Assembly (NCBI GenBank): GCA_029862745.1
Contig: JAOTWS010000003.1
Location: 1 to 64,000, forward strand
Length of the DNA stretch: 64,000 bases
Reading direction: 5' to 3'
From: Nitrosopumilus sp.
GTDB taxonomy: Archaea; Thermoproteota; Nitrososphaeria; Nitrososphaerales; Nitrosopumilaceae
A program made the translations under genes and the position numbers. The notes beneath the pieces are model-generated. The model made no database searches. It was given only the letters and a program-made list of their open reading frames with translations, and was not told where the DNA came from. This document shows positions 1-64,000 of the stretch, in pieces. Positions within the stretch are counted from its first letter, which is position 1. Each line of letters opens with the position of its first letter.

Positions 1-183
1 AAAGCAGCTCCAAAGAGAAAAGCAGCAACACGCAAAGCAGCTCCAAAGAGAAAAGCAGCAACACGCAAAGCAGCTCCAAAGAGAAAAGCAGCAACACGCA
101 AAGCAGCTCCAAAGAGAAAAGCAGCAACACGCAAAGCAGCTCCAAAGAGAAAAGCAGCAACACGCAAAGCAGCTCCAAAGAGA
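1..183 (+). repeat. 33-bp in-frame tandem repeat, five full copies plus part of a sixth
   Basis: The unit of 11 codons repeats without any base change that I can see from position 1 to 165, followed by a partial copy. Identity at the DNA level, including third codon positions, points to recent expansion by slippage or unequal crossing-over. Copy number may be mis-assembled. Confidence 0.9.
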
Positions 184-207
184 AAGACAGTTAGGCGTAG
201 ACGTTAA
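1..207 (+). CDS. C-terminal part of a Lys/Ala/Arg-rich repeat protein (H1-like basic tail)
   Basis: An open frame enters from the left edge and ends at TAA 205-207. It consists of an 11-residue repeat (KAAPKRKAATR) encoded by a 33-bp unit, present five times in full plus a partial copy, and closes with KTVRRRR. Such Lys/Ala/Pro/Arg tails resemble histone H1-like or other nucleic-acid-binding tails, so a role in DNA or RNA compaction is an inference. The start and any folded domain lie outside the window. The following DNA is T-rich, as expected of an archaeal terminator. Confidence 0.75.
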   Translation, partial: KAAPKRKAATRKAAPKRKAATRKAAPKRKAATRKAAPKRKAATRKAAPKRKAATRKAAPKRKTVRRRR

Positions 208-254
208 ACTGTCTTTACTATCTTTTTTCTATTTTTTATTATTTTATTAAAGAA

Positions 255-280
255 TATTTCTAAATTCGAATTTAGAAATA
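255..280. terminator. 26-bp perfect palindrome between convergent genes
   Basis: Positions 255-267 are the exact reverse complement of 268-280, centred on TTCGAA. It lies between a plus-strand stop at 207 and a minus-strand stop at 291 and follows a T-rich tract (about 208-250). A bidirectional terminator or transcript-end hairpin is the simplest reading; a protein-binding palindrome is possible. Confidence 0.5.
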
Positions 281-290
281 ATAGGAATTA

Positions 291-695
291 CTAGTCATTC
301 ATCTGTAATTCAGGCAAGATAAAGATTCTTTCAGGTTTAATTTTCAGAATTACTCTTTTTTCATCTTCTCGTTTGAATGGATAATGATCACGACCCATGT
401 ATTGCTTTGTTAGTTTGTCTGCATGTTTGTATTCATAATCTGGAATTAATTCTTCAACCATACCACGAATTGTGGTCATATCAAGGGAATTGTCTTTTGA
501 TACAACAGATATTGCTATACGTGGGTCACGTAAAACATTTCTATGTTTAACTCGCCCTTCAGCAGTATTTACTAAAACATATCCATCTTCATAGTTTGCC
601 CAAACAGGAGATAGTTGTGGAGAGCCATCCTTCATCAATGTGGCAATAAAAACAAGATTTTTTTCTGAAAATAATTTTATAACTTTATCATCCAT
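291..695 (-). CDS. Pyridoxamine 5'-phosphate oxidase-like flavin/F420-binding protein
   Basis: This 134-residue protein has the split-barrel PPOX signature. The N-terminal strand LVFIATLMKDGSPQLSPVW is followed by RVKHRNVLRDPRIAISVV, as in F420- or FMN-dependent members. Length fits the small single-domain family (about 130-150 aa). The exact substrate cannot be read from sequence; archaeal relatives often reduce substrates with F420H2. It is convergent with the repeat-protein gene and stands apart from the purine genes. Confidence 0.75.
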   Translation of the reverse strand: MDDKVIKLFSEKNLVFIATLMKDGSPQLSPVWANYEDGYVLVNTAEGRVKHRNVLRDPRIAISVVSKDNSLDMTTIRGMVEELIPDYEYKHADKLTKQYMGRDHYPFKREDEKRVILKIKPERIFILPELQMND

Positions 696-844
696 AATTT
701 TCTCACATCACATAGCTAATTGTTTTTTGAGTGTTTTTTGATAAATAATGAAGCATTTTACGATCATTATGATGTTTAAAGATTAAAAATTCTGATCGAT
801 TTTCACCGACATAATGACAAATATCAAAAATAAAAATAATCATT

Positions 845-1348
845 TTATTTCGTGCTAGATTTTTCAAGCACATTTGTCATTGCCCTGTTCATAATTTCCA
901 TTACCAGATATTGTGAATATTCTTCAGATGTTTTTCCTTTGGATTTGATGGTTTTTGGTGTCAATCCTTTCAGAATTTTCTCAATTTTTGTAGACGTATT
1001 ATCAATTACCTTTGAATATGTTAAGTCAAAATCCACAGGCATTTGAAAATCAAGTAGCTTTGTTGACGTGCTATAAAATTTAGTAATGGCACCTCTAGAT
1101 TCCTCAATTCTTGCAATTTCGATTAAACCAGATTCTTTTAAAATCTCCAAATGATGGCGTACTGTTGTAAGTGCTTTTTTATACCCAGATTTTTTCAGAG
1201 CAGTAGAAATTTGGTCTGCAGAAAGTGTCTGATGATATAAAATTTCCACAATTTTTGCACGTGCAGGGTCTTCAATTGCACGTGCATGTCCAATACTTGT
1301 CGTAACAATACGATTAACTTTGATTTGCTTTTCTAGCAGCGTTGACAT
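845..1348 (-). CDS. ArsR-like winged-helix transcriptional regulator
   Basis: This is a 167-residue protein. Residues about 20-95 form a winged helix: DPARAKIVEILYHQTLSADQ, then a recognition helix with LTTVRHHLEILKESGLI and a wing ending in a YSTSTK strand. The C-terminal 70 residues are helical and could dimerise. No metal-binding cysteine cluster is visible, so a metal sensor is not supported. It is monocistronic with a long upstream region. The target is unknown. Confidence 0.75.
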   Translation of the reverse strand: MSTLLEKQIKVNRIVTTSIGHARAIEDPARAKIVEILYHQTLSADQISTALKKSGYKKALTTVRHHLEILKESGLIEIARIEESRGAITKFYSTSTKLLDFQMPVDFDLTYSKVIDNTSTKIEKILKGLTPKTIKSKGKTSEEYSQYLVMEIMNRAMTNVLEKSSTK

Positions 1349-1692
1349 ACTAAAACACCTTTTAAATCTGATCTAAAAGATCCCTGTATCATATTTTTTT
1401 GTCTAATAGCATTACTTTTTGTTTACTTTAACATTTATGGTACCACTACTAAATTAATACCTATTAGTACAAAAAATATCATAGTGCAACTACTTTTAGA
1501 TGTACCATTACAATAAGTATAGTATAGGTATTACAAAGATTATAACGGTATTAGAAAATTGATAAAATATCAATAAAGGATAATTTCTGGGAGATATGTC
1601 TGTAAATGACCCAATAAGGAAGTATTTGGCAAGTGATCAAAAATAAAATTCGAGTTAAAGGTTATCTAGCAGTTAACAAAGTAAACAATTAC
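1349..1692. other. Intergenic region upstream of the ArsR-like gene
   Basis: AT-rich DNA of 344 bp between the regulator's start and the 3' end of purC. It must contain the regulator's promoter. A 16-codon frame at 1596-1646 (+) has a GA-rich stretch before its ATG but is too short to support. I see no tRNA or clear hairpin. Confidence 0.5.
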
Positions 1693-2517
1693 TCATAGTG
1701 TACATCCGCTAAGTCTTTCATATGCAATAACATAACGTTGAGTCATTTTTGAAATAATTTCTTTTGGAATTTTGGGTGCAATAGGCTCTTTCCCTGCACT
1801 TCTTGCATCATTAAATTGTTTTTGATAACCGTGTTCAGTTAACCAATCACGTAGTATCTGTTTGTCATATGCCTCCTGTGTTGTTCCAATTTGGTAGGAA
1901 TCCTTTGGCCATAATCTGTACTCGTCAGGACCAATAGAATCACCTAATGTGATTTGACCATCCAAAACTCCAAATTCCAATTTTAAATCCGCCAAGATAA
2001 ATCCAGCATGATCTGCAAGTTTAGACATTTTTTTGTAAATATCAATAGATGTTTTCTTTAGCCAAATATACTGTTCTTCATTTACAAGATTCATCTCCAA
2101 CGCTTTTGATTTACTAAGTGGAATGTCATGTTCAGATTTTGTAGTAGGATCAAAAAATGGTTCTAATAATTTTGCAGCCAGTGTTGTATCAGTATGTTCT
2201 GGAAGTATAACCTCACCATTTTTCCATCTATCTACTAGACTACCATAAAAATAACCTCTAACTACACATTCAATTGGAAGCATCTGCATCTTTTTTACAA
2301 TAATTTCAGTATCAGAGTACTTTTTTACAAAATGATTTGGTACGTGTAATTCATTAAACCAAAACTCTGCAAATTTGCATAGAACCTTACCTTTTTGGGG
2401 TATGTTTTCATTGAATTTTACATCATATGCTGAAACTCTATCAGAGAATTTGAAAAGTATTGTATTATCATCCATTGCATACAAATCCTTTACCTTGCCT
2501 GAAGTGAGGAATTTCAC
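1693..2517 (-). CDS. purC: Phosphoribosylaminoimidazole-succinocarboxamide (SAICAR) synthase
   Basis: PurC joins CAIR and aspartate with ATP to give SAICAR in de novo purine synthesis (cytosol). The 274-residue protein shows the family landmarks: N-terminal [20 protein letters not shown] with RVSAYD, the central [14 protein letters not shown] block, and [11 protein letters not shown] followed by [11 protein letters not shown]. Length is normal. The start is GTG at 2517; an AT-rich TATA-like stretch about 24 bp upstream suggests a leaderless message. It belongs to the minus-strand purine genes but is separated from purF by two unrelated small genes. Confidence 0.95.
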
Positions 2518-2555
2518 AGCCAGTTTACCATTTAATTGAATTTAATTGCTCGGAA

Positions 2556-2945
2556 TTATGAACCCATCATTCCAACCATCTTAGGCATTTCTCGATATGC
2601 CTTACTAACAAAAATATCATTATCTGCACTAATCATTACAAACTCCATAGGATTCTCAGGAGGGGGAGAAACTATAATCTTTTTTCCAACATTAAGCGTT
2701 CCTAATTCTAATGTGTCACCTGCCCCAAAGTTTACATGAACATTGGTTAATGGTTGAGAACCAGTGTTTTGGATAGTCACACGTCCCACGACAAACAAAC
2801 TTTGTTTGTCCAAAATAGGATCAACAAAAATATCATATTCTTGAGTTGGCATAGACAATTTCAAGACATCAGCGCTGAAAACCAATACCATTACTGTAAT
2901 GGTACCAATACCTGCTGCAATGAGTACAGTGTATGGGTTCACCAA
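2556..2945 (-). CDS. Membrane-anchored protein with extracytoplasmic beta domain, unknown
   Basis: A 129-residue protein with one N-terminal membrane segment (TVLIAAGIGTITVMVLVFSA, about residues 6-25). A short outside domain follows, with alternating beta-type segments such as LFVVGRVTIQNTGSQPLTNV, reminiscent of CARDB-like folds. This is typical of small surface proteins in Nitrosopumilaceae. The start is TTG (2945), with GTG one codon later as an alternative. The function is not known to me. Confidence 0.65.
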   Translation of the reverse strand: MVNPYTVLIAAGIGTITVMVLVFSADVLKLSMPTQEYDIFVDPILDKQSLFVVGRVTIQNTGSQPLTNVHVNFGAGDTLELGTLNVGKKIIVSPPPENPMEFVMISADNDIFVSKAYREMPKMVGMMGS

Positions 2946-2977
2946 TGGTTTTTTTCTTTTCTAATAATTAAGAATGA

Positions 2978-3256
2978 TCACTTTACTTTCACACCATTCC
3001 AAAATGCAACCATACCTTTAATCTTCATGGCAGCATCATTGGGTTCAGCATAAAACCAAGCACAGTCTTTGTTAATTTTTCCATTTACATCAACTGAATA
3101 ATAATTTGCCTTACCTTTCCATCCACAAATAGTGGTTAAGTCCGTCTTTTTAAAAAATTTTTTTTTTATAGAATCATATGGGAAGTAGTGATTTCCTTCA
3201 ACTACTATGGTTTCATCACTTTCTGCAATTATTGTGTCATTCCAAATTGCTTGCAT
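2978..3256 (-). CDS. DUF427 family protein
   Basis: A 92-residue protein with the full DUF427 pattern: W-N-D at the start, ESDETIVVEGNHYFP, TTICGWKGKANYYSV and CAWFYAEP near the end. DUF427 is a compact beta-rich domain of unknown biochemical role found in bacteria and archaea. It has an ATG start and lies on the same strand as its neighbours, about 30 bp upstream of the preceding membrane-protein gene. Confidence 0.85.
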   Translation of the reverse strand: MQAIWNDTIIAESDETIVVEGNHYFPYDSIKKKFFKKTDLTTICGWKGKANYYSVDVNGKINKDCAWFYAEPNDAAMKIKGMVAFWNGVKVK

Positions 3257-3476
3257 AACATTAAATCATAATCGTAATATTTAAAGAAAGATTCAGATTT
3301 TTTAATAGATAATAGAATATCCAAGATTAAGGACAAATTTACTTTAATTTTTACAAAAATATTACACTTACTAAAAAATATCATTTGGTTCTTTGACTAT
3401 CAATTTTTAAAAGTTCACTTACAATATCTATTTCATGATTGTTTCATTTTTTATAAGAACATATGTAATTTGCATC

Positions 3477-4922
3477 TTACTCACCCTTCATTTCCTCTCT
3501 GGTTCTAAATTCAGGTGTGATTCCAAGAGATTCATAATTACCAGATGAACATGTAAAGCACATTGAGTCCTTTGGGATACCAACTGCAGCTGCAAGATTT
3601 TCTGCATCATTGTAACCTAAAAAGTCAGCACCAATACTTTGTCTAACCATCTCAGTTAGTTCTTCTTGAGTCATCACTTGTCCATTGGAAAATGTTGCTA
3701 GTTCTTCCTGTGATGGAAAATCAATTCCAGCATAACATGGAAATTTGATTGGAGGGTATGTTATCACCATGCTGATTTTTCTAGCACCTGCTCTTCGAAG
3801 TGCCTTAATAATTGCCTTGGAGCTAGTCCCTCTAACCAAACTATCATCAATTACCACTACATGTTGACCTTCAATAATTTCTTTAATGGGGATAATCCAT
3901 CGGTTGATTTCTATTCTGTCAGACTGGTGTGGTTCAATAAAACTTCTCAGTGGGCCTTTCTTACTGTATCTGTCTTTAAGTAGACCCTCATCGAATGATA
4001 TACCAAGTTCTTGTGCATAACCCAATGCAGCAGGTCTCGCAGAATCCGGAACAGGTATTACCAAATCAGCATCTTTTATTGGAAATTTTTTTGCTAAGAA
4101 TCGGCCAATATTTTTTCTTGCAACATAGATGTTTGTTCCCTCCATGTTACTTGAGGGATGTGCAAAATAAGTAAATTCAAAAGAACAATGTGCACGAGAA
4201 GGATCATCTGAAAACATTTCAGTTTCTAATCCATTTTTGCTTAACTTAATTAGTTCACCGGGACGTACATTTCGTTGTAGTTGTGCTCCAACTGCAGATA
4301 CTGCAGAAGATTCAGATGCAACAATGTACGTATTATCTGATTCTTTATGGCCTAAAACCATTGGACGAAATCCTTTTGGATCACGTGCAGCATAAACAGA
4401 ATGATCATCTGAAATAAATGTAAAGCAATAAGATCCAATCATTTCATTTTTAAGAATTGATAATGCCTTTCCCATTCCACCATTCTCAGAGATCAGTGAA
4501 ACAAGTCTTTGAGCAGCAACAAGGGTATCACTCGCATTTTGTGGAGTAAATGAACATCCTCCTACCAGATTAGATAATTCCTGTACATTTGCAATTGTTC
4601 CATTATGAGCGATACATAGATCCTTTACTTTGAGAGGTTGTGCATTTTCTAAAGTACTCTTACCCATTGTAGAATAGCGAACATGTCCTATTACTGCAGG
4701 GGATGCATACTCTTCTGAAATTTTCTTAAATTCGGATGATGCTGCAGAAACTAGTCCCAATCTCTTAAGCGGAGCTTTGTTTGGAATTGCAAGCCCCCAA
4801 GCTTCTTGACCTCTATGCTGAAGGGCCCTTAATGCATCAATGACCATTGGAACAACATTGGTTCCAGTAAGACTAAAGATTCCTACAACACCACAATTTT
4901 CTTTAACCAAATTTATTCTCAC
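3477..4922 (-). CDS. purF: Amidophosphoribosyltransferase (glutamine PRPP amidotransferase)
   Basis: PurF makes phosphoribosylamine from PRPP and glutamine, the first committed purine step. The 481-residue protein has a short N-terminal extension before CGVVGIF, whose Cys becomes the catalytic residue after processing. It also has the PRPP loop VVVIDDSLVRGTSSK and the ALQHRGQEAWG block. Cysteines in AHCSF, FPCYAG and MCFTC match the spacing of the [4Fe-4S]-containing B. subtilis-type enzymes. The longest start is GTG 4922, but GGAG lies immediately upstream of it. TTG at 4910, giving MVKENCGVVG, is an alternative start. Confidence 0.95.
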   Translation of the reverse strand: MRINLVKENCGVVGIFSLTGTNVVPMVIDALRALQHRGQEAWGLAIPNKAPLKRLGLVSAASSEFKKISEEYASPAVIGHVRYSTMGKSTLENAQPLKVKDLCIAHNGTIANVQELSNLVGGCSFTPQNASDTLVAAQRLVSLISENGGMGKALSILKNEMIGSYCFTFISDDHSVYAARDPKGFRPMVLGHKESDNTYIVASESSAVSAVGAQLQRNVRPGELIKLSKNGLETEMFSDDPSRAHCSFEFTYFAHPSSNMEGTNIYVARKNIGRFLAKKFPIKDADLVIPVPDSARPAALGYAQELGISFDEGLLKDRYSKKGPLRSFIEPHQSDRIEINRWIIPIKEIIEGQHVVVIDDSLVRGTSSKAIIKALRRAGARKISMVITYPPIKFPCYAGIDFPSQEELATFSNGQVMTQEELTEMVRQSIGADFLGYNDAENLAAAVGIPKDSMCFTCSSGNYESLGITPEFRTREEMKGE

Positions 4923-5711
4923 TCCTTAGACGTGCGTAAATCATTAATCGCAAAATAGACACTGAAATTTCAGATATCAATAATGAATAATGAGATATTT
5001 CACAATAAAAACGCTGATCTTGATCGCAAAATTCGACTATAGTCTTAAATTAACACCCGTCAATGAAATTCAATTTATCAATAATATTTACAGTAAATGT
5101 GTGAGGAAAATCATCAATCATAGGAGTAAGATTGATGGAAAAAATCTATAACAGTATTGAAGATAGGTTTCAAGAAAGAGGTACTCTGTTGATGCCAAAC
5201 TACAACTAGACAAACATCTACAAATTTCCAATCTGCAAGATCATTATAACAGAAAGAAAATCCAAACAATACAATTTAAAAAAATCTGCAGTTTATTCAA
5301 GAAAACAGATTTTAATAATCTTAACAAAAATTTTACAAAATTAATTAGTTTATCTAAATGGTGTAAAACTTAACAAAACAGGTTATACAATTCGCCAAAA
5401 AGATAATTCAGTATAAATTACAATAAATAATGATTTAGAATATTTTATCAAGGTAAATGTTGCAAGCAAAAAGTAATCAATACTTGTTGGAGGATCATAA
5501 TCATCATTATAACAAAATCCTGATAGTAATTATGTTATTTTGATTTGTGTGAATAAATTCTTCCTTAATACCATATTCAAATTTTGTGGAATATTATTAT
5601 ATTTTGATCAAGAATTAAAAGAATTTTAGGATTATTTCAATAACACTTCAGAATAGGTAATTCTAGAAATAATTGAAAAAGTAATATACGGACACCCAAA
5701 CTAGTCACCAT
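4923..5711. other. Long AT-rich intergenic region (789 bp)
   Basis: It separates divergent purF (minus) from the spermidine-synthase-like gene (plus) and must hold both promoters. The only ATG frame with coding-like content is 24 codons at 5135-5209, which I do not accept as a gene. No tRNA, repeat array or strong hairpin was seen. It may hold decayed sequence. Confidence 0.5.
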
Positions 5712-8111
5712 TTGGCTTCTCAGGGACTTGTTCCATCATCAATAAATCGTAGATTATTGTTTGCAGGTATCTTTCTTGCTTCGCTTTCAGGTCTTGTTCT
5801 AGAGATTGCACTAACAAGAATATTTTCAGCAGCAATCTGGTATCATTTTGCATTTGTCGCAGTATCTGTTGCCTTAATAGGATTGGGGGCATCCGGACTT
5901 GTGGTTCATTACAGATTAAAGAAAATCAAAGAAAATTGGGCAAATAATCTTACCATTACATCATCCATAGGCATTGTATTTGTTCTGCCATTATCGCTGT
6001 TTGTAATGCATTTTTTGGCATCAGACATCACATATCTGCCATTATTTATGCTTCTTTTTTCAGTTCCATTTTTCTTTGTTGGAATTATAATATCTGCAGC
6101 ATTTAGTGCATTTGCACATGTTGCAGGAAAACTATATGCATCTGATCTGATTGGTGCATCATTAGGTGCATTATCTGTTGTTGCATTACTAAGCATTTTT
6201 GGAGGAGAAGGAACGCTTCTTTTAGTAGGAGTAATATCGGCAGTATGTGCAATTGTCTTTTCAGCGGCATCAAAAAATAAAAAAAAGATTTTAATTTCAC
6301 TTGCAATAATTACATTTGCATTAATATTATTATTAGTAAATGAAACAAGTCAGATTTTTTCCATCCCAACTGATTCTCGAGCTCAAAAAGATCTACCTAT
6401 TTTTCTCAGAGAAAATCCAGATACAGAGATTGTTAAAACACAGTGGAATTCTTTTTCAAGAATTGATGTAGTTGAAGGACCTACAAATAATTGTGATTCT
6501 AGTACTTTAGATCCTATATTTGGTCAACCACAATGTGCCAGCGAGGGTCTTGTTGCAAAAATATTCATCGATGGTGGTGCTGGAACTAATATCATATCAT
6601 GGGATGGCTCTGCTAATAGTAGGCAAGAGTTATCATCATGGATGCAGTATCTACCTTTTACCATGATGGACGATCCTAAGACACTCATTATAGGTTCTGG
6701 TGGTGGAAGAGATGTCATTGCGGCAATAACAAGTGGAAATACAGATGTTACCACTGTTGAAATAAATCCAATGATTGTTGAAACTGTAAAAAGATACGGT
6801 GAAAAAGCTGGTAACCTATACACACATCCTTATGTAAATGCAAACGTAGATGAAGGAAGAAGCTTTGTTTCTCGTTCCATTGATAAATATGATATAATTT
6901 ACATTCCATTTGTCGATACCTGGGCGTCTGTATCTTCAGGAGGTTTAGGGGTTTCAGAGAATTTTCTATACACCATTGAAGGATTTCAAGAATACTATGA
7001 TCATCTGACAGACACAGGAAAAATAGTTACAATACGATGGTTAATTGATACACCTAGATTTGTTTCAACGTTTGTTACTTTGTTGGAAAATAACGGGGTT
7101 TCTCAAAATGATGCCTACAAACACATCATAATTGTTAGCTCTGAATCTATCGAAGAAGATCCTAGTGTAACCATGTCTATTTTCTCCAAAGAACCATTTA
7201 CGGATAATGAAATCAAATTCTTTACCGATGCGTTTTCAACTAATGGTTACAAGCCTATGTTGATACCAGGACAAGTAATGGTTGAACCATATGCAAAATT
7301 ACTAAATGAAGAGATAACTCTTGAGCAATTCTATACAATGTTCCCAACAAAAGCTTATCCTGTAACTGATGACAGTCCTTATTTTCTTTCCTTTGAAAAA
7401 CCATTTCCTTTGATATTAGAGCAATTACTGTATCTAAGTATAGGGATTGCCGGAATTTTTTTGATTTTACCGTATATTTGGTTAAAGAGAAGCAGAGATA
7501 TTGATGTTAAAAATAATAGTACACTCACAACAAAGAGTGTTGTTCTTTATTTTGCAGTATTAGGATTTGGATTCATACTAATAGAGTTAGCCTTATTGCA
7601 AAAATTAATTTTATTTTTGGGAAACCCAACTATGACTTTTGCATTATTGCTCTTTACAATATTACTATCAAGCGGTATTGGAAGTTTGGTGAGTGCAAAA
7701 ATGATCAAGTTGAATACCAAGAATCTAGTTTTGTCCATATCTGGAATAATAGGTATGGGTATATTCTATGTATTATTACTAACTCCATTAATTCATACTG
7801 CAATTGCCGAACCATTTGTATTAAAAGCCGTAATGAGCATTGGGGTTTTGTTCCCAATTGGGTTTCTCATGGGAATGCCAATGCCAACTGGAATGAGATT
7901 GGTAAAATCACATATTCCAACATTCATTCCTTGGATGTGGGCAATTAATGGCGGATTTTCAGTATTAGGCGCAGTTCTAACAGTAATATTGAGCATTGTT
8001 TATGGGGGCTCTTATGCAATGGTAATTGGTATTTCTGCTTATGTGATTGCACTAGGTATTAGCTTGACTTGGAGACGGCAAACCATCAAACTGACTGTAA
8101 GCAAATCATAA
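5712..8111 (+). CDS. Membrane-embedded spermidine-synthase-like protein
   Basis: The 799-residue protein has about six or seven membrane helices (residues ~14-210), a soluble SAM-dependent aminopropyltransferase-like domain (~240-550) and a second membrane block (~565-790). The nucleotide-binding loop reads IIGSGGGRDVIA and is followed by TTVEINP, a Rossmann methyltransferase/spermidine synthase pattern. The usual GGGDGG of true polyamine synthases is changed to GGGRD, so polyamine synthesis is doubtful. The start is TTG 5712; a stop lies in frame 30 bp upstream, and no nearby ATG precedes the first helix. The substrate is unknown. Confidence 0.75.
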   Translation: MASQGLVPSSINRRLLFAGIFLASLSGLVLEIALTRIFSAAIWYHFAFVAVSVALIGLGASGLVVHYRLKKIKENWANNLTITSSIGIVFVLPLSLFVMHFLASDITYLPLFMLLFSVPFFFVGIIISAAFSAFAHVAGKLYASDLIGASLGALSVVALLSIFGGEGTLLLVGVISAVCAIVFSAASKNKKKILISLAIITFALILLLVNETSQIFSIPTDSRAQKDLPIFLRENPDTEIVKTQWNSFSRIDVVEGPTNNCDSSTLDPIFGQPQCASEGLVAKIFIDGGAGTNIISWDGSANSRQELSSWMQYLPFTMMDDPKTLIIGSGGGRDVIAAITSGNTDVTTVEINPMIVETVKRYGEKAGNLYTHPYVNANVDEGRSFVSRSIDKYDIIYIPFVDTWASVSSGGLGVSENFLYTIEGFQEYYDHLTDTGKIVTIRWLIDTPRFVSTFVTLLENNGVSQNDAYKHIIIVSSESIEEDPSVTMSIFSKEPFTDNEIKFFTDAFSTNGYKPMLIPGQVMVEPYAKLLNEEITLEQFYTMFPTKAYPVTDDSPYFLSFEKPFPLILEQLLYLSIGIAGIFLILPYIWLKRSRDIDVKNNSTLTTKSVVLYFAVLGFGFILIELALLQKLILFLGNPTMTFALLLFTILLSSGIGSLVSAKMIKLNTKNLVLSISGIIGMGIFYVLLLTPLIHTAIAEPFVLKAVMSIGVLFPIGFLMGMPMPTGMRLVKSHIPTFIPWMWAINGGFSVLGAVLTVILSIVYGGSYAMVIGISAYVIALGISLTWRRQTIKLTVSKS

Positions 8112-8333
8112 TATTAAATTGTTAACCGAAATATTTTTCTTTCTCTTCTTTTCTAGAAATCATTATGATCGTCTGAGAGTACGATGAGAAATGTTTTAGG
8201 CTTTGTTGGCATTAATTCTTCTTAGTAAATGTCTTCCAACTAGAGTGATATTTTACTTATTTAAGATATATAATTTGTAGTTTAATATTCTCCATGATTC
8301 AACTCTACCAAAAGTTAAACATATACACAATTT
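8112..8333. other. Convergent intergenic region
   Basis: 222 bp between the 3' ends of the membrane synthase-like gene and purL. It is T-rich near both stops, consistent with termination in both directions. No other feature seen. Confidence 0.4.
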
Positions 8334-10499
8334 TTAACCATGAAGAACCAAATCTCGTAATGAGTTTAACCAAATTTTTTGAGTTTTATCAACTCTTAGA
8401 TCTATAATGAGTTTTGTAGAATTGATAAATTGAATCTTGTCGTCTCCAAATTTACCTATTTCCTTGAAGGAAGTTTTATTTTTTTTCAATAGACTTTCAA
8501 GTTTTTTGAGATTTTTTCTTTCTAATACAAGTAAATAACGAGAATGGCTTTCAGAAAATAAAATTCGGTCAACTGGAAGTTTTTCGCCAGGTATTTTATC
8601 CAAATATACCTTACAACCAATATTGTTTGTCATACATATTTCAGATGCTGCAACTGCAAGACCACCTTTTGAGCAATCATGTACAACCTTTACCAAATTA
8701 TCATTAATTACTTCTAGTACAGAAGACATATTTTTCTTTGAATCTTTAAAGTTAACAACAGGACATTTACCTCCGATGAATTTATGCACATATTCAAAGT
8801 ACTCAGATCCACCAAGCTCATCTTTAGTATTCCCGATAATTACAAGACAGTCATCGTTGGTGATTTTTTGAGGGATAGATGGTTTTTTATCAATTAAACC
8901 CAAAACACCAATTACAGGTGTTGGTTTTATTGGACCTGCTGGAGTTTCGTTGTATAAGCTTACTTTACCGCCAATACAGGGTATTTTAAAAAACTTAGCA
9001 AAATCAGTTAAACCTTTTAGAGATTCCAAAAAAGTCCAAAATATTTCAGGATCCTTAGGACTGCCAAATTGAAGATGATCTAGCATCCCAATTGGTTTTG
9101 CACCAGTACATACAACGTTTCTACATGCTTCCTCAAAACAACCAATTGCACCCTCTCTTGGATTGATATAGCAATGTTTAGGATTTCCATCAATTTTTGC
9201 AGAAAGAAATTTTCCATTATCTAGACGTAAAACAGATGCGTCACGTCCAGGTTTAGTGACAGTTCGAATCCCAACTTCATGATCATATTGACCATAAATC
9301 CAAATCTTACTTGCAATATTTGGAGATGCAAGGAATTTCATCATAAGTTTTGAATAATCATTGATTGGTTTGAGTTTGTGTTCGTTTTCAATTGTTTCTA
9401 TGTACATAGGTTTTTTTGATGGTAAATCAAGTAAAGTTGCATTTGCCACAACATCTGTAGGTAGATTTGCAAATGTTTTTTTGCCTTTTTTAATGTGCAT
9501 CTGATTATCAAATTTCACGTGACCAATTACAGAACACCCAATGTTGAATTTCTTGCAAATTTCTTGTAATTTTTTTAATTTGATTTTACTTGTTACAATA
9601 AGCATGCGTTCTTGAGATTCAGAAACCATGATCTCATCTGGATGCATGTCTGATTCACGTGTATGCACCTTCTCAACATCCATCTCTATTCCAATACCTA
9701 GTGCATCAGCTGTCTCTGAAATTGCACAAGATAATCCACCACCACCAAGATCCTTCATTGCATGGATTAATTTTTGATTTCTTGCTTCAAGTATTGCATC
9801 TATAATCAATTTCTCTATGAAAGGATCAGGAATTTGAACAGCAGATCTATCTTCAGATTCCAAAGAGTCAGATGCAAACTGAGAACCGCCAATACCATCT
9901 CTTCCAGTCGAACCTCCAAGTAGTATCACCAAATCTCCTTTCTTTGCATGGTTTTTGATTAAATTCTCTTTTTTTCCAAATCCAATAGCCGCAACATCTA
10001 CTAAAGCATAATTTTGATAACAATCATCAAATTCGACTTCCCCTCCAATGGTAGGGATTCCTAAACAATTCCCATAGTCTGCAATACCAGAAACCGCATT
10101 TTTGAAAAGCCATTTTGCATGTTGATCTTTTTCAATATTTCCAAAACGCAATCCATCCAAAATTGCAATAGGCCTAGTTCCTGTAGACAAAATATCTCGG
10201 ATTACACCACCAACACCTGTTGCAGCTCCACCATAAGGTTCAACTGCAGAAGGGTGATTATGACTTTCAATATGTGCAGTCACAACATAACCGTCACCAA
10301 CATCTAAAACTCCAGAATCATATCCTTTTTCTTTTATTACTAAAGGTCCTATCATGGGTAACATTTTGAGATGTTTCTTGGATGATTTGTAAGAGCAATG
10401 CTCAGACCACTCGGCTGCTACAATGTGTAATTCAGTAGAAGTCGGATCTCGCCCAATTTTTAATTTCAAATCTGACAGTTCTTGAGGTTCCAGACTCAA
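8334..10499 (-). CDS. purL: Phosphoribosylformylglycinamidine synthase subunit PurL
   Basis: PurL is the ATP-dependent subunit that converts FGAR to FGAM with ammonia delivered by PurQ. The 721 residues match the small-type PurL, which needs PurS and PurQ. Key blocks are ESHNHPSAVEPYGGAATGVG near residue 77, LHAMKDLGGGGL-type motifs in the first half and HDCSKGGLAVAASE in the second. The start TTG (10497-10499) overlaps the purQ stop in TTGA, showing translational coupling. It is last in a purS-purQ-purL transcription unit. Confidence 0.96.
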   Translation of the reverse strand: MSLEPQELSDLKLKIGRDPTSTELHIVAAEWSEHCSYKSSKKHLKMLPMIGPLVIKEKGYDSGVLDVGDGYVVTAHIESHNHPSAVEPYGGAATGVGGVIRDILSTGTRPIAILDGLRFGNIEKDQHAKWLFKNAVSGIADYGNCLGIPTIGGEVEFDDCYQNYALVDVAAIGFGKKENLIKNHAKKGDLVILLGGSTGRDGIGGSQFASDSLESEDRSAVQIPDPFIEKLIIDAILEARNQKLIHAMKDLGGGGLSCAISETADALGIGIEMDVEKVHTRESDMHPDEIMVSESQERMLIVTSKIKLKKLQEICKKFNIGCSVIGHVKFDNQMHIKKGKKTFANLPTDVVANATLLDLPSKKPMYIETIENEHKLKPINDYSKLMMKFLASPNIASKIWIYGQYDHEVGIRTVTKPGRDASVLRLDNGKFLSAKIDGNPKHCYINPREGAIGCFEEACRNVVCTGAKPIGMLDHLQFGSPKDPEIFWTFLESLKGLTDFAKFFKIPCIGGKVSLYNETPAGPIKPTPVIGVLGLIDKKPSIPQKITNDDCLVIIGNTKDELGGSEYFEYVHKFIGGKCPVVNFKDSKKNMSSVLEVINDNLVKVVHDCSKGGLAVAASEICMTNNIGCKVYLDKIPGEKLPVDRILFSESHSRYLLVLERKNLKKLESLLKKNKTSFKEIGKFGDDKIQFINSTKLIIDLRVDKTQKIWLNSLRDLVLHG

Positions 10500-11176
10500 T
10501 TATTAACACCTGCTTTTGTCAATAAAGATTCAAAGATAAGCGATGAAGGTTTATTATTAATAGGATTAATTTCAGATTCAACAGCTCTTTCAGGATGGGG
10601 CATCATACCAACCACGTTTCCATCTTCATTACACACACCCGCAATTCTATCAGAGGAGCCATTTATCACAACATCATATCTAAAAACAATTTGATTTTTT
10701 TTCTTTAAATTTTTTAACGTATCATCATCAACATAGTATCGTCCCTCACCATTTGCAATTGGGATTGGAATTTTATCATGTAGTTTGAATTGATTTGTAA
10801 ACGATGTAGTATTATTTTCAACAATCAAGTTTGTCCACTCACACATAAAATTTAATGATTCATTTTTGAGTAAAACCCCTGGAAGCAATCCTGCCTCTAC
10901 AAGAATTTGAAATCCATTACATACACCTAAGATGGGGATTCCTTTTTTTGCCATTTTTTGTATATCTTTGATAATGGGACTATGAGCTGCAATCACTCCA
11001 GCCCTGAGTCTATCTCCATAAGAAAACCCCCCAGGGAGAATCACAGCATCTATATTTTTTGGAAGACCTTTTTCATGCCAATAGTACTTGGCATCTAAAT
11101 TAAAGACATCGCTCAAAACATGGTACATATCACGATCACAATTACTACCAGGAAAAACTACAACTCCAACTTTCAC
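10496..11176 (-). CDS. purQ: Phosphoribosylformylglycinamidine synthase subunit PurQ (glutaminase)
   Basis: A 226-residue class I glutamine amidotransferase that supplies ammonia to PurL. It has GVVVFPGSNCDRDMYH at the start, the nucleophile elbow GVCNGFQILVEAGLLPG and the catalytic HPE in MMPHPERAVE. Its stop overlaps the purL start by 4 nt. A 266-bp gap separates its start from purS, longer than in compact purSQL operons, so purQL may also have its own promoter. Confidence 0.96.
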   Translation of the reverse strand: MKVGVVVFPGSNCDRDMYHVLSDVFNLDAKYYWHEKGLPKNIDAVILPGGFSYGDRLRAGVIAAHSPIIKDIQKMAKKGIPILGVCNGFQILVEAGLLPGVLLKNESLNFMCEWTNLIVENNTTSFTNQFKLHDKIPIPIANGEGRYYVDDDTLKNLKKKNQIVFRYDVVINGSSDRIAGVCNEDGNVVGMMPHPERAVESEINPINNKPSSLIFESLLTKAGVNN

Positions 11177-11228
11177 GATTATGTTTGGATTCTCAGATAT
11201 TTAATTTGAATCTAGTTAGTGTATTTTA

Positions 11229-11462
11229 ATGGGTAGAAAAAGATTGATCGATATTATTAAAGATATCATAAAAAAATCCATATTTGCAGATCTTAGTAAG
11301 AAAAGTGCTAGACGTATAATAATTCTCAAAGAAAATGATGCGCCTAAAAATAATAATTTAGTAGAGGCAACTCAGACAAAGGTTTGGCAAAATTTCTTTG
11401 TATACTTGATAAATACCACAACAAATAAGAATCAGAAAAAACCTAACCATCAAAAACATTGA
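11229..11462 (+). CDS. Small basic hypothetical protein, doubtful
   Basis: A 77-codon frame starting MGRKRLIDIIKDIIKKSIF, rich in Lys, Arg and Asn, on the strand opposite the pur genes. It fills the purQ-purS gap and overlaps the last 20 bp of purS. The first 30 residues could form an amphipathic helix. I recognise no family. It could be a chance frame; its main support is the unusual size of the gap. Confidence 0.3.
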   Translation: MGRKRLIDIIKDIIKKSIFADLSKKSARRIIILKENDAPKNNNLVEATQTKVWQNFFVYLINTTTNKNQKKPNHQKH

Positions 11463-11703
11463 TTGTGACCTTGCTTACCATAGGATTATAGATTCTCAAT
11501 TCATCACATATTTCTTGCACTTTAGATTGAGCAGTTCTCTTATCTTTTTCCTGGATAGTGAATTTTAACATCTTTGCAGTTTTTATTTTTGAAACTGTTT
11601 TCTTAGATCCCTTAAGAACAAGATCATTTAGAATTGTATCTCCCTCAGGATCACTAATACCAGGTTTGTTTTCAATCGTTACATGAACATCAAAAATTGC
11701 CAT
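11443..11703 (-). CDS. purS: Phosphoribosylformylglycinamidine synthase subunit PurS
   Basis: An 86-residue small subunit that bridges PurQ and PurL. The sequence begins MAIFDVHVTIENKPGISDPE and continues GDTILNDLVLKG, the conserved PurS pattern. A TATA-like TATAAAA at about 11757-11766, read on the minus strand with an A-rich BRE-like stretch before it, would start the message some 30 nt before the ATG. This is the likely promoter of purSQL. Confidence 0.93.
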   Translation of the reverse strand: MAIFDVHVTIENKPGISDPEGDTILNDLVLKGSKKTVSKIKTAKMLKFTIQEKDKRTAQSKVQEICDELRIYNPMVSKVTINVFDG

Positions 11704-11781
11704 TTATAATTAAAAAATAAAATTGAGGTTAATCTATCTTCCGAATAATTTTACGCTTTTATACTTATTTTGAGATATACA

Positions 11782-11841
11782 GTAGGTATCCGGTTCTGAG
11801 GACTTGTATTGTTAAAGACATCACCGCCCAGTACCGGCTAC
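11782..11841. other. Nested inverted repeat at the end of the 129-codon gene
   Basis: Three short complementary pairs are nested: GTAG 11782-11785 with CTAC 11838-11841, CCGG about 11790-11793 with CCGG 11834-11837, and CTG 11796-11798 with CAG 11829-11831. The loop is about 30 nt. The region is GC-richer than its surroundings and lies between a stop codon and the purS promoter. It could be a 3' UTR hairpin or a small RNA; it is not a tRNA. Confidence 0.35.
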
Positions 11842-12227
11842 TTGAAATTCATATTCTTTTTGATATATTCAACATATTTACTGTAAAGACCTGATTCATA
11901 GCAAGGATTTTTCATAATGAGTAACTTATTTTTTAAATCTTCTTTTGAACTGTACGTGCCATTTTCAAAAATTCCATTATCATCAAGTGTAATACAAATA
12001 TCTTGCCATGCAAAAATCTCTTGAGGGTTTCTATTTGCAGTTGCATAATAGACATACAGTAGTCGAAGTTTGTTATATTCATCCAAACTCATATCTTTGC
12101 CAAGAATGTAATTTCTTTTCAAAGTATGAAAATAGATCAGTCCCGTTTTAGTCAATACACAATCAAAAAGTTTTGGATATTCATCAATCTTAATTGGATA
12201 TAATGGGTTTTTTTGATCAGATGGCAT
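11838..12227 (-). CDS. Hypothetical protein (129 aa)
   Basis: A soluble acidic/basic mixed protein without membrane segments, starting MPSDQKNPLYPIKIDEYP and rich in Tyr, Leu and Asn. There is a WQDICITLDD segment and two cysteines, but no motif I recognise. It has an ATG start. Its stop forms the edge of the inverted repeat next to purS. It is probably real because the frame is long, ends cleanly and has no overlap. Confidence 0.6.
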   Translation of the reverse strand: MPSDQKNPLYPIKIDEYPKLFDCVLTKTGLIYFHTLKRNYILGKDMSLDEYNKLRLLYVYYATANRNPQEIFAWQDICITLDDNGIFENGTYSSKEDLKNKLLIMKNPCYESGLYSKYVEYIKKNMNFK

Positions 12228-12512
12228 TTAATTAGAAATAAGATCAGTCCAAAATAACTTTATTTTTTACATCATACCTTGTATTTTACCAAAATTAGTT
12301 CTAAAAAATAAATGCAAGATATATGAAAAACTCAGAGTTTTGATTTTTTTATAATCTTTGCTTGAATATGAGATTCTGCGTATTTGTAGAATTCAATACA
12401 ACAATACGCTCTACGTCATGCTAGTAATACACTCATTTCATATAAAATAAGATTTTCTTACCAGTCACATAGATATTGGAATTTATAGATGATTATTCTA
12501 AATAAACACATA

Positions 12513-12980
12513 ATGGCAAAAGGCAGGATGAGGTATTGGAAGATCACATCAGATGAATTATCTGGATACACATATGATGTACGCAATCTACTTAATTGGG
12601 AGATCAAGTGTATCAGAGAGCCAGAAAGTGAAGCACAGTTTATCGGAGTTTTTATGTACAAAAATGGTACAGCATACGACTATGAATCAGTAAAGGGGAT
12701 CTGTTATTATCACAACAATATTGACAGAAAAGAGATTCCCTCAATAACCAATTTCTTACAAGGTAAATTCAATGGTAAAGAGATGGAGAAAGGAGAAAGA
12801 GTGTTTCTCAAAGATTCTAAAGAAATCTATTCTGCCAAAGAAATAAGTGATTTAGCAAAAGAAATGGAATCCAAGTTTAATACTAAAGCAATTATTTCGT
12901 TAGAGTTTGAGGGCATAACTGCTGAACAACTCAAAGAGGCTGGGCTTCCAGAAGCAAAACTATTACCAATTCCCACTTAA
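12513..12980 (+). CDS. Hypothetical protein (155 aa)
   Basis: A soluble protein starting MAKGRMRYWKITSDELSGYT. The frame opens at 12489, but ATG 12513 sits about 28 bp downstream of AATTTATAG (12479-12488), matching the leaderless TATA-to-start spacing seen elsewhere here, so I prefer it. Residues ~95-130 are lysine/glutamate-rich helices and the end reads LPEAKLLPIPT. I do not recognise the family. It lies 30 bp upstream of tatC on the same strand and may be co-transcribed. Confidence 0.65.
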   Translation: MAKGRMRYWKITSDELSGYTYDVRNLLNWEIKCIREPESEAQFIGVFMYKNGTAYDYESVKGICYYHNNIDRKEIPSITNFLQGKFNGKEMEKGERVFLKDSKEIYSAKEISDLAKEMESKFNTKAIISLEFEGITAEQLKEAGLPEAKLLPIPT

Positions 12981-13010
12981 TTGATATAGCATAAAACACA
13001 AACATAACCG

Positions 13011-13811
13011 ATGTCAGAATTAGAAGATATTGGCAAACATTTAGAAGAATTAAGAAAAAGAGTAATCAGGATAGTATTAGTGATTGGGATTATCACAGCA
13101 TGTCTTTTGTCATTTCATTTAGAACCAATTCAAATAGAGCAAACTACTTTGTATTATCCAATACTTGATCCACTAAACAATACTTCAGCTCAAATCACAT
13201 ATCATATGAAGGAAAATCTAGTTCCAGAAAATGTACAGTTAATTCAAACTGCACCAGGACAGGCATTTTTTGCTCAAGTGTACATTGCTGCACTAGTTGG
13301 AATAATAGTAGGGATGCCAGTAGTAATTATAGAATTAGTTAGTTTCATTAAACCAGCACTGAAAGAAAAGGAAGTCAAGATTAGTAGAAGTATTTCAATT
13401 CCAGCGCTAGGATTGTTTATTGCAGGCTGTGTGTTTTCTTACTATTTTGTAATTCCATATATTCTAGAATTTTTATACAGATATGGAGAATCAGCTGGGC
13501 TAGTAACTTTTCTCAACATCATGGATTTTGTAACATTTGTTTTACAATTTTTATTAGCGTTTGGATTTTCATTCCAGCTTCCAATTGTAATGTATGCTGT
13601 ATCTGCATCAGATATAATAGATTCAAGTTTTTGGAGAAAGAATATTCGGTATGCCATTGTAGTAATTGTGATTTTTGGGGCTGTGATCACCCCTGATGGG
13701 AGTGGAATTACAATGTGGTTTATTTCAATTCCAATGATGGCACTTTACATTGCAGGGATGGTAGTGATTGAACGTAAAGAGCGCATAGAGCGTAAGAAGT
13801 TGAACACTTAA
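13011..13811 (+). CDS. tatC: Sec-independent protein translocase TatC
   Basis: TatC is the polytopic core of the twin-arginine system that exports folded, often metal- or cofactor-bearing proteins. The 266-residue protein starts with the typical cytoplasmic SELEDIGKHLEELRKRVIR. It then has six predicted membrane helices and a long outside loop between helices 1 and 2 (about residues 32-85) containing the YHMKENLVPENV stretch. It is followed 24 bp later by tatA, forming a tatCA pair. Confidence 0.93.
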   Translation: MSELEDIGKHLEELRKRVIRIVLVIGIITACLLSFHLEPIQIEQTTLYYPILDPLNNTSAQITYHMKENLVPENVQLIQTAPGQAFFAQVYIAALVGIIVGMPVVIIELVSFIKPALKEKEVKISRSISIPALGLFIAGCVFSYYFVIPYILEFLYRYGESAGLVTFLNIMDFVTFVLQFLLAFGFSFQLPIVMYAVSASDIIDSSFWRKNIRYAIVVIVIFGAVITPDGSGITMWFISIPMMALYIAGMVVIERKERIERKKLNT

Positions 13812-13835
13812 ATCTCAAATCAGTTAACATCAAGC

Positions 13836-14033
13836 ATGCAAGGAACCGAAATTATCATTGTAGTAGTAGTCATTGGTGTTTTGATTTTTGGCGCAAAAAA
13901 GATTCCAGAGCTTGCCAAGACATTTGGAAAGGCAAAAGGAGAATTCGAGAAAGGCAAAATTGAGGGTGAAAAAGAACTTAACGACTTCAAGGGAAAAATA
14001 GACAATCCCATAAACGATAAAGAATCAAAATAA
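13836..14033 (+). CDS. tatA: Twin-arginine translocase subunit TatA/E
   Basis: A 65-residue protein with one membrane helix (IIIVVVVIGVLIFGAKKIPE). The FGxKKxPE-type hinge is followed by an amphipathic helix (LAKTFGKAKGEFEKG) and a charged tail: the complete TatA architecture. It oligomerises with TatC to form the transport path. It directly follows tatC and converges with the SRPBCC gene 3 bp away. Confidence 0.92.
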   Translation: MQGTEIIIVVVVIGVLIFGAKKIPELAKTFGKAKGEFEKGKIEGEKELNDFKGKIDNPINDKESK

Positions 14034-14035
14034 GA

Positions 14036-14464
14036 TTAGTTTTCAGCACTTTTTATAAAATCATTTAAAATATGTTCATAATCCAATTGAAACTTATTTT
14101 TTGTAAATAATCCACGGATCTTCATTTTTCCTTTTAGTTTTAAATTCACATCCACTAAAATTTTTGTACCTTCTAAAACATCTATAAATTGTTCTTGGAT
14201 GTGACTACCCTTCCCATCCCCTCCAATTACAAAAACTTCATGTAATACAGGAGTTTTAGAAACATGCTTTGCCATAATCAATAATTCTTTACTTCCTAGA
14301 TTGAAATGTTCTTCAACTACTGAAACATCATTTCTTACTGAACGAATTCTAATTGATGGAAAATGCTGTGGGAACAACTTCTGATAATTTTCAAAGTTAG
14401 AAAAAATTTCAAAAACATATTCTCTTTTTGCATTAACTATTTTTTCAAATGAGAATCTGATCAA
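14036..14464 (-). CDS. SRPBCC (START/polyketide-cyclase-like) domain protein
   Basis: The 142-residue protein starts FSFEKIVNAKREYVFEIFSN, the beta strand and helix that open an SRPBCC hydrophobic-pocket fold, with DVLEGTKILVDVNLKLKGK later and a long C-terminal helix. Members bind lipids, polyketides or quinones. It ends 3 bp from tatA and starts 8 bp after the ubiX stop on the same strand, so a ubiX-SRPBCC operon is likely. A COQ10-like quinone-binding role is only a suggestion. Confidence 0.7.
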   Translation of the reverse strand: MIRFSFEKIVNAKREYVFEIFSNFENYQKLFPQHFPSIRIRSVRNDVSVVEEHFNLGSKELLIMAKHVSKTPVLHEVFVIGGDGKGSHIQEQFIDVLEGTKILVDVNLKLKGKMKIRGLFTKNKFQLDYEHILNDFIKSAEN

Positions 14465-14471
14465 TGGTGTT

Positions 14472-15035
14472 TTAGAAAGTACCCCATCGGGGGTATAAAT
14501 TGTGCTCTATGTTAAATTGATCTAGGCATTTTCCAACACCATGGTTTACAATATCATCAATTGATTTTGGTTTGGTATAAAATTCTGTAACCGGAGGTAA
14601 AATGATTACACCTAATCGGGATAACTTTAACATGTTTTCTAAATGAATTGCAGATAATGGGGTTTCTCTAACCATCAAAATTAATTTTCTTGATTCTTTA
14701 ATTGTAACTCCAGCAGCTCTTGCAACTAGAGTATCATCATACCCATTTGCAATTGCAGCTAATGTTTTCATACTACATGGTGCTACAATCATTCCATCAA
14801 CTCTATGAGTACCGCTGGAAATACTTGCAGCCATGTTTTTTTCATCAGAAATATTGGTTGCCAATGATTTCACATAATCAACGGTATGTTCTGTTTCCAT
14901 GGAAATACACTGTTCGCCCCATTTAGACATTATCAAATGAGTTTCAGCATTCATCTTTTTTAGAGTCTCAAGTATCCTGATTCCATATATTACACCAGTA
15001 CTACCCGTTATGCCAATGATTAATTTCAATAGCAA
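14472..15035 (-). CDS. ubiX: UbiX-like flavin prenyltransferase
   Basis: UbiX attaches a dimethylallyl group to FMN to make the prenylated cofactor of UbiD-type decarboxylases. The 187-residue protein shows GITGSTGVIYGIRILE, SSGTHRVDGMIVAPCSMKTL, then RAAGVTIKESRKLILMVRE and TPLSAIHLENMLKLS: the complete family signature. The start is TTG 15035; TTG 15029, giving the usual MKLIIGITG, is an alternative. No UbiD partner lies in the window. Confidence 0.9.
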   Translation of the reverse strand: MLLKLIIGITGSTGVIYGIRILETLKKMNAETHLIMSKWGEQCISMETEHTVDYVKSLATNISDEKNMAASISSGTHRVDGMIVAPCSMKTLAAIANGYDDTLVARAAGVTIKESRKLILMVRETPLSAIHLENMLKLSRLGVIILPPVTEFYTKPKSIDDIVNHGVGKCLDQFNIEHNLYPRWGTF

Positions 15036-15086
15036 TCTTAAGAGATAAGAGTATTTTATCTGTTATACAAAATAACTTGTTTACCA

Positions 15087-15206
15087 CTAGGAGTTATCAG
15101 ATACATCATTTTCATTACGCTCAGATTCATTTTGTGCTTTTCTTCGTTTTAACCACAAAGACAAACCACCAGCTGCCATAGCCGTTAGTAAAATAATTCC
15201 AGCCAT
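15087..15206 (-). CDS. Small single-span membrane protein (39 aa)
   Basis: A 39-codon frame, ATG 15204-15206 to TAG. It encodes MAGIILLTAMAAGGLSLWLK followed by RRKAQNESERNENDVSDNS. One membrane helix with a positive stop-transfer and a charged tail is a plausible membrane miniprotein. It sits just upstream of ubiX on the same strand. The family is unknown. Confidence 0.5.
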   Translation of the reverse strand: MAGIILLTAMAAGGLSLWLKRRKAQNESERNENDVSDNS

Positions 15207-15328
15207 TTGGAGTTCAAAATGGTAAAACACAGTTAGAGTAAAACCTTCAATTGAAAAAATCTATTGATTTATGCCGATCAATGAAATCAAAAAATTAGCT
15301 ATATTAGATCCTAAAATTTAATCATATT

Positions 15329-16420
15329 GTGATTAAGAGTTCTGATATCAAGAATATAGTAAACAAGTATTCAGACGTAAAAATTGGAGTTCTTGGTAGT
15401 CATTCTGCATTAGAAATTATGGACGGTGCAAAAGATGAAAACTTCCAGACTATCGTTTTTTGTCAAAAAGGGAGAGAAGGGCCATATCAAAGATTTAGAC
15501 GAATTGCAGATGAGATAATAGTCTTAAACAAATTCAAAGAAATGGCATCAGCCAAATACCAAAAACAATTAAGAGATTCAAATACAATAATAGTTCCACA
15601 CAGATCGCTTACAGTTTATCTGGGTTACAAAATAATAGAAAATTCATTCAAGGTTCCAATTTTTGGCAATAGAAAATTATTCCAGGCTGAAGAGCGAACT
15701 GCAAAGAAAGGACAATACTATCTATTAGAAAAAGCCAGAATAAAATATCCAAAATTATTCAAGGATCCAAAAAATATCAACAAACCATGCATAGTAAAGG
15801 TTCAAGAAAAAAATAGACCTCTTGAAAGAGCATTCTTTACAGTTTCATCCTACAAAGATTTTGTAGAAAAATCAGAAGCAAAAATTAAGCAAGGAATTAT
15901 TGCAAGAAAAGATCTTGAGAGAGCAAGCATTGAGGAATTAGCAATAGGAACATACATGAATTTTAACTTCTTTCACACTCCAATTTCAGATCAAGTTGAT
16001 TTCATAGGGATTGAGCGTAGATTACAAACCAATATTCATGATTACAACGCACTACCTGCAAGACAACAATTGGATATTGATGTGGAATTACAAAATATAG
16101 AAGTAGGACATACACCTGCAAGCATCAGGGAATCATTACTAGAAAAAGTCATCAAAATAGGGGATAAATTTGTGGCTGCAGTTAAAAAAGAATATGCACC
16201 AGGAATTATAGGACCATTCTCACTTCAAAGTGTAATCACAAAAGATTTAGAATTAGTAGTGTACGACGTCTCTCTACGAGTTCCTGGAAACCCAATAGTT
16301 GCAACAACAAGTCCATATACAAAATATCAGTACGGAGAAACATTTGGAGTGGGTAGAAGAATAGCAATGGAGATTAAACATGCTCAAGAAGAAGGCCGTT
16401 TAGACGAAATAGTAACATAG
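15329..16420 (+). CDS. purP: FAICAR synthetase PurP (formate-dependent AICAR ligase)
   Basis: PurP formylates AICAR with formate and ATP, the archaeal replacement for the folate-dependent PurH transformylase. The 363 residues include IGVLGSHSALEIMDGAKDE near the N-terminus, VFCQKGREGPYQRF, and ATP-grasp blocks such as GTYMNFNFFHTPISDQVDFI and GIIGPFSLQSVITKDLE. Length matches the family. The start is GTG 15329. It is on the opposite strand from the other pur genes but in the same neighbourhood. Confidence 0.93.
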   Translation: MIKSSDIKNIVNKYSDVKIGVLGSHSALEIMDGAKDENFQTIVFCQKGREGPYQRFRRIADEIIVLNKFKEMASAKYQKQLRDSNTIIVPHRSLTVYLGYKIIENSFKVPIFGNRKLFQAEERTAKKGQYYLLEKARIKYPKLFKDPKNINKPCIVKVQEKNRPLERAFFTVSSYKDFVEKSEAKIKQGIIARKDLERASIEELAIGTYMNFNFFHTPISDQVDFIGIERRLQTNIHDYNALPARQQLDIDVELQNIEVGHTPASIRESLLEKVIKIGDKFVAAVKKEYAPGIIGPFSLQSVITKDLELVVYDVSLRVPGNPIVATTSPYTKYQYGETFGVGRRIAMEIKHAQEEGRLDEIVT

Positions 16421-16720
16421 TGATTTTTAGGAATGACTAAATTATTTGCAAAGATAATTTAAGAAAAGATTCAACTGAGACACATAAAAAATCTAAAAGT
16501 CACCGTATTTCTATAAATAATTTTTAAAATCAACATTACTTGTAAAGTAGTTTAATTTGTAAATTGATATAAAATTGACAGAATGTCCAGAACACAAAAT
16601 GGAAGTCATGCCAAAAATAAAGACATGCAGAATTTGGGATGGAGAAAAATAGAAAAAGAATTCTTTATTTTTTACAAACCGAGATGTGAAGTCAACAAGA
16701 CACTAAATCATCAATCAAAG
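16421..16720. other. Intergenic region after purP
   Basis: About 300 bp of AT-rich DNA with no supportable gene. An apparent 71-codon plus-strand frame (16583-16798) runs into the structured RNA candidate and looks like a by-product. Confidence 0.4.
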
Positions 16721-16862
16721 AAAATAAAAAAGGCGCCAACCCCTTTGTTGCAGAACAATGAGAGATTTCCTCTCGTTTTCAGTTCGTTAAACGACTGAAT
16801 GCCTTTTTCGTTCTGCGGGGTAGCGCAATCTAATCGCCAGATTTTACAACTAACGACATTAA
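16721..16862 (-). ncRNA. Candidate structured non-coding RNA with its own terminator
   Basis: Read on the minus strand, a GC-rich island folds into a closed multi-branched structure. The outer helix is GCGC 16823-16826 with GCGC 16733-16736 and CCCC/GGGG (16817-16820 with 16740-16743). A 7-bp perfect helix GCAGAAC/GTTCTGC (16810-16816 with 16750-16756) encloses two hairpins. These are 16778-16799 (TTCAG-x-TCG with CGA-CTGAA) and 16760-16774 (GAGAG with CTCTC). The structure is followed at once by a T-rich run (complement of 16721-16731), a classic archaeal terminator. TATA-like stretches lie at about 16882-16913. It is not a tRNA or 5S RNA, and I do not recognise SRP or RNase P signatures. 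The 5' end is approximate. Confidence 0.65.
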
Positions 16863-17354
16863 TTAGTGTAAGATAAATTAGTATTTAAGATTTTTTATTA
16901 TTTATTATATAAAATACCTCAAAATGTTGTAAATTTTGATACAACATATAATGTATGATTAAAATTCAGATTATAGTATTCAGCATTAAGAAGGAATCAA
17001 TTCATCTATCAGGTAGAAGATTAGTGGAAATTATTTCGCTGCAAAAAGAATCATCATAATAATGGATGGTAATGTAGATAAAAAAATTAGAATGTATCAT
17101 GTGAAAATACTGTAAAAAAATGTGGTTTTTATCTAATCTAAAGTGCTTAATGAAAGCTTGAGAAAGTGTATCTAAGCACAAAAATATATTTTTAGTGAAT
17201 CTATACAGTTCTTGTCAATTGGCTAGATTGAGGAATATGTTGAATACTCGACGTTTTGTGTCAAATAATTAAAACGGTTTGATGTTTGATACAAAATTGC
17301 TGGATGCCAGTTGACAATACAAACTCTTTTTTTAGCAATATTTTACAACGATGT
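16863..17354. other. Intergenic region with two inverted repeats
   Basis: It contains a perfect 8-bp inverted repeat ATGTTGTA/TACAACAT (16924-16931 with 16940-16947) and, about 320 bp on, an imperfect 12-bp one around 17253-17296 (TTTTGTGTCAAA with TTTGATACAAAA). The first lies upstream of the RNA candidate's likely promoter. No gene of reasonable length is supported here. Confidence 0.45.
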
Positions 17355-17615
17355 ATGAGTAAAATAATTTTTGTTAAAGAAATAATAATCATACAAAATG
17401 AGCCAAAACTTTGTCCTACATGCCAAAAGGAGGATAGATTAGAAAAAGGCATCATCAGAGAAAAGAGATCGAATGGAAAAACAATTCTTTGCACTAGATG
17501 TGAAGCTTTAATCGTGATAACAAATCAGAACCTCAGAAAAGTTGAATTATCTGGAATAAAGGACGACACGATTATGTTGAAAGAGCCTCATTTGATCAGA
17601 AGGGTAGAATACTAA
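17355..17615 (+). CDS. Small zinc-ribbon protein (86 aa)
   Basis: Two CxxC pairs (KLCPTCQKED and ILCTRCEALIVIT) about 26 residues apart suggest one zinc ribbon. The frame is open from 17286, but ATG 17355 (MSKIIFVKEIIII) looks the better start. The ILCxxCExLxxIT segment resembles the product at 36963-37214, so the two are probably paralogues. The function is unknown; nucleic-acid or protein binding is usual for such folds. Confidence 0.6.
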   Translation: MSKIIFVKEIIIIQNEPKLCPTCQKEDRLEKGIIREKRSNGKTILCTRCEALIVITNQNLRKVELSGIKDDTIMLKEPHLIRRVEY

Positions 17616-17881
17616 TTTTTAGATTTTTCAAGTAATTCCCGTATCACATACCCTCGAACATTTGCAAACTCCCAATCTTTAAGATTTGAATTTCTACATT
17701 CTTCTTTTATAATGAGGCCCGCAAGCCCATCACTCCAAATATGTCGTTTTGTATCATAAACTTCAATAATTTTTCCATGTTTTGTGATTTTGATAGCACC
17801 ATGACATCGCTCAATTACATGCAATGCAACATTATGATATAATTTTTCAAAATTAACCATATTAAGATAATGTAACATCAT
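17612..17881 (-). CDS. Hypothetical protein (89 aa)
   Basis: The frame encodes a soluble protein with HVIERCHGAIKITKHGKIIE and a helical KDWEFANVRGYVIRELLEKS tail. It could start at the second Met (MVNFEKLYHN, start at 17860). It overlaps the end of the convergent zinc-ribbon gene by 4 bp, a compact tail-to-tail arrangement seen repeatedly in this genome. No family recognised. Confidence 0.55.
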   Translation of the reverse strand: MMLHYLNMVNFEKLYHNVALHVIERCHGAIKITKHGKIIEVYDTKRHIWSDGLAGLIIKEECRNSNLKDWEFANVRGYVIRELLEKSKN

Positions 17882-18438
17882 ATCAAAAAGGTTCCTAAAC
17901 TTTTGGATGGAATGATAATATACAATATAGATCAGTATGAAATTTGCTGATGATTAACCACAAACTAAGCTATAACTGAGAGATGATGAGTTTGCCGAAT
18001 TATGAAGCACATATTCAAATTTTTGCTACTAACATTTGTAGTTATAAGTAATGTTGATTGCCAACTAAATTTATGACTATTATATTTGGGTTTATGTGTG
18101 GAAATATGTTGAGCATTCAAAAACCCTGAGTCCATGATTGTTTAAGGGGAAAAGAAAGATTAGAAGAAAAATACCAGTCAACTAGAATAATCAAATCATA
18201 ACCGAATCATTATTTCTTACTTGAGTAATTTATGTAGAATTTTATTGATTGTCTAGGTATTAGAGATGGTAAGCCATGAACATTCTTTGTTCATCAAAAA
18301 AAGAGTTTAAATTTTAGATGGCATCTGGGCAGCAATAGGATCTGTAAAAATAATAACCCCATTCAAAGATAGTCACATGTATTAAGAATAGTTGGATGTC
18401 ATAACCAGTATTATTAGTATAGATACCCAATATAATAA
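17882..18438. other. Intergenic region with box C/D-like motifs
   Basis: A 557-bp gap without a supportable gene. TGATGA occurs at 17948-17953 and again at about 17984-17989, with CTGA at 17976-17979 between them, the arrangement of C, D' and C' boxes. No convincing final D box follows. The rest is AT-rich and featureless to me. Confidence 0.35.
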
Positions 18439-18633
18439 ATGAATAACCTTCCAAAAAAATTTCCAGAGTATTCAATAATGTACAAAACTATTTCAAATCA
18501 AATTTTTTTACTTGAAAAAAGAGCCAAAGATGCTAAAGAACAAGAATTAAGGGAAATTAATACAAAAATTGAGAAATATCAATTAGAATTGAATAAAATT
18601 AAGAATATGTTTCCTGATAAATTTTTTGAATAA
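18439..18633 (+). CDS. Small coiled-coil hypothetical protein (64 aa)
   Basis: A charged, helical protein (LEKRAKDAKEQELREINTK) ending KIKNMFPDKFFE. The KxIKxMFP ending is shared with the 70-residue product at 23717-23929, suggesting a small family of lineage-specific paralogues. No membrane segment or known motif. ATG start. Confidence 0.55.
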   Translation: MNNLPKKFPEYSIMYKTISNQIFLLEKRAKDAKEQELREINTKIEKYQLELNKIKNMFPDKFFE

Positions 18634-18645
18634 TTAAATTAATTA

Positions 18646-18855
18646 TTAATGGTTCTGACCATAGTCACAATTATGATTATCATCTTTAGATAACATTAAT
18701 TGCTGTACCATCTCATCACGAATTTTTAGTAAATCTACAATTTGTTGTTTTAGGGTGAATGAATCCCAATTTTCTCGATATAGTTCTCGTACTACATCGA
18801 TTATTTCAAGATCTACATTTAGAAGATTATCCATAAGTTGTTCCTGATCATTCAT
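18646..18855 (-). CDS. Hypothetical protein (69 aa)
   Basis: A short acidic helical protein (MNDQEQLMDNLLNVDLEIID) with a His/Asn/Cys-containing end. It is convergent with the coiled-coil gene 12 bp away. No family recognised; accepted because the frame is clean and fills the space between two genes. Confidence 0.5.
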   Translation of the reverse strand: MNDQEQLMDNLLNVDLEIIDVVRELYRENWDSFTLKQQIVDLLKIRDEMVQQLMLSKDDNHNCDYGQNH

Positions 18856-18905
18856 GAGAAATTATAATCATACTATGAAAAAAACCAATCTAATTTATGA
18901 TAGAA

Positions 18906-19343
18906 CTATACACCCATACTTTCTTTTAGTAGATTTTTTCTAACAAGTATTGGAATGTTGTAAAATGCTCCTAATGCCATTGCGTCAGATGCACGATAAT
19001 TTCTTAATACAATGTCTTTTTTTCCTGTAAAGTATAGATTGGCTCTTAAAACTTCACCACTTTCGTAGATTTTCACTTTGACAAGAATCAATTCACTTTG
19101 CTCACAAATTTCTTCAATCATTCTATAAATTGATGGAATAGGTTCTCCCTCAGTATCCCCAAAACTCGAGATATGTCGGGCAACTTCGCCAGAAAAAGCT
19201 CTCATGTGAAACTCTCTACCGTTATCAGCCTTTAAAACAACCATGCCTTCAACTGCATATGGGTCAACAAACCCAACATAATCAATTTTGACCGATTCAT
19301 AATCTGGTTCTTGAGCTTGCGCGATATCCATTGTATTACGCAT
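18906..19343 (-). CDS. Bifunctional nuclease (BFN/DUF151) domain protein
   Basis: The 145-residue protein carries the DUF151 pattern: GREFHMRAFSGEVARHI, then PSIYRMIEEICEQSELILVKV and the end DAMALGAFYNIPILVRKNLL. Plant homologues of this domain have RNase and DNase activity; archaeal members are uncharacterised. ATG 19343 lies 25 bp from TTTATAAG on the minus strand, indicating a leaderless transcript. Confidence 0.85.
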   Translation of the reverse strand: MRNTMDIAQAQEPDYESVKIDYVGFVDPYAVEGMVVLKADNGREFHMRAFSGEVARHISSFGDTEGEPIPSIYRMIEEICEQSELILVKVKIYESGEVLRANLYFTGKKDIVLRNYRASDAMALGAFYNIPILVRKNLLKESMGV

Positions 19344-19481
19344 AAATTTTACAATTAATACTTATAAAGATAGCAAACTTTGGAATCCAAGTGCAGAAGA
19401 GGAAAAAGTAAATAATTATGATACGATCATTTTTTATGCACAAACCCAAATTATTTAAAATCCATAACTTTGGTTAGTTTT

Positions 19482-21296
19482 ATGTCCACAAATCCAGAAC
19501 GGGCCATATCATATGTTCTAAGCAAGTATGTTACGGATTATATGGACAAAGATGTGTTAATTCTTAATCAAAATGTATTGACCCGAGTGGCAGCTAGTAT
19601 GCTGCGCAATTATGAAACAGATGATATTATCGTTACAGATGAAGAAAGACACCCAATTGGAATAGTTACAGATGAGGACATTCTGAGTAAAGTAAGTGAT
19701 GCTTCAGTTTATGCTGAAGCTACCAAATTAAAAGACATTATGAGTACACCATTGATCACAATTAATGAAAAATCCACATTACAGGATGCACTACATAAAA
19801 TGAGAGACAATAATATAAGAAAACTACCAATCATATCAAAGAAAAATGAAGTAGTTGGCATGATTTTTCAAGGCACAATTGCAAATATCATAAGAGATGC
19901 AACAAGTACAGCACCTCGTCTCTTAAGTCCTCCAGTAAAAGCAATTCTAGGTAATCTTGGTTTTGTTTTACAATTTGCAGGAGTATTGTTACTGGTTCCA
20001 GCAATAGTGGCAACAATATTGGATGATACAACGATTGCAACTGGGATTTATTTAACAACTGTTCTATTACTAGTTACAGGGTTTTTTCTAAATTCGTATG
20101 GGGAAAAAGCAAGTCTTAACTTACATCAAGCGTCAATATTGGTTTTTTCTAGCTTGTTTTTATTAATTTTGTTTGGAACAATTCCTTATCTATATGTACT
20201 TCCAAGCGGTGAAACTGAAGGGGAAGCATTTGCAAATGCTTTCTTTTCAAGTGCCGCAGGATTTACAACTGCGGGAATATCAATATTTCATGAGCCAGAA
20301 AATTTGACTCAGAGTTTTACATTCTTCAGAAGTTATACTCAGCTCGTAGGAGGAATGAGTTTCATCTATCTAGTAATCACAGCATTTTATCCAGAATCAA
20401 AACTTCAGTCAATGCGTGGCTTCATATCTGGAAGAACTCTTCACATGAAAGAATTATTCCTAACTATTACTTTCATCTTTACAGTATACATAGTGATTAT
20501 AGCGCTATTACTATATTTCTTTGGAGAGCGAAATATCATTGATAATTTTTCACTATCTATGAGCACACTTGCAACAGGAGGATTCTTACCTACATCAACT
20601 ATTCTTGAGGAATTAATTTGGCAAGAGCATGTAATCTTAATGGGTGGAATGATTTTAGGAGCTTTACCATTTACATTCCATTATGCATTTGTAAGAAAAA
20701 AATTCCTTGCACCAAAACTAGGAAAGGAGGTACTAACATATTTTGGGATTCTAGGTGGTGCCATTATTTTATTCAGTATGATTAGTGGATTGGATACATT
20801 AGATAGTGTATTTTATTCAATATCAGCTAGTACAACAGCAGGGTTGCAGAAAGAAAGTCTGGGAGATCTTAATAGTGGAGCACACATAATTTTGATAATT
20901 TTGATGATCATTGGAGGATGTGGGTTTTCAACCGCAGGTGGATTGAAAATATTCAGATTACTTCATTTAATAAACATTAGAAGATATTTCAATAAAATAA
21001 AAAGAGCAGAACTGTCAGATCATACAAAAAAAGAAATCATTACAACCATGATTATCATAACATCAATGCCAATAATTGCAGTAATAACGGGTGCACATCT
21101 TGCAATTACTGAAGATGTATCATTTGAAAATGCATTCTTTGAGGCAATAAGTGTGATAACTACAGGAGGATTATCAGCAGGCGTGATAGACATAGACACA
21201 GATTCAGGAACAAAAATTATTCTTGGATTTTTAATGATATTTGGAAGATTAGAGATAATTGCCATCATCTACATCTTTATTCCTAAACTTAGCTAG
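19482..21296 (+). CDS. CBS-domain TrkH family potassium transporter
   Basis: A protein of about 604 residues that fuses two CBS domains (residues ~20-140) to a TrkH/KtrB-type ion channel. The channel part has repeated selectivity-like loops (SSAAGFTTAGI, STLATGGF, SASTTAGLQ, ISVITTGGLS) and GGCGFSTAGGLKIFRLL. CBS pairs usually bind adenine nucleotides, so K+ uptake could be gated by energy state. The frame opens at TTG 19470, but ATG 19482 lies 26 bp from TTATTTAAAA, the leaderless spacing. No TrkA-type subunit is in the window. Confidence 0.9.
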   Translation: MSTNPERAISYVLSKYVTDYMDKDVLILNQNVLTRVAASMLRNYETDDIIVTDEERHPIGIVTDEDILSKVSDASVYAEATKLKDIMSTPLITINEKSTLQDALHKMRDNNIRKLPIISKKNEVVGMIFQGTIANIIRDATSTAPRLLSPPVKAILGNLGFVLQFAGVLLLVPAIVATILDDTTIATGIYLTTVLLLVTGFFLNSYGEKASLNLHQASILVFSSLFLLILFGTIPYLYVLPSGETEGEAFANAFFSSAAGFTTAGISIFHEPENLTQSFTFFRSYTQLVGGMSFIYLVITAFYPESKLQSMRGFISGRTLHMKELFLTITFIFTVYIVIIALLLYFFGERNIIDNFSLSMSTLATGGFLPTSTILEELIWQEHVILMGGMILGALPFTFHYAFVRKKFLAPKLGKEVLTYFGILGGAIILFSMISGLDTLDSVFYSISASTTAGLQKESLGDLNSGAHIILIILMIIGGCGFSTAGGLKIFRLLHLINIRRYFNKIKRAELSDHTKKEIITTMIIITSMPIIAVITGAHLAITEDVSFENAFFEAISVITTGGLSAGVIDIDTDSGTKIILGFLMIFGRLEIIAIIYIFIPKLS

Positions 21297-21398
21297 AATA
21301 GATTATTGCTATAATACTATAACATGTTACCTCTCAAGTTCAAACAGAATCATATTTTGTAAGATAGGGTTTAATTTTGTAGGGAAAAACTAAGAATC

Positions 21399-22220
21399 AT
21401 GGTCAGCAAGTTTGAAAGTAAAACTAAAGGTAAAAAGTTGATCATAGTGGGATTTGTGACAATCACAATTTTATTTTTAATGTTTAACAGATATCAAGAT
21501 CCAGAACTTATCACACCTAGTGCAATTGAGACCATACAAAGAATAGCATATGGGTTTTATATTACATTAATTGTATCTTTTGGTGCAATTGGGTTTGGCA
21601 TATACAAATATCAAAAAGAAAAAGTCAAAAATGGAGAAAAAGATTTAACAACAATTATTGCAATAGTTGCAAATAATTCAAAATCAAAGAAAGTGTTTAG
21701 TATAACATTTATCACATATGGGATATTTTTTTCGCTAATATCTGGAACTTTAGTATATCAACCTGAAGTTAATTTTGCAATTCATTATGGTGCAATAATT
21801 CCATCAGGCTTTATTGCACCATGTTGTGATGCTCCAGGATACATGCCAAAGATAATAATTTATTTAACAGAACACATAGGATTACAAATAATCCCAATTA
21901 ATCTTGTATTACAGTTAATTGTGTCGTATCTTGTTGCATTAAATACGTCAATAGCAGTAACTGCCTACGCAATTTCAAAAAAAGGAAGAGGAATGAGTAC
22001 GATTGGAGCTGCAGTAGGATTATTCATCGCATGCCCCACTTGTGCAGGAACATTTTTGTCAGTATTTGTTGGAACTGCAAGTGGAATTGCACTTTCAATT
22101 GCGTTGGCCCAGATGCAGACATTATTTATTGCAATATCAATTCCGGTCTTGCTTATTACACCATATCTAATGGCAAAAAAATTGCGTAATGATGACGGTA
22201 GTTGTAAGATGGATTCCTAA
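21399..22220 (+). CDS. Polytopic membrane protein with paired cysteines, unknown
   Basis: The 273-residue protein has about six or seven membrane helices. Helix-proximal cysteine motifs stand out: FIAPCCDAPGYMPK near residue 145 and FIACPTCAGTFLSVF near residue 210. These could bind a metal or form a thiol redox pair. The end is charged with one further Cys (DDGSCKMDS). It follows the Trk gene on the same strand after about 100 bp. I recognise no named family. Confidence 0.65.
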   Translation: MVSKFESKTKGKKLIIVGFVTITILFLMFNRYQDPELITPSAIETIQRIAYGFYITLIVSFGAIGFGIYKYQKEKVKNGEKDLTTIIAIVANNSKSKKVFSITFITYGIFFSLISGTLVYQPEVNFAIHYGAIIPSGFIAPCCDAPGYMPKIIIYLTEHIGLQIIPINLVLQLIVSYLVALNTSIAVTAYAISKKGRGMSTIGAAVGLFIACPTCAGTFLSVFVGTASGIALSIALAQMQTLFIAISIPVLLITPYLMAKKLRNDDGSCKMDS

Positions 22221-22471
22221 AGAGGAGGTAATTTTACTTCAGGAATATTATGATTTCCAATATCATAACCATCGCGTCTAAGAAATTTCAGAGTTAATTT
22301 GTAGATTAATTCATCATGATCTACTTGGTCTAATATTTCTGTCCATAATACTTTTCCATTTTCTTTGATTTGTTTTTTAAAATCAGGATTCATAGATTCA
22401 GCAATTTCTTTGCATTGATCAAAAGTTTTTCCATTTTTGTAAGCACGAATACGTCTATCACAGCTATCCAT
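22217..22471 (-). CDS. Hypothetical protein (84 aa)
   Basis: A soluble protein starting MDSCDRRIRAYKNGKTFDQC and containing a helical KLTLKFLRRDGYDIGN segment. It overlaps the stop of the convergent membrane-protein gene by 4 bp. No known family; the balanced composition suggests a real gene. Confidence 0.55.
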   Translation of the reverse strand: MDSCDRRIRAYKNGKTFDQCKEIAESMNPDFKKQIKENGKVLWTEILDQVDHDELIYKLTLKFLRRDGYDIGNHNIPEVKLPPL

Positions 22472-22509
22472 ATTATTATAACATCAAAAATCTAAATAAA
22501 CCTAGATTA

Positions 22510-22782
22510 ATGGATGCTCTTCAAATACTAGAAAAAAAGACTAATTTCATGGGTATAAAATCAGCCTCAGAATACATAGATTTTTTTGTTAATCTCAATA
22601 TGGGAGAAAATGTAAGTCTGTTAAGTTTTATAAATAATGAAAAACGTACACTGAAAAAAAACCTTGAACTCAAAAATCTGGAAAAAGAACCAATAAAAAA
22701 AGGGATAGCAATTTTAGAACAATTAGCAAGAGAGATTAATGACATAGGTGGCAAAGCAGTACTAGAAAAATACAGAAAATGA
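22510..22782 (+). CDS. Hypothetical protein (90 aa)
   Basis: A helical, lysine/glutamate-rich protein (MDALQILEKKTNFMGIKSAS, ending GGKAVLEKYRK). It precedes a winged-helix gene by 16 bp on the same strand, so the two are probably co-transcribed; it might modulate that regulator. No recognised domain. Confidence 0.55.
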   Translation: MDALQILEKKTNFMGIKSASEYIDFFVNLNMGENVSLLSFINNEKRTLKKNLELKNLEKEPIKKGIAILEQLAREINDIGGKAVLEKYRK

Positions 22783-22798
22783 CTTCTAGGAGAAACCC

Positions 22799-23365
22799 AT
22801 GAACAAAAATTCAGAGATAATCAGAATCGAAATTATTCGAATTCTCAATGAGAATGGAAAAATTCGTGGAACAGAACTTGCCAAAAGGGTAATTGAAAAG
22901 GTAGGCAGTGAAAAAACAGTTTACAGAGAAATAAGTCAATTAGTAGAGGCAGGAGAAATTGAGAAAAAAGTCTACGACAGATCACATATTGAGTATAAAT
23001 TGATTAATCTCCATGAATCAGTAAATAATCAACTCAAAATAATACACAATGAAATTACGATAATTTTTGACGAAATAATAAACTTCAAGAAAATAAGTAT
23101 AGAGGGGGATTTTTCGTTTCATGAAAGGCTAAGATCAACTATACACCAAATACAAATGGTACAAACAATAGATGGAGTCATGAAGCTCTTATCCTATTAT
23201 CCCTCATTCAAAAAAGATCAAATGTTCTCACAAGTAATTCGTAAGATTAGTGATTGCTGGGAAGTGATCATAGATAGCATCGTACATCAGTCAGAAAAGG
23301 ATTTTCTAAATGATGTACTTGCAAATTTGAATATACCACAAATTAATTCAAATAACATAAACTAA
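22799..23365 (+). CDS. Winged-helix transcriptional regulator
   Basis: The 188-residue protein has an N-terminal winged helix (residues ~5-70: IRIEIIRILNENGKIRGTEL, then KTVYREISQLVEAGEIEKK). A long alpha-helical C-terminal region is rich in Ile and His, likely for dimerisation or ligand binding. It is the downstream partner of the 90-residue gene and converges on the PIN-like gene with a 4-bp overlap. The target is unknown. Confidence 0.7.
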   Translation: MNKNSEIIRIEIIRILNENGKIRGTELAKRVIEKVGSEKTVYREISQLVEAGEIEKKVYDRSHIEYKLINLHESVNNQLKIIHNEITIIFDEIINFKKISIEGDFSFHERLRSTIHQIQMVQTIDGVMKLLSYYPSFKKDQMFSQVIRKISDCWEVIIDSIVHQSEKDFLNDVLANLNIPQINSNNIN

Positions 23366-23634
23366 AAATTTTTTAATTTTTCTACAATAACTTTTAAGAT
23401 TTCTTCATCATCAAGTAATATTAGTGGAAAATCATTTTCTTCACTTGCTTTGCGAAATTCAGTATCTTTTGTGATAATGATCATATCATTTTCACGAGCA
23501 TAATTGATTATCGAATAATCAGAACCAAGTTTTTTCCCATCCATCTGTAATTTTCGTACGCTATAAGCATCATATCCAAGGCTCTTAAGTCGCTCATCCA
23601 TACCATCCAAATTTTCATCCACCAGTATTTTCAT
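23362..23634 (-). CDS. DUF5615/PIN-like domain protein
   Basis: A 90-residue PIN-like protein: MKILVDENLD start, LGYDAYSVRKLQMDG and the acidic block ARENDMIIITKDTEFRKASE. The spaced aspartates (DENLD, D in SDYS, TKD) match Mut7-C/DUF5615 small nucleases, often toxin components. No antitoxin-like gene directly precedes it on its strand, so a toxin role is unproven. Confidence 0.75.
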   Translation of the reverse strand: MKILVDENLDGMDERLKSLGYDAYSVRKLQMDGKKLGSDYSIINYARENDMIIITKDTEFRKASEENDFPLILLDDEEILKVIVEKLKNF

Positions 23635-23716
23635 ATAATTTTATGATTTAATTTCAATATTAGTGTAAACAGACCTTAAATGACAGATACTTATTTTCAA
23701 AGAAATCAATGATTTC

Positions 23717-23929
23717 ATGGATATTAAAGAAGAAGATAAATCTGAAGAGTCCAAAAAAAACCACATAGCATACTATAGATCGCTTTGTAAAATTATTTCA
23801 GATATTAAAGAGGAAAAAGACCAAGAAAAAGAGCCTGCTATCAAAAGCCATCTAGATAATAGAATTGACGCTATGGAAAAAGACAAAAAAAGAATTAAAG
23901 ATATGTTTCCAGAGATAAGAGAGGAATAG
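23717..23929 (+). CDS. Small charged coiled-coil protein (70 aa)
   Basis: A highly charged helical protein (MDIKEEDKSEESKKNHIAYY) ending KRIKDMFPEIREE. It shares its ending with the product at 18439-18633. It lies 4 bp before another small charged gene, so the pair is probably one transcript. No known function. Confidence 0.5.
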   Translation: MDIKEEDKSEESKKNHIAYYRSLCKIISDIKEEKDQEKEPAIKSHLDNRIDAMEKDKKRIKDMFPEIREE

Positions 23930-23933
23930 TGGG

Positions 23934-24140
23934 ATGACTACACCTGCTGAAAAAAATCACAATAAGCATCTGGATTCGCTTCATAATTACAAAATTCATT
24001 TAATAAAATACATTGAGGAATTAGAAAAATTAGATAAAAAATCAGAATTTGCAAAAGAATGGAATGAGACAACAATTAAAGAAAGAAAGGAAGAGATTCA
24101 AGTAATAGACAAAATTCTAAAAAATTTGATACGATTTTAA
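23934..24140 (+). CDS. Small charged helical protein (68 aa)
   Basis: It begins MTTPAEKNHNKHLDSLHNYK and is helical and Lys/Glu-rich throughout, resembling the preceding gene in composition and layout. It overlaps the stop of the convergent gene at 24137 by 4 bp. No family recognised. Confidence 0.5.
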   Translation: MTTPAEKNHNKHLDSLHNYKIHLIKYIEELEKLDKKSEFAKEWNETTIKERKEEIQVIDKILKNLIRF

Positions 24141-24490
24141 TTGTGTTTATTCTGTGTTAAATCATAAAGCCTATTACAAAAACTATCTACGTGTTCAGAT
24201 GAGACACCATCAAACCATGCAAGTTCATTAGTAATACTGAATCCATTAAATTCAAATTTTAGATTTGATTGAACATATTTGATTTCTTTTTGGATTAATT
24301 TTTTTATTTCATCCTGCTCCTGTATAGTAAGATCATAATCACAAGTCATCAAATCAATTTGGACATAGTAATTCCCATGAACAGGATTAGTTTTAGCCTT
24401 GATAAACGGCATGTTCTGTTGTTGACATCTTCTATAATGTTTATCATACTCAAACATCTTAGAATCACCAATATACTTGTGAAAAGCCAT
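24137..24490 (-). CDS. Hypothetical protein (117 aa)
   Basis: I place the start at ATG 24490 (MAFHKYIGDSKMFEYDKHYR): a TATA-like stretch at about 24505-24515 lies 22-25 bp upstream, and the longer frame to 24532 would overlap the next gene. The protein is soluble, with YYVQIDLMTCDYDLTIQEQD and a C-terminal helix. It is not related to anything I recognise. Confidence 0.6.
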   Translation of the reverse strand: MAFHKYIGDSKMFEYDKHYRRCQQQNMPFIKAKTNPVHGNYYVQIDLMTCDYDLTIQEQDEIKKLIQKEIKYVQSNLKFEFNGFSITNELAWFDGVSSEHVDSFCNRLYDLTQNKHN

Positions 24491-24521
24491 AACATTTAGA
24501 AAATTTATTTTAAAATTACAT

Positions 24522-24899
24522 CTAGATGTCAACAGTAATTTTCTTTACTTTGGTAATCAACATTAGTTTTTTGTTAATTGTCATTTCAGGCTCCATTGTA
24601 AAATATACAATGTTTCTTTTTGTATAGATTACCAGCTGGGATACTTTTTCTCTTTCAACATGAACGTATCTTACTTTACCTAGAGACTTATCAAATCCTT
24701 TTCTCATGGATCTTCTTTGTGCGATTTGTTTACAGAATAATTCCTCTTCTTTTTGATTTTTAAGACTTGTTTTTCCAGTTTTCATGATACCCTCACGAAC
24801 ATTACCTTTTGAATCAATTACTGCTGCAAATCTCATTTTAGGATCCAGGTTTGATATCTCCTGAACTATTTTAAGAAGATCGACTTTCTTTGCTGTCAT
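24522..24899 (-). CDS. DUF6659-like protein
   Basis: A protein of about 125 residues with the pattern DPKMRFAAVIDSKGNVREG, RRSMRKGFDKSLGKVRY and REKVSQLVIY. The product at 45627-46037 shares this pattern, so these are paralogues of a family I associate with DUF6659 in ammonia-oxidising archaea. The fold looks roadblock/profilin-like. ATG 24899 is preferred over TTG 24911 because a TATA-like stretch lies some 28 bp upstream. The role is unknown; regulatory or signalling is a guess. Confidence 0.65.
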   Translation of the reverse strand: MTAKKVDLLKIVQEISNLDPKMRFAAVIDSKGNVREGIMKTGKTSLKNQKEEELFCKQIAQRRSMRKGFDKSLGKVRYVHVEREKVSQLVIYTKRNIVYFTMEPEMTINKKLMLITKVKKITVDI

Positions 24900-25088
24900 A
24901 TCTAAATTCAAAACCTCAATTTACCAAATATAAGCTATAGAACGTTCTAAATAATTCAGATTTCATATATTGATATATATTTAAAATAATCAAAAAGATA
25001 GTTTTGTCTAGATATTCTTTCAGTTGGACTAGATTCAAAAATTACTTTTAGTCTAGTTATTTATTAATTAGAAAAACTGACTTCAAAC

Positions 25089-25313
25089 ATGAAAACGGGC
25101 ACATTAATCATCATAATAGGAATAGGGATGTTCATTTCAGGACTAGTAATGTTTTACTCAGTTGAGATAGGTCAGAAAGATCAACTATTAAGACTAATCA
25201 AAAACACTGGGACATTTGTAGGTCTAAGTGGTATGGGAGTTACTTTAGCAGGGATTCTACTATATCTGATTAACAGAAACGTACCACAAGTAAAAGAAAA
25301 TTTTGACATTTAA
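25089..25313 (+). CDS. Small two-helix membrane protein (74 aa)
   Basis: Two membrane helices (residues ~4-27 IIIIGIGMFISGLVMFYSV, ~45-64 LSGMGVTLAGILLYLI) are joined by a charged loop. ATG start. It overlaps the convergent zinc-ribbon gene by 4 bp. Typical of unnamed small membrane proteins; function unknown. Confidence 0.6.
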   Translation: MKTGTLIIIIGIGMFISGLVMFYSVEIGQKDQLLRLIKNTGTFVGLSGMGVTLAGILLYLINRNVPQVKENFDI

Positions 25314-25504
25314 ACTTGAGATAAAATTTTCTTGTATTCATCTACAGATACTACAAACTTGCAATTTTTACAAAATAATACTTCTTTATTCATTAAATTT
25401 TTAATAGCTGTTGGGATTTTTCCACAATACAATGTATTTACATCACAGTTAGGGCAGGTCGCCAAAAGGTGTGTCATACCAAACTCATTTTTTAAATTCA
25501 ACAT
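25310..25504 (-). CDS. Small zinc-ribbon protein (64 aa)
   Basis: CPNCDVNTLYC and FCKNCKFVVSVDEYKK provide two CxxC knuckles, about 28 residues apart, as in zinc ribbons. MTHLLATCPNC could be an alternative start. It is one of several tiny CxxC proteins in this window. Function unknown. Confidence 0.6.
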   Translation of the reverse strand: MLNLKNEFGMTHLLATCPNCDVNTLYCGKIPTAIKNLMNKEVLFCKNCKFVVSVDEYKKILSQV

Positions 25505-25602
25505 CTACTATAGGGTTTTATCATATATTAGGATCAAGAAGCAATAATACTAATGCCTAATTGTAACAACTAAATTATAATTAAATATACTCATATTTAG
25601 AA

Positions 25603-26025
25603 ATGTCTGAGAAAGTATGGTTAGGTGCAATATATCTTAAAGATGAAGGAGGTTATGAAATCATTCTAAAATCACTAAAGCATTATAGAAACAGATTAAG
25701 AACGATAAGTAACAGTCCAGAATTAAAAAATGCCGCAGCAATGTTTGCATCGGTATTGAATCAACAAGCAGTAAAAACAATTCCAGAAATTGACAAGATG
25801 ATTCAAAAAATCCAAAATAATCTTACGGATATAAAATTAACCCGTTCTTTAATTGAAGATATTTCATTTTTAGAAAAAGCACTTTTATGTTATCAATCAG
25901 ATATTAGTAAGGCAGAAGACACGGGTCAAGAATACTTTGTTAAAATTATTGGGAACATGCAAGAAGCCAGAAAAGATAAAGTGGTTATCAAAAAGGCATT
26001 AATAAAAATAAAACAATATTCATAA
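25603..26025 (+). CDS. Hypothetical helical protein (140 aa)
   Basis: An all-alpha protein (MSEKVWLGAIYLKDEGGYEI, then long helices with KTIPEIDKMIQKIQNNLTDI) without cysteines or membrane segments. ATG start. It is convergent with the next gene 4 bp away. No family recognised. Confidence 0.6.
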   Translation: MSEKVWLGAIYLKDEGGYEIILKSLKHYRNRLRTISNSPELKNAAAMFASVLNQQAVKTIPEIDKMIQKIQNNLTDIKLTRSLIEDISFLEKALLCYQSDISKAEDTGQEYFVKIIGNMQEARKDKVVIKKALIKIKQYS

Positions 26026-26029
26026 AATA

Positions 26030-26272
26030 CTACAATCCCTGCAAATACCAATCAAGGTAAGGCATTAGAGTCTTGCATTGTTTCTTTTTTTCCACCTGAT
26101 TTTTTGCATCCAGAATTTTTTGGATTTTTCCTTGTAGATATTCCGAGATCAAGGGACTTTTAAAGAAAGGCTTTATCTGTTCAAGAACTTCCAAGAATTC
26201 ATCAGAAGAAGTAGTTTCAAAATTTGCAGTAATTTGTCTAATTTTGGTTTCTAAAGACATGAATTTATTCAA
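26030..26272 (-). CDS. Hypothetical protein (80 aa)
   Basis: A soluble helical protein (MSLETKIRQITANFETTSSD) ending MPYLDWYLQGL. The second ATG (26260) may be the true start. It is followed upstream by another minus-strand small gene 25 bp away, possibly a shared transcript. Function unknown. Confidence 0.55.
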   Translation of the reverse strand: MNKFMSLETKIRQITANFETTSSDEFLEVLEQIKPFFKSPLISEYLQGKIQKILDAKNQVEKKKQCKTLMPYLDWYLQGL

Positions 26273-26297
26273 AATATCCCTTTATTATTTCATAAAA

Positions 26298-26531
26298 TCA
26301 AATAAGATCATCGTCATTCCAAGTCAAACGAAACTTTCCAGTGACCCTGAACATGTTAAGCTTGCCATTTTCTTTGAAATGTAATTTATAAGATTTATGA
26401 GAAACATCCTCAATTTCCAATGTCACATCATTTTTTAGAGCCTGAAAAACAATTGGGTTACTAGAGAGTTGTCTCCATTGTTCATCATCAAAATCAAGAT
26501 GAAATTTGGTGTACAATAAGCCCATTATCAT
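26298..26531 (-). CDS. Hypothetical protein (77 aa)
   Basis: A beta-rich acidic protein: FHLDFDDEQWRQLSSNPIVF, then TLEIEDVSHKSYKLHFKENG and RVTGKFRLTWNDDDLI. It may start at the second Met (MGLLYTKFHL, 26525). No family recognised. It probably shares a transcript with the 80-residue gene. Confidence 0.55.
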   Translation of the reverse strand: MIMGLLYTKFHLDFDDEQWRQLSSNPIVFQALKNDVTLEIEDVSHKSYKLHFKENGKLNMFRVTGKFRLTWNDDDLI

Positions 26532-26859
26532 TTATTGAAAGAAACAACCTGAATAAATAACTAGACATGAATCTTATTTATCCAATAATTTACTTAAAAT
26601 CGCCATTCATCCATTAAAATCATTGCAGTATCTGAAATATCAAACAAAAAATCTTGGGTTAAAAAATATCACCCCACTAAGAATTCATCCATCGAAGTTA
26701 AATACAAATTTTGAAAGACAAAATACCTAACACACCATGGGTGATTGATGAGGGATCATCAAAACCCCATAAATCATTTCCAATAAAATTCACAGGAATT
26801 ACAATTATGAGGTTTTGAAATATCTAAAAAGATTAGAAAATCTTTGAGCACATAAGATT
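26532..26859. other. Intergenic stretch with a possible short gene remnant
   Basis: A 35-codon frame with TTG start (26711-26818, +) reads protein-like (PWVIDEGSSKPHKSFPIKF) but has no recognisable family and no ATG. The minus strand across the same bases is also partly open, so I cannot decide. No RNA gene seen. Confidence 0.3.
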
Positions 26860-27046
26860 ATGAATGATCCGTTTTTATTTACAGAATTTGATTTAGAAAT
26901 ATTAAACAAATCATAATGTAGATCCTCCTCTAGACATCATAATAGAATCACTCATTAAAAAAGAAGATCTGTTTAGTGGCAAAAATAGCATCTCTATTTT
27001 TTGTCAACAAAAAATCAATAATGACTTGAATTACGATCAAAATTGA
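26860..27046 (+). pseudogene. Possible frameshifted small gene
   Basis: ATG 26860 opens MNDPFLFTEFDLEILNKS and stops; a shifted frame continues from about 26912 with VDPPLDIIIESLIKKEDLF and runs to a stop at 27044-27046. Joining the two gives one helical protein of about 60 residues. The break lies in an A-rich stretch. The length is too short to be sure it was ever a gene. Confidence 0.3.
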
Positions 27047-27091
27047 TTTACTGAAAAAGTTTATGATCATGCTAAAGTCATTACTAGTAAA

Positions 27092-27277
27092 ATGAAATTT
27101 CAAGTAATACAGAAAATTTTAAAAATAGTTGTAATAACGTCAATAATTTTTGGAGTGCTTTGGATTTGCACGATAATTCTATATCCCAATGTAGAATTCT
27201 TAAGAAATATTCCGTTTGGAGGAATGTCTTTTCTTTTGGCACTGATTGTTTTTCCAGTTTATCTACTAGTTAGATGA
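27092..27277 (+). CDS. Small two-helix membrane protein (61 aa)
   Basis: Two hydrophobic helices (IVVITSIIFGVLWICTIILY and GGMSFLLALIVFPVYLLV) with a short loop and little else. ATG start. No partner or family recognised. Confidence 0.5.
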   Translation: MKFQVIQKILKIVVITSIIFGVLWICTIILYPNVEFLRNIPFGGMSFLLALIVFPVYLLVR

Positions 27278-27345
27278 CTCAAAAGAGGGAATTACGATAA
27301 CGTTTGAGAATTTTATACGGTCATGATTTTATTTTCCTAGGAAGG

Positions 27346-27792
27346 TTACAATATGTATTTAGTAAAAGATAATGCAGATTGCTCAAAACCAATACTTTTG
27401 TAAAATATGTGAGATTCTTTTCTTTGGTTACCTGATTCCAATCTTATCCTATAGCAACCTTTCTTTTTTGCAATATCAATACAATGCTGTATCATCTTTT
27501 TACCAACTCCAGAATATCTGAATTTCTCTGTTACTATCAATTCTGGAATATACATCTCCAATTTAGCACGATTTAGTCTTTGAAGATAAATAATACTTAC
27601 AATCCCCACAATTTCGTTTTCTGTTTCTGAAACTAGAATAGTTTTGTGAGAATCTAAAAAATAATCCTGAATCTTGTTTGTGAATATTTTTATTTCGTTG
27701 TCATCCATGGGTCTAGGTCGCTCTAGTTCGTAGAGTAAGTTAAGAATTGACGGGATGTCATTCTCAGTTGATTCTCGTATTACCAAATCCAC
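27346..27792 (-). CDS. GNAT family N-acetyltransferase
   Basis: The 148-residue protein has the GNAT fold signatures: MDLVIRESTENDIPSILNLL at the start and the acetyl-CoA loop EKFRYSGVGKKMIQHCI (Q/R-x-x-G-x-G/A type). RIRLESGNQRKESHIFYKSI follows, and the protein ends with a short strand. The acceptor could be a protein or small molecule. ATG start, single gene. Confidence 0.85.
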   Translation of the reverse strand: MDLVIRESTENDIPSILNLLYELERPRPMDDNEIKIFTNKIQDYFLDSHKTILVSETENEIVGIVSIIYLQRLNRAKLEMYIPELIVTEKFRYSGVGKKMIQHCIDIAKKKGCYRIRLESGNQRKESHIFYKSIGFEQSALSFTKYIL

Positions 27793-28095
27793 AAGAATAA
27801 TAATACCAATATAATGTTTAAATAATTTCCAACAAACTAACTTCCGTTATGTTATAGTTATCTCACAACATAGCATAAAATCACGCCCAGAAACATGTTA
27901 TTTTCTTTTGAACAATAGCCCCTTCTGAGTATAAAAAAAAGGGTTTAAGTAATGATCATAGTTTGCTCAGAAATAACCACGTACACACATTTTCTACCCC
28001 TGATACTCAGAATGAACTCCAACATCATTTCATCTGTTTTTTAGAATGGAATATTAGAGTCAAATTTGTATTTTTTTATGTATTTTGGTGGTTTG

Positions 28096-28905
28096 ATGAA
28101 AAAGATCTTTTATGTCATAATTCCCATAACTGCATTTATTTTAATTTTATCAAATGCCTTATTTGGAGAGATTTTGTTTGATTCTTTTTATGATCAAGAT
28201 ATCAACAAATATTCTGTGTATGTTCATTTACAGCAAGATTGGAAGCATGCAGGAAATATTTTGTTTGATGTAACAAATGTATGGTCAGATACAAAATCTA
28301 AATCCAATAAAAAAGATTTCCATAATGAGTCACCAGATATTTCATTATTTTCCAATTATAATTCAAACCAATTACAATATCAACATGGTAAATCATTTGT
28401 AATACTAAAACATGAGTTTAGTAACTGTGATTCAAATTGGAAGCCTGTTTCATATCGTTATATAATTGATAGTTTACGCAGCAAAATTGATTTAATTAAA
28501 GGAACAAAGTTAAATGATGATCCGTATGTGACAATCGTTCCAAATAATCTAAATTTCAACTATGATGCTGAAAAACAAAAAGAATATGCAAAACAAGGAT
28601 TTGTTCAATTTATTCCAATTTGTACAAGCAATGAAACTACTTCTTATGAATATTCTGTCTCATTAAATGATAAAAATATTGGATTTGATGTCTATTTTGT
28701 ACCTTCAGAAGAAGAATTCAAAAATTATCTAAAAAAAGATTCTTTTGAATTCTATTCTCAAGATGACTGTCATGCTCAGAATTATCATAGTTTCAGTGGG
28801 GTTTGTAAAAATGTTGGAAAAGAGTCCGGTTTATTGATAGTATTGCCAGATGAACTTGAATTAGCTTTAACAAAAGTTCAAGTCATTATCCATGAGAAAC
28901 TTTAG
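28096..28905 (+). CDS. Secreted or membrane-anchored hypothetical protein (269 aa)
   Basis: I prefer ATG 28096 (MKKIFYVIIPITAFILILSN), which gives a clean signal/anchor sequence; the frame opens at 28066. The mature part is Asn/Asp/Tyr-rich. The C-terminal third has cysteines (FIPICTS, DDCHAQN, GVCKN) that may pair outside the cell, and the end reads DELELALTKVQVIIHEKL. No known domain recognised. Confidence 0.6.
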   Translation: MKKIFYVIIPITAFILILSNALFGEILFDSFYDQDINKYSVYVHLQQDWKHAGNILFDVTNVWSDTKSKSNKKDFHNESPDISLFSNYNSNQLQYQHGKSFVILKHEFSNCDSNWKPVSYRYIIDSLRSKIDLIKGTKLNDDPYVTIVPNNLNFNYDAEKQKEYAKQGFVQFIPICTSNETTSYEYSVSLNDKNIGFDVYFVPSEEEFKNYLKKDSFEFYSQDDCHAQNYHSFSGVCKNVGKESGLLIVLPDELELALTKVQVIIHEKL

Positions 28906-29006
28906 AGTTATCTTCGAACCTTTTATTGAGATAAAATATTCATATTCTTTGAGGAATTTTATGCTACAATAATTTTCTGATCTCTAAAAGATACAAATAA
29001 TTAAAA

Positions 29007-29924
29007 CTATGATTCACAACCAATCCCATCTTTGTCTCCATCAAATCTGTGTGGATCAGGTGGAAGAACTTTGAATTTTGTGTATGGTATATCTTTACAA
29101 TTTAAATCTGGAGGATATGGCGGGATGCACACATCAGGGTATGAAGGATCGCAATTACCTACACTTTTTATTGTTTTAGGAGTATTTTGAATGGGTTTTG
29201 ATTCATACTGTACCCCACATCCGTATTTCTGAGCCCAAGATTCATCAGAAAATTCACTAGATGCACAGTATTTTGATAAAATATTTGCATGTCCATTATA
29301 GAGTAATTCTGAATTTAGAATCTTATCATTACAATGCACTTTTCCTAAGAGTCGTCCATATTCGTCGTATTGTTGTTTGTCATCTTGATCAACAGTGATA
29401 ACAGACCCAACGGGACAGAGTTTTTTTGTAAATTCAGTTGCGTCTAAAAATCCTGGTTCATTTTTTTCAGGAGTGTTTGTAAGCGATAATCTTATCTTGT
29501 ATCCTTCAACGTAAATGGTATCACCATCCACAATTCTTTCAATCCTTGCAGAAATACATAAGCCATTTCCCAAACAAGATAAATTATTTTGTGGCACATT
29601 GATAACTCCATTACTTACCAGATATTGTATTCCATTTACAAAATCGTCATCAGATAACAACCCTTGGCTCCACCAACTAGCATTGTTTCTAAGCCATGAG
29701 GGAATCTGCTCTGAAGATGAATCAATTTTTGTGTTCGTTGGAACTTGCAATATTCCATTTTGAATAAGATATTCTAGCCCCTTAAGAAAATCTTTGTCAG
29801 AGATTTGAGATGCTGACCACCATTTTGCATTGTTCTTCACCCAATCAGGAATTTCAGATGTCAATCCAAATGAATTCAGTGGAAAAAATAAAAAAAATAC
29901 AAATAAAACAACAATCCATTTCAT
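29007..29924 (-). CDS. Secreted thermonuclease (SNase) with WW-type repeats and excalibur domain
   Basis: A signal peptide (residues 1-20) is followed by two ~40-residue repeats with IPxWxKNNAxWW and DxDFxxGxxYLxxxGxxxVP. A staphylococcal-nuclease-like domain comes next (~120-240) and then an excalibur-like Ca-binding end (DPHRFDGDKDGIGCES). The SNase triad can be traced: Arg in IRLSLTNTPE, Glu of TPEKNE and Arg in YDEYGRLLGKV. It probably degrades nucleic acid outside the cell. The repeats recur in the deacetylase at 38374-40329. Confidence 0.85.
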   Translation of the reverse strand: MKWIVVLFVFFLFFPLNSFGLTSEIPDWVKNNAKWWSASQISDKDFLKGLEYLIQNGILQVPTNTKIDSSSEQIPSWLRNNASWWSQGLLSDDDFVNGIQYLVSNGVINVPQNNLSCLGNGLCISARIERIVDGDTIYVEGYKIRLSLTNTPEKNEPGFLDATEFTKKLCPVGSVITVDQDDKQQYDEYGRLLGKVHCNDKILNSELLYNGHANILSKYCASSEFSDESWAQKYGCGVQYESKPIQNTPKTIKSVGNCDPSYPDVCIPPYPPDLNCKDIPYTKFKVLPPDPHRFDGDKDGIGCES

Positions 29925-30139
29925 TCATAAAATACAAACATACTTTATGTTATAACATTTCTCAAACAAACAAATTCAATGTTAACTTTTAGATAGACTC
30001 AAAAATACGGTCAAATTAAAATCGCTCTATTTCAACTCTAAATAAAATCATTAACATTTTATAATCTCAGTGAGCCATACAAAAATAGTTATCAATTTTC
30101 TAGATCAAGCTTATTTATCAGTAAAACCATTAACATTAC

Positions 30140-30556
30140 ATGGGAGAAACTATAGACGAATCAAAGAATATTTTTACAGAATGTAAGAATAATACTGAAC
30201 AATTTTTTAATGAAATTGATAAATCCTCCCCAGTTTACCATCAAATAGCAACTGATATTCAGAAAAGCTATCTTAACGCATGGAAGAATGTAATTAATTC
30301 GTCTATTGCCATACAGCAAGAATATGCTACCAAAGCAGGTTTAAATTTTAGCATGCCTGAAGAAACAGTGAAAGAAATTCACAATATTGTGGAGAAGGCA
30401 ACCAAGGCATTTCAAAATCAAAACAAGTTTGTCTTTGATTCTACTGAAACATCAAAAAAGATATTTGATGTATTCAGTGAAAACACCAAAATATTTAGCT
30501 CGTTGAATAAAAACATGATGGATCTGATGACATCGAGTATGAAAAAGCACACCTAA
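30140..30556 (+). CDS. Phasin/PhaE-like helical protein (138 aa)
   Basis: An all-alpha amphipathic protein (SSPVYHQIATDIQKSYLNAW, KAFQNQNKFVFDSTETSKKI). It resembles in length and pattern the PhaE-like product at 58932-59368 and phasin-type proteins that coat polyhydroxyalkanoate granules. No cysteine or membrane segment. The assignment rests on composition and paralogy only. Confidence 0.5.
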   Translation: MGETIDESKNIFTECKNNTEQFFNEIDKSSPVYHQIATDIQKSYLNAWKNVINSSIAIQQEYATKAGLNFSMPEETVKEIHNIVEKATKAFQNQNKFVFDSTETSKKIFDVFSENTKIFSSLNKNMMDLMTSSMKKHT

Positions 30557-30981
30557 CCTTATACACTATGGGTTATTTTTTAGATCATAGGATGTAATCT
30601 TCCATGTTGTGCATAAAAACAAGTGGATTAAATTCCATAAATTTTCTTAAAAAGATTGGTTATAAATTACATCCTCTTCATTTTATTGGAAAAAATTAAC
30701 ATGATTTCAAACACTTGTTATACCGTGTATAAGTAGACCAGTTATTCAATCGTGCCTAGTTATGATTCCACAATGAGGTTAGGTCTATCATATAGTTATC
30801 TTGACATCACACAATTCTGTCGGTGCTAAGCCTAACCGTAAAGACTGCCTAAAATATGAGATGGCTATCTAATGAAAAATTATTTTTGAGTATTTCTATA
30901 TTAGACAGCTTATGAAGAAACTGTAAAAGGTCAATTTTTTAAACCTCATCTCTTTTTGATTTTTCTTTTAAATTATTCACC
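30557..30981. other. Intergenic region with a possible structured segment
   Basis: GGTTAGG (30777-30783) pairs exactly with CCTAACC (30831-30837) and encloses a further GACA/TGTC pair, within a 425-bp gap that has no open frame of note. It could be a small RNA or a 3' UTR structure. No tRNA signature. Confidence 0.3.
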
Positions 30982-31116
30982 ATGAGTGAACAAATCACAA
31001 AGAAATACATCCAAAATAAAAACGAGGAAGAAATATCAAAGAATCTTCAATATTTTGAGGTATATAGAAAAATGGTTAGCCAGATGGCAATGGATTCTGA
31101 AAAAGAGTATAGCTGA
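30982..31116 (+). CDS. Small charged hypothetical protein (44 aa)
   Basis: An ATG-to-TGA frame encoding a helical protein (MSEQITKKYIQNKNEEEISK) ending MAMDSEKEYS. Composition matches the other short Lys/Glu-rich products in this window. No overlap with other genes. Function unknown. Confidence 0.45.
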   Translation: MSEQITKKYIQNKNEEEISKNLQYFEVYRKMVSQMAMDSEKEYS

Positions 31117-31177
31117 ATTCAAAACTAGTATTTTTTCAGATTAGAAAGCATTGCAAATGCCTTAACATGGCTATGAT

Positions 31178-31880
31178 CTATTTCCTAGTAACCCCATATA
31201 TAGAATAACCACTTGGGAGATCACCCTTAAACTCACCTTTTAATGTGAAATTATAATCTGGTAATTTTTTTGTAGACTCATACAAATCTGCTCCAATAAT
31301 AAATTCATTTTTTGTTGCAAGGTGATTTATTTTTGAGCACATGTTCAAAGGGGTCCAATCATATCTATTCCATGTGATTGATTTTCATCCATAATCATGA
31401 CGGGTCCATAATCACAACTAATTCTATAGTTAATAGGTGGTAATTTTTCCTTTTGTGCACACATGCAAACAAAGTTATGAGCATCCTGCATTGCGAGGCA
31501 TCCTTCAAGGCAAGTCATAAATCCATATCGTCTACCCTTGGAAGATTCTGGAAAATAAAATAAGAGACTGTCGCCAACATTTTTCACTATCATTCCCCCA
31601 AAACGATTTAACACTCTGGCCATAACGTTTAAAAAAATTTCGTAGTATTTTGCAGATTTTTCAAGAGGTAACCGCGCTGAGATTTTTGTCGAGTCAATTA
31701 TATCAACCACCCCTACACAATAAGAACTAGTACGACCTGAAAATTCTACAGTGTAATTCTTTACCTTCATAGTTAAAAAATCAGGTGGGAGTTGTTCCGG
31801 TAAAGTGTCTAACGGGACGGGGGGAGATATTCAGCAATGTCTAATGGAATAGGAGCGGCTTCAGAATCTTCGAAGATCAT
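31178..31880 (-). pseudogene. Class III adenylate/guanylate cyclase interrupted by two frameshifts
   Basis: The middle frame (31345-31770) encodes the cyclase core: SYCVGVVDIIDSTKISARLP with metal-binding Asp, then FGGMIVKNVGDSLLFYFPES and YRISCDYGPVMI. It stops right after IGP. Shifting at GGGG (31350-31353) restores the expected LNMCSKINHLA continuation to a stop at 31178-31180. Upstream, a frame from ATG 31880 (MIFEDSEAAPIPLDIAEYLP) ends in a six-G run (31819-31824), beyond which the core frame carries on. ATG 31880 lies about 21-25 bp from a TATA box at 31897-31905, so it is the native start. Sequencing error or real inactivation are both possible. Confidence 0.75.
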
Positions 31881-32151
31881 ATCAATATATTTTCACTATA
31901 AAAAGAATAAAAAGTTATTTAACATGACTGAATGGTTTGTGTTATGCCTTACTTCTAAGTTGTTATTAACCAATTTCTACAGAGACATGTTTTATTTTTG
32001 CATTATTTTTATGGTATTCAATTCTATTCTCATGAATATCAATGTTATTTTGATTTTAACATTCTCCAACAAATCACCATTCTTTTCATTATGACGTAAT
32101 CTCTTCAAAACATAGCGCAAACATAAGCATGAAAAGGGGAGGTTTCTATTT

Positions 32152-34344
32152 TTATTCTTTGTCGATAAACTCGTTAACACCAGGTGGTTCTGGGGCCAAT
32201 CCTTTTCTTTTTCTAATATCTGCAACTGCTGCAGTTAACATAGATTTTGGAACTTCAGTCCATTCCTTAAATGAGGTATTCCATGTTGCGCGTCCTGCTG
32301 TTTGACCCCTCATCTCTTCAGACAGGGTGAATGTCTCAGAAGCTGGAATCTCACCGACAATAATACTTGATGCACCTTTTTGTTGCATGTCTAGCACTTT
32401 ACCACGTTTACCAGAAAGAACAGTAGCTACGTTTCCAACTAGATCAGTTGGGACACGAACCTCAATTGCCAGTGTTGGCTCTAAAACAGCAGTACCGGCA
32501 GTTAGTAATGCGCCCATACATGCCCTACGTGAAGCAGGGCCTAATTGAGACAATCCTCTGTGTGCAGTATCCTCGTGTGGAACAAAGTGGGTGAAGATAA
32601 ATTTACAGTTTCTCATTTGCTCTTTACATAGAGGTCCTTCCTTCATTACTTCTTCAAATCCAGAATTAATTGAATCAGTTGATTCTTGTACAAACTGAAC
32701 ACCCTTTGTTCCATTGATTAATACATTTCCACGTGAGTCAAATTTCATAACTCTCTTAATTGTATCAGTATCCCATCCAGCCTCTTTTAGTAAATCAGCA
32801 ACTACTTTTTTGTCCTTCATATCACTAATTTCACCTGTTCTAAGCATGTGGGCAATTTTTGGTTCTAGTGGTTCTACTTTCATGAAAATTTTATTGTGTC
32901 TGTTAGGAGACTTTGCCATGATTGGCTCACATGAACCCTTGACAGTTTCTCTATAGTTAATCAGTGGTTCGGATGTAATGATCTCACATTTTGCATCTTG
33001 AATTCTATGTGTTGCAACATCAAGGTGCAACACACCCATTCCAGCAACTATAGTCTCTCCACTTTCTTCATCAATTTTTACAACAAGATTTGGATCCTCA
33101 ATTGTAAGTTGTTTTAAAATCTCTACAAGCTTTGGTAAATCTTTAGGATGCTTTGGCTCAATTGCGATTTGGACAACAGGTTCTGAGACATATTTGACAC
33201 CTTCAAACATTGGAATTCCTTTGACTGTAGATAGGGTATTACCTGATCTGGCTTCAGTTAATCCTAACAATGCAGGGATGTTTCCAGCCCCAAGTTCGCC
33301 TACTTGTTCTCTTTGGTTGCCCATGAAAAAATTAACTGATTGAATTCTTCCTTCTCTTTTGGAATCAATAATGTTGATTGTTTGACCATCTTTAACAACT
33401 CCAGAAAATAGGCGTCCAATTGCAACTGGACCCGCAGCAGGATCTAATACCATGTTTACAATCATCATGATTGTGGGACCATCATCGCTGCATGCAAGAA
33501 GTGCTTTTCCAACATCAGACTCTAAGTCGCCTTTCCAAATTTGTGGAATTCTATACTGAACTGCTTCATGTGGAGCAGGATGATGTTTTACAACCATTCC
33601 AAGCACTGCATCAGCTAAAGGTGCTTTTTCAACCAAGACATCAATTTTTTCGTTGACATAAGCGTCAATTACGTCTTTAAAGGTGATTCCTTTCTCCTTC
33701 ATCAAATCTACATTTATTGCCCACTTGTCTTTTGCAGAACCAAATGTTACACTTGCATTCTGAATAGATACCTTCCACTTTTCTTTGTATTCAGGTTCTG
33801 CATAGGTGTCAATTAATTGATTAAAGTTAGATACTACATCTGCAAGTTGTTGTTGCATTTTTTCAGGAGTTAATCTGAGTTCTTTGATTAATCTATCAAC
33901 TTTGTTGATAAATAAAACCGGCTTTACTCTCTCCTCAAGTGCCATTCTAGTTACAGTTTCAGTTTGAGTCATAATACCTTCCACTGCATCACATACAACT
34001 ACAGCACCGTCAATAGCCCTAAGACTACGAATAACCCTTCCACTAAAGTCTACGTGTCCAGGTGTGTCAATCATGTTAATGACGTATTCTTGACCTTTTT
34101 GAGAAAAGAGTAAGGTTACGTTTGCTTGATAAATTGTAATTCCTCTTTGTTGTTCTTCTTTGTCAAAGTCCATTGCCAGAGCTTTTCCTGCGGCAGATGG
34201 GGCAATAATTCCAGAGTTTGCCAAAAGACTATCACTCATAGTAGTTTTACCATGGTCAACGTGAGCAATAACACCGAAGTTACGAATATTTGCTTTATTC
34301 TTGATAATTTTCATAACCTCTGCAGTTGACTTGAATTTTGCCAT
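32152..34344 (-). CDS. fusA: Translation elongation factor EF-2
   Basis: EF-2 is the GTPase that drives ribosome translocation. The 730-residue protein has G1 AHVDHGKTTMSDSL near residue 27, G3 DTPGHVDFS, G4 NKVDR and domains II-V of normal archaeal length. The loop HEDTAHRGLSQLGPA near residue 605 holds the His expected to become diphthamide. It has an ATG start and is transcribed alone, with T-rich DNA after the stop. Confidence 0.97.
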   Translation of the reverse strand: MAKFKSTAEVMKIIKNKANIRNFGVIAHVDHGKTTMSDSLLANSGIIAPSAAGKALAMDFDKEEQQRGITIYQANVTLLFSQKGQEYVINMIDTPGHVDFSGRVIRSLRAIDGAVVVCDAVEGIMTQTETVTRMALEERVKPVLFINKVDRLIKELRLTPEKMQQQLADVVSNFNQLIDTYAEPEYKEKWKVSIQNASVTFGSAKDKWAINVDLMKEKGITFKDVIDAYVNEKIDVLVEKAPLADAVLGMVVKHHPAPHEAVQYRIPQIWKGDLESDVGKALLACSDDGPTIMMIVNMVLDPAAGPVAIGRLFSGVVKDGQTINIIDSKREGRIQSVNFFMGNQREQVGELGAGNIPALLGLTEARSGNTLSTVKGIPMFEGVKYVSEPVVQIAIEPKHPKDLPKLVEILKQLTIEDPNLVVKIDEESGETIVAGMGVLHLDVATHRIQDAKCEIITSEPLINYRETVKGSCEPIMAKSPNRHNKIFMKVEPLEPKIAHMLRTGEISDMKDKKVVADLLKEAGWDTDTIKRVMKFDSRGNVLINGTKGVQFVQESTDSINSGFEEVMKEGPLCKEQMRNCKFIFTHFVPHEDTAHRGLSQLGPASRRACMGALLTAGTAVLEPTLAIEVRVPTDLVGNVATVLSGKRGKVLDMQQKGASSIIVGEIPASETFTLSEEMRGQTAGRATWNTSFKEWTEVPKSMLTAAVADIRKRKGLAPEPPGVNEFIDKE

Positions 34345-34384
34345 ATTCGCAAACCAAAGTTTTCAGGTATTAAACCTTAGCCTT

Positions 34385-35287
34385 CTAATAGATCATTTGA
34401 TCAGATACATTACGGATATTTTTTGCAATTACAAAATGACATTCTTTAAGATTTTTCTTTTTTGCCTCATACAATACAATCATCTGAGAGAAAATGGCAC
34501 AAAAAATTATCTGATCTAGTTTCTTTAAAGGTACATTTGGATGAACCACGTTCATGCCAATTTTTTTAAGATGTTTTCCTAGTTGGTTATTGTGATGGTT
34601 ATTATTTTCAAGTATTATGGCAGTATCTCCCTTTTTTGCTGAAAATAGTTCCATATGGGAGAATTGCTCAATTCTGCAATAGTGCACATCATATCCTAAG
34701 ACTTCATAAAATTTTGCTGCACAATACATTGCTATTGGATAAGTAAACATATTCCCCAAAACAAATATTCTTTTAGACAACTTGACTTTTTTTGCATCAA
34801 ACTTTGCTTTTTGGAATATTGATTCATTAGGAATTATAATTTTTTTCACCAAGGAAATACATGTAAGTGCAGTTTCCAAAAAAGTAATACTACCTGCAGT
34901 GAATAGGCCGGTACTAGGAAAATTGAGTTGAATTATTTCATCAGATACATTTGCAAGTCTGCTATTAGGATTTGATGTTATTGCAGTTGATTTTTTCACA
35001 TTCTTTGCTACCTTGATATTAGATATGGTATTTCCAGAAACGGATACAAAATAAACATGTTTTGATTTTACTAATTTTTTGTTATTGTAAAGATCTAGAG
35101 GATCCATAGCTTTTACAATTCCACCAGAAAAAGATTCTGCAAGTAATGAAGATACCATTGAATCACCACTTCCTGAAAAATAAGTATTTTTTTGATGACT
35201 TTGTGAGAGGGGTTTTTGTGTTTTAAACAATTTTAAAAAAGATGATTGAAGTTCGATGTCTTTTTCAAAAGATTCAATAGAATTCAT
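34385..35287 (-). CDS. SIS-domain (sugar isomerase-like) protein
   Basis: The 300-residue protein has the SIS fold motifs YFSGSGDSMVSSLLAESFSG and YFVSVSGNTISNIKVAKNVK (phosphosugar-binding Ser/Thr loops), then a second half with RIFVLGNMFTYPIAMYCAAK. It resembles two-SIS phosphoglucose/phosphomannose isomerase-type proteins. The catalytic residues cannot be assigned with confidence. It is divergent from the MqnD-like gene. Confidence 0.75.
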   Translation of the reverse strand: MNSIESFEKDIELQSSFLKLFKTQKPLSQSHQKNTYFSGSGDSMVSSLLAESFSGGIVKAMDPLDLYNNKKLVKSKHVYFVSVSGNTISNIKVAKNVKKSTAITSNPNSRLANVSDEIIQLNFPSTGLFTAGSITFLETALTCISLVKKIIIPNESIFQKAKFDAKKVKLSKRIFVLGNMFTYPIAMYCAAKFYEVLGYDVHYCRIEQFSHMELFSAKKGDTAIILENNNHHNNQLGKHLKKIGMNVVHPNVPLKKLDQIIFCAIFSQMIVLYEAKKKNLKECHFVIAKNIRNVSDQMIY

Positions 35288-35369
35288 AGTAATGAATAAT
35301 TTTTAACATATATTAGAAAAACGGTTTTTTCAGGTTTTGATTTTTATTACGACCATTGACAAATCAAAT

Positions 35370-36197
35370 ATGGAAATTTCTGTAGGACACACTCCTGATT
35401 CTGATGATGCATTCATGTTTTATGGAATGTTTACAGATAAAGTCCCATCTCCATACTTTACAGTAAATCATGTGATAGAAGATATTGAAAAGTTAAATCG
35501 TAAAGCAACTGATCCTCAGCTTGACGTAACAGCGGTTTCAGTTCATGCATGTGCATACATTCCAGGATATACAATTTTGAGAAGTGGAGGGAGTTTTGGG
35601 ATTGGTTATGGCCCTATAGTTACTGCAACAAAGCAAATGTCAATTGATGACTTAAAAAAATGTAAAATTGCAATTCCAGGAAAGATGACATCAGCATTTT
35701 TGTTACTGCAGTTAATGATAGGAAAATTTGATCATATAGAAATGAATTTTAGTGATATTCCAGATGCTGTCAAATCAGGCAAAGTTGATGCAGGATTAGT
35801 AATTCATGAGACACAATTATCATATGAGCAAGAAGGAAATATCAAAATTCTAGATGTTGGAGAATGGTGGGATAAGACAACAAATGGATTACCAGTTCCG
35901 CTTGGGATTAATGTAATGAAAACAGAGATAGGCATGGAAACCATTGTAAAGTTTGATAGATATCTACAAGCATCAATTGAATTTGGCTTGAAAAATTTTG
36001 ATGATGCCATAGAATATGCAATGCAGTACTCAAGAGGAAAGTCACGTGATTTAATTAAAAAATTTGTAAAAATGTATGTTAATAAAATAACTGTAAACAT
36101 GGGAGATTCAGGTGAAGAATCAATCAGAAGATTATTTGAGATGGCAAAAGAAAAGAAACTAGTTCCAGACTTTGAGATCAGTATAGCCACCAAGTAA
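35370..36197 (+). CDS. MqnA/MqnD-like periplasmic-binding-fold enzyme
   Basis: A protein of 275 residues from ATG 35370 (MEISVGHTPDSDDAFMFYGM); the frame opens at TTG 35337. It carries the MqnD block VGHTPDSDDAFMFY, DVTAVSVHACAYIPGYTI, SGGSFGIGYGPIV and GLPVPLGIN, the pattern of 1,4-dihydroxy-6-naphthoate synthase in the futalosine menaquinone pathway. A radical-SAM MqnE/CofH-like gene lies at 43527. Whether this archaeon uses the pathway cannot be proven here. Confidence 0.8.
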   Translation: MEISVGHTPDSDDAFMFYGMFTDKVPSPYFTVNHVIEDIEKLNRKATDPQLDVTAVSVHACAYIPGYTILRSGGSFGIGYGPIVTATKQMSIDDLKKCKIAIPGKMTSAFLLLQLMIGKFDHIEMNFSDIPDAVKSGKVDAGLVIHETQLSYEQEGNIKILDVGEWWDKTTNGLPVPLGINVMKTEIGMETIVKFDRYLQASIEFGLKNFDDAIEYAMQYSRGKSRDLIKKFVKMYVNKITVNMGDSGEESIRRLFEMAKEKKLVPDFEISIATK

Positions 36198-36224
36198 TTA
36201 TAGAACTAAAAAATTTTATTAAAT

Positions 36225-36518
36225 ATGGGAGATGGTATAGGCGGTCCAGTTATCGGGATTCTGACAAATAATGCTTTTGAATTATTAGTAAGTCACACTA
36301 GGAAAGACAATCAAGAAAGTTATGGAAAAACTGAAAAAATAATAATTGGAAAAATTGATGATCCTGAACAGCCTCAGTATGAAGAAACTACAAAAGAAGA
36401 CTTGGAACGTGCATTAAAGGGCAAATTTGTTTCATGCAATGTTCAATACAGAGATACAAAAACAGATGCGCTTGTTTGTAATGTATTTGTTCAGAAACCT
36501 CCAGAAGGATTTGTCTGA
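36225..36518 (+). CDS. Hypothetical protein (97 aa)
   Basis: A soluble acidic protein beginning MGDGIGGPVIGILTNNAFEL and ending VFVQKPPEGFV. A decayed copy of its ending (TPPEGFI plus stop) occurs at about 38056-38080, showing local duplication. It follows the MqnD-like gene by 27 bp on the same strand. No family recognised. Confidence 0.6.
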   Translation: MGDGIGGPVIGILTNNAFELLVSHTRKDNQESYGKTEKIIIGKIDDPEQPQYEETTKEDLERALKGKFVSCNVQYRDTKTDALVCNVFVQKPPEGFV

Positions 36519-36862
36519 TTCCATTTATACCCCAAATTTGTGTTTGTTAATTCATACATAAAAATTCACAAATAATAGAAGTTCATCCATTTGAAAAAAG
36601 ATACTGTAATCGTCATAGGATTGCAAGAAAATGCTTAGAATCTTTATGAGATGGCGATATGAAAAAATGGATTTCAAAGAAGTTGGAGATCCTGAAGAAA
36701 CATCTAAAGTCAAGATGAAAAAAATCAAAAATAAACTGATCAGAGAAAACTTGCTAAATGATGAGTCGGTGCAAAGATAGCAGTTGATGGCAAAATAGGA
36801 CATCTTGAGTGAAAAAGTTCAGAAGATGTTGTTCTTTGAAAAGATTATCATCTAAATGACGA
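36519..36862. other. Intergenic region with a 49-codon frame
   Basis: An ATG frame at 36631-36780 (+) encodes a charged helical peptide (MLRIFMRWRYEKMDFKEVGD) ending DESVQR. It might be a truncated gene. A frame on the minus strand overlaps it and looks like its shadow. Promoter cassette (a) begins just after this stretch. Confidence 0.3.
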
Positions 36863-36890
36863 TTAGATTCTAAACTCCAACAAGCTTAAG
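36863..36890 (+). promoter_or_regulatory. Promoter cassette (a): palindrome plus TATA-like element
   Basis: TTAGATTCTAA at 36863-36873 (perfect inverted repeat around one base) is followed by CTTAAG at 36885-36890 and TTCATAATT. Apart from two or three bases the 43-bp block equals cassette (c). No start codon lies at the leaderless distance, so it may serve the zinc-ribbon gene at 36963 or be an orphan copy. Confidence 0.55.
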
Positions 36891-36962
36891 TTCATAATTT
36901 TTAAAAATTAAAAAATAAAAAACCAGTTAATTTAAGAGTCCCTATGAAATAGTTTTTCTATC

Positions 36963-37214
36963 TTGGTTCATTATTACATCAATAAAATAAAACGTGTAGC
37001 CCATAAACCTTCTAAATGTGTGAATTGTGATGGATCAGACATTAAAGATGATGCAGTTTTAGCTACAATTGGCCCTTCTGAAGCAAATGCAGATTATGTG
37101 CCTTCAATTCTATGTCTTTCTTGTGAAACTTTGATGATAATTACTACCCAATTAGAATTAGTGGTTGGAATCCATCATTCTGTAGGAAATCAGGTAACTA
37201 TGCGTAATTCTTAA
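36963..37214 (+). CDS. Small zinc-ribbon protein (83 aa)
   Basis: CxxC pairs in SKCVNCDGSD and ILCLSCETLMIITTQ mark a zinc ribbon. The start is TTG 36963; no better ATG exists. A TATA-like AATTTAAGAG lies about 25-30 bp upstream. The second knuckle resembles the product at 17355-17615. It is the first of a run of tiny CxxC/CxC proteins up to 37991. Function unknown. Confidence 0.55.
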   Translation: MVHYYINKIKRVAHKPSKCVNCDGSDIKDDAVLATIGPSEANADYVPSILCLSCETLMIITTQLELVVGIHHSVGNQVTMRNS

Positions 37215-37381
37215 AACAATAAAAATCAACTATATCTGAACTAGAAAAATATCTTGTATTTTTTGAAAATCGTAAAACAAAAAAAGAAAATCATGAGGAA
37301 GTGAATCGGTGTTCAAAATGCAATATACATTAATTCAGAATGGGTTTTTGGATTTTTATCAAAATTGCATTGTTTGGTAAA
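37215..37381. other. Short region with a possible gene tail
   Basis: A plus-strand frame without a start codon, open from about 37229 and closing at 37338 with EVNRCSKCNIH, looks like the C-terminal remnant of another CxxC protein. It lies between two members of the small-gene cluster. Confidence 0.3.
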
Positions 37382-37406
37382 TAGATTCTAAAACCATACA
37401 CTTAAG
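37382..37406 (+). promoter_or_regulatory. Promoter cassette (b)
   Basis: TAGATTCTA at 37382-37390 and CTTAAG at 37401-37406, followed by TTCATAGT. The centre of CTTAAG is 26 bp before the TTG start at 37430, the leaderless spacing. Confidence 0.6.
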
Positions 37407-37429
37407 TTCATAGTGTATTTCGAAACGTA

Positions 37430-37519
37430 TTGAAACTACCACAAAATGATAAAAAGGCAATAATTATCAGTTTATTGATGCTAATTGGGATTGGAATGTA
37501 CACATATTCAATTATATGA
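37430..37519 (+). CDS. 29-residue single-span membrane peptide
   Basis: TTG 37430 opens MKLPQNDKKAIIISLLMLIG followed by a short hydrophobic end (IGMYTYSII). One membrane helix fills most of the peptide. Support is its position exactly one promoter-spacing downstream of cassette (b). Function unknown; membrane regulator peptides of this size are known in other organisms. Confidence 0.45.
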   Translation: MKLPQNDKKAIIISLLMLIGIGMYTYSII

Positions 37520-37530
37520 AAAAATATTGA

Positions 37531-37558
37531 TTAGATTCTAAACTTCAACAAGCTTAAG
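37531..37558 (+). promoter_or_regulatory. Promoter cassette (c)
   Basis: TTAGATTCTAA at 37531-37541 and CTTAAG at 37553-37558. The centre of CTTAAG is 26 bp before ATG 37582. It is nearly identical to cassette (a) over some 43 bp, including the spacer. Confidence 0.65.
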
Positions 37559-37581
37559 TTCATAATTATCAGATTACAGTC

Positions 37582-37770
37582 ATGGTTGATTATGATCAGG
37601 AACCTGATAGATATGAAATAATATCGATTGAATCAGAAATTAGAGTGGGAGTTTTTCACAAAGTTGTTAAAGACTTGGAAACCGGAAAGGCTGTTTCTTG
37701 TTCTTGTAAATGTTGGAGTAAAGGAAACAAGCCTTGTTTTGGTATGAGAACTATTGGGTTTGATAGTTAA
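37582..37770 (+). CDS. Small CxC-motif protein (62 aa)
   Basis: The protein starts MVDYDQEPDRYEIISIESEI and has the cysteine cluster VSCSCKCWSKGNKPCFG (four Cys in 14 residues), a possible metal site. A leaderless start at ATG 37582 fits promoter cassette (c). The stop is immediately followed by cassette (d). No family recognised. Confidence 0.6.
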   Translation: MVDYDQEPDRYEIISIESEIRVGVFHKVVKDLETGKAVSCSCKCWSKGNKPCFGMRTIGFDS

Positions 37771-37810
37771 TAGATTCTAAATTCTTTTGAGAATAGACAA
37801 TACGCTTAAG
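37771..37810 (+). promoter_or_regulatory. Promoter cassette (d)
   Basis: TAGATTCTAA at 37771-37780 touches the preceding stop codon; CTTAAG is at 37805-37810, 13 bp further from the palindrome than in (a) and (c). The TATA-like centre is 26 bp before ATG 37833. Confidence 0.6.
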
Positions 37811-37832
37811 TTAACACAGAATTTAAAAAGAC

Positions 37833-37991
37833 ATGATTCCAAAAGGAGACATACCTGGTGTATGTGAAGATTGTGGGGAACGCATCACATATTCTAAAAA
37901 ATCTATACAAACTCATACAGAATTATTGAAAAAACATCGGTGTCCAAAGTGTGGGAATTTTGCATTGAAAACATTAAGTACTGGTTTGTGA
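37833..37991 (+). CDS. Small zinc-ribbon protein (52 aa)
   Basis: Starts MIPKGDIPGVCEDCGERITY, followed by a helical stretch and HRCPKCGNFALK: two CxxC knuckles 23 residues apart, a classic zinc ribbon. ATG 37833 is at leaderless distance from cassette (d). It closes the small-gene cluster. The function could be nucleic-acid or protein binding. Confidence 0.65.
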   Translation: MIPKGDIPGVCEDCGERITYSKKSIQTHTELLKKHRCPKCGNFALKTLSTGL

Positions 37992-38373
37992 TTGTCAGTG
38001 GAGATCCTGATCTCATTTCATTCATACTATGAGAGATGTTAAGGAAGAAGTTGACTACACCTCCAGAAGGTTTCATCTGATTATTTTAACAATCATCAAT
38101 TTTTGCAACACGTGGAAATAATTTAGAATTCAAGATATGATTTTACAGTTATTCAATAATCAAATATGGTTTTGTTTATTATAACATATGAAATAAATTA
38201 AATTCAAATTATTTATCTCTTAAAAAAATGTGTGCCATTTTGATTCAAATTCATCATTATAAATTACCAACTGCAAGCACCTACAAACACTATTTTTTAT
38301 TCAAAGATATTCATTTTAGAAGATTTACAGAGATGTGAAAAGAGACTATTTCTTAAATCACTATAAAGTAAGA
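37992..38373. other. Intergenic region with remnant of the 36225 gene
   Basis: At about 38056-38080 a short frame ends TTPPEGFI plus stop, closely matching the end of the gene at 36225-36518. The rest is AT-rich and empty. This suggests a past tandem duplication of the 36-38 kb segment followed by decay. Confidence 0.45.
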
Positions 38374-40329
38374 CTATCTTGATTTTTTAAATTGATGTAC
38401 TATGTCTTGCTGTATTAAAATCTCAATCTCATTAATGAATTTCTTGTCAGACATTTTGTCTTGGACCCATAATTTTGCATTGTTTTTAAACACAGGGAGA
38501 GTATTTTTATTATTATCTTGTATATCGATATCAATTTGTGGCACTTGGATAATTTTCTTCTCAATCAAATATTCTATTGATCTAAGATAGCCAGAAGTAT
38601 TGATTTTATCTTCTACCCACCATGAAGTAGTACTTTTAAACCAATTTGGAATAGACGGGATGGAGAAAAGACGTGTCTCTGTGTTTATATCATCAATTAA
38701 GACTATCTTTAACCCATAATTCTTTACCTCGTCTATTAATTCATCAAGTTCAAAATACTGAGTAACATCAAGTTGATTTTCAAAAACCCATCCACTTCTT
38801 TTTGAATATTCATGTGGATGAAGCAACACCACTGCAAATCCATAATCCCGTACGCTGAATTTAATATCATTCATTGTTTGATTTGCTGGAATACCATACC
38901 ATGCTCTTCCTTGCTCAATATATCCTGTAGAAGCTGTGGATGGAAACCTAAACAGAGACTCATCTTTGAGAGGATAAGGTGCAACATCAAATGATGAAAC
39001 AGAGCTGATATATTGTATATTTTCTTGGTTTAACACAGAAATGGTATCAGTATTATAACGTCCAAAAGGTGGAATGAAAACAGAGGGTTTTTTCTCAATT
39101 AAATCAGATATGTTGTTATTAGTATTTCTGATAAGCTCAAGCTGTTCATCCTTATTCATAGTTGTAATGTCAGAGGTACCACCATGATTACCAATTCCAA
39201 TAAGTTTGTCATTTTTGGATATGGTTGTTTTTAGGAAATTAGTTAGTTCTGCATCACTACCAAAATTTTCTCCTATAATCCCTACAGTAAGAGGCACATC
39301 TTTACTAAGAAATAGATTGATCAATTCTTCTTGTACATCAATAAGATAATAATCTTGTACATTGTCTAATCTAAATGCCACACAGTTACATGTTTCATCA
39401 GGGGATTCAATTTCAGACTTATTTTTAATGCTATTAATCTCATAGTCTATGTTTTGGTCGTTTGATTCAAAAATTTTTATTTCACCCATATTTTTATGAA
39501 CTAATATTTCTTTTATTGCCCAGACTTTGGATTCAGAGTTTGAGGAATCCAGTACACGTAAAAAGTAAAAACCTACAGGAACATTTGAGAACGTTGCTTC
39601 ACCATGAGAATCTACTTTTGATTGAGTTACCTTATCATTATTATTATTGTATAATTCGATAGCAAATTCTCCATCATAACCTGAAATAGGTTCTCGTATA
39701 TTTTTATAAAGTTGTATCTTTATTAGATCATCTACTACGGACTTCCAAGGGGTCTTTATAATCTCATTATTAAGTCCCTGGGCAAAACGGAATTTAGGAA
39801 CAGTGTATGAAACTTCTTCACTTAAGGATATTTTTGCAGAATAATAATCGTTAATACCATTGGGAATTTGTAACCAAAATCTTTCAGTTCTTCCGTCATT
39901 TCCTGTAACATCTTCTGCCCATTTTATTCCTTTATGAGAGAAGATTTCAACTTTGGCTCCTTGGATTGGCTTGTTATCATCATAATAAATTGTAAAAAGA
40001 GTCCCTCCCAGGTCTCCAATAGGTATTTTAATTTTTTTAGTTGAATCATCAATTGTTAAAATATGATATCCAACAAACATGTCATGCCTGTAAATATTAA
40101 TGACATACTTTCCTTTTTCTAGGGATATTTTACTAGGGTTTACTGGTTGTTCCATTTTTAGAATTGGTGTTTTTCTATCATTTTCTGAAAAGATTTCAAC
40201 ATACATGCCCCATGAATTTATTGGATCTTCATTACTATCCACTATTGTCAATTCAACAGTACTAGTCTCAGCATATGCAAATACGGCTGGCAGAGCTAAG
40301 ATCACAAGCAACCATAACCAATTTTTCAA
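38374..40329 (-). CDS. Secreted polysaccharide deacetylase-like protein with WW-type repeats
   Basis: The 651-residue protein has a signal peptide (1-20), several Ig/carboxypeptidase-regulatory-like beta domains (~22-290) and a NodB-like catalytic domain (~315-550). Two ~40-residue repeats follow at the C-terminus (IPNWFKSTTSWWVEDKI and LPVFKNNAKLWVQDKMSD). NodB motifs can be traced: CVAFRLDNVQDYY (motif 1, Asp), IGIGNHGGTSD (motif 2; one His of the usual HxxxH pair changed), FIPPFGRYN (motif 3) and VVLLHPHEYS. It likely trims cell-surface or environmental glycans. Confidence 0.8.
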   Translation of the reverse strand: MKNWLWLLVILALPAVFAYAETSTVELTIVDSNEDPINSWGMYVEIFSENDRKTPILKMEQPVNPSKISLEKGKYVINIYRHDMFVGYHILTIDDSTKKIKIPIGDLGGTLFTIYYDDNKPIQGAKVEIFSHKGIKWAEDVTGNDGRTERFWLQIPNGINDYYSAKISLSEEVSYTVPKFRFAQGLNNEIIKTPWKSVVDDLIKIQLYKNIREPISGYDGEFAIELYNNNNDKVTQSKVDSHGEATFSNVPVGFYFLRVLDSSNSESKVWAIKEILVHKNMGEIKIFESNDQNIDYEINSIKNKSEIESPDETCNCVAFRLDNVQDYYLIDVQEELINLFLSKDVPLTVGIIGENFGSDAELTNFLKTTISKNDKLIGIGNHGGTSDITTMNKDEQLELIRNTNNNISDLIEKKPSVFIPPFGRYNTDTISVLNQENIQYISSVSSFDVAPYPLKDESLFRFPSTASTGYIEQGRAWYGIPANQTMNDIKFSVRDYGFAVVLLHPHEYSKRSGWVFENQLDVTQYFELDELIDEVKNYGLKIVLIDDINTETRLFSIPSIPNWFKSTTSWWVEDKINTSGYLRSIEYLIEKKIIQVPQIDIDIQDNNKNTLPVFKNNAKLWVQDKMSDKKFINEIEILIQQDIVHQFKKSR

Positions 40330-40769
40330 GTATTTTTTCTATATTGACAACGCTTTATTTCCTTTGCTATATAATCATCAAAAAATTCGGCATAAAATAG
40401 AGATATCGCCATAAACTAATACAAGAACAACAAACGGATTATTACTATAATGGTTAACTCTTACTTACTCCTGATGCATTGACTTTACAAAGTCAATTAC
40501 TTTAAGCAATGATCACATATGAAATCACAGATTCCTAAGATCTCTTTAATAGTCCTATTTCACATAGCAGAGATCCTCAAGTAGAAGCAATATTAAGAAA
40601 GAGATGAGATAAAAGATCTAAATAAACATAAAAAATTCATGGAATGATTATAGATTAAATGCTGAAATTCATCAATTAATCATAGACTCAATTTTTACAC
40701 AATAAGAAATCTATTTGGTGATATTCACTAATGACAGTAACCAAAATAGAAAAAACACATGGGTTAGAA
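40330..40769. other. Intergenic region with a 20-bp palindrome
   Basis: 440 bp upstream of the deacetylase gene. ATTGACTTT and AAAGTCAAT (40478-40497) form a perfect inverted repeat with a 2-bp centre. The deacetylase promoter must also be here. A stop-rich frame near 40570-40630 may be gene debris. Confidence 0.4.
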
Positions 40770-40856
40770 TTAATCCTCAGAATCATAATCTGCATCATAT
40801 TCTATGCTGTCATCCTCGATTTCATAGTTATCTGAATCTGTTTCGTAATAACTCAT
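40770..40856 (-). CDS. Very acidic miniprotein (28 aa)
   Basis: ATG 40856 to TAA; the peptide (MSYYETDSDNYEIEDDSIEY plus DADYDSED) is almost half Asp/Glu. TAAATAAT some 21-23 bp upstream on the minus strand gives leaderless spacing. Function unknown. It could be a chance frame, but its extreme composition is unusual in AT-rich noise. Confidence 0.4.
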   Translation of the reverse strand: MSYYETDSDNYEIEDDSIEYDADYDSED

Positions 40857-41175
40857 AAGAATCGTAATAGATTATTTAGTAGATAAACAATTCACTAATT
40901 GATTTCATCTCTTCTTAAATCATCTAGAATTATTCTAAGTGTGACAGAGGATTTTTCTGTGATTAGTCACACCAAAATACAACCATGATTATAAGGGACG
41001 TTATTATTAGCAAAATATACTAGGTATTATTTTCTCAGTATCTTTTACTAAACATCAGTAATATGATACTAAAAAATTTCAACTAAAAGAATTTACCCAT
41101 ATAACAACAATGATTTAAGAATTATCCAAGAAAGTTTATGTAAATTCAAATTAACTATTTTTTATAGTTTACACA
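40857..41175. other. Intergenic region before the pentapeptide gene
   Basis: AT-rich, 319 bp, containing divergent promoters; nothing else recognisable. Confidence 0.4.
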
Positions 41176-41673
41176 ATGAATTCTTCAAAGGCATTTAGGA
41201 AACGTGATCTTTCCAAAGTTAATTTTGAATATGAAGAGTTGATTGGAAGAAACTTCTCAGATGCAGATATGAATGGAGTTAATCTCAAAAACAGAGATAT
41301 CCATAATGCAGATCTTAGCTGCACTAATTTGAGCGAAGCTGACCTGAGTGATGCAATATTATTTTATGTTAAATTAAGAGGGGCAGATATGAGAAGGATT
41401 AATCTTTCAAACGCAAAATTATGGGATGCCGAATTGTACGGAGCGAATCTTCAAGATGCAGATATTAGAGGTGCAGATTTGTTTTATACAGATTTAAGAA
41501 ATGTAGATTTAACTGGAGCTAACATGAGTAAAGTTAATCTCAGACATGCAAACTTTGAAGGTGCAATTCTGACATCAACTAGATTTGCAGATGCAAATTA
41601 TGATCTTCATACATTGGACACCCTTTCTGAAAGTGCAAGGACTGTGCTAAAGAAACAAGGTAAATTATGGTAA
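41176..41673 (+). CDS. Pentapeptide-repeat protein
   Basis: Residues ~20-140 are a run of A(D/N)Lxx-type pentapeptides (ADLSCTNLSEADLSDAIL, then GANLQDADIRGADLFYTDL). They would fold as a right-handed beta-helix of about six coils. There is a charged N-terminal cap and a helical C-terminal tail. Some relatives mimic DNA and inhibit gyrase, but most have no known role. ATG start; the preceding AT-rich stretch holds TTTTTTATAG. Confidence 0.85.
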   Translation: MNSSKAFRKRDLSKVNFEYEELIGRNFSDADMNGVNLKNRDIHNADLSCTNLSEADLSDAILFYVKLRGADMRRINLSNAKLWDAELYGANLQDADIRGADLFYTDLRNVDLTGANMSKVNLRHANFEGAILTSTRFADANYDLHTLDTLSESARTVLKKQGKLW

Positions 41674-41783
41674 AATATTTGCACATCAACCACTAAGATA
41701 TTTTAGGCTAAAGATTACAATTAAAATATAATTTTAATTTCATCATCGAAATGATTTCATATCAGATAATATTGTAGTGTTTA

Positions 41784-41936
41784 ATGGTCAAGATAAAAAT
41801 TGATGAGAAAAGACATCAAGAACTGCTAAAACAAAAAAAAGAATTAGAAGATAATAGACCACATGATATCGAAGCAATGCGGAGATGGAAACATTTGATG
41901 GGAAAGGTACTTCAGGAATTAGAATTATTTAATTAA
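41784..41936 (+). CDS. Small charged helical protein (50 aa)
   Basis: The frame encodes MVKIKIDEKRHQELLKQKKE followed by a second helix (AMRRWKHLMGKVLQELELFN). It is a compact helical hairpin with strong charge. It lies between the pentapeptide gene and the next small membrane gene. Family unknown. Confidence 0.5.
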   Translation: MVKIKIDEKRHQELLKQKKELEDNRPHDIEAMRRWKHLMGKVLQELELFN

Positions 41937-41943
41937 CAATATT

Positions 41944-41949
41944 CTTAAG
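41944..41949 (+). promoter_or_regulatory. CTTAAG promoter copy (e)
   Basis: CTTAAGTTCAAAATTAT matches the core promoter of cassettes (a)-(d) but lacks the upstream palindrome. Its centre is 26 bp before ATG 41972. Confidence 0.55.
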
Positions 41950-41971
41950 TTCAAAATTATGAATAAAAATA

Positions 41972-42184
41972 ATGGATATTTACTCCAGTAAATTTGCAAT
42001 AATTTTGATAATTATATTAGCAGGGATTTTTGGATTACAATTGATGAATAACAATGACAACAATAGTACATTAATTGATGCTGAAACATGCGAATTATAC
42101 ATTATAGATTCTCAGATTAATGCCAAACAGTATCTTAATGAATTTGATTCAAAATGTATTGAATTTAAAAACTTAAATCCATAA
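41972..42184 (+). CDS. Small membrane-anchored protein (70 aa)
   Basis: One N-terminal membrane helix (FAIILIIILAGIFGLQLM) and an Asn/Asp-rich outside part with two cysteines (ETCELYIIDSQ, DSKCIEFK) that could form a disulfide. Leaderless start from the CTTAAG promoter. No family recognised. Confidence 0.6.
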   Translation: MDIYSSKFAIILIIILAGIFGLQLMNNNDNNSTLIDAETCELYIIDSQINAKQYLNEFDSKCIEFKNLNP

Positions 42185-42442
42185 AATTAGCTTATATAAT
42201 ACAAAATATTATTTCCCAAATACTTGGGTAAATAATTTGTATCTAAAAGACACGAAGCAATCAAGCATAGAGACAACTTTGTTAACTGTGATCATTATAG
42301 TATGATGAATAGATCTTAGTTTTCCATATATTGAAGATAGATATCAATAAGAAGAAAATCAAGATTCCAGCATAATAATGACAGACAAATATCTAAAAAT
42401 TTAACATATCTAATATATGACGGAGTGAGATTATTATCAGAA

Positions 42443-42721
42443 ATGGTTCTTTTAGATAAAAAAATGCTGATAGGTGGAACTGCAATGATAGTCGTAGGCA
42501 TCATACTTGTTACAATCAACAGCGCTTCAATGCCAGCAGGCCAAACCGGAATGACTGAAGAGGAAGTAATTGATTTAATGATTGCACAACAAGAAATTCA
42601 AGACTATAACACATTATCAGGAATTCTAATAGGAATAGGATTTTTGTTAGTTTTAATTAGTTTTGGAGCAAGAAGAAAGAAAGGCAGTACAAAAAGAGAA
42701 GAAAAAAAGCCAGTAGAATAA
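42443..42721 (+). CDS. Two-helix membrane protein (92 aa)
   Basis: Helix 1 (MLIGGTAMIVVGIILVTINS) and helix 2 (LSGILIGIGFLLVLISFGAR) flank an acidic loop with MPAGQTGMTEEEVIDLM; the end is strongly basic. The frame opens at GTG 42425, but ATG 42443 (MVLLDKKML) is the natural start. Function unknown. Confidence 0.6.
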   Translation: MVLLDKKMLIGGTAMIVVGIILVTINSASMPAGQTGMTEEEVIDLMIAQQEIQDYNTLSGILIGIGFLLVLISFGARRKKGSTKREEKKPVE

Positions 42722-42759
42722 TTCAAACTTTTTAATCTTAAATTAGTAATACAATATTA

Positions 42760-43068
42760 TTGATTCAGGCTGAAATTAGCATATATCCAATAGCTACACG
42801 TACTACTAGTGCTAGTTTTTACATTGCAAAAGCAATAGAATCGATACAAAACATAGAGAATCTCAGATTTGAGATTAATTCAATGGGAACAATTTTAGAA
42901 TCAAATAGTATCGATATAATCAACACAGCTACAAAGAAAATGATGGATACAGTTCATAATCTAGGGATTGCAAGAGTAGAAGTTATAATCAAAATTGATT
43001 CAAGAAAAGATAAAGATCTTAGTATGGAAGAAAAAATAGATTCAATTAGAAAATACATAAAATTGTAA
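42760..43068 (+). CDS. Thiamine-binding (MTH1187/DUF77) family protein
   Basis: The 102-residue ferredoxin-like protein starts IQAEISIYPIATRTTSASFY and contains LRFEINSMGTILESNSIDII: the YkoF/MTH1187 pattern, in which dimers bind thiamine or related pyrimidines. The start is TTG 42760. It may be involved in thiamine salvage, but no thi genes neighbour it. Confidence 0.75.
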   Translation: MIQAEISIYPIATRTTSASFYIAKAIESIQNIENLRFEINSMGTILESNSIDIINTATKKMMDTVHNLGIARVEVIIKIDSRKDKDLSMEEKIDSIRKYIKL

Positions 43069-43275
43069 CAAATGATTTAGTTTGAAAAATTTACAAAATC
43101 TGTAATTGACATGATTTTACCCATTTCGACTAACTACCCATATCTTTTTTTGCTCAAAGTTTTTAACGTATTATTTTTTATGATGAAAAATAAAACATGT
43201 TTGTTATTTAACTAGATGATAATACGATTTATCTTTTCATATGTTGTAATTATATAAAGACATCTTCCAACTTTA
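43069..43275. other. Intergenic region
   Basis: AT-rich DNA between convergent genes and a gene remnant, with no recognisable feature. Confidence 0.35.
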
Positions 43276-43440
43276 TCAATAATTTTTGAGCGTTCCTCCC
43301 AAGTACTTAATCACTTTGAAGGTCTTTTTTGGATCACTTATGAAAGTCAAATTTTTTATATCGTAGCATTTAGTATTGCAAAAAAAATCTCCATATTTTT
43401 ATCCAACGGTTGTAAATCAAATTTTATCATTAAAATCCAT
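43276..43440 (-). pseudogene. Possible decayed gene with in-frame stops
   Basis: From ATG 43440 a frame of 55 codons contains two internal stops in its first third. It then stays open for some 40 codons with protein-like composition (FISDPKKTFKVIKYLGGTL). It may be a remnant of a small gene in the 458-bp gap after the radical-SAM gene. Family unknown; chance is possible. Confidence 0.3.
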
Positions 43441-43526
43441 CAACATATTCAACAGTTGATCATGTTTTTTCACATAATACATCTAACAATATATTCTAAA
43501 ATTTTTAAATTTATTTTAAAAAATCA

Positions 43527-44624
43527 TTAGAATTTTTTTAATATTCTAAAATGAGTACTTCTTTGCGCAGGAGATCTTCCTATCTCTTTTACCATTGTTG
43601 CTAATTCCTCAACTGATGAGGAAGTAGGCTTTCCTGCAGCACGGTAAACTTCTTCAGAAAATGCAGTTCCAACCAAATCACTACCTCCATTTGACAAAGC
43701 AACTTGCGCAAGTTTTTTTCCATATGCAACCCAATATACAGAGATATTATTCAGAACATTTGCAAGCATCAATCTAGATAATGCAATAATTTTTAGATCA
43801 TAAACAGATGAGCATTCATTGTTTACAAGGTTTTCTTGCTCCAATTCAGTATTATCAAGACTAAATTTTAAAGGAATTAGAGTTAAGAAACCATTAGTTT
43901 TCTTTTGTAATTGACGAATTTTGATAAGATGATCAACAATATGTTCAGGTTTTTCTATATGACCGTAAAGCATAGTCACGTTACTGTTGATTTCCATTTT
44001 ATGTGCCTCTTCAATTACATCTAACCATTGTTGCCCAGTACACTTTCCTCTCGCAATTTTATTTCTAATATCAGGGTGGAATAATTCTGCTCCCCCACCA
44101 GGCATTGAATCAAGACCTGCATCTTTTAGACGAGATAGAACTTCTTTAGTGGAGTTTTTTGTTAATTTTGATAAATAGAAAATTTCAGCTGCAGTTAATG
44201 CTTTAATATTGAGTTGAGGATGATTTTTTTTAATTACTTTCATCATATCTTCATAATATTCCAATGCAAGTTTCGGATGAAAGCCTCCAACAATATGAAC
44301 TTCGGTTGCACCCATTTGTTTTGCAATTCGAACTCTTTGTTCAATTTCTTGAGGAGTTAATGTGTACGCATCATCTGCACCATCTTTTCTGTAAAATGCA
44401 CACATTTGACAACTAGCAGCACAGACATTAGTGTAATTCATGTAATATGATGCTGCAAACGTGACAGTGTCCCCAACTAGTTTTTTTCGAGCATCATCTG
44501 CAACAGCTGCAAGTAAATGCAAGTTATCATAATTCATTAATTCTAGGCCATCATTGTAAGAGAGCTCCTCACCTGCAAGAGCACGATCAAGGGCTTGGGA
44601 ATCCTTAACTAGATGTTCCAACAT
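43527..44624 (-). CDS. Radical SAM enzyme, MqnE/CofH family
   Basis: The 365-residue protein carries the radical-SAM cysteines in NYTNVCAASCQMCAFYRKDG (CxxxCxxC). The blocks GATEVHIVGGFHPKLALEYY, GLDSMPGGGAELFHPDIR and TMLYGHIEKPEH are typical of aminofutalosine synthase (MqnE); the GGGAE stretch favours MqnE over F420-pathway CofH. With the MqnD-like gene 8 kb away, a futalosine menaquinone pathway is plausible. ATG start. A C2H2 gene lies divergently beside it. Confidence 0.85.
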   Translation of the reverse strand: MLEHLVKDSQALDRALAGEELSYNDGLELMNYDNLHLLAAVADDARKKLVGDTVTFAASYYMNYTNVCAASCQMCAFYRKDGADDAYTLTPQEIEQRVRIAKQMGATEVHIVGGFHPKLALEYYEDMMKVIKKNHPQLNIKALTAAEIFYLSKLTKNSTKEVLSRLKDAGLDSMPGGGAELFHPDIRNKIARGKCTGQQWLDVIEEAHKMEINSNVTMLYGHIEKPEHIVDHLIKIRQLQKKTNGFLTLIPLKFSLDNTELEQENLVNNECSSVYDLKIIALSRLMLANVLNNISVYWVAYGKKLAQVALSNGGSDLVGTAFSEEVYRAAGKPTSSSVEELATMVKEIGRSPAQRSTHFRILKKF

Positions 44625-44697
44625 ACCACAAAGTATTACTCATTATGATATATTCCTTAGTCTTAAGAGATAAGTAGTCAGTCATGATAGAAATATC

Positions 44698-44871
44698 ATG
44701 GTACTTCCATTAGTTGATGAACATAAACCAAAATGCTATTTGTGTCACGAAGGTTTTGAAAACATTGCAAAATTAAGAGATCATCAAAAATCAACACATG
44801 TTGATTTCTTTGAAAAGAATGAAAAACAGATTGAACACGGGCCTGCACCTGGTGATGTTACCGTATTTTAG
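44698..44871 (+). CDS. C2H2 zinc-finger protein (57 aa)
   Basis: ATG 44698 to TAG. The protein has one finger, CYLCHEGFENIAKLRDHQKS followed by TH: C-x2-C-x12-H-x4-H with the hydrophobic core positions filled. It ends GPAPGDVTVF. Single-finger C2H2 proteins are scattered in archaea and may bind DNA or proteins. Its stop overlaps the convergent TPR gene by 14 bp. Confidence 0.7.
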   Translation: MVLPLVDEHKPKCYLCHEGFENIAKLRDHQKSTHVDFFEKNEKQIEHGPAPGDVTVF

Positions 44872-45448
44872 ATTTTTCTTCTTTGATTGATCGTAGTAAA
44901 TCTTGAGCAGTGTTATTTGAGATGTTAGCCAAGTCATAATGTTTGTCAATAGATAGAGCTTTTTTGAAATATTTGATTGCGTCTTGCAGTTTACCCATCT
45001 CACCTAATGATAATCCTTTATAAGCAAAAGCCATAGTACAACGTTTGTCAACCTTCAAAGCCTTATCATAGCATTCTATGGCTTGAAGATATTTTTGATT
45101 AGAATGTAATGCAGCACCCTTGTTTAGTAACGCATTAAGATTATCCGGATTTATAGCCAGGATCTTATCAAATGAAGAAATTGCTTGCTTAATTTTTCCC
45201 ATATTTTGTAAAGTTGCTCCCTTGTCCAAAAGAGCATTGATGTTATCAGGTTCCTCTTTGAGTATTAAATTATAAATTCTCAAAGCATCAGAGTAATTAC
45301 CATCCTCTACAAATTCATAAGCCTGTGAAAGTAGTTCATCAATTTGAACACCCATTGAGTGAGAGAGAGCATTGTTAATAATATAGTCTTCTTTGGCTAG
45401 AATTGTTTGTCTAACGTTATGTTTAGAAAGGGTCACTGATTCTAACAT
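44858..45448 (-). CDS. Tetratricopeptide-repeat protein (196 aa)
   Basis: Four to five TPR units occupy residues ~40-185 (for example AYEFVEDGNYSDALRIYNLI and NKGAALHSNQKYLQAIECYD). They form a superhelical scaffold for protein-protein binding. The N-terminal 35 residues are unrelated and may be a targeting or capping helix. No partner is evident nearby. Confidence 0.85.
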   Translation of the reverse strand: MLESVTLSKHNVRQTILAKEDYIINNALSHSMGVQIDELLSQAYEFVEDGNYSDALRIYNLILKEEPDNINALLDKGATLQNMGKIKQAISSFDKILAINPDNLNALLNKGAALHSNQKYLQAIECYDKALKVDKRCTMAFAYKGLSLGEMGKLQDAIKYFKKALSIDKHYDLANISNNTAQDLLRSIKEEKSKIR

Positions 45449-45626
45449 ATAGAGAAATCTATTGATTTGGAATTAACATCTTGGTTATACTATAATCCAC
45501 TTTTAGATATCATCTAAATTAACGTCAACAAAGTTAAAAATTTACAGCAGGCATCATAATTTGTAATCCCTTGTATAATCTTTTATAGATGTTTTATACT
45601 GATCTCCTAAGTAATAATAGTACAAA

Positions 45627-46037
45627 ATGGTATTCAAATATTACATGCCAAATAATTTTTCAATTAAAGACATAAAAAAGAAGATAGAGAGTATTTTAGA
45701 AGAACCTGAAATTAGATTTTGTGGTCTAATTGATAGTTCGGGGGAACTGATAGCAGGTGATTTTAAAAAAGGAGTGATTCCTTTAGAAACAGATAAGCAA
45801 AGAAAACAAATGTTTCAAGAATTAGCACATAGGGTCACAAACAGACAAGGCTTTGATTCAAGTCTAGGAAGAGTAAAATATTCTGCATCTAGAAGAGAAA
45901 AAGTTGTAATAATGAGTTTTCCTATTGGAAGATACATTATTTTAATCGTTACCGATTTAAGTATCAATATTGATAGATTTGCATGGAAAATCATATACAA
46001 GTTAGAAAGTCAATGGTCTGAGTTTTATGGATTTTAA
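45627..46037 (+). CDS. DUF6659-like protein
   Basis: 136 residues with EIRFCGLIDSSGELIAGDFK, RVTNRQGFDSSLGRVKY and SRREKVVIMSFPIGRYIILI, the same order of motifs as the product at 24522-24899. It may start at the second Met (MPNNFSIKDI, 45645). The beta-rich roadblock-like pattern suggests a small scaffold or signalling protein. The family is frequent in ammonia-oxidising archaea, but its role is unknown. Confidence 0.65.
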   Translation: MVFKYYMPNNFSIKDIKKKIESILEEPEIRFCGLIDSSGELIAGDFKKGVIPLETDKQRKQMFQELAHRVTNRQGFDSSLGRVKYSASRREKVVIMSFPIGRYIILIVTDLSINIDRFAWKIIYKLESQWSEFYGF

Positions 46038-46079
46038 AAATTAACAGGTCAGACATTTTCAAAAGAACAACATACAAAA

Positions 46080-46307
46080 TCAAGATGCGTGTTTATCTCT
46101 TGGATCAATTTCCAGAGATTTGTTAAAGCATTCCATTGATTCTTCATACCTGCCCAAACTTCTTAATACCACACCTTTGTAATTCCAAAGATCTGGGTCA
46201 TCTTGATTCAAAAGAAGTGCTTGCTCAAAGAATCCTAATGCATCATCAAATTTCCCGTCATCCATCAAAGATTTTCCCTTTTCAACAAGAGAGGTTATTG
46301 AATCCAT
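46080..46307 (-). CDS. Small TPR protein (75 aa)
   Basis: Two TPR units (KGKSLMDDGKFDDALGFFEQ and YKGVVLRSLGRYEESMECFN) in a compact protein, beginning MDSITSLVEKG. Probably a binding adaptor. It is convergent with the DUF6659-like gene. Confidence 0.75.
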   Translation of the reverse strand: MDSITSLVEKGKSLMDDGKFDDALGFFEQALLLNQDDPDLWNYKGVVLRSLGRYEESMECFNKSLEIDPRDKHAS

Positions 46308-46430
46308 AAATGATAAAAAACACCATTTGTATTAAATTTGAAATCGAAATGCAGGAAATAAACTAAATAGATTAAACAAATTTACAAGAATTAGGCTAAA
46401 ATTTAAATAAATTTTTTGATATTATATTGT

Positions 46431-46874
46431 ATGGAATTAGACGAAATAGATGAAAGAATTCTCAAAAATTTGTTAGTGGATGCAAGGCAATCAGCCAGAC
46501 AGTTAGCCCTAAGATTAGGAATCTCAACTGTAACAGTTCTATCGAGAATTAAAAAACTTGAAAAAGAAAAAATTATCAAAGGATATACTGCAATTATAGA
46601 TCACGAAAAGATAGGATATTCCTTAACTGCAATTATAGAAATCATGGCCAAAAATGATAAAATTGTTGATATTGAAAAAGAAATAGCAAAATTTGAAAAC
46701 GTATGTGGGGTATATGATATCACAGGTTCAACAGACACAATAATTGTAGCAAAATTTAAGGAGCGAGATGAATTAAGTAAATTCGTTAAAGCCTTGGCAG
46801 TAATACCAAATGTTGAAAATACAATCACCCACGTAGTACTAAATACAACCAAAGAAGATTTCAGATTAACATAG
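46431..46874 (+). CDS. Lrp/AsnC family transcriptional regulator
   Basis: 147 residues from ATG 46431 (MELDEIDERILKNLLVDARQ). There is an N-terminal helix-turn-helix (ARQLALRLGISTVTVLSRIK) and a RAM ligand-binding domain (CGVYDITGSTDTIIVAKFKE). The frame opens at 46416, but 46431 is 25 bp from TTTAAATAAA, giving a leaderless start. It probably responds to an amino acid. The J-protein gene follows 10 bp later and may be co-transcribed. Confidence 0.88.
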   Translation: MELDEIDERILKNLLVDARQSARQLALRLGISTVTVLSRIKKLEKEKIIKGYTAIIDHEKIGYSLTAIIEIMAKNDKIVDIEKEIAKFENVCGVYDITGSTDTIIVAKFKERDELSKFVKALAVIPNVENTITHVVLNTTKEDFRLT

Positions 46875-46884
46875 GACCCATAAA

Positions 46885-47436
46885 ATGAATAAATTTTGGA
46901 TTTTTGCAATTTTACTAATTGTCGGTGGAATTCAAGTATCCAATGCACAAAATAATGAATTAGAAATGGAATTAGAGGTAACTGATGAAGAAAAAATCAT
47001 GTTATTTACAGGTTTTTCAATAGTAGTTTTAGGTATAGTATTATTTTTAGCAAGAGATATCATATTGAGAAGAAAAACATCGTATGACAAAAACGAATTG
47101 GAGTCTAAAAAAGATAAAACGTTTGAAAAATATCACTCAGATTGGAGTGATGATTATGAAGAATTTGGAAATAGATACAACACAAAAGAGGATAAAGAAT
47201 TTCGTAATGCATCTATAAACAATGAATTGCCAAACTATTATGAGATTTTAGGAATTACAAAAAATGCAACTCCAGACGAAATTAAACAAAAATTTAGAGA
47301 GTTAGCAAAAAAAACTCATCCAGATAAAACAAAAGAAAATTCTGAAGAAGAGATGATAAACTTAAACAAAGCATATGAAGTGTTATCAGATAAAGAACGT
47401 CGAGAAAAATATGACAGATATTTCAAGGTATGTTAG
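46885..47436 (+). CDS. Membrane-anchored J-domain protein
   Basis: A signal or anchor helix (FWIFAILLIVGGIQVSNA), a second membrane helix (MLFTGFSIVVLGIVLFLA, ~40-58) and a charged linker precede a C-terminal J domain (residues ~118-182). The J domain has NYYEILGITKNATPDEIKQK and the HPD tripeptide in KKTHPDKT. It would recruit a DnaK-type chaperone to the membrane. The order, membrane first and J last, is that of DjlA-like or Sec63-like proteins. Confidence 0.85.
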   Translation: MNKFWIFAILLIVGGIQVSNAQNNELEMELEVTDEEKIMLFTGFSIVVLGIVLFLARDIILRRKTSYDKNELESKKDKTFEKYHSDWSDDYEEFGNRYNTKEDKEFRNASINNELPNYYEILGITKNATPDEIKQKFRELAKKTHPDKTKENSEEEMINLNKAYEVLSDKERREKYDRYFKVC

Positions 47437-47837
47437 ACAGATTCTAGATTAACAATAATCATACTTAATTCAATAGAATTTGGGGTCTGAACACTATTTG
47501 TAAGATTTGTAGATATCTCTAGAGGTATAGATTTTCCTGACAGTTCTAGCACCGTAGTAATTTTTAGTGTTCCAAATTCAGTATTAGGACCAAGCATTTT
47601 TTTGGTAAGTAATGGAACAATAGATAGATCATTAATCACACCTTTCATTTTGAAGGCAAATTTATCTGTAAAATATACGCCACCACGAGTGGTTGGCTCA
47701 TTGACAGGAACAGAGGAGTGAGTAATAGATACATCATTTACAGGATAAGATACATCATTTATGAAAAGTCGGTATTTTGGAGAACCATTTTTATTAAAAT
47801 CCATCAAATTTTTAAGTAAATCAAGACTAACTGACAT
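47433..47837 (-). CDS. Hypothetical protein (134 aa)
   Basis: I prefer ATG 47837 (MSVSLDLLKNLMDFNKNGSP); the frame extends to 47915. That extension would overlap the divergent HD-domain gene. The protein is beta-rich and soluble (KYRLFINDVSYPVNDVSITH, GTLKITTVLELSGKSIPLEI) and resembles phage-tail or ligand-binding beta proteins only in composition. No family recognised. It overlaps the J-protein stop by 4 bp. Confidence 0.55.
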   Translation of the reverse strand: MSVSLDLLKNLMDFNKNGSPKYRLFINDVSYPVNDVSITHSSVPVNEPTTRGGVYFTDKFAFKMKGVINDLSIVPLLTKKMLGPNTEFGTLKITTVLELSGKSIPLEISTNLTNSVQTPNSIELSMIIVNLESV

Positions 47838-47892
47838 TAAGAAATATCCAATCATAATTCTATTGAGTGTTTCGTGAAAATCAATAAAAATA

Positions 47893-49263
47893 ATGGATTC
47901 TAGGGCAAAGATCATCTTTAAAACCAGCGATTCATTCTCATGTATATTGCAGCAGTTTGCAAATACTCATTCAATGAGAAATGAAATTCTCAGTATGATG
48001 GTAGAAATGGGATTGGGTGATGATCATTATGTTGAGATGTTAGACTATACAATAGACCTATTTGAAAGCCAGGGTCTTGGGACAGATTATTATGGATATC
48101 ATAATATCAATCACGAATTAGAAGTAACATATGTATCACTTTTAGCATCAAAACAAGAAAAGATCAAATTAACTGAAGAGGATATAAAATATCTATATGT
48201 TTCAGCATTGTTTCACGACTTTGATCCTCAGAAAAGTGTAGACAAACCACATGAAGAAAATGTTCTAAAATTTATCTCAACTGATAGAAAATTGAGTCAA
48301 TTAATTACCACTGCAAACATTGATTTAGAAATTGTTAAAGTATTGATTTTGAGGACCACATATCCTTGGAGTGGTGAACTTAAAAAAAATGCAGAAGAAC
48401 AGATTAAACAATGTTTTTACAATTCAGAATTAACAAGAAATGATGAACAATACCAACAGCACATTATGGAAATAGGTTGGTATCTATCAGTAATAGATAG
48501 AATTAGTGGTTATGCACTAGGAGATTTTTCAAAAGCAATGGGGATGGCTAAAATGAATGCACATGCACTTGCATGGAGACCGTCATTAATTGTAAGAAGT
48601 TCAGTTGCATATTTTGAAGAATTGTTAAACAAGGAGACAGAAATGGTAAAAGAAATTTTAAAAGTTCTTTCAAAAGAAATGAGGAAGAATTTTTTTGACA
48701 CCGTATTATCATTTATGAGGATAAGACAACAGGAAATTTCGATTCAGGCAAATGTATCATATAATAATTTCAAATTAATTCCAATAATTGAAAATATGAT
48801 TACAAGAAAAGATCCAAATTTCATAAAGTCATTATATAAAATTTTTTTAGAGCTGCCAACACCACTTCAATTTGAGAAAGCAAATTTTGAAAAATCAATC
48901 AAGGATCCACAATTAATAATTAATACATTAAGATTAAATGACAAAAATGGCGAAATCATAGGATTCTCAAAAGGAGGTCCACTTGAAAAATACCGATTAC
49001 GTGAAGAGATTAGAGATGAAAATTATGGTCTCGAAAATACAATATTCTTAGAACCCTTAGCATTGAAGATGGGGTATTGGGGACTAAAAGGAGGTAGTGA
49101 GATGCGCCATATGTTTATCATGCAATCACACGCTATGAAATACAAATTCTTGACGAGCTTTGCATTACGTGATGTTATCAAATCTAGAATCAACAAAGAG
49201 CAAGCAGAATTTGTTACACAGTTTGATCCTGAAAGATGGGATTATTATCGAATTAAAATTTAA
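47893..49263 (+). CDS. HD-domain protein with GNAT-like C-terminal region
   Basis: The 456-residue protein has an N-terminal HD phosphohydrolase pattern (YHNINHELEVT near residue 70, LFHDFDPQ near 107, and an Asp in VIDRISGY near 202). A helical middle follows. The C-terminal ~150 residues have the look of a GNAT acyltransferase (DKNGEIIGFSKGGPLEKYRL, then FLEPLALKMGYWGLKG). Both activities are inferred from motif spacing. The fusion could link nucleotide breakdown to acylation. ATG start; divergent from the 134-residue gene. Confidence 0.6.
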   Translation: MDSRAKIIFKTSDSFSCILQQFANTHSMRNEILSMMVEMGLGDDHYVEMLDYTIDLFESQGLGTDYYGYHNINHELEVTYVSLLASKQEKIKLTEEDIKYLYVSALFHDFDPQKSVDKPHEENVLKFISTDRKLSQLITTANIDLEIVKVLILRTTYPWSGELKKNAEEQIKQCFYNSELTRNDEQYQQHIMEIGWYLSVIDRISGYALGDFSKAMGMAKMNAHALAWRPSLIVRSSVAYFEELLNKETEMVKEILKVLSKEMRKNFFDTVLSFMRIRQQEISIQANVSYNNFKLIPIIENMITRKDPNFIKSLYKIFLELPTPLQFEKANFEKSIKDPQLIINTLRLNDKNGEIIGFSKGGPLEKYRLREEIRDENYGLENTIFLEPLALKMGYWGLKGGSEMRHMFIMQSHAMKYKFLTSFALRDVIKSRINKEQAEFVTQFDPERWDYYRIKI

Positions 49264-49272
49264 GTTCAGCAT

Positions 49273-50724
49273 ATGAAAAAAATAGTTCTCAAAATATTAA
49301 AGTCTAAAATTCAGGGAGATGTTTTTTCCAGTAAGGAATTCAAGGAATTTTATTCGGTAGATGCTAGCTCATACAAAATAATCCCAAATGTAGTAGTTAT
49401 TCCAAAGCATGAAAAAGATGTAATTAATGTCATAAAAATTGCAAAAAAATTTAAAATTCCAGTCACTGCACGTGGTGCTGGGACTGGACTTGTGGGTAGT
49501 GCACTAAATCGAGGAATCATACTAGACATGAAAAAGTTTGACAGTATTAAAATCTCAAAAAATTATGCATTGGTTGGTACTGGTGTAATTAAAGGGCAGC
49601 TAGATAAAAGACTAGAAAAAGTAAAGAAATTTTTCCCGCCAAATCCATCAATTGGTTCTTTTTGTTCGGTAGGTGGGATGCTAGGAAATAATTCAAGTGG
49701 GAGTAGGAGTTTAAAATATGGTAGCGTCATAGACAATGTCATAGAGATAACATTTGTTGATGGGAATGCAAGAAAGATAACATTACCAGAAAATAAAAAC
49801 ATTTCAAATAAAATTATAGAATTTACAAAATTAATAGATTCTAAAAAATTTCCTAAAACATCAAAAAATTCTTCTGGATATAGAATTGACAAAGTAAAAT
49901 CAATTGGAGACACCCACAAGTTAATAATAGGATCTGAAGGGACGTTGGGAGTAATTTTATCAGCAAAAATAAAAATAAAAGATATAGCAAAAAGAAGAAT
50001 TCTGTTTGTATTAGGATATTGTTCAATTGCAGATGCTTCAAGAGAATGTATGAAAATTAACCAAACAAATCCATCAACAATTGAATTTATGGACAAATTT
50101 ATACTTGATCAGATTAAATTCAAATTTGTTAAAAATACAAAATGTTTACTTTATGTAGAATATGATGAAAATATTTTAGTAAAAGAAAGGAAATTACAAT
50201 CAGTCATTACAGGTAAAATTGTTAAAAAATTAAAAAAAGAATATGAGATAGAACAGTGGTGGCGATATAGAGATTTATCACTACATTATAGTTTAAAAAC
50301 AATAAAAAAAGGAAAAAGAATTCCACATGTAATTGAAGATGCGGCGGTTCCTTTGAATAATCTTCCAAAAGTATTTTCATTACTTAACAAAATAAACAAA
50401 AAATACAAGACAGTATCTATTGTTTATGGACATGCTGGCAATGGCAATATGCATGTGAGGTTAATTTCAGATGGAATAAAGATCAAAATCATTAAAAATA
50501 TTGCAAAAGAATATTTTAATGAAATCATTAAACTTGATGGAACTATTACTGGTGAGCATGGCGATGGTCTTGCACGCTCAGAATTTGTCAAAAAACAATA
50601 CGGAAGAAAGAACTATGGAATATTCAAAGAGATGAAAAAACTCTTTGATCCAAACAACATACTCAATCCAGGTAAAATCATCTCAAAAAAAAGTACCGTT
50701 ATTAACAACCTAGAAATTTTCTAA
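49273..50724 (+). CDS. FAD-dependent 2-hydroxyacid dehydrogenase (GlcD/D-lactate dehydrogenase type)
   Basis: The 483-residue protein has a PCMH FAD-binding domain: VTARGAGTGLVGSALNRGII near residue 65, then GGMLGNNSSGSRSLKYGSV. The C-terminal cap has VYGHAGNGNMHVRLI and GTITGEHGDGLARSEF. These are the hallmarks of glycolate oxidase GlcD and D-lactate dehydrogenases. No Fe-S domain is fused and no GlcE/F genes adjoin. It starts 10 bp after the HD gene. The native electron acceptor is unknown. Confidence 0.85.
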   Translation: MKKIVLKILKSKIQGDVFSSKEFKEFYSVDASSYKIIPNVVVIPKHEKDVINVIKIAKKFKIPVTARGAGTGLVGSALNRGIILDMKKFDSIKISKNYALVGTGVIKGQLDKRLEKVKKFFPPNPSIGSFCSVGGMLGNNSSGSRSLKYGSVIDNVIEITFVDGNARKITLPENKNISNKIIEFTKLIDSKKFPKTSKNSSGYRIDKVKSIGDTHKLIIGSEGTLGVILSAKIKIKDIAKRRILFVLGYCSIADASRECMKINQTNPSTIEFMDKFILDQIKFKFVKNTKCLLYVEYDENILVKERKLQSVITGKIVKKLKKEYEIEQWWRYRDLSLHYSLKTIKKGKRIPHVIEDAAVPLNNLPKVFSLLNKINKKYKTVSIVYGHAGNGNMHVRLISDGIKIKIIKNIAKEYFNEIIKLDGTITGEHGDGLARSEFVKKQYGRKNYGIFKEMKKLFDPNNILNPGKIISKKSTVINNLEIF

Positions 50725-50791
50725 AATTTGCAGTCTAAAAAATAAAACATGTTCAGAAACGCTTTATTAACTAAAAATTATCCAAAAAGTT

Positions 50792-51223
50792 GTGGTATGT
50801 AAGGGTGTAGGGTTATTAGTAATTTTAGTAATTGCTCCAATTGGTGTTATTCCATCATTTGGACTGACTGAATTAGAAAGAGCATCAATCCTAGATCCAA
50901 AATTAGTGAATGCATTTGGCTCCCCAATCGGAAATTCAATTAATGTTGATCAACAAATACAGATTTCAGCTTATGTCATAAACAATCAAGAAGAATCTCA
51001 GAATTTTGCGTATCTTGTTCAGATCAAAAATGAAAACGACATGGTTGTTTTTTTTGGATGGGTTGTTGGTGAATTAGATCCACAACAAAAATTTAATCCA
51101 TCATTATCATGGGTTCCAAAGGAATCAGGAGAATTTATTGCAGAGATTTTTGTATGGGAGGGATTTCCGGTTAATCATAAAGCATTAACTGAATACATAA
51201 CGTTGAAAATCAATGTAAGTTAA
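50792..51223 (+). CDS. Secreted hypothetical protein (143 aa)
   Basis: A signal peptide (VCKGVGLLVILVIAPIGVIP) is followed by a beta-sandwich-like domain (INVDQQIQISAYVINNQEES, then ESGEFIAEIFVWEGFP), similar to CARDB/Big-type surface modules. GTG 50792 is 25 bp downstream of CTTTATTAAC, leaderless. Function unknown; probably cell-surface. Confidence 0.6.
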   Translation: MVCKGVGLLVILVIAPIGVIPSFGLTELERASILDPKLVNAFGSPIGNSINVDQQIQISAYVINNQEESQNFAYLVQIKNENDMVVFFGWVVGELDPQQKFNPSLSWVPKESGEFIAEIFVWEGFPVNHKALTEYITLKINVS

Positions 51224-51407
51224 AAGATTCAATAAAAAAATTATTTTAAAAAATATGTTAACATATAAGAGGTTCTAATGAATTATTCATAAAAATATCC
51301 AATGAAAAATAATGATATAAAATACAATAATTAAGATCTTAGATTTGTCTATTAGTGAAAAAAAATCAACAAGTTCTCGCTAATATGACATCGAGTGTAT
51401 TAAAGAT

Positions 51408-51551
51408 ATGACAATAGGATATTGTGTAAAGTGCCGAGATAAACGTGAAATCAAAGGCTCCAAACCATACACCATGAAAAATGGAAAACCTGCAATTAAG
51501 GGCACTTGCCCAACTTGCAGTACAGCCATTTTCAGAATCGGTAGAGGATAA
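51408..51551 (+). CDS. DUF5679-like zinc-ribbon protein (47 aa)
   Basis: MTIGYCVKCRDKREIKGSKP, then KGTCPTCSTAIFRIGRG: two CxxC pairs around a YTMKNGKPA hairpin, the pattern I associate with DUF5679. These tiny ribbons are widespread in archaea and some phages, probably binding nucleic acid. ATG start 51408. Confidence 0.8.
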   Translation: MTIGYCVKCRDKREIKGSKPYTMKNGKPAIKGTCPTCSTAIFRIGRG

Positions 51552-51569
51552 ATTTCAGATTAGTGAAAT

Positions 51570-51821
51570 TCAATACTGCCATTCATCAGTAAGGCCATTC
51601 CACAGATACCACATAGTGGATGGATCCTTTTCTATTTCTTCAGTAATTCTATTTTTTAACACAAAAGAGAAATTTTCCAATGCATCGATACCGCCATCAG
51701 CATACAATTCATGACCAATCTCGGTGATTCTTTTATGTTTTTCAGCGATTTCTTCAGAATCTGGGTTTTGAAGACAGAAGGTCATCAAATCAATCAATTC
51801 CTCCTCTAACATAAAGTCCAT
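51570..51821 (-). CDS. Hypothetical acidic protein (83 aa)
   Basis: I prefer ATG 51821 (MDFMLEEELIDLMTFCLQNP); the frame extends to 51845. It is helical and acidic, ending STMWYLWNGLTDEWQY with several Trp residues. Convergent with the zinc-ribbon gene. No family recognised. Confidence 0.55.
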   Translation of the reverse strand: MDFMLEEELIDLMTFCLQNPDSEEIAEKHKRITEIGHELYADGGIDALENFSFVLKNRITEEIEKDPSTMWYLWNGLTDEWQY

Positions 51822-52047
51822 ACAAAACCATATACTTTCAAGCAATTTTTAAGTTTTGATTATTTTTATGGAGTTTATTCTTGCTAAAAAAGAAAGAAAA
51901 AAAGACATTTGAAGAAAGAATAAAAAGATGTCCAGAAAGACACAGTGAAATATCATGACATAATAGCCTTAGCAACATATTACAGAATCGCAATTTTGGT
52001 AAGAAAATCAATGCTAAAGAACATTCAGGAAAAATAAAATTTTAAAA

Positions 52048-52461
52048 CTAGTACTTTACAATAAGAATAGAGCAAGGTGAATTATTTGCAAGTTTATTTG
52101 AGACACTTCCAAGAAAAAACCTTGCTGTTGCACCAAGACCTTTACTTCCAACAACAATCAGATTGCATTGTTCTTTTTTTGCGAGTTTAATAATTTCGTT
52201 TGTAATGTTTCCTTCTTTTAGAATTATTTTTGAGTCTACACCGTGCTGAGTGGCTATGTTCTTTCCTTTAATCAAAACCTTGTTTCCAACTTTTCGTAAC
52301 ATTTTCAAATATTCTAGTCTATCCAACAAATTAAGAGGAATTGTTTTTTCAACAACATACAAAAGTATTAACCGAGATTGATAATTTTTTGCCATATCAC
52401 ACGCATGTAGAAGTGCTTTTTCTGAATACTTTGAACCATCAAGAGGTACTAAAATATTCAT
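52048..52461 (-). CDS. Universal stress protein (UspA family)
   Basis: 137 residues from ATG 52461 (MNILVPLDGSKYSEKALLHA). The ATP-binding motif VGSKGLGATARFFLGSVSNK has the G-x2-G-x9-G-S spacing of ATP-binding Usp proteins, and the end is CSILIVKY. Such proteins are induced by starvation and other stress. Two more Usp genes lie at 56041-56948. Confidence 0.88.
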   Translation of the reverse strand: MNILVPLDGSKYSEKALLHACDMAKNYQSRLILLYVVEKTIPLNLLDRLEYLKMLRKVGNKVLIKGKNIATQHGVDSKIILKEGNITNEIIKLAKKEQCNLIVVGSKGLGATARFFLGSVSNKLANNSPCSILIVKY

Positions 52462-52479
52462 AAATAATGCTTTTCTCAC

Positions 52480-52651
52480 GAAATATTTTGCAAATCATAT
52501 CTATTTAACTAAACCCTTGAAAATCTAATGTGATTGGGTTTTTCATTAATTTTGGGGCATATCAAAACATGATGAACATAGATGCAATATCTACAATTTT
52601 TTCATTGTTCCTTTTTTCAGTCATATATGATATATCCATTCTGTCAAAATA
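52480..52651. other. Intergenic region
   Basis: No supportable gene; contains the promoter of the minus-strand Usp gene. A T-rich plus-strand frame here is a by-product. Confidence 0.35.
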
Positions 52652-52772
52652 TCATACTAATTTTTTAATTACCAAACGGATTTCTTTAAGTTTTTTTTCT
52701 AATTTTTCTCTTTTAGTTGGAGAAATTGAATCATGGTACAATTTACGTAGAATAAGATTCTAGTGCAACCAT
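52652..52772 (-). pseudogene. Frameshifted small coiled-coil gene
   Basis: ATG 52772 opens MVALESYST and stops. A frame shifted by one base continues through KLYHDSISPTKREKLEKKLK to a stop at 52652-52654. Removing one T in the TCTTATTCT stretch would give one continuous 39-residue protein. The reading is plausible but short. Confidence 0.35.
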
Positions 52773-52962
52773 ATCTACAAGGATATTTTTTGTTGCAATA
52801 TCATATTAAATACTATAATACACAGAAAAAATATCCAAATCTCTAGAAACACTATACCAGAATAGAGAAAATGAGTTCAAGTTTTCACAGGGATTTTTAA
52901 GTAAAGAGAGTATAGGTCAAAACAATTTTAAAAATAATTCTGTAAATATTTTATATCCGTAA

Positions 52963-53056
52963 TTATGAAGATAAAATGATTACAGAAATAACAATCAAAG
53001 TAATTCCTGCTACAATTAATACACCTTTAAAGAGCGTTTTGAATCACATCAACCAT
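52963..53056 (-). pseudogene. Frameshifted membrane miniprotein downstream of the cupredoxin
   Basis: ATG 53056 opens MVDVIQNAL and stops; one base fewer in the AAAA run would give MVDVIQTLFKGVLIVAGITL followed by a hydrophobic end, a 30-residue single-span peptide. It starts 10 bp after the cupredoxin stop on the same strand. Confidence 0.35.
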
Positions 53057-53065
53057 TTTTCAACA

Positions 53066-53641
53066 TTAATTTACAGTGACTGAACCATTTGCCCAAGGAT
53101 GAATCATGCAGAAATAAGCATATTTTCCAGATTCTTCAAATTTGTGGGTAAATGTCTTGCCAGATTTTATCAATCCACTATCAAATTTTTTATCTGGTCC
53201 ATTAATGATATCTCCACTGGTAACTGTATGTGCTGATGAATCATCATTTTTCCAAATTACTTCCCCTCCTCTGAAAATTATTAGAGATGAAGGATCATAA
53301 CATTTGTCATATTCTTCACATCCAGTAAAAGATGTTCCTTCAGGGATGCTTACCAGTCTAACTGTAGCCTTGGAACTAGTCAACTCTTCAGCCACCTTCA
53401 TTCCTTTTTCTGTAGCTGTTTTGGTTTCTTCCAAAATTTCTTTGCTTTCTTTTGTTATTTCTTTAATTTTTTCAATAGCAGGTTCTATGTCTTTTTTGAT
53501 ATCTTTTGCTTGATCTATAATTGGCGCAACTTTTACTGGAATGTCTGATGGAGCTCCGCTTCCACCAGTCATGGTAAACCCAACTGCTGCAGCAACTATT
53601 ACTACTGCAATAATCATCCCCATCTTATCAAGAGAAGTCAT
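53066..53641 (-). CDS. Membrane-anchored cupredoxin (plastocyanin-like)
   Basis: An N-terminal membrane anchor (MIIAVVIVAAAVGFTMTGG) and a long helical charged linker (residues ~35-90) lead to a blue-copper domain (~95-191). Ligands visible are His in SSAHTVTSGD and Cys and His in YFCMIHPWANG. The position that is Met in the common HPWM version is Ala here, so the site may be three-coordinate or non-functional. It probably transfers electrons outside the membrane. Confidence 0.88.
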   Translation of the reverse strand: MTSLDKMGMIIAVVIVAAAVGFTMTGGSGAPSDIPVKVAPIIDQAKDIKKDIEPAIEKIKEITKESKEILEETKTATEKGMKVAEELTSSKATVRLVSIPEGTSFTGCEEYDKCYDPSSLIIFRGGEVIWKNDDSSAHTVTSGDIINGPDKKFDSGLIKSGKTFTHKFEESGKYAYFCMIHPWANGSVTVN

Positions 53642-53910
53642 ATGGATTGTTTTGATTTTCTTTTAGTTATAACATGCACATATGATTCTCAATTATAAAA
53701 TAATGATTTATCCCAGCCTCGCTATTTTGAAAACTCGGTTTGAGAATCCAGATACATCATAAGATACCAAAATATTTTTCAAATCCATGTTAAACACAAA
53801 TAAGATTTTCTTATTAATCCCTAGAATAATTATTGGTTGAAAAAATTAATTTCATTTTCACGTATGAGAATATTAAATTAGTTTAATTGTAGATATGATG
53901 ATTCAAGATT

Positions 53911-54285
53911 ATGAATATTGAGGGGTTGTATATGCTAAAAAGTGTAGAGTATTCTGAAGAAAAAATCCACGAAGCCATCAAAATTCTTTACACAGATAGA
54001 AAAAATGAATTTCAAGAATTAGCTCAAGTGATTCTTGGAGAAAAGACACTAAAAGAAATGTCAAACTGGAAAGAGTTCATTTTAAATTTTAGTTTGGATG
54101 TGGGTGATTCATTTAAAACATGGACGGGTCAAAAGCCACCATCTGGAACTTCCCCACAAAAAGCTTTAACAATTTTAAGAAAAGTTGGAAATGGAAAAAC
54201 ATCAATGAATCAATTAACACATTTACTAAACATAGCATACAATCTATCATCTGAATTCAAAGAAATTTACAGACGCTTAAAATAG
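53911..54285 (+). CDS. Hypothetical protein, paralogue of 60116-60490 (124 aa)
   Basis: A helical protein starting MNIEGLYMLKSVEYSEEKIH. NWKEFILNFSLDVGDSFKTW and SPQKALTILRKVGNGKTSMN match the minus-strand product at 60116-60490 nearly residue for residue. Lineage-specific family, function unknown. The two copies face each other 6 kb apart. Confidence 0.65.
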   Translation: MNIEGLYMLKSVEYSEEKIHEAIKILYTDRKNEFQELAQVILGEKTLKEMSNWKEFILNFSLDVGDSFKTWTGQKPPSGTSPQKALTILRKVGNGKTSMNQLTHLLNIAYNLSSEFKEIYRRLK

Positions 54286-54301
54286 AAAATTATCGAACTA
54301 A

Positions 54302-54502
54302 ATGACTGAAAAAACATATCCAAAATGGTATCAACCAATTCACCAAGTTACTGAAAAAGAAAATTTCAGAAATGAATTGCTAAATGCCATACTGATTGAT
54401 CATTCAAAAGAAAAAGAAGAAAGTCTGGATGCTGATATTTTTGATGTGATAAGTAGAGGAAGATCGACTACGAAATTTGAGTCAAAGCCAATTGATGAGT
54501 GA
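54302..54502 (+). CDS. Hypothetical protein (66 aa)
   Basis: Charged protein MTEKTYPKWYQPIHQVTEKE ending STTKFESKPIDE. It follows the preceding gene by 16 bp on the same strand and is probably co-transcribed. No family recognised. Confidence 0.5.
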   Translation: MTEKTYPKWYQPIHQVTEKENFRNELLNAILIDHSKEKEESLDADIFDVISRGRSTTKFESKPIDE

Positions 54503-54582
54503 AAACTAAGATAACTTCAAAATAATGAAATCCTACAAACAAAAGTCTCAAATCTACCCAATCGGATGAGTTATCATTTAAA

Positions 54583-56001
54583 ATGAAATTTAATTTAAGA
54601 AAATTTGGTATGGGTCTAGGACCTATACTATTTTTTCTAATCCTGTTAATGCCCACACCTGAAGGAATGCCAGATACTGCAAAAGCAGTATTTGCAATTT
54701 CTGTATGGATGATTGCTTGGTGGATTACAGAGGCCATTCCCATTTATGCAACGGCCTTACTACCTATGGGATTAATTCCAACATTTGGGATATTATCTAT
54801 TAAAGAAATCGCAGCCGAATATATGCATCCAATAATTGTGTTATTACTTGGAATGTTCATGATAGCACTGGCAATTGAAAAATCAGGATTGCATAAAAAA
54901 ATTGCATATGAGTTGATATCGGTATTTGGATATTCTCCAAAGAAAATTGTGTGGGGATTTATGATTACAACTGCACTGTTATCCACGGTGGTAATGAGTA
55001 CTACAGTTGTTCTAATATTGCTTCCAATTGCAGGAGTGATTCTCACAGCATTATCTAAAACAAGTTTTGTTACAATAAAATTCAAAGTTATTTTCATGTT
55101 GTCCATTGCATATTCATCATCTATTGGTAGTGTAGCAACTTTAATTGGAGCCCCACCAAACTTGCTTTATTCTGCAGCAGTGATAGAGATGTTTTCGCAC
55201 AAAGTAACATTTGCAGAATGGTCTATGCTTGGAGTGCCACTTGCAATATCAATGCTAATTCTTTGTGGGCTGTACATGACTTCACAAATTGGAAAAAGCA
55301 ATTTTGAGACAACATCTGAAATCAAAAGAACATTACTGCTTGAAAGATCACGGATTGGGAAAATTACAATGGAGCAAAAAACAGTGCTTGCTGTATTGTT
55401 AGGAGTGATGATACTGATGTTCACCATGCCATTATGGCAACCAGAGAATTCTTTTATTACAAATTCAGTAATTGCAATTTTGGGAGGAATTTCTCTCTTT
55501 GTTCTGCCAAAAACCCGCTCTGAAAGCTTGATGAACTGGGCAGGAATTGAAAGGCTTCCCTATGGGTTATTGTTCTTGCTTGGTGGGGGATTTGCGTTAT
55601 CTTTGGCATTTGTAAATTCTGGATTAGCAAATTGGATTGCCAATGCTCTTTCATTTGTTGGAGATTATCCTTTTGAGGTGGTAATTCTTGCGCTAGTTGC
55701 AATGATCATGTTTCTAACAAACGTCAAATCAAATACTGCCACTGCTGCAATTTTCATCCCTATAGTTGGAACAATGGCTATGCTAAACGAATGGACTCCA
55801 TTACCAGTTTTGTTTGCGATAACTGTTGCAACATCATTTGCATTCCTATTACCTATGGGAACCCCACCAAATGCTCTCATCTATGAAAAAGCACAGATTC
55901 CAATCAAAGCAATGGTAAAACATGGTATGGTTCTCAATGTCATGGCAATTGGCTTGATTACGTTGTTTACAATACTGATAACAACAAAAATACTAATCTA
56001 A
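54583..56001 (+). CDS. DASS/SLC13-type sodium-coupled anion symporter
   Basis: The 472-residue protein has 11-12 membrane helices. The two selectivity loops are VVMSTTVVLILLP (SNT-like) and MFLTNVKSNTATAAIFIPI, with PMGTPPNALIYEKAQ after the second. These are the DASS motifs for dicarboxylates, phosphate or sulfate. The substrate cannot be fixed. Two Usp genes follow on the same strand. Confidence 0.9.
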   Translation: MKFNLRKFGMGLGPILFFLILLMPTPEGMPDTAKAVFAISVWMIAWWITEAIPIYATALLPMGLIPTFGILSIKEIAAEYMHPIIVLLLGMFMIALAIEKSGLHKKIAYELISVFGYSPKKIVWGFMITTALLSTVVMSTTVVLILLPIAGVILTALSKTSFVTIKFKVIFMLSIAYSSSIGSVATLIGAPPNLLYSAAVIEMFSHKVTFAEWSMLGVPLAISMLILCGLYMTSQIGKSNFETTSEIKRTLLLERSRIGKITMEQKTVLAVLLGVMILMFTMPLWQPENSFITNSVIAILGGISLFVLPKTRSESLMNWAGIERLPYGLLFLLGGGFALSLAFVNSGLANWIANALSFVGDYPFEVVILALVAMIMFLTNVKSNTATAAIFIPIVGTMAMLNEWTPLPVLFAITVATSFAFLLPMGTPPNALIYEKAQIPIKAMVKHGMVLNVMAIGLITLFTILITTKILI

Positions 56002-56040
56002 AAAATAGAGTTTATTTATTGTAGTGTAATCGATGTATAC

Positions 56041-56511
56041 ATGTATAAGACTATTCTTGTTCCACATGCTGGAACTTCTGCTGGTGATGAGGCATTAAAA
56101 CATGCAATCCATGCTGCAAAAGACACATCTGCTAAAATTATCATGTTACATATTGTAGAAGAGATTCAATACCCACGATCATTTGGACTATCTGAATCTG
56201 AAAGAGAAAATATGTTTAACAGCATAAAGGAGGCAAATGAGGATATTAGAAAATGTATGGAAAAAGAAATGGAAAAGAGAATGCAGCAATGTAAAGACTC
56301 CAACATTGAATCTCAAATTAAAGTTGTAGTCGGTGATGCAGCAGAGATAATTCTTGATGCAATAGATGAGCAAAAAGTTGATCTTGTAGTAATGGCAAAG
56401 AGAAGAAAACTGACGGGAGTGAGGAAACTATTATCACTAGGAAGCGTTTCCAGAAAAATCGTTGAAAACACATCCTGTCCCGTCTTGTTAATTGATGTGG
56501 AAAATAAATGA
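56041..56511 (+). CDS. Universal stress protein (UspA family)
   Basis: 156 residues, MYKTILVPHAGTSAGDEALK at the start. The ATP-loop region reads KRRKLTGVRKLLSLGSVSRK, in which the first Gly of the usual motif is replaced by Lys or Arg. The end is CPVLLIDV. It overlaps the next Usp gene by 4 bp. Co-transcription with the transporter upstream is likely. Confidence 0.85.
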   Translation: MYKTILVPHAGTSAGDEALKHAIHAAKDTSAKIIMLHIVEEIQYPRSFGLSESERENMFNSIKEANEDIRKCMEKEMEKRMQQCKDSNIESQIKVVVGDAAEIILDAIDEQKVDLVVMAKRRKLTGVRKLLSLGSVSRKIVENTSCPVLLIDVENK

Positions 56512-56948
56512 GTGTAACGTTTCAGCACATGTTGGTTCCATATAATGGAACATCCGGTAGTCAAAAGGCATTCAAGAAGGCGATTGCATTAGCAAAACTA
56601 ACAAAATCAAAAATAACGGTTTTGACATGTCTGGAAGAACGCTCGACGTTTGGCTTGTTCAAAACCAAAACAAACAAACAAGATTTTGACAATGAACATA
56701 ATTTAGTGACACAAGAACATATCAAACTTAAAAAGTATTCTAGCCAACATGAGGTTTCACCTAATTTTAAAATAATTAAAAGTAATGTTGCATCACATGA
56801 AATATTAGAATTTGCGGAAAAAAATAACATAGATTTGATAATAATGGGTAAGAAAAAATTTGCCACTCGTTATGAAAAAACACATTATCACAGTACAATT
56901 GAAGATATTTCAAAGAATTTTCAAGGTGCGGTATTAATTTTAAGCTAA
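56508..56948 (+). CDS. Universal stress protein, degenerate nucleotide loop
   Basis: 146 residues, FQHMLVPYNGTSGSQKAFKK at the start. The C-terminal region (MGKKKFATRYEKTHYHSTIE) lacks the Gly-rich ATP motif, so it is probably a non-ATP-binding Usp. It overlaps the preceding Usp by 4 bp, so the two are translationally coupled and may form a heterodimer. Confidence 0.75.
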   Translation: MSVTFQHMLVPYNGTSGSQKAFKKAIALAKLTKSKITVLTCLEERSTFGLFKTKTNKQDFDNEHNLVTQEHIKLKKYSSQHEVSPNFKIIKSNVASHEILEFAEKNNIDLIIMGKKKFATRYEKTHYHSTIEDISKNFQGAVLILS

Positions 56949-57108
56949 AGTGTACCTAGTGAATATCCCAATAGCTGTTGTTTTTTAGATTTTGATTTTT
57001 GTTGATAATACCAAATTCTAAAACCAAACTGTGTGTCAATTCTTAACAATAAGATGTAAATTATTCTTCAGGCAATGGTTTCATGTAATTTGTCCTTTTG
57101 TCAAAGAA
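56949..57108. other. Intergenic region
   Basis: AT-rich DNA after the Usp pair; no recognisable feature. Confidence 0.3.
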
Positions 57109-57234
57109 TTAACTAGTAAGATTTTCAATACATTCACCATCCATCTTATCACATCCAACATTCAGTCTATCTCCAAGTAGAACAAATACACAAGTTGATA
57201 CACCTGCTACCAGAAAAATCTAGTACAGAATCAC
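57109..57234 (-). pseudogene. Small membrane-protein gene with an in-frame stop
   Basis: GTG 57234 opens VILY and then TAG; the same frame continues IFLVAGVSTCVFVLLGDRLN and CDKMDGECIEN to TAA 57109-57111. One membrane helix and a Cys-containing tail look protein-like. A substitution may have made the stop, or the start lies after it. Confidence 0.35.
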
Positions 57235-57356
57235 AATGTTAGCATGAATTGATGATCTTCATCTAATCACGTGTCATTATATCTTCAATTAATATCAAGG
57301 ACTATATGTTTTGAATCTACTTTTATCAGCAAAAGCAATACGAATAATTTAAAACT
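57235..57356. other. Short intergenic region
   Basis: Nothing recognised. Confidence 0.3.
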
Positions 57357-58330
57357 CTATTGTGTCTTTTGAATTAAATTTAATTTGCTGCTGATGAGTT
57401 TTTTTACTTCAATTATCAAAAATATGGCAAAGGAAACTCCAATTATTTTCAACCAAGAATCCATTTTGATTGGATGACTGTGAAAAACTTCATTCATTAC
57501 TGGGGCATATGTGAAAGCAATCTGTAATAGAACCATGACTCCAATTCCAAGAAAAATAAACTTGTTTGAAAAAAACCCAATTCCCAAAATTGATTTGGTC
57601 AGAGACCTACAGTTAATTAGATAAAATATTTCTACCATAATAATTGTGTTTACTGCAACTGTTCTTGCCTCAGATATAGAAGCACCATCATTTATTGTCC
57701 ACTCAAACAAGCCATAAACTGAGAACAAAATACATGCACTTACGATAATTATCTGAACCATCAAGTCCTTGGTAAGAATTGGAGAGCATGGTTTTCTGGG
57801 AGGGCGCTTCATGATGTCTGATTCCTTTGGCTCAAAAATTAACATCATCCCCAATGCCAAAGCAGTAGTCATGTTAATCCATAAAATCTGAACAGGAATA
57901 ATAGGCATCAATATACCCGTAAAAATAGATGCTAGTATTACCAATCCCTCCCCAAAGTTTGTAGGAAGTGTCCAAGCAATGAACTTGATCAAAGTATCAA
58001 GAATTCGTCTCCCCTCTTCAACTGCTGCCTTGATTGATGCAAAGTTATCATCAGTCAAAATCACATCAGATGCCTCCTTTGCAACTTCGGTTCCTGAAAT
58101 GCCCATTGCAATACCAATATCTGCCTGTTTTAATGCAGGTGCATCATTAACTCCATCACCGGTCATAGCAACCACATTGCCTTTGGATTGCAATGCCTTT
58201 ACCAGCAGAAATTTTTGTTCAGGTAATACCCTTGCAAACACATCCGTTTTATCTGCAACTTCCACTAGACTGTCATTAGAGTATTGTTCCAATTCCTTTC
58301 CAGTAATTGCCGTTATGTCACGATGACTTT
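57357..58330 (-). pseudogene. P-type cation ATPase, 3' half only
   Basis: The remaining part begins near ITGKELEQYSNDSLVEVADK and contains the P-domain hinge VVAMTGDGVNDAPALKQADI and all C-terminal membrane helices, as in P2-type Ca2+/Mn2+ or Na+ pumps. The actuator domain, the DKTGT phosphorylation site and the first four membrane helices are missing, so it cannot pump. The frame runs a little beyond the homologous part to 58367. Its broken 5' end abuts a PHA synthase fragment on the other strand. Confidence 0.85.
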
Positions 58331-58850
58331 CATTCAATTGTGGCTTAAGACTCTTGATATCACACAATTTGTGAATACTTTTGGAAACGTACCATCATCT
58401 TTTCTTAACATCGCATTCATACTACGTAATCCATTGGAGGCAGTCTTAAAATACCAATTTTACTTTAGTCAGCCTAGAAGTACAAAAGAAATAATACAGT
58501 TTTTTTCAGTGGAATCATGGCTTTATGACAGTGTTCCAATTATTGGAAAAGCATTTGAACAGATCATAAGCGATATCTACAAAAATAATATGCTCATCCA
58601 AAATAAGATGATGTTAGGAGGGAAACTTGTTGATCTAAAAAAAATCACAATACCTGTATTGAACATAGTTGGAACAAATGATGATCTAGTTTCAGCAGAA
58701 TCAAGTAGAACAATTACAGATGTAATTGCAAGTACTGATAAACAAACTATGGAATTTCCAACAGGTCACGTTGGATTGTGTATTAGTAAGACTGCTCACA
58801 AAAAACTTTGGCCTGAGGTTGGCAAGTGGCTCAAAGAACATTCAAATTAA
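58331..58850 (+). pseudogene. PHA synthase (PhaC), C-terminal part only
   Basis: This segment matches the last ~170 residues of a class III poly(3-hydroxyalkanoate) synthase: KKITIPVLNIVGTNDDLVSA with the catalytic Asp, FPTGHVGLCISKTAHKKLWP with the catalytic His, and the end WLKEHSN. The N-terminal half with the nucleophilic Cys is missing, so the enzyme is dead. The frame extends left to 58284 through sequence belonging to the ATPase fragment. A deletion has joined the two genes. Confidence 0.8.
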
Positions 58851-58931
58851 TCATATATTGTTTTATCTGCATAAAACCCACGTTTGAGAATGTGCTCATC
58901 TATTATTATTTTTGATTATACATACTTAGGT

Positions 58932-59368
58932 ATGAGTGAAGCAATCGAAAAGACCGAGAATCCAAATCCAACAAACAGGGAAGGAAACTGTCAATATGTG
59001 ACATCATAAAAGATGACACATCAGAGATAATCAAAAAGATAGAATCAACTATGCCCACATTGTTCCAAAACTATTCCAAACTGTACACTGGATACCTGCA
59101 TAGGTTCGATGATATGGTTGGAACTTGTTACATGGCAGAAAAGGAATTCTTTGACAAAATGAATATAGACCAAGGTATACTGAAACAAATAAAGGAAAGT
59201 TCGGAATTAATGAGAAAAAACTATATTGAGAATTTGGATATTGCCTCAAAAATTTTTGATGGATACATCAAGATGAGAGTTAATGCAATCAAATCATATG
59301 ACAACTATGCCCATACCATGATAGAATCATATGCTAAAATGTGGTCTCAGTTCAATAAAAATCTCTAA
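58932..59368 (+). pseudogene. PhaE/phasin-like gene with a frameshift
   Basis: ATG 58932 starts MSEAIEKTENPNPTNREG and soon stops. A shifted frame without its own start runs through CDIIKDDTSEIIKKIES and MPTLFQNYSKLYTGYLHRFD to TAA. One extra base in the GGAAGGAAA stretch would restore about 145 residues. It lies 82 bp downstream of the phaC fragment, as phaE does in phaCE operons. The later part (59051-59368) might still be translated from an internal ATG. Confidence 0.55.
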
Positions 59369-59429
59369 CTGATGTTTTTAAAAATCTATTTTTGATACTG
59401 AGTAAAAAATAGATAAAAACTATAATGTA
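59369..59429. other. Short intergenic region
   Basis: Convergent 3' ends; AT-rich, consistent with termination. Confidence 0.3.
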
Positions 59430-59504
59430 TCAAGAAATTTCACACCAGGTATCTTCTTCTAATTCTTCAATCACCCCTTCCCATAATTTAAGAATGCTAG
59501 ACAT
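59430..59504 (-). CDS. Acidic miniprotein (24 aa)
   Basis: ATG 59504 to TGA encodes MSSILKLWEGVIEELEEDTW plus CEIS. A good TATA box (TATAAA near 59528-59534 on the minus strand) lies about 27 bp upstream, the leaderless spacing, which is the main support. Function unknown. Confidence 0.4.
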   Translation of the reverse strand: MSSILKLWEGVIEELEEDTWCEIS

Positions 59505-59851
59505 TCCATAACAACAAAAAGATCTTGGTTTATAGATCTTACTATTCTACAATTATTAATGTAAAAATTTTAGATAATGTCAAAACACTTTGAATTTAAT
59601 CTCAATTAATTTCAAATGAATTTAGCATCTGACGAAATAATTGCCGATTAACACTGAAAGACTCAGTTTTAGTGTGTAAAACGAAAATAAAATTGGTTTA
59701 AAAATTACTGTAAACATATTAATTTTTAGATGTGATGTATACCTTTGTTATTTTCATGTGAACTTTATGATCTATGTATGGAGAACCACTTGTAGAAACA
59801 AGGCATGAGTAACATTGAGTGTAGGTCGAATAATGAAAAATCAAAGAACGT
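59505..59851. other. Intergenic region
   Basis: About 350 bp with the TATA box of the miniprotein at its left end and otherwise AT-rich sequence without recognisable genes or RNA. Confidence 0.35.
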
Positions 59852-60076
59852 CTAACCAAAAATATCAATAAGTTTATGAAATATTTTGATCTCTATTCCT
59901 AAGATGAGCAACCCAAAAAAACAGGGAAATGTCAATACAAATCCATAATTCTTGTTTTTTGTAATTGAAAAATATTTTTGTATTGAATGGTAATTGTAGT
60001 TCATTATTTTTTTTGAATCAAATATTTTGAGTGTATTAGATACACAAAGTTCATCTAAGACATCCAATTGAATCAT
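59852..60076 (-). CDS. Hypothetical membrane protein (74 aa), doubtful
   Basis: The frame begins MIQLDVLDELCVSNTLKIFD and ends with one hydrophobic helix (FVLTFPCFFGLLILGIEIKI). It overlaps nothing. The composition is acceptable, but no family is recognised. Confidence 0.35.
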   Translation of the reverse strand: MIQLDVLDELCVSNTLKIFDSKKIMNYNYHSIQKYFSITKNKNYGFVLTFPCFFGLLILGIEIKIFHKLIDIFG

Positions 60077-60115
60077 AGTTAAATTTAGATAATAAGATCA
60101 AAAAATAAAAAAAGT

Positions 60116-60490
60116 TTATTTGAGTCTTTTGTAGATCTCTTTGAATTCCAAAGATATGTTGTATGACATATTTAACAAGTGAGCCAGTTGATTCATAGAT
60201 GTTTTATTGTGCCCAAGTTGTCTTAAAATTGTCAATGCTTTTTGAGGGGAGCTATTGGATAAAGAGCTTTGACCAGACCATGTCTTAAAAGCGTCTTCAA
60301 CATCCAAACTGAAATTCAATACAAATTCTTTCCAATGGGGCATTGATTTCATAGCTTTTTCACTTAATAGTACATGGGATAATTCACGGAACTCATTTTT
60401 TCTATCAACATATAGCATGTCAAGTGCTTGATGGATTTTATTCTCATCATATTCCTGAGAATTCAACTTATACATTCCAGATATACTCAT
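60116..60490 (-). CDS. Hypothetical protein, paralogue of 53911-54285 (124 aa)
   Basis: Helical protein MSISGMYKLNSQEYDENKIH with HWKEFVLNFSLDVEDAFKTW and SPQKALTILRQLGHNKTSMN, the same length and motif order as the plus-strand copy at 53911. The two copies flank the usp/transporter/pha region in inverted orientation. Function unknown. Confidence 0.65.
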   Translation of the reverse strand: MSISGMYKLNSQEYDENKIHQALDMLYVDRKNEFRELSHVLLSEKAMKSMPHWKEFVLNFSLDVEDAFKTWSGQSSLSNSSPQKALTILRQLGHNKTSMNQLAHLLNMSYNISLEFKEIYKRLK

Positions 60491-60762
60491 GTAAGACTAT
60501 TCTCATACTCAAAGATAAAGCACATAGTTGATTTTCTAAAAATATGTAATAAATCTTTTAAAATAATTAACAAATGTAAAGAATAAAAAACAGATCTTTT
60601 TTAATAGAGGGATAAATGGACAACTAACAATATAGTTACAATCAATTGGGGGGACAAAGAATCCACAATGGGCCTTAACATGCCAAGTCATTTTTGAATT
60701 AATACAAATGTACTGTAGATAAATTTGCAATCAATCTTGCAAATGTTGATGAACTTACAACA
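60491..60762. other. Intergenic region
   Basis: A minus-strand frame of 64 codons (60536-60730) with scattered Cys and aromatic residues has no ATG near a promoter and is not accepted. No RNA gene seen. Confidence 0.3.
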
Positions 60763-60825
60763 TCAATAATCTTCTGCAGAAGCGCTTAGAGTAGAAGTTC
60801 CTTGGTTTTTGATGTCCTGCCACAT
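60763..60825 (-). CDS. Possible 20-residue miniprotein
   Basis: ATG 60825 to TGA encodes MWQDIKNQGTSTLSASAEDY. It is too short to judge and is given only because it is the most protein-like frame in the gap beside the sod gene. Confidence 0.2.
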   Translation of the reverse strand: MWQDIKNQGTSTLSASAEDY

Positions 60826-60951
60826 CTGTAAAATAATCAGTTGTAAATCACACTGTAAACAAGAAATAAAATTGTAAGAAATGTGTTAAATCTGAATCTT
60901 ATTCATTAAATGAAAATAGAGTTTTTGGTGAAAGTATTGTCCAAATCCATA

Positions 60952-61575
60952 TTATTCAGCAAGTTCTGAAAATCTATTTCCAACATAATCCCAATTAACA
61001 ACATTCCACCATGCATCAACATAATTAGATCGTTCATTTTTATATTTCAAATAATATGCATGTTCCCAAACATCCAATCCCAATAAGGGGAGTTTTTGAG
61101 TAGTCCAAGGACTATCCTGGTTTTCCGTAGTCATAATCTCAATTTTATTATATGTTTGATTAAAAACTAACCAACACCAACCACTACCTTGAATTGCAAT
61201 TGCTTTTTTAGAAAAAACTTTTTTGAAATTCTCAAAATTATCAAAATAAACGTCAATTGCATCCTCTAATTTGCCTCCAGGAGTTCCGTCGCCGTTAGGT
61301 ATCATTGTTTCCCAAAATAATCTATGATTTTCAAAACCCCCACCAAAAAAATTAATTGTGTTTTGGCTAGATTCAGGAACAGAATTCAGATCAGAAAGAA
61401 TAGATGAAATGTATTGCGGGTGTGATGCACCACCAATTTCGATAAGAGATTTATTTAACCCATCAACATATGCCTGATGATGTTTTTGGTGATGAATTTG
61501 CATTGTCTGAGTATCTAAAAATGGCTCTAGATCATCATACTCATAGGGTAATCTGGGTAGTTCGTATTTTACCAC
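60952..61575 (-). CDS. sod: Superoxide dismutase (Fe/Mn)
   Basis: 207 residues. Metal ligands can be traced: His in MQIHHQKHHQAYVDGLN (first), His in FENHRLFWETM (second), and Asp and His in GLDVWEHAYYLKY (third and fourth). It converts superoxide to H2O2 and O2 in the cytosol, important for an oxygen-using ammonia oxidiser. Fe versus Mn cannot be told. GTG start (VKYELPRLPYEYDDLEPF). A divergent regulator starts 49 bp away. Confidence 0.95.
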   Translation of the reverse strand: MVKYELPRLPYEYDDLEPFLDTQTMQIHHQKHHQAYVDGLNKSLIEIGGASHPQYISSILSDLNSVPESSQNTINFFGGGFENHRLFWETMIPNGDGTPGGKLEDAIDVYFDNFENFKKVFSKKAIAIQGSGWCWLVFNQTYNKIEIMTTENQDSPWTTQKLPLLGLDVWEHAYYLKYKNERSNYVDAWWNVVNWDYVGNRFSELAE

Positions 61576-61624
61576 AAATCAAATAATTAAAATCCACATA
61601 TATTCTTGAAAAACAAGTAAAAAT

Positions 61625-62239
61625 ATGAGGAAATTAGGAACTATTGATTTAGAAATTTTACAATTAGCAATTAAGGAAAATGGAACATTTAATGAAACTG
61701 ATTTAGAAAATTCAGCACTAAAAAGACTGGGGGTAGGGAAATTACTTGATTCTCTTGCATCGCTAAAAGATAGAAAACTAATTTCACAAAATAATGATGG
61801 TTCGTTTTCAATTACCGATCTTGCTAAAGAAATCTTGTGGAGTACAAATGTTCCAGTATGGGCAAAAATACTGCGTCTACTTCAGATAAAATCTTGTAGT
61901 ATGGAGCAAATCATAGATATTCTAAGACTGTCTAAAGATGAATTACTAGAAAATATTGAAAAATTACGAATGAATCAATTTGTATTAATGTCACCACAAA
62001 GACAAGAAGAAAAAATTATCAGAGTATATGAGATCCTTCCAGAAGGAATTGAAGAAATAGATAAGACAGATTCAGAAGGATTTGACAAAATAAAATTTAA
62101 AGAGTCAAAACCAGGCATAGAGATCTTAGGCTTAATTGATGAAATTGTAAAAGAAATTCAAGGCTCAGAAATGAGTCAAGAAGGAAAAGAAATCATTTTA
62201 GAGAAATTATCTCAATTAAAAGAAAAACTAGAGATTTAA
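61625..62239 (+). CDS. Winged-helix regulator (204 aa)
   Basis: The N-terminal region is a helix-turn-helix (LDLEILQLAIKENGTF-type start, then LLDSLASLKDRKLISQNNDG with wing SFSITDLAK). A second DNA-binding-like half (MEQIIDILRLSKDELLENIE) and a helical acidic tail follow. ATG start. It is divergent from sod and could control it, an inference from position alone. Confidence 0.65.
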   Translation: MRKLGTIDLEILQLAIKENGTFNETDLENSALKRLGVGKLLDSLASLKDRKLISQNNDGSFSITDLAKEILWSTNVPVWAKILRLLQIKSCSMEQIIDILRLSKDELLENIEKLRMNQFVLMSPQRQEEKIIRVYEILPEGIEEIDKTDSEGFDKIKFKESKPGIEILGLIDEIVKEIQGSEMSQEGKEIILEKLSQLKEKLEI

Positions 62240-62329
62240 TTTTAGTAAATAAACAACATATAGGAAATTAATTATTTTTCACAAATTTCAGGTATTGTTA
62301 TCAAAACTAAACAGAGATATGTTTTGAAT

Positions 62330-62467
62330 CTAGATAGAATTATCATTTATTGATTGTTTTAATTCGTTATAAGATTCCAAGTATTGTTTTTTCTGTAAAT
62401 TTTCTGGAATTGTTTTATTATTTTTATTTTTTTGAGATGCTTTTGATTTGTTTGAGGTTTTATTCAT
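62330..62467 (-). CDS. Small Lys/Asn-rich protein (45 aa)
   Basis: ATG 62467 to TAG encodes MNKTSNKSKASQKNKNNKTI followed by a helix (LQKKQYLESYNELKQSIND). Very basic N-terminus. It may bind nucleic acid. No family recognised. Confidence 0.45.
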   Translation of the reverse strand: MNKTSNKSKASQKNKNNKTIPENLQKKQYLESYNELKQSINDNSI

Positions 62468-62542
62468 ACTCCTTAGTAGTGTATGAGGTATTAATCTTAA
62501 TGCATAATTGACTTAGAACCGTTTGAAATCATAACACCACTT

Positions 62543-62680
62543 TTACGAATCTTCCTTTTTCTTGTTATCTTTTTGATTAAATATTAAGTCAGAATCACCC
62601 TCTTCGTTTTTCCATTTAACAAATTCTTCTTTTTGTTTAATCATTTTTTCATGGTATTTTTCTATTTCTTTCAAGTACAA
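62543..62680 (-). CDS. Small charged helical protein (45 aa)
   Basis: From TTG 62680 the frame encodes YLKEIEKYHEKMIKQKEEFV and a charged tail ending DNKKKEDS. The composition resembles the 45-residue gene beside it. The weak start codon and short length limit confidence. Confidence 0.4.
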   Translation of the reverse strand: MYLKEIEKYHEKMIKQKEEFVKWKNEEGDSDLIFNQKDNKKKEDS

Positions 62681-62939
62681 GATTTGTGTGAATTATTGAA
62701 CTTAAATGTAACGTGATTTAATAATTAAATTCATCAATACTAGTATGAACGATTTCTAATCCTGAGTGATTTAACATTGAATCTCAAGTCACAGATTTAA
62801 TCAAGTTTTCAACAAGGAATACATGATATATACACATTACAATACATGTTAATATTTTATTATCAACTACAACTGAAATAAGAATTACAGAATTCATTGA
62901 TCAAAAAAATCAACACATACTTTAGCGCGTTGATAAATC
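62681..62939. other. Intergenic region
   Basis: AT-rich sequence of about 260 bp after the helicase stop; nothing recognised. Confidence 0.3.
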
Positions 62940-64000
62940 TTATTTTGCACGAAGTTTATCTTGTATCTGAGCCAAAATTAATTCTGCCTTGTCTTTATTT
63001 TCATAATTTTCAGTGGATTCATCCATAATTGCATCAATTTCATAACTTTTATCTACCAAAATATTTGCCACGTGATCATCAAGAGTCCCACTTCCAATTA
63101 AATAGTAAGCAAAGACAGTATTTTTCTGACCAATTCGATGGAGTCTGTCTTCAGCTTGCCTATGAATAGCAGGACTCCAGTCAAGTTCTGCAAAAATAAC
63201 ATATTTTGCTCGAGTTAAATTGATTCCAACATTTCCAGCTCGTATACCAGCAATCATTAATTTGGATTCACCTTTTTGAAATTTGTCTATTTGATCTTGT
63301 CTTTTTGCATCCGACTGTCCTCCAATAATAGTAACTGGTGAAAATTCTTGAAGACTTTCATTAAGTAATTTATGGATTATTTTGTGATGACAAAACACTA
63401 CGACACTTTCTTCAATATCCATAATGTTTTTAACAAAATTGATCACGTGTGGAAGTTTTGCAAGTCCAGCAATTTGTCTTTCACTCTGAATTGCTCTGTT
63501 ATATGATGCAGATTTGGAGAATTCTGACTCTGCACCTTTTTGCTCTTCCTCTAGTTTCTTCCAGATTTTATTTAATTCATCAATATAAAAATCAGTGTCA
63601 GCTGCTATTACTTCTTTATATCTAACTTTATCCTTCAGTTCCTTTAGAACATCAGACTTTTTTCTTCGTAACATAACATGTTTTTGCAGTTCATTTCTAA
63701 GAGAAGCACGCTTATTTTCTAAAACAATTGCTTTTCCTTTTTCATTTACATAACAAAAATATTCACAGAATTCCTTAAAACTTCCAAGCAATCCAGGTTT
63801 TAGAATATCAATGATTGGCCAGATTTCAGAACCACGATTGTAAATAGGAGTGCCAGAAAGACCAATCCTATACGAAATAGAATTTAGAGCAGCTAATTTT
63901 TTAACAGATTTGTATTTCTGAGTGGTTTTTGATCTAAGGTTATGAACCTCATCACAAACTATGGTTTTTATTCCAAGTTTTGCTAAGTCGTTGTATCGTT
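62940..64000 (-). CDS. SNF2-family helicase/ATPase, C-terminal part (runs off the right edge)
   Basis: The frame stays open to the window edge. Going from the edge, it shows the Walker B box CDEVHNLRS, motif III LSGTPIYNR, then helicase C motifs (VVVFCHHKIIHKLLNES, GIRAGNVGINLTRAKYVIFA) and motif VI HRQAEDRLHRIGQKN. This is the SWI2/SNF2 order (RapA-like), an ATP-driven DNA translocase that remodels protein-DNA complexes. The ATP-binding N-terminus lies outside. Confidence 0.9.
   Translation of the reverse strand, partial: RYNDLAKLGIKTIVCDEVHNLRSKTTQKYKSVKKLAALNSISYRIGLSGTPIYNRGSEIWPIIDILKPGLLGSFKEFCEYFCYVNEKGKAIVLENKRASLRNELQKHVMLRRKKSDVLKELKDKVRYKEVIAADTDFYIDELNKIWKKLEEEQKGAESEFSKSASYNRAIQSERQIAGLAKLPHVINFVKNIMDIEESVVVFCHHKIIHKLLNESLQEFSPVTIIGGQSDAKRQDQIDKFQKGESKLMIAGIRAGNVGINLTRAKYVIFAELDWSPAIHRQAEDRLHRIGQKNTVFAYYLIGSGTLDDHVANILVDKSYEIDAIMDESTENYENKDKAELILAQIQDKLRAK

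Follow-up and report, generated by a model that had tools for sequence, protein, structure and literature searches.

Organization of the locus

The window analysed here is a stretch of Nitrosopumilus sp. DNA of 64,000 nucleotides (contig C3, positions 1–64000) from a 1.81 Mb genome assembled in 17 contigs. It contains five copies of a promoter core, four of them clustered within 1 kb and preceded by an upstream box, together with a series of very short genes. The features are as follows.

36863–36873, + strand: upstream palindromic box TTAGATTCTAA, copy a (from the sequence)
36878–36892, + strand: promoter core CAACAAGCTTAAGTT, copy a (match to sequence model R1, E = 6.9e-6); no ORF at +26; perhaps a promoter left orphan, a non-coding transcript or a decayed gene
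37381–37391, + strand: upstream box ATAGATTCTAA, copy b (from the sequence)
37394–37408, + strand: promoter core CCATACACTTAAGTT, copy b (model match, E = 5.8e-4); CTTAAG centre 26 bp before a start codon
37430–37519, + strand: 29-residue peptide MKLPQNDKKAIIISLLMLIGIGMYTYSII with a single transmembrane (TM) segment and a TTG start
37531–37541, + strand: upstream palindromic box TTAGATTCTAA, copy c (from the sequence)
37546–37560, + strand: promoter core CAACAAGCTTAAGTT, copy c (model match, E = 1.5e-6)
37582–37770, + strand: 62-residue CxCxC protein
37770–37780, + strand: upstream box ATAGATTCTAA, copy d, long-spacer form
37781–37797, + strand: long spacer ATTCTTTTGAGAATAGA, 13 bp longer than the short form and recurring in relatives
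37798–37812, + strand: promoter core CAATACGCTTAAGTT, copy d, exact consensus (model match, E = 1.7e-6)
37833–37991, + strand: 52-residue zinc-ribbon protein, with close orthologues in 12 other genomes
41937–41951, + strand: fifth promoter core CAATATTCTTAAGTT, without palindrome (model match, E = 6.9e-4)
41972–42184, + strand: 70-residue protein with an N-terminal TM segment; relatives in two genomes have the same promoter

An earlier note on this DNA had described four cassettes, in which TAGATTCTAA is followed by CTTAAG, within 1 kb, and all four are present, with TAGATTCTAA at positions 36864, 37382, 37532 and 37771 and CTTAAG at 36885, 37401, 37553 and 37805. The full palindrome TTAGATTCTAA is found at only two of these four cassettes (36863 and 37531). 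The arrangement TAGATTCTAA-N4-30-CTTAAG, which occurs four times in the window, appeared in none of 300 first-order Markov resamplings, and a search of the remainder of the 1.81 Mb genome returned no further instance. Two details of the original description require adjustment: the CTTAAG centre, thought to lie exactly 26 bp before three start codons, lies at that distance from two of them (26 and 26 bp) and 25 bp from the third, and the cassette suffix, given as the same in four copies, has TTA and not TTC in the fourth, which reads CTTAAGTTA. The 29-residue peptide belongs to a family of four whose relatives elsewhere are under the same promoter, and orthologues of the 62-residue protein in four other genomes are likewise located behind it. 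Copy a is possibly the leader to an 83-residue CxxC ORF at 36963, which has a TTTAAG box of its own.

Conservation and position of the core

The element conserved across Nitrosopumilus is a core of 15–17 bp, CAATACGCTTAAGTTCA, at the BRE/TATA position, within which CAATACGCTTAAGTT is invariant. A 15-mer search with at most one mismatch located 287 sites against six for the reversed control, distributed over 75 of the 95 genomes of the genus, and a 29-mer search of the same 95 genomes with at most three mismatches gave 70 sites and none for the control. Both counts are genome-wide and free of locus-selection bias. Many of the 29-mer matches have an altered left palindrome arm with CAATACGCTTAAGTT intact. 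The complete palindrome-plus-core cassette was matched 64 times over 200 genomes, against 16 matches for the reversed control. In a separate scan for the palindrome pattern, the named carriers among the matches listed, which include chance bacterial ones, are mostly Nitrosopumilus. Some genomes hold at least 23 sites. In three sister genera, many genomes contain several sites, up to 12, and the count is zero or one in most other genera; these counts too are genome-wide and free of locus-selection bias. Some site-poor genomes are probably GC-richer, which lowers motif detection, and sites in such genomes may have been overlooked. A viral or mobile origin was also considered; the 12 matches on viral contigs included none with a promoter context.

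The position profile, calculated from 843 kb of loci picked because they held matches, displays 1.1–2.5 bits at every position of the core, 0.2–0.6 bits for TTCTAAAC upstream and values near zero beyond, with signal again up to the start codon. Among the sites with at most one mismatch in these picked loci, the distance from the CTTAAG centre to the start codon is 26 bp in 49 cases, 25 bp in nine and 27 bp in four. Genes encoding 150 residues or more have ordinary TATA-like boxes whose positions also peak 24–27 bp before the start, so the core occupies the TATA position. The CTTAAG centre at 25–27 bp is in agreement with an archaeal BRE/TATA element located about 26 bp ahead of a leaderless start codon, and from this spacing transcription most likely begins at or near the codon. 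The promoters of larger genes mainly contain TTTAAA- or TTTATA-like boxes. Among close orthologues of the zinc-ribbon gene at 37833, CTTAAG is located exactly 25 bp before the ATG in all 13 readable cases, with sequence farther upstream having diverged.

The upstream box

The earlier note had taken the palindrome to be the common regulatory site, and had called for a genome-wide search. Alone, TTAGANTCTAA shows no enrichment in the genome, with 13 sites versus nine for the reversed pattern. Exact TTCTAAA is present within 35 bp upstream of 46 of 120 cores, compared with seven and zero in two distal control stretches, although this fraction is inflated because the loci had been picked partly with the palindrome. 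The spacings between TTCTAAA and the core are discrete (7–8, 10, 12–13 and 23 bases). Where the right arm is present, the left arm, TAGA, shows moderate conservation and is the weaker of the two. When the promoters of our own genome are found with the core model, the box is associated with five of about 18 of them, and in orthologous promoters that retain the core it is usually absent. The palindrome is thus not at every member of the set, and given the variable upstream sequence of the orthologues, the TTAGATTCTAA box is a genuine but optional upstream element and not the defining site.

The 13 bp longer spacer CTCTTTTGAGAATAGA occurs in the window (37770–37797) and again in L205, L210, L217 and L236. 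It resembles extra half-sites (TTAGA, TGAGA or ATAGA), and orthologous genes alternate between short- and long-spacer forms.

Genes downstream of the core

A sequence model of 51 positions was used to search our own genome, in which it identified 17 promoters with E values up to 0.07 and one more, with a fitting start, at 0.58. A gap in E value separates the promoters with a start at 23–28 bp from chance matches. The total is about 18 core promoters, five of them inside the window, and all except the orphan copy a have a start codon 23–28 bp after the CTTAAG centre. Their products are 29–241 residues in length; where the ORF is clear they are all small proteins, for the most part without annotation, and none comes from a housekeeping gene. 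In relatives, 112 downstream ORFs fall into 55 unrelated sequence families with a median length of about 64 residues, although some ORFs of fewer than 40 residues may not be translated. Zinc ribbons, single-TM peptides and charged coiled peptides are the recurring kinds of product. The original theme of tiny cysteine proteins applies to part of this set, as 21 of 105 products contain at least two CxxC motifs; 28 of the 105 appear to be membrane-spanning. Scans of 36 representatives against Pfam, PHROG and NCBIfam returned few matches, namely zinc ribbons, DUF1059, one KAP ATPase and one protein matching a phage homing-endonuclease family. In L205 (4426), a core promoter precedes a KAP-family ATPase of 402 residues that resembles QatA, a component of the anti-phage system Qat.

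Sharing of a conserved core by many unrelated small genes (55 families), with retention in all 13 readable zinc-ribbon orthologues, makes the set a genuine candidate regulon. The proposal in the earlier note of a cis element shared by unrelated miniproteins at a fixed distance from the start is supported, the element is conserved in relatives, and the sequence data are consistent with its suggestion of an undescribed regulon with leaderless transcription, albeit for a larger set of genes than had been claimed.

TFB paralogues as candidate readers

Two TFB paralogues co-occur with the promoter.

G000, contig C5, 168774–169706: TFB A1
G000, contig C1, 198393–199316: TFB A2

A tree built with the 70 TFBs of nine genomes places A1 and A2 in sister clades, which are represented in all five site-rich genomes and in none of the four site-poor ones. 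The site-poor G033 and G078 adjoin our own genome in several other TFB clades; they are therefore not simply outgroups, and the absence of A1 and A2 from them looks like loss. Across 72 genomes that are at least 85% complete, those with both A1 and A2 have a median of 12 sites (n = 35), those with an A2-like protein of 76–83% identity a median of eight (n = 8) and those with none of the three between zero and five sites, with a median of one (n = 13). Site number differs between genomes with A1 or A2 and those with neither at p = 8e-6, a statistic that ignores phylogeny. It is correlated with TFB copy number (rho = 0.52, a value that likewise ignores kinship) and TBP copy number (0.43) but not with genome size (0.20, p = 0.10); further accessory genes might follow it just as closely. 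Exceptions run both ways; among them, G068 has A1 and zero sites, and G086, G006, G023, G048 and G009 have both TFBs and only one to three sites.

The BRE-recognition helix VTEVTIRNRYKGL has the same sequence in A1, A2 and a universal paralogue, and no distinct DNA-contact residues were found in it; an altered reading of the BRE is therefore not evident. The core is absent from the A1 and A2 genes themselves. TFB genes were also considered as neighbours of the promoter clusters, and only two of the examined loci contain one. As a separate observation, PF00352 matches suggest that most Nitrosopumilus genomes have 2–5 TBP genes, whereas a published report credits ammonia-oxidizing archaea (AOA) with only one TBP (PMC12448741).

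Discussion

The arrangement is best explained by a dedicated Nitrosopumilus promoter class with an extended BRE + TATA core, (T)CAATACG-CTTAAG-TTCA, placed some 26 bp ahead of the start codon, and that such a class exists as an entity we consider highly probable. Transcription from it would most likely be leaderless, beginning at the start codon or within 1–2 bases of it. Each small-protein gene would have its own promoter within a patchy, mostly unannotated regulon, and control of this type is probable. An optional activator-type box, TTAGATTCTAAAC, lies upstream at a few fixed spacings, where a second factor would most likely bind and strengthen or condition recruitment. The core itself would most likely be selected by a specialized general transcription factor, TFB A1, A2 or both; this step, which the co-occurrence suggests, is the weakest and remains tentative, somewhat short of an even chance, owing to the exceptions, the uncorrected shared ancestry and the ordinary recognition helix. 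Taken as a whole, the reading that joins class, regulon and TFB selection is about evenly balanced between right and wrong. Slightly more speculative than the TFB step is the idea that A1 and A2 might act like sigma factors for one promoter class and switch on a programme, specific to this lineage, that comprises dozens of orphan micro-proteins, a subset of which the palindromic box would tune.

The same promoter class could instead be read by a sequence-specific regulator overlapping the BRE/TATA region, with no special TFB involved. Spanning about 15–17 bp, the core exceeds a usual BRE/TATA element in length and strictness, and the candidate TFBs have an ordinary DNA-reading helix, both of which would fit such a protein. 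The core coincides exactly with the TFB/TBP footprint, however, no regulator gene of this kind is under the promoter in our own genome and ribbon-helix-helix proteins are under it in only two others, leaving this explanation unlikely. We regard as quite improbable the earlier reading, in which one regulator binds the TTAGATTCTAA palindrome and CTTAAG is merely a TATA box: the cassette does recur across the genus in both the 200-genome and the 29-mer searches and the box is enriched upstream of cores, but most of our own promoters lack it, the core persists in orthologues from which it is missing, its conservation (above all that of its left arm) is below that of the core and the genome as a whole is not enriched in the palindrome by itself.

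A constitutive core promoter of high strength, under no specific control and by chance common before recently acquired small genes, would account for the lack of a known trigger and for the many patchy accessory proteins among the products. It accords poorly with the restriction of the core in our own genome to small, mostly unannotated proteins, to the exclusion of housekeeping genes, and with the different boxes of larger genes, and we consider it improbable. An origin of the cassettes from a mobile or duplicated unit of promoter plus gene, as opposed to convergence of regulatory sites, is suggested by G045, in which two copies 370 bp apart have 15 further upstream bases in common; some neighbours are identical beyond the core and clusters do occur. 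Conserved ends or enclosing repeats were not found, similarity extends no farther than the box on one side and the start codon on the other, the downstream genes belong to 55 families and none of the 12 matches on viral contigs is a promoter-like copy, so that this origin is very improbable indeed. The preferred explanation is still a dedicated promoter class driving a regulon and possibly read by A1 or A2.

Nitrosopumilus species are among the commonest marine ammonia oxidizers; to our knowledge, little is known of their gene regulation and most of their small genes are unannotated. With a precise promoter signature, dozens of orphan micro-proteins can be tested as a single regulon; the signature also serves as a tool for finding genuine small genes and gives the expanded TFB set of these archaea a concrete, falsifiable target. 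If the sigma-like reading is true, this would be the first programme of its kind in ammonia-oxidizing archaea to be linked with a precise promoter sequence. A search of one literature library for Nitrosopumilus promoter motifs and start-site maps yielded no account of the motif, and the promoter sequence is apparently undescribed so far. G078, which we take to be N. maritimus SCM1, has eight TFBs, lacks A1 and A2 and is nearly without the promoter; the class may have been overlooked because the presumed N. maritimus has almost none of it. Eight TFBs are also given for N. maritimus in the accessible part of a study of AOA biofilms (PMC12448741). That part describes TFB switching, evidence that TFB paralogues serve archaea of the Nitrosopumilus type as global regulators; it concerns N. 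maritimus and does not mention a promoter motif.

Archaea can pair TFB paralogues with promoter classes, as is illustrated by Halobacterium and Sulfolobus (PMC2121645, PMC5817253). Halobacterium NRC-1 similarly has expanded TBP and TFB paralogues, a subset of which (TbpD/TfbA) controls a gene set (PMC2121645); the evidence there came from knock-outs and the set exceeds 10% of genes, whereas the Nitrosopumilus class has a precise, strongly conserved core, a small-protein set and a correlation only. The UV-inducible promoters of Sulfolobus share a short regulon-wide box, A(N)TTTC, adjoining the BRE/TATA region upstream, and a proposed link to a TFB paralogue, TFB3 (PMC5817253). Their box is non-palindromic, lies at -44 to -39 and accompanies a weak BRE, whereas in Nitrosopumilus it is the BRE/TATA element itself that is invariant, preceded by a palindromic box that is optional. 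A DNA-binding domain is missing from TFB3, but A1 and A2 are full-length proteins. Haloferax also has many tiny zinc-ribbon proteins, one-domain zinc-finger micro-proteins of which several are implicated in stress adaptation (PMC6562870, PMC11241148); they belong to other families and another lineage, and the abstracts of these reports describe no shared promoter.

Other upstream patterns

Paralogues of the window zinc ribbon, of the MKGDLPG type (L376, L383, L385 and L386), share a different upstream sequence, TTATTTGTACTAGTATTTCACAATTAAT, which, in its position before the start codon, is possibly a second shared promoter class. Zinc ribbons of the MLPKGD/MIPKGN type, another paralogue group (L372, L373 and L381, in G009, G007 and G026), display a third pattern, TTAGaCTC...GGATTATATTT.
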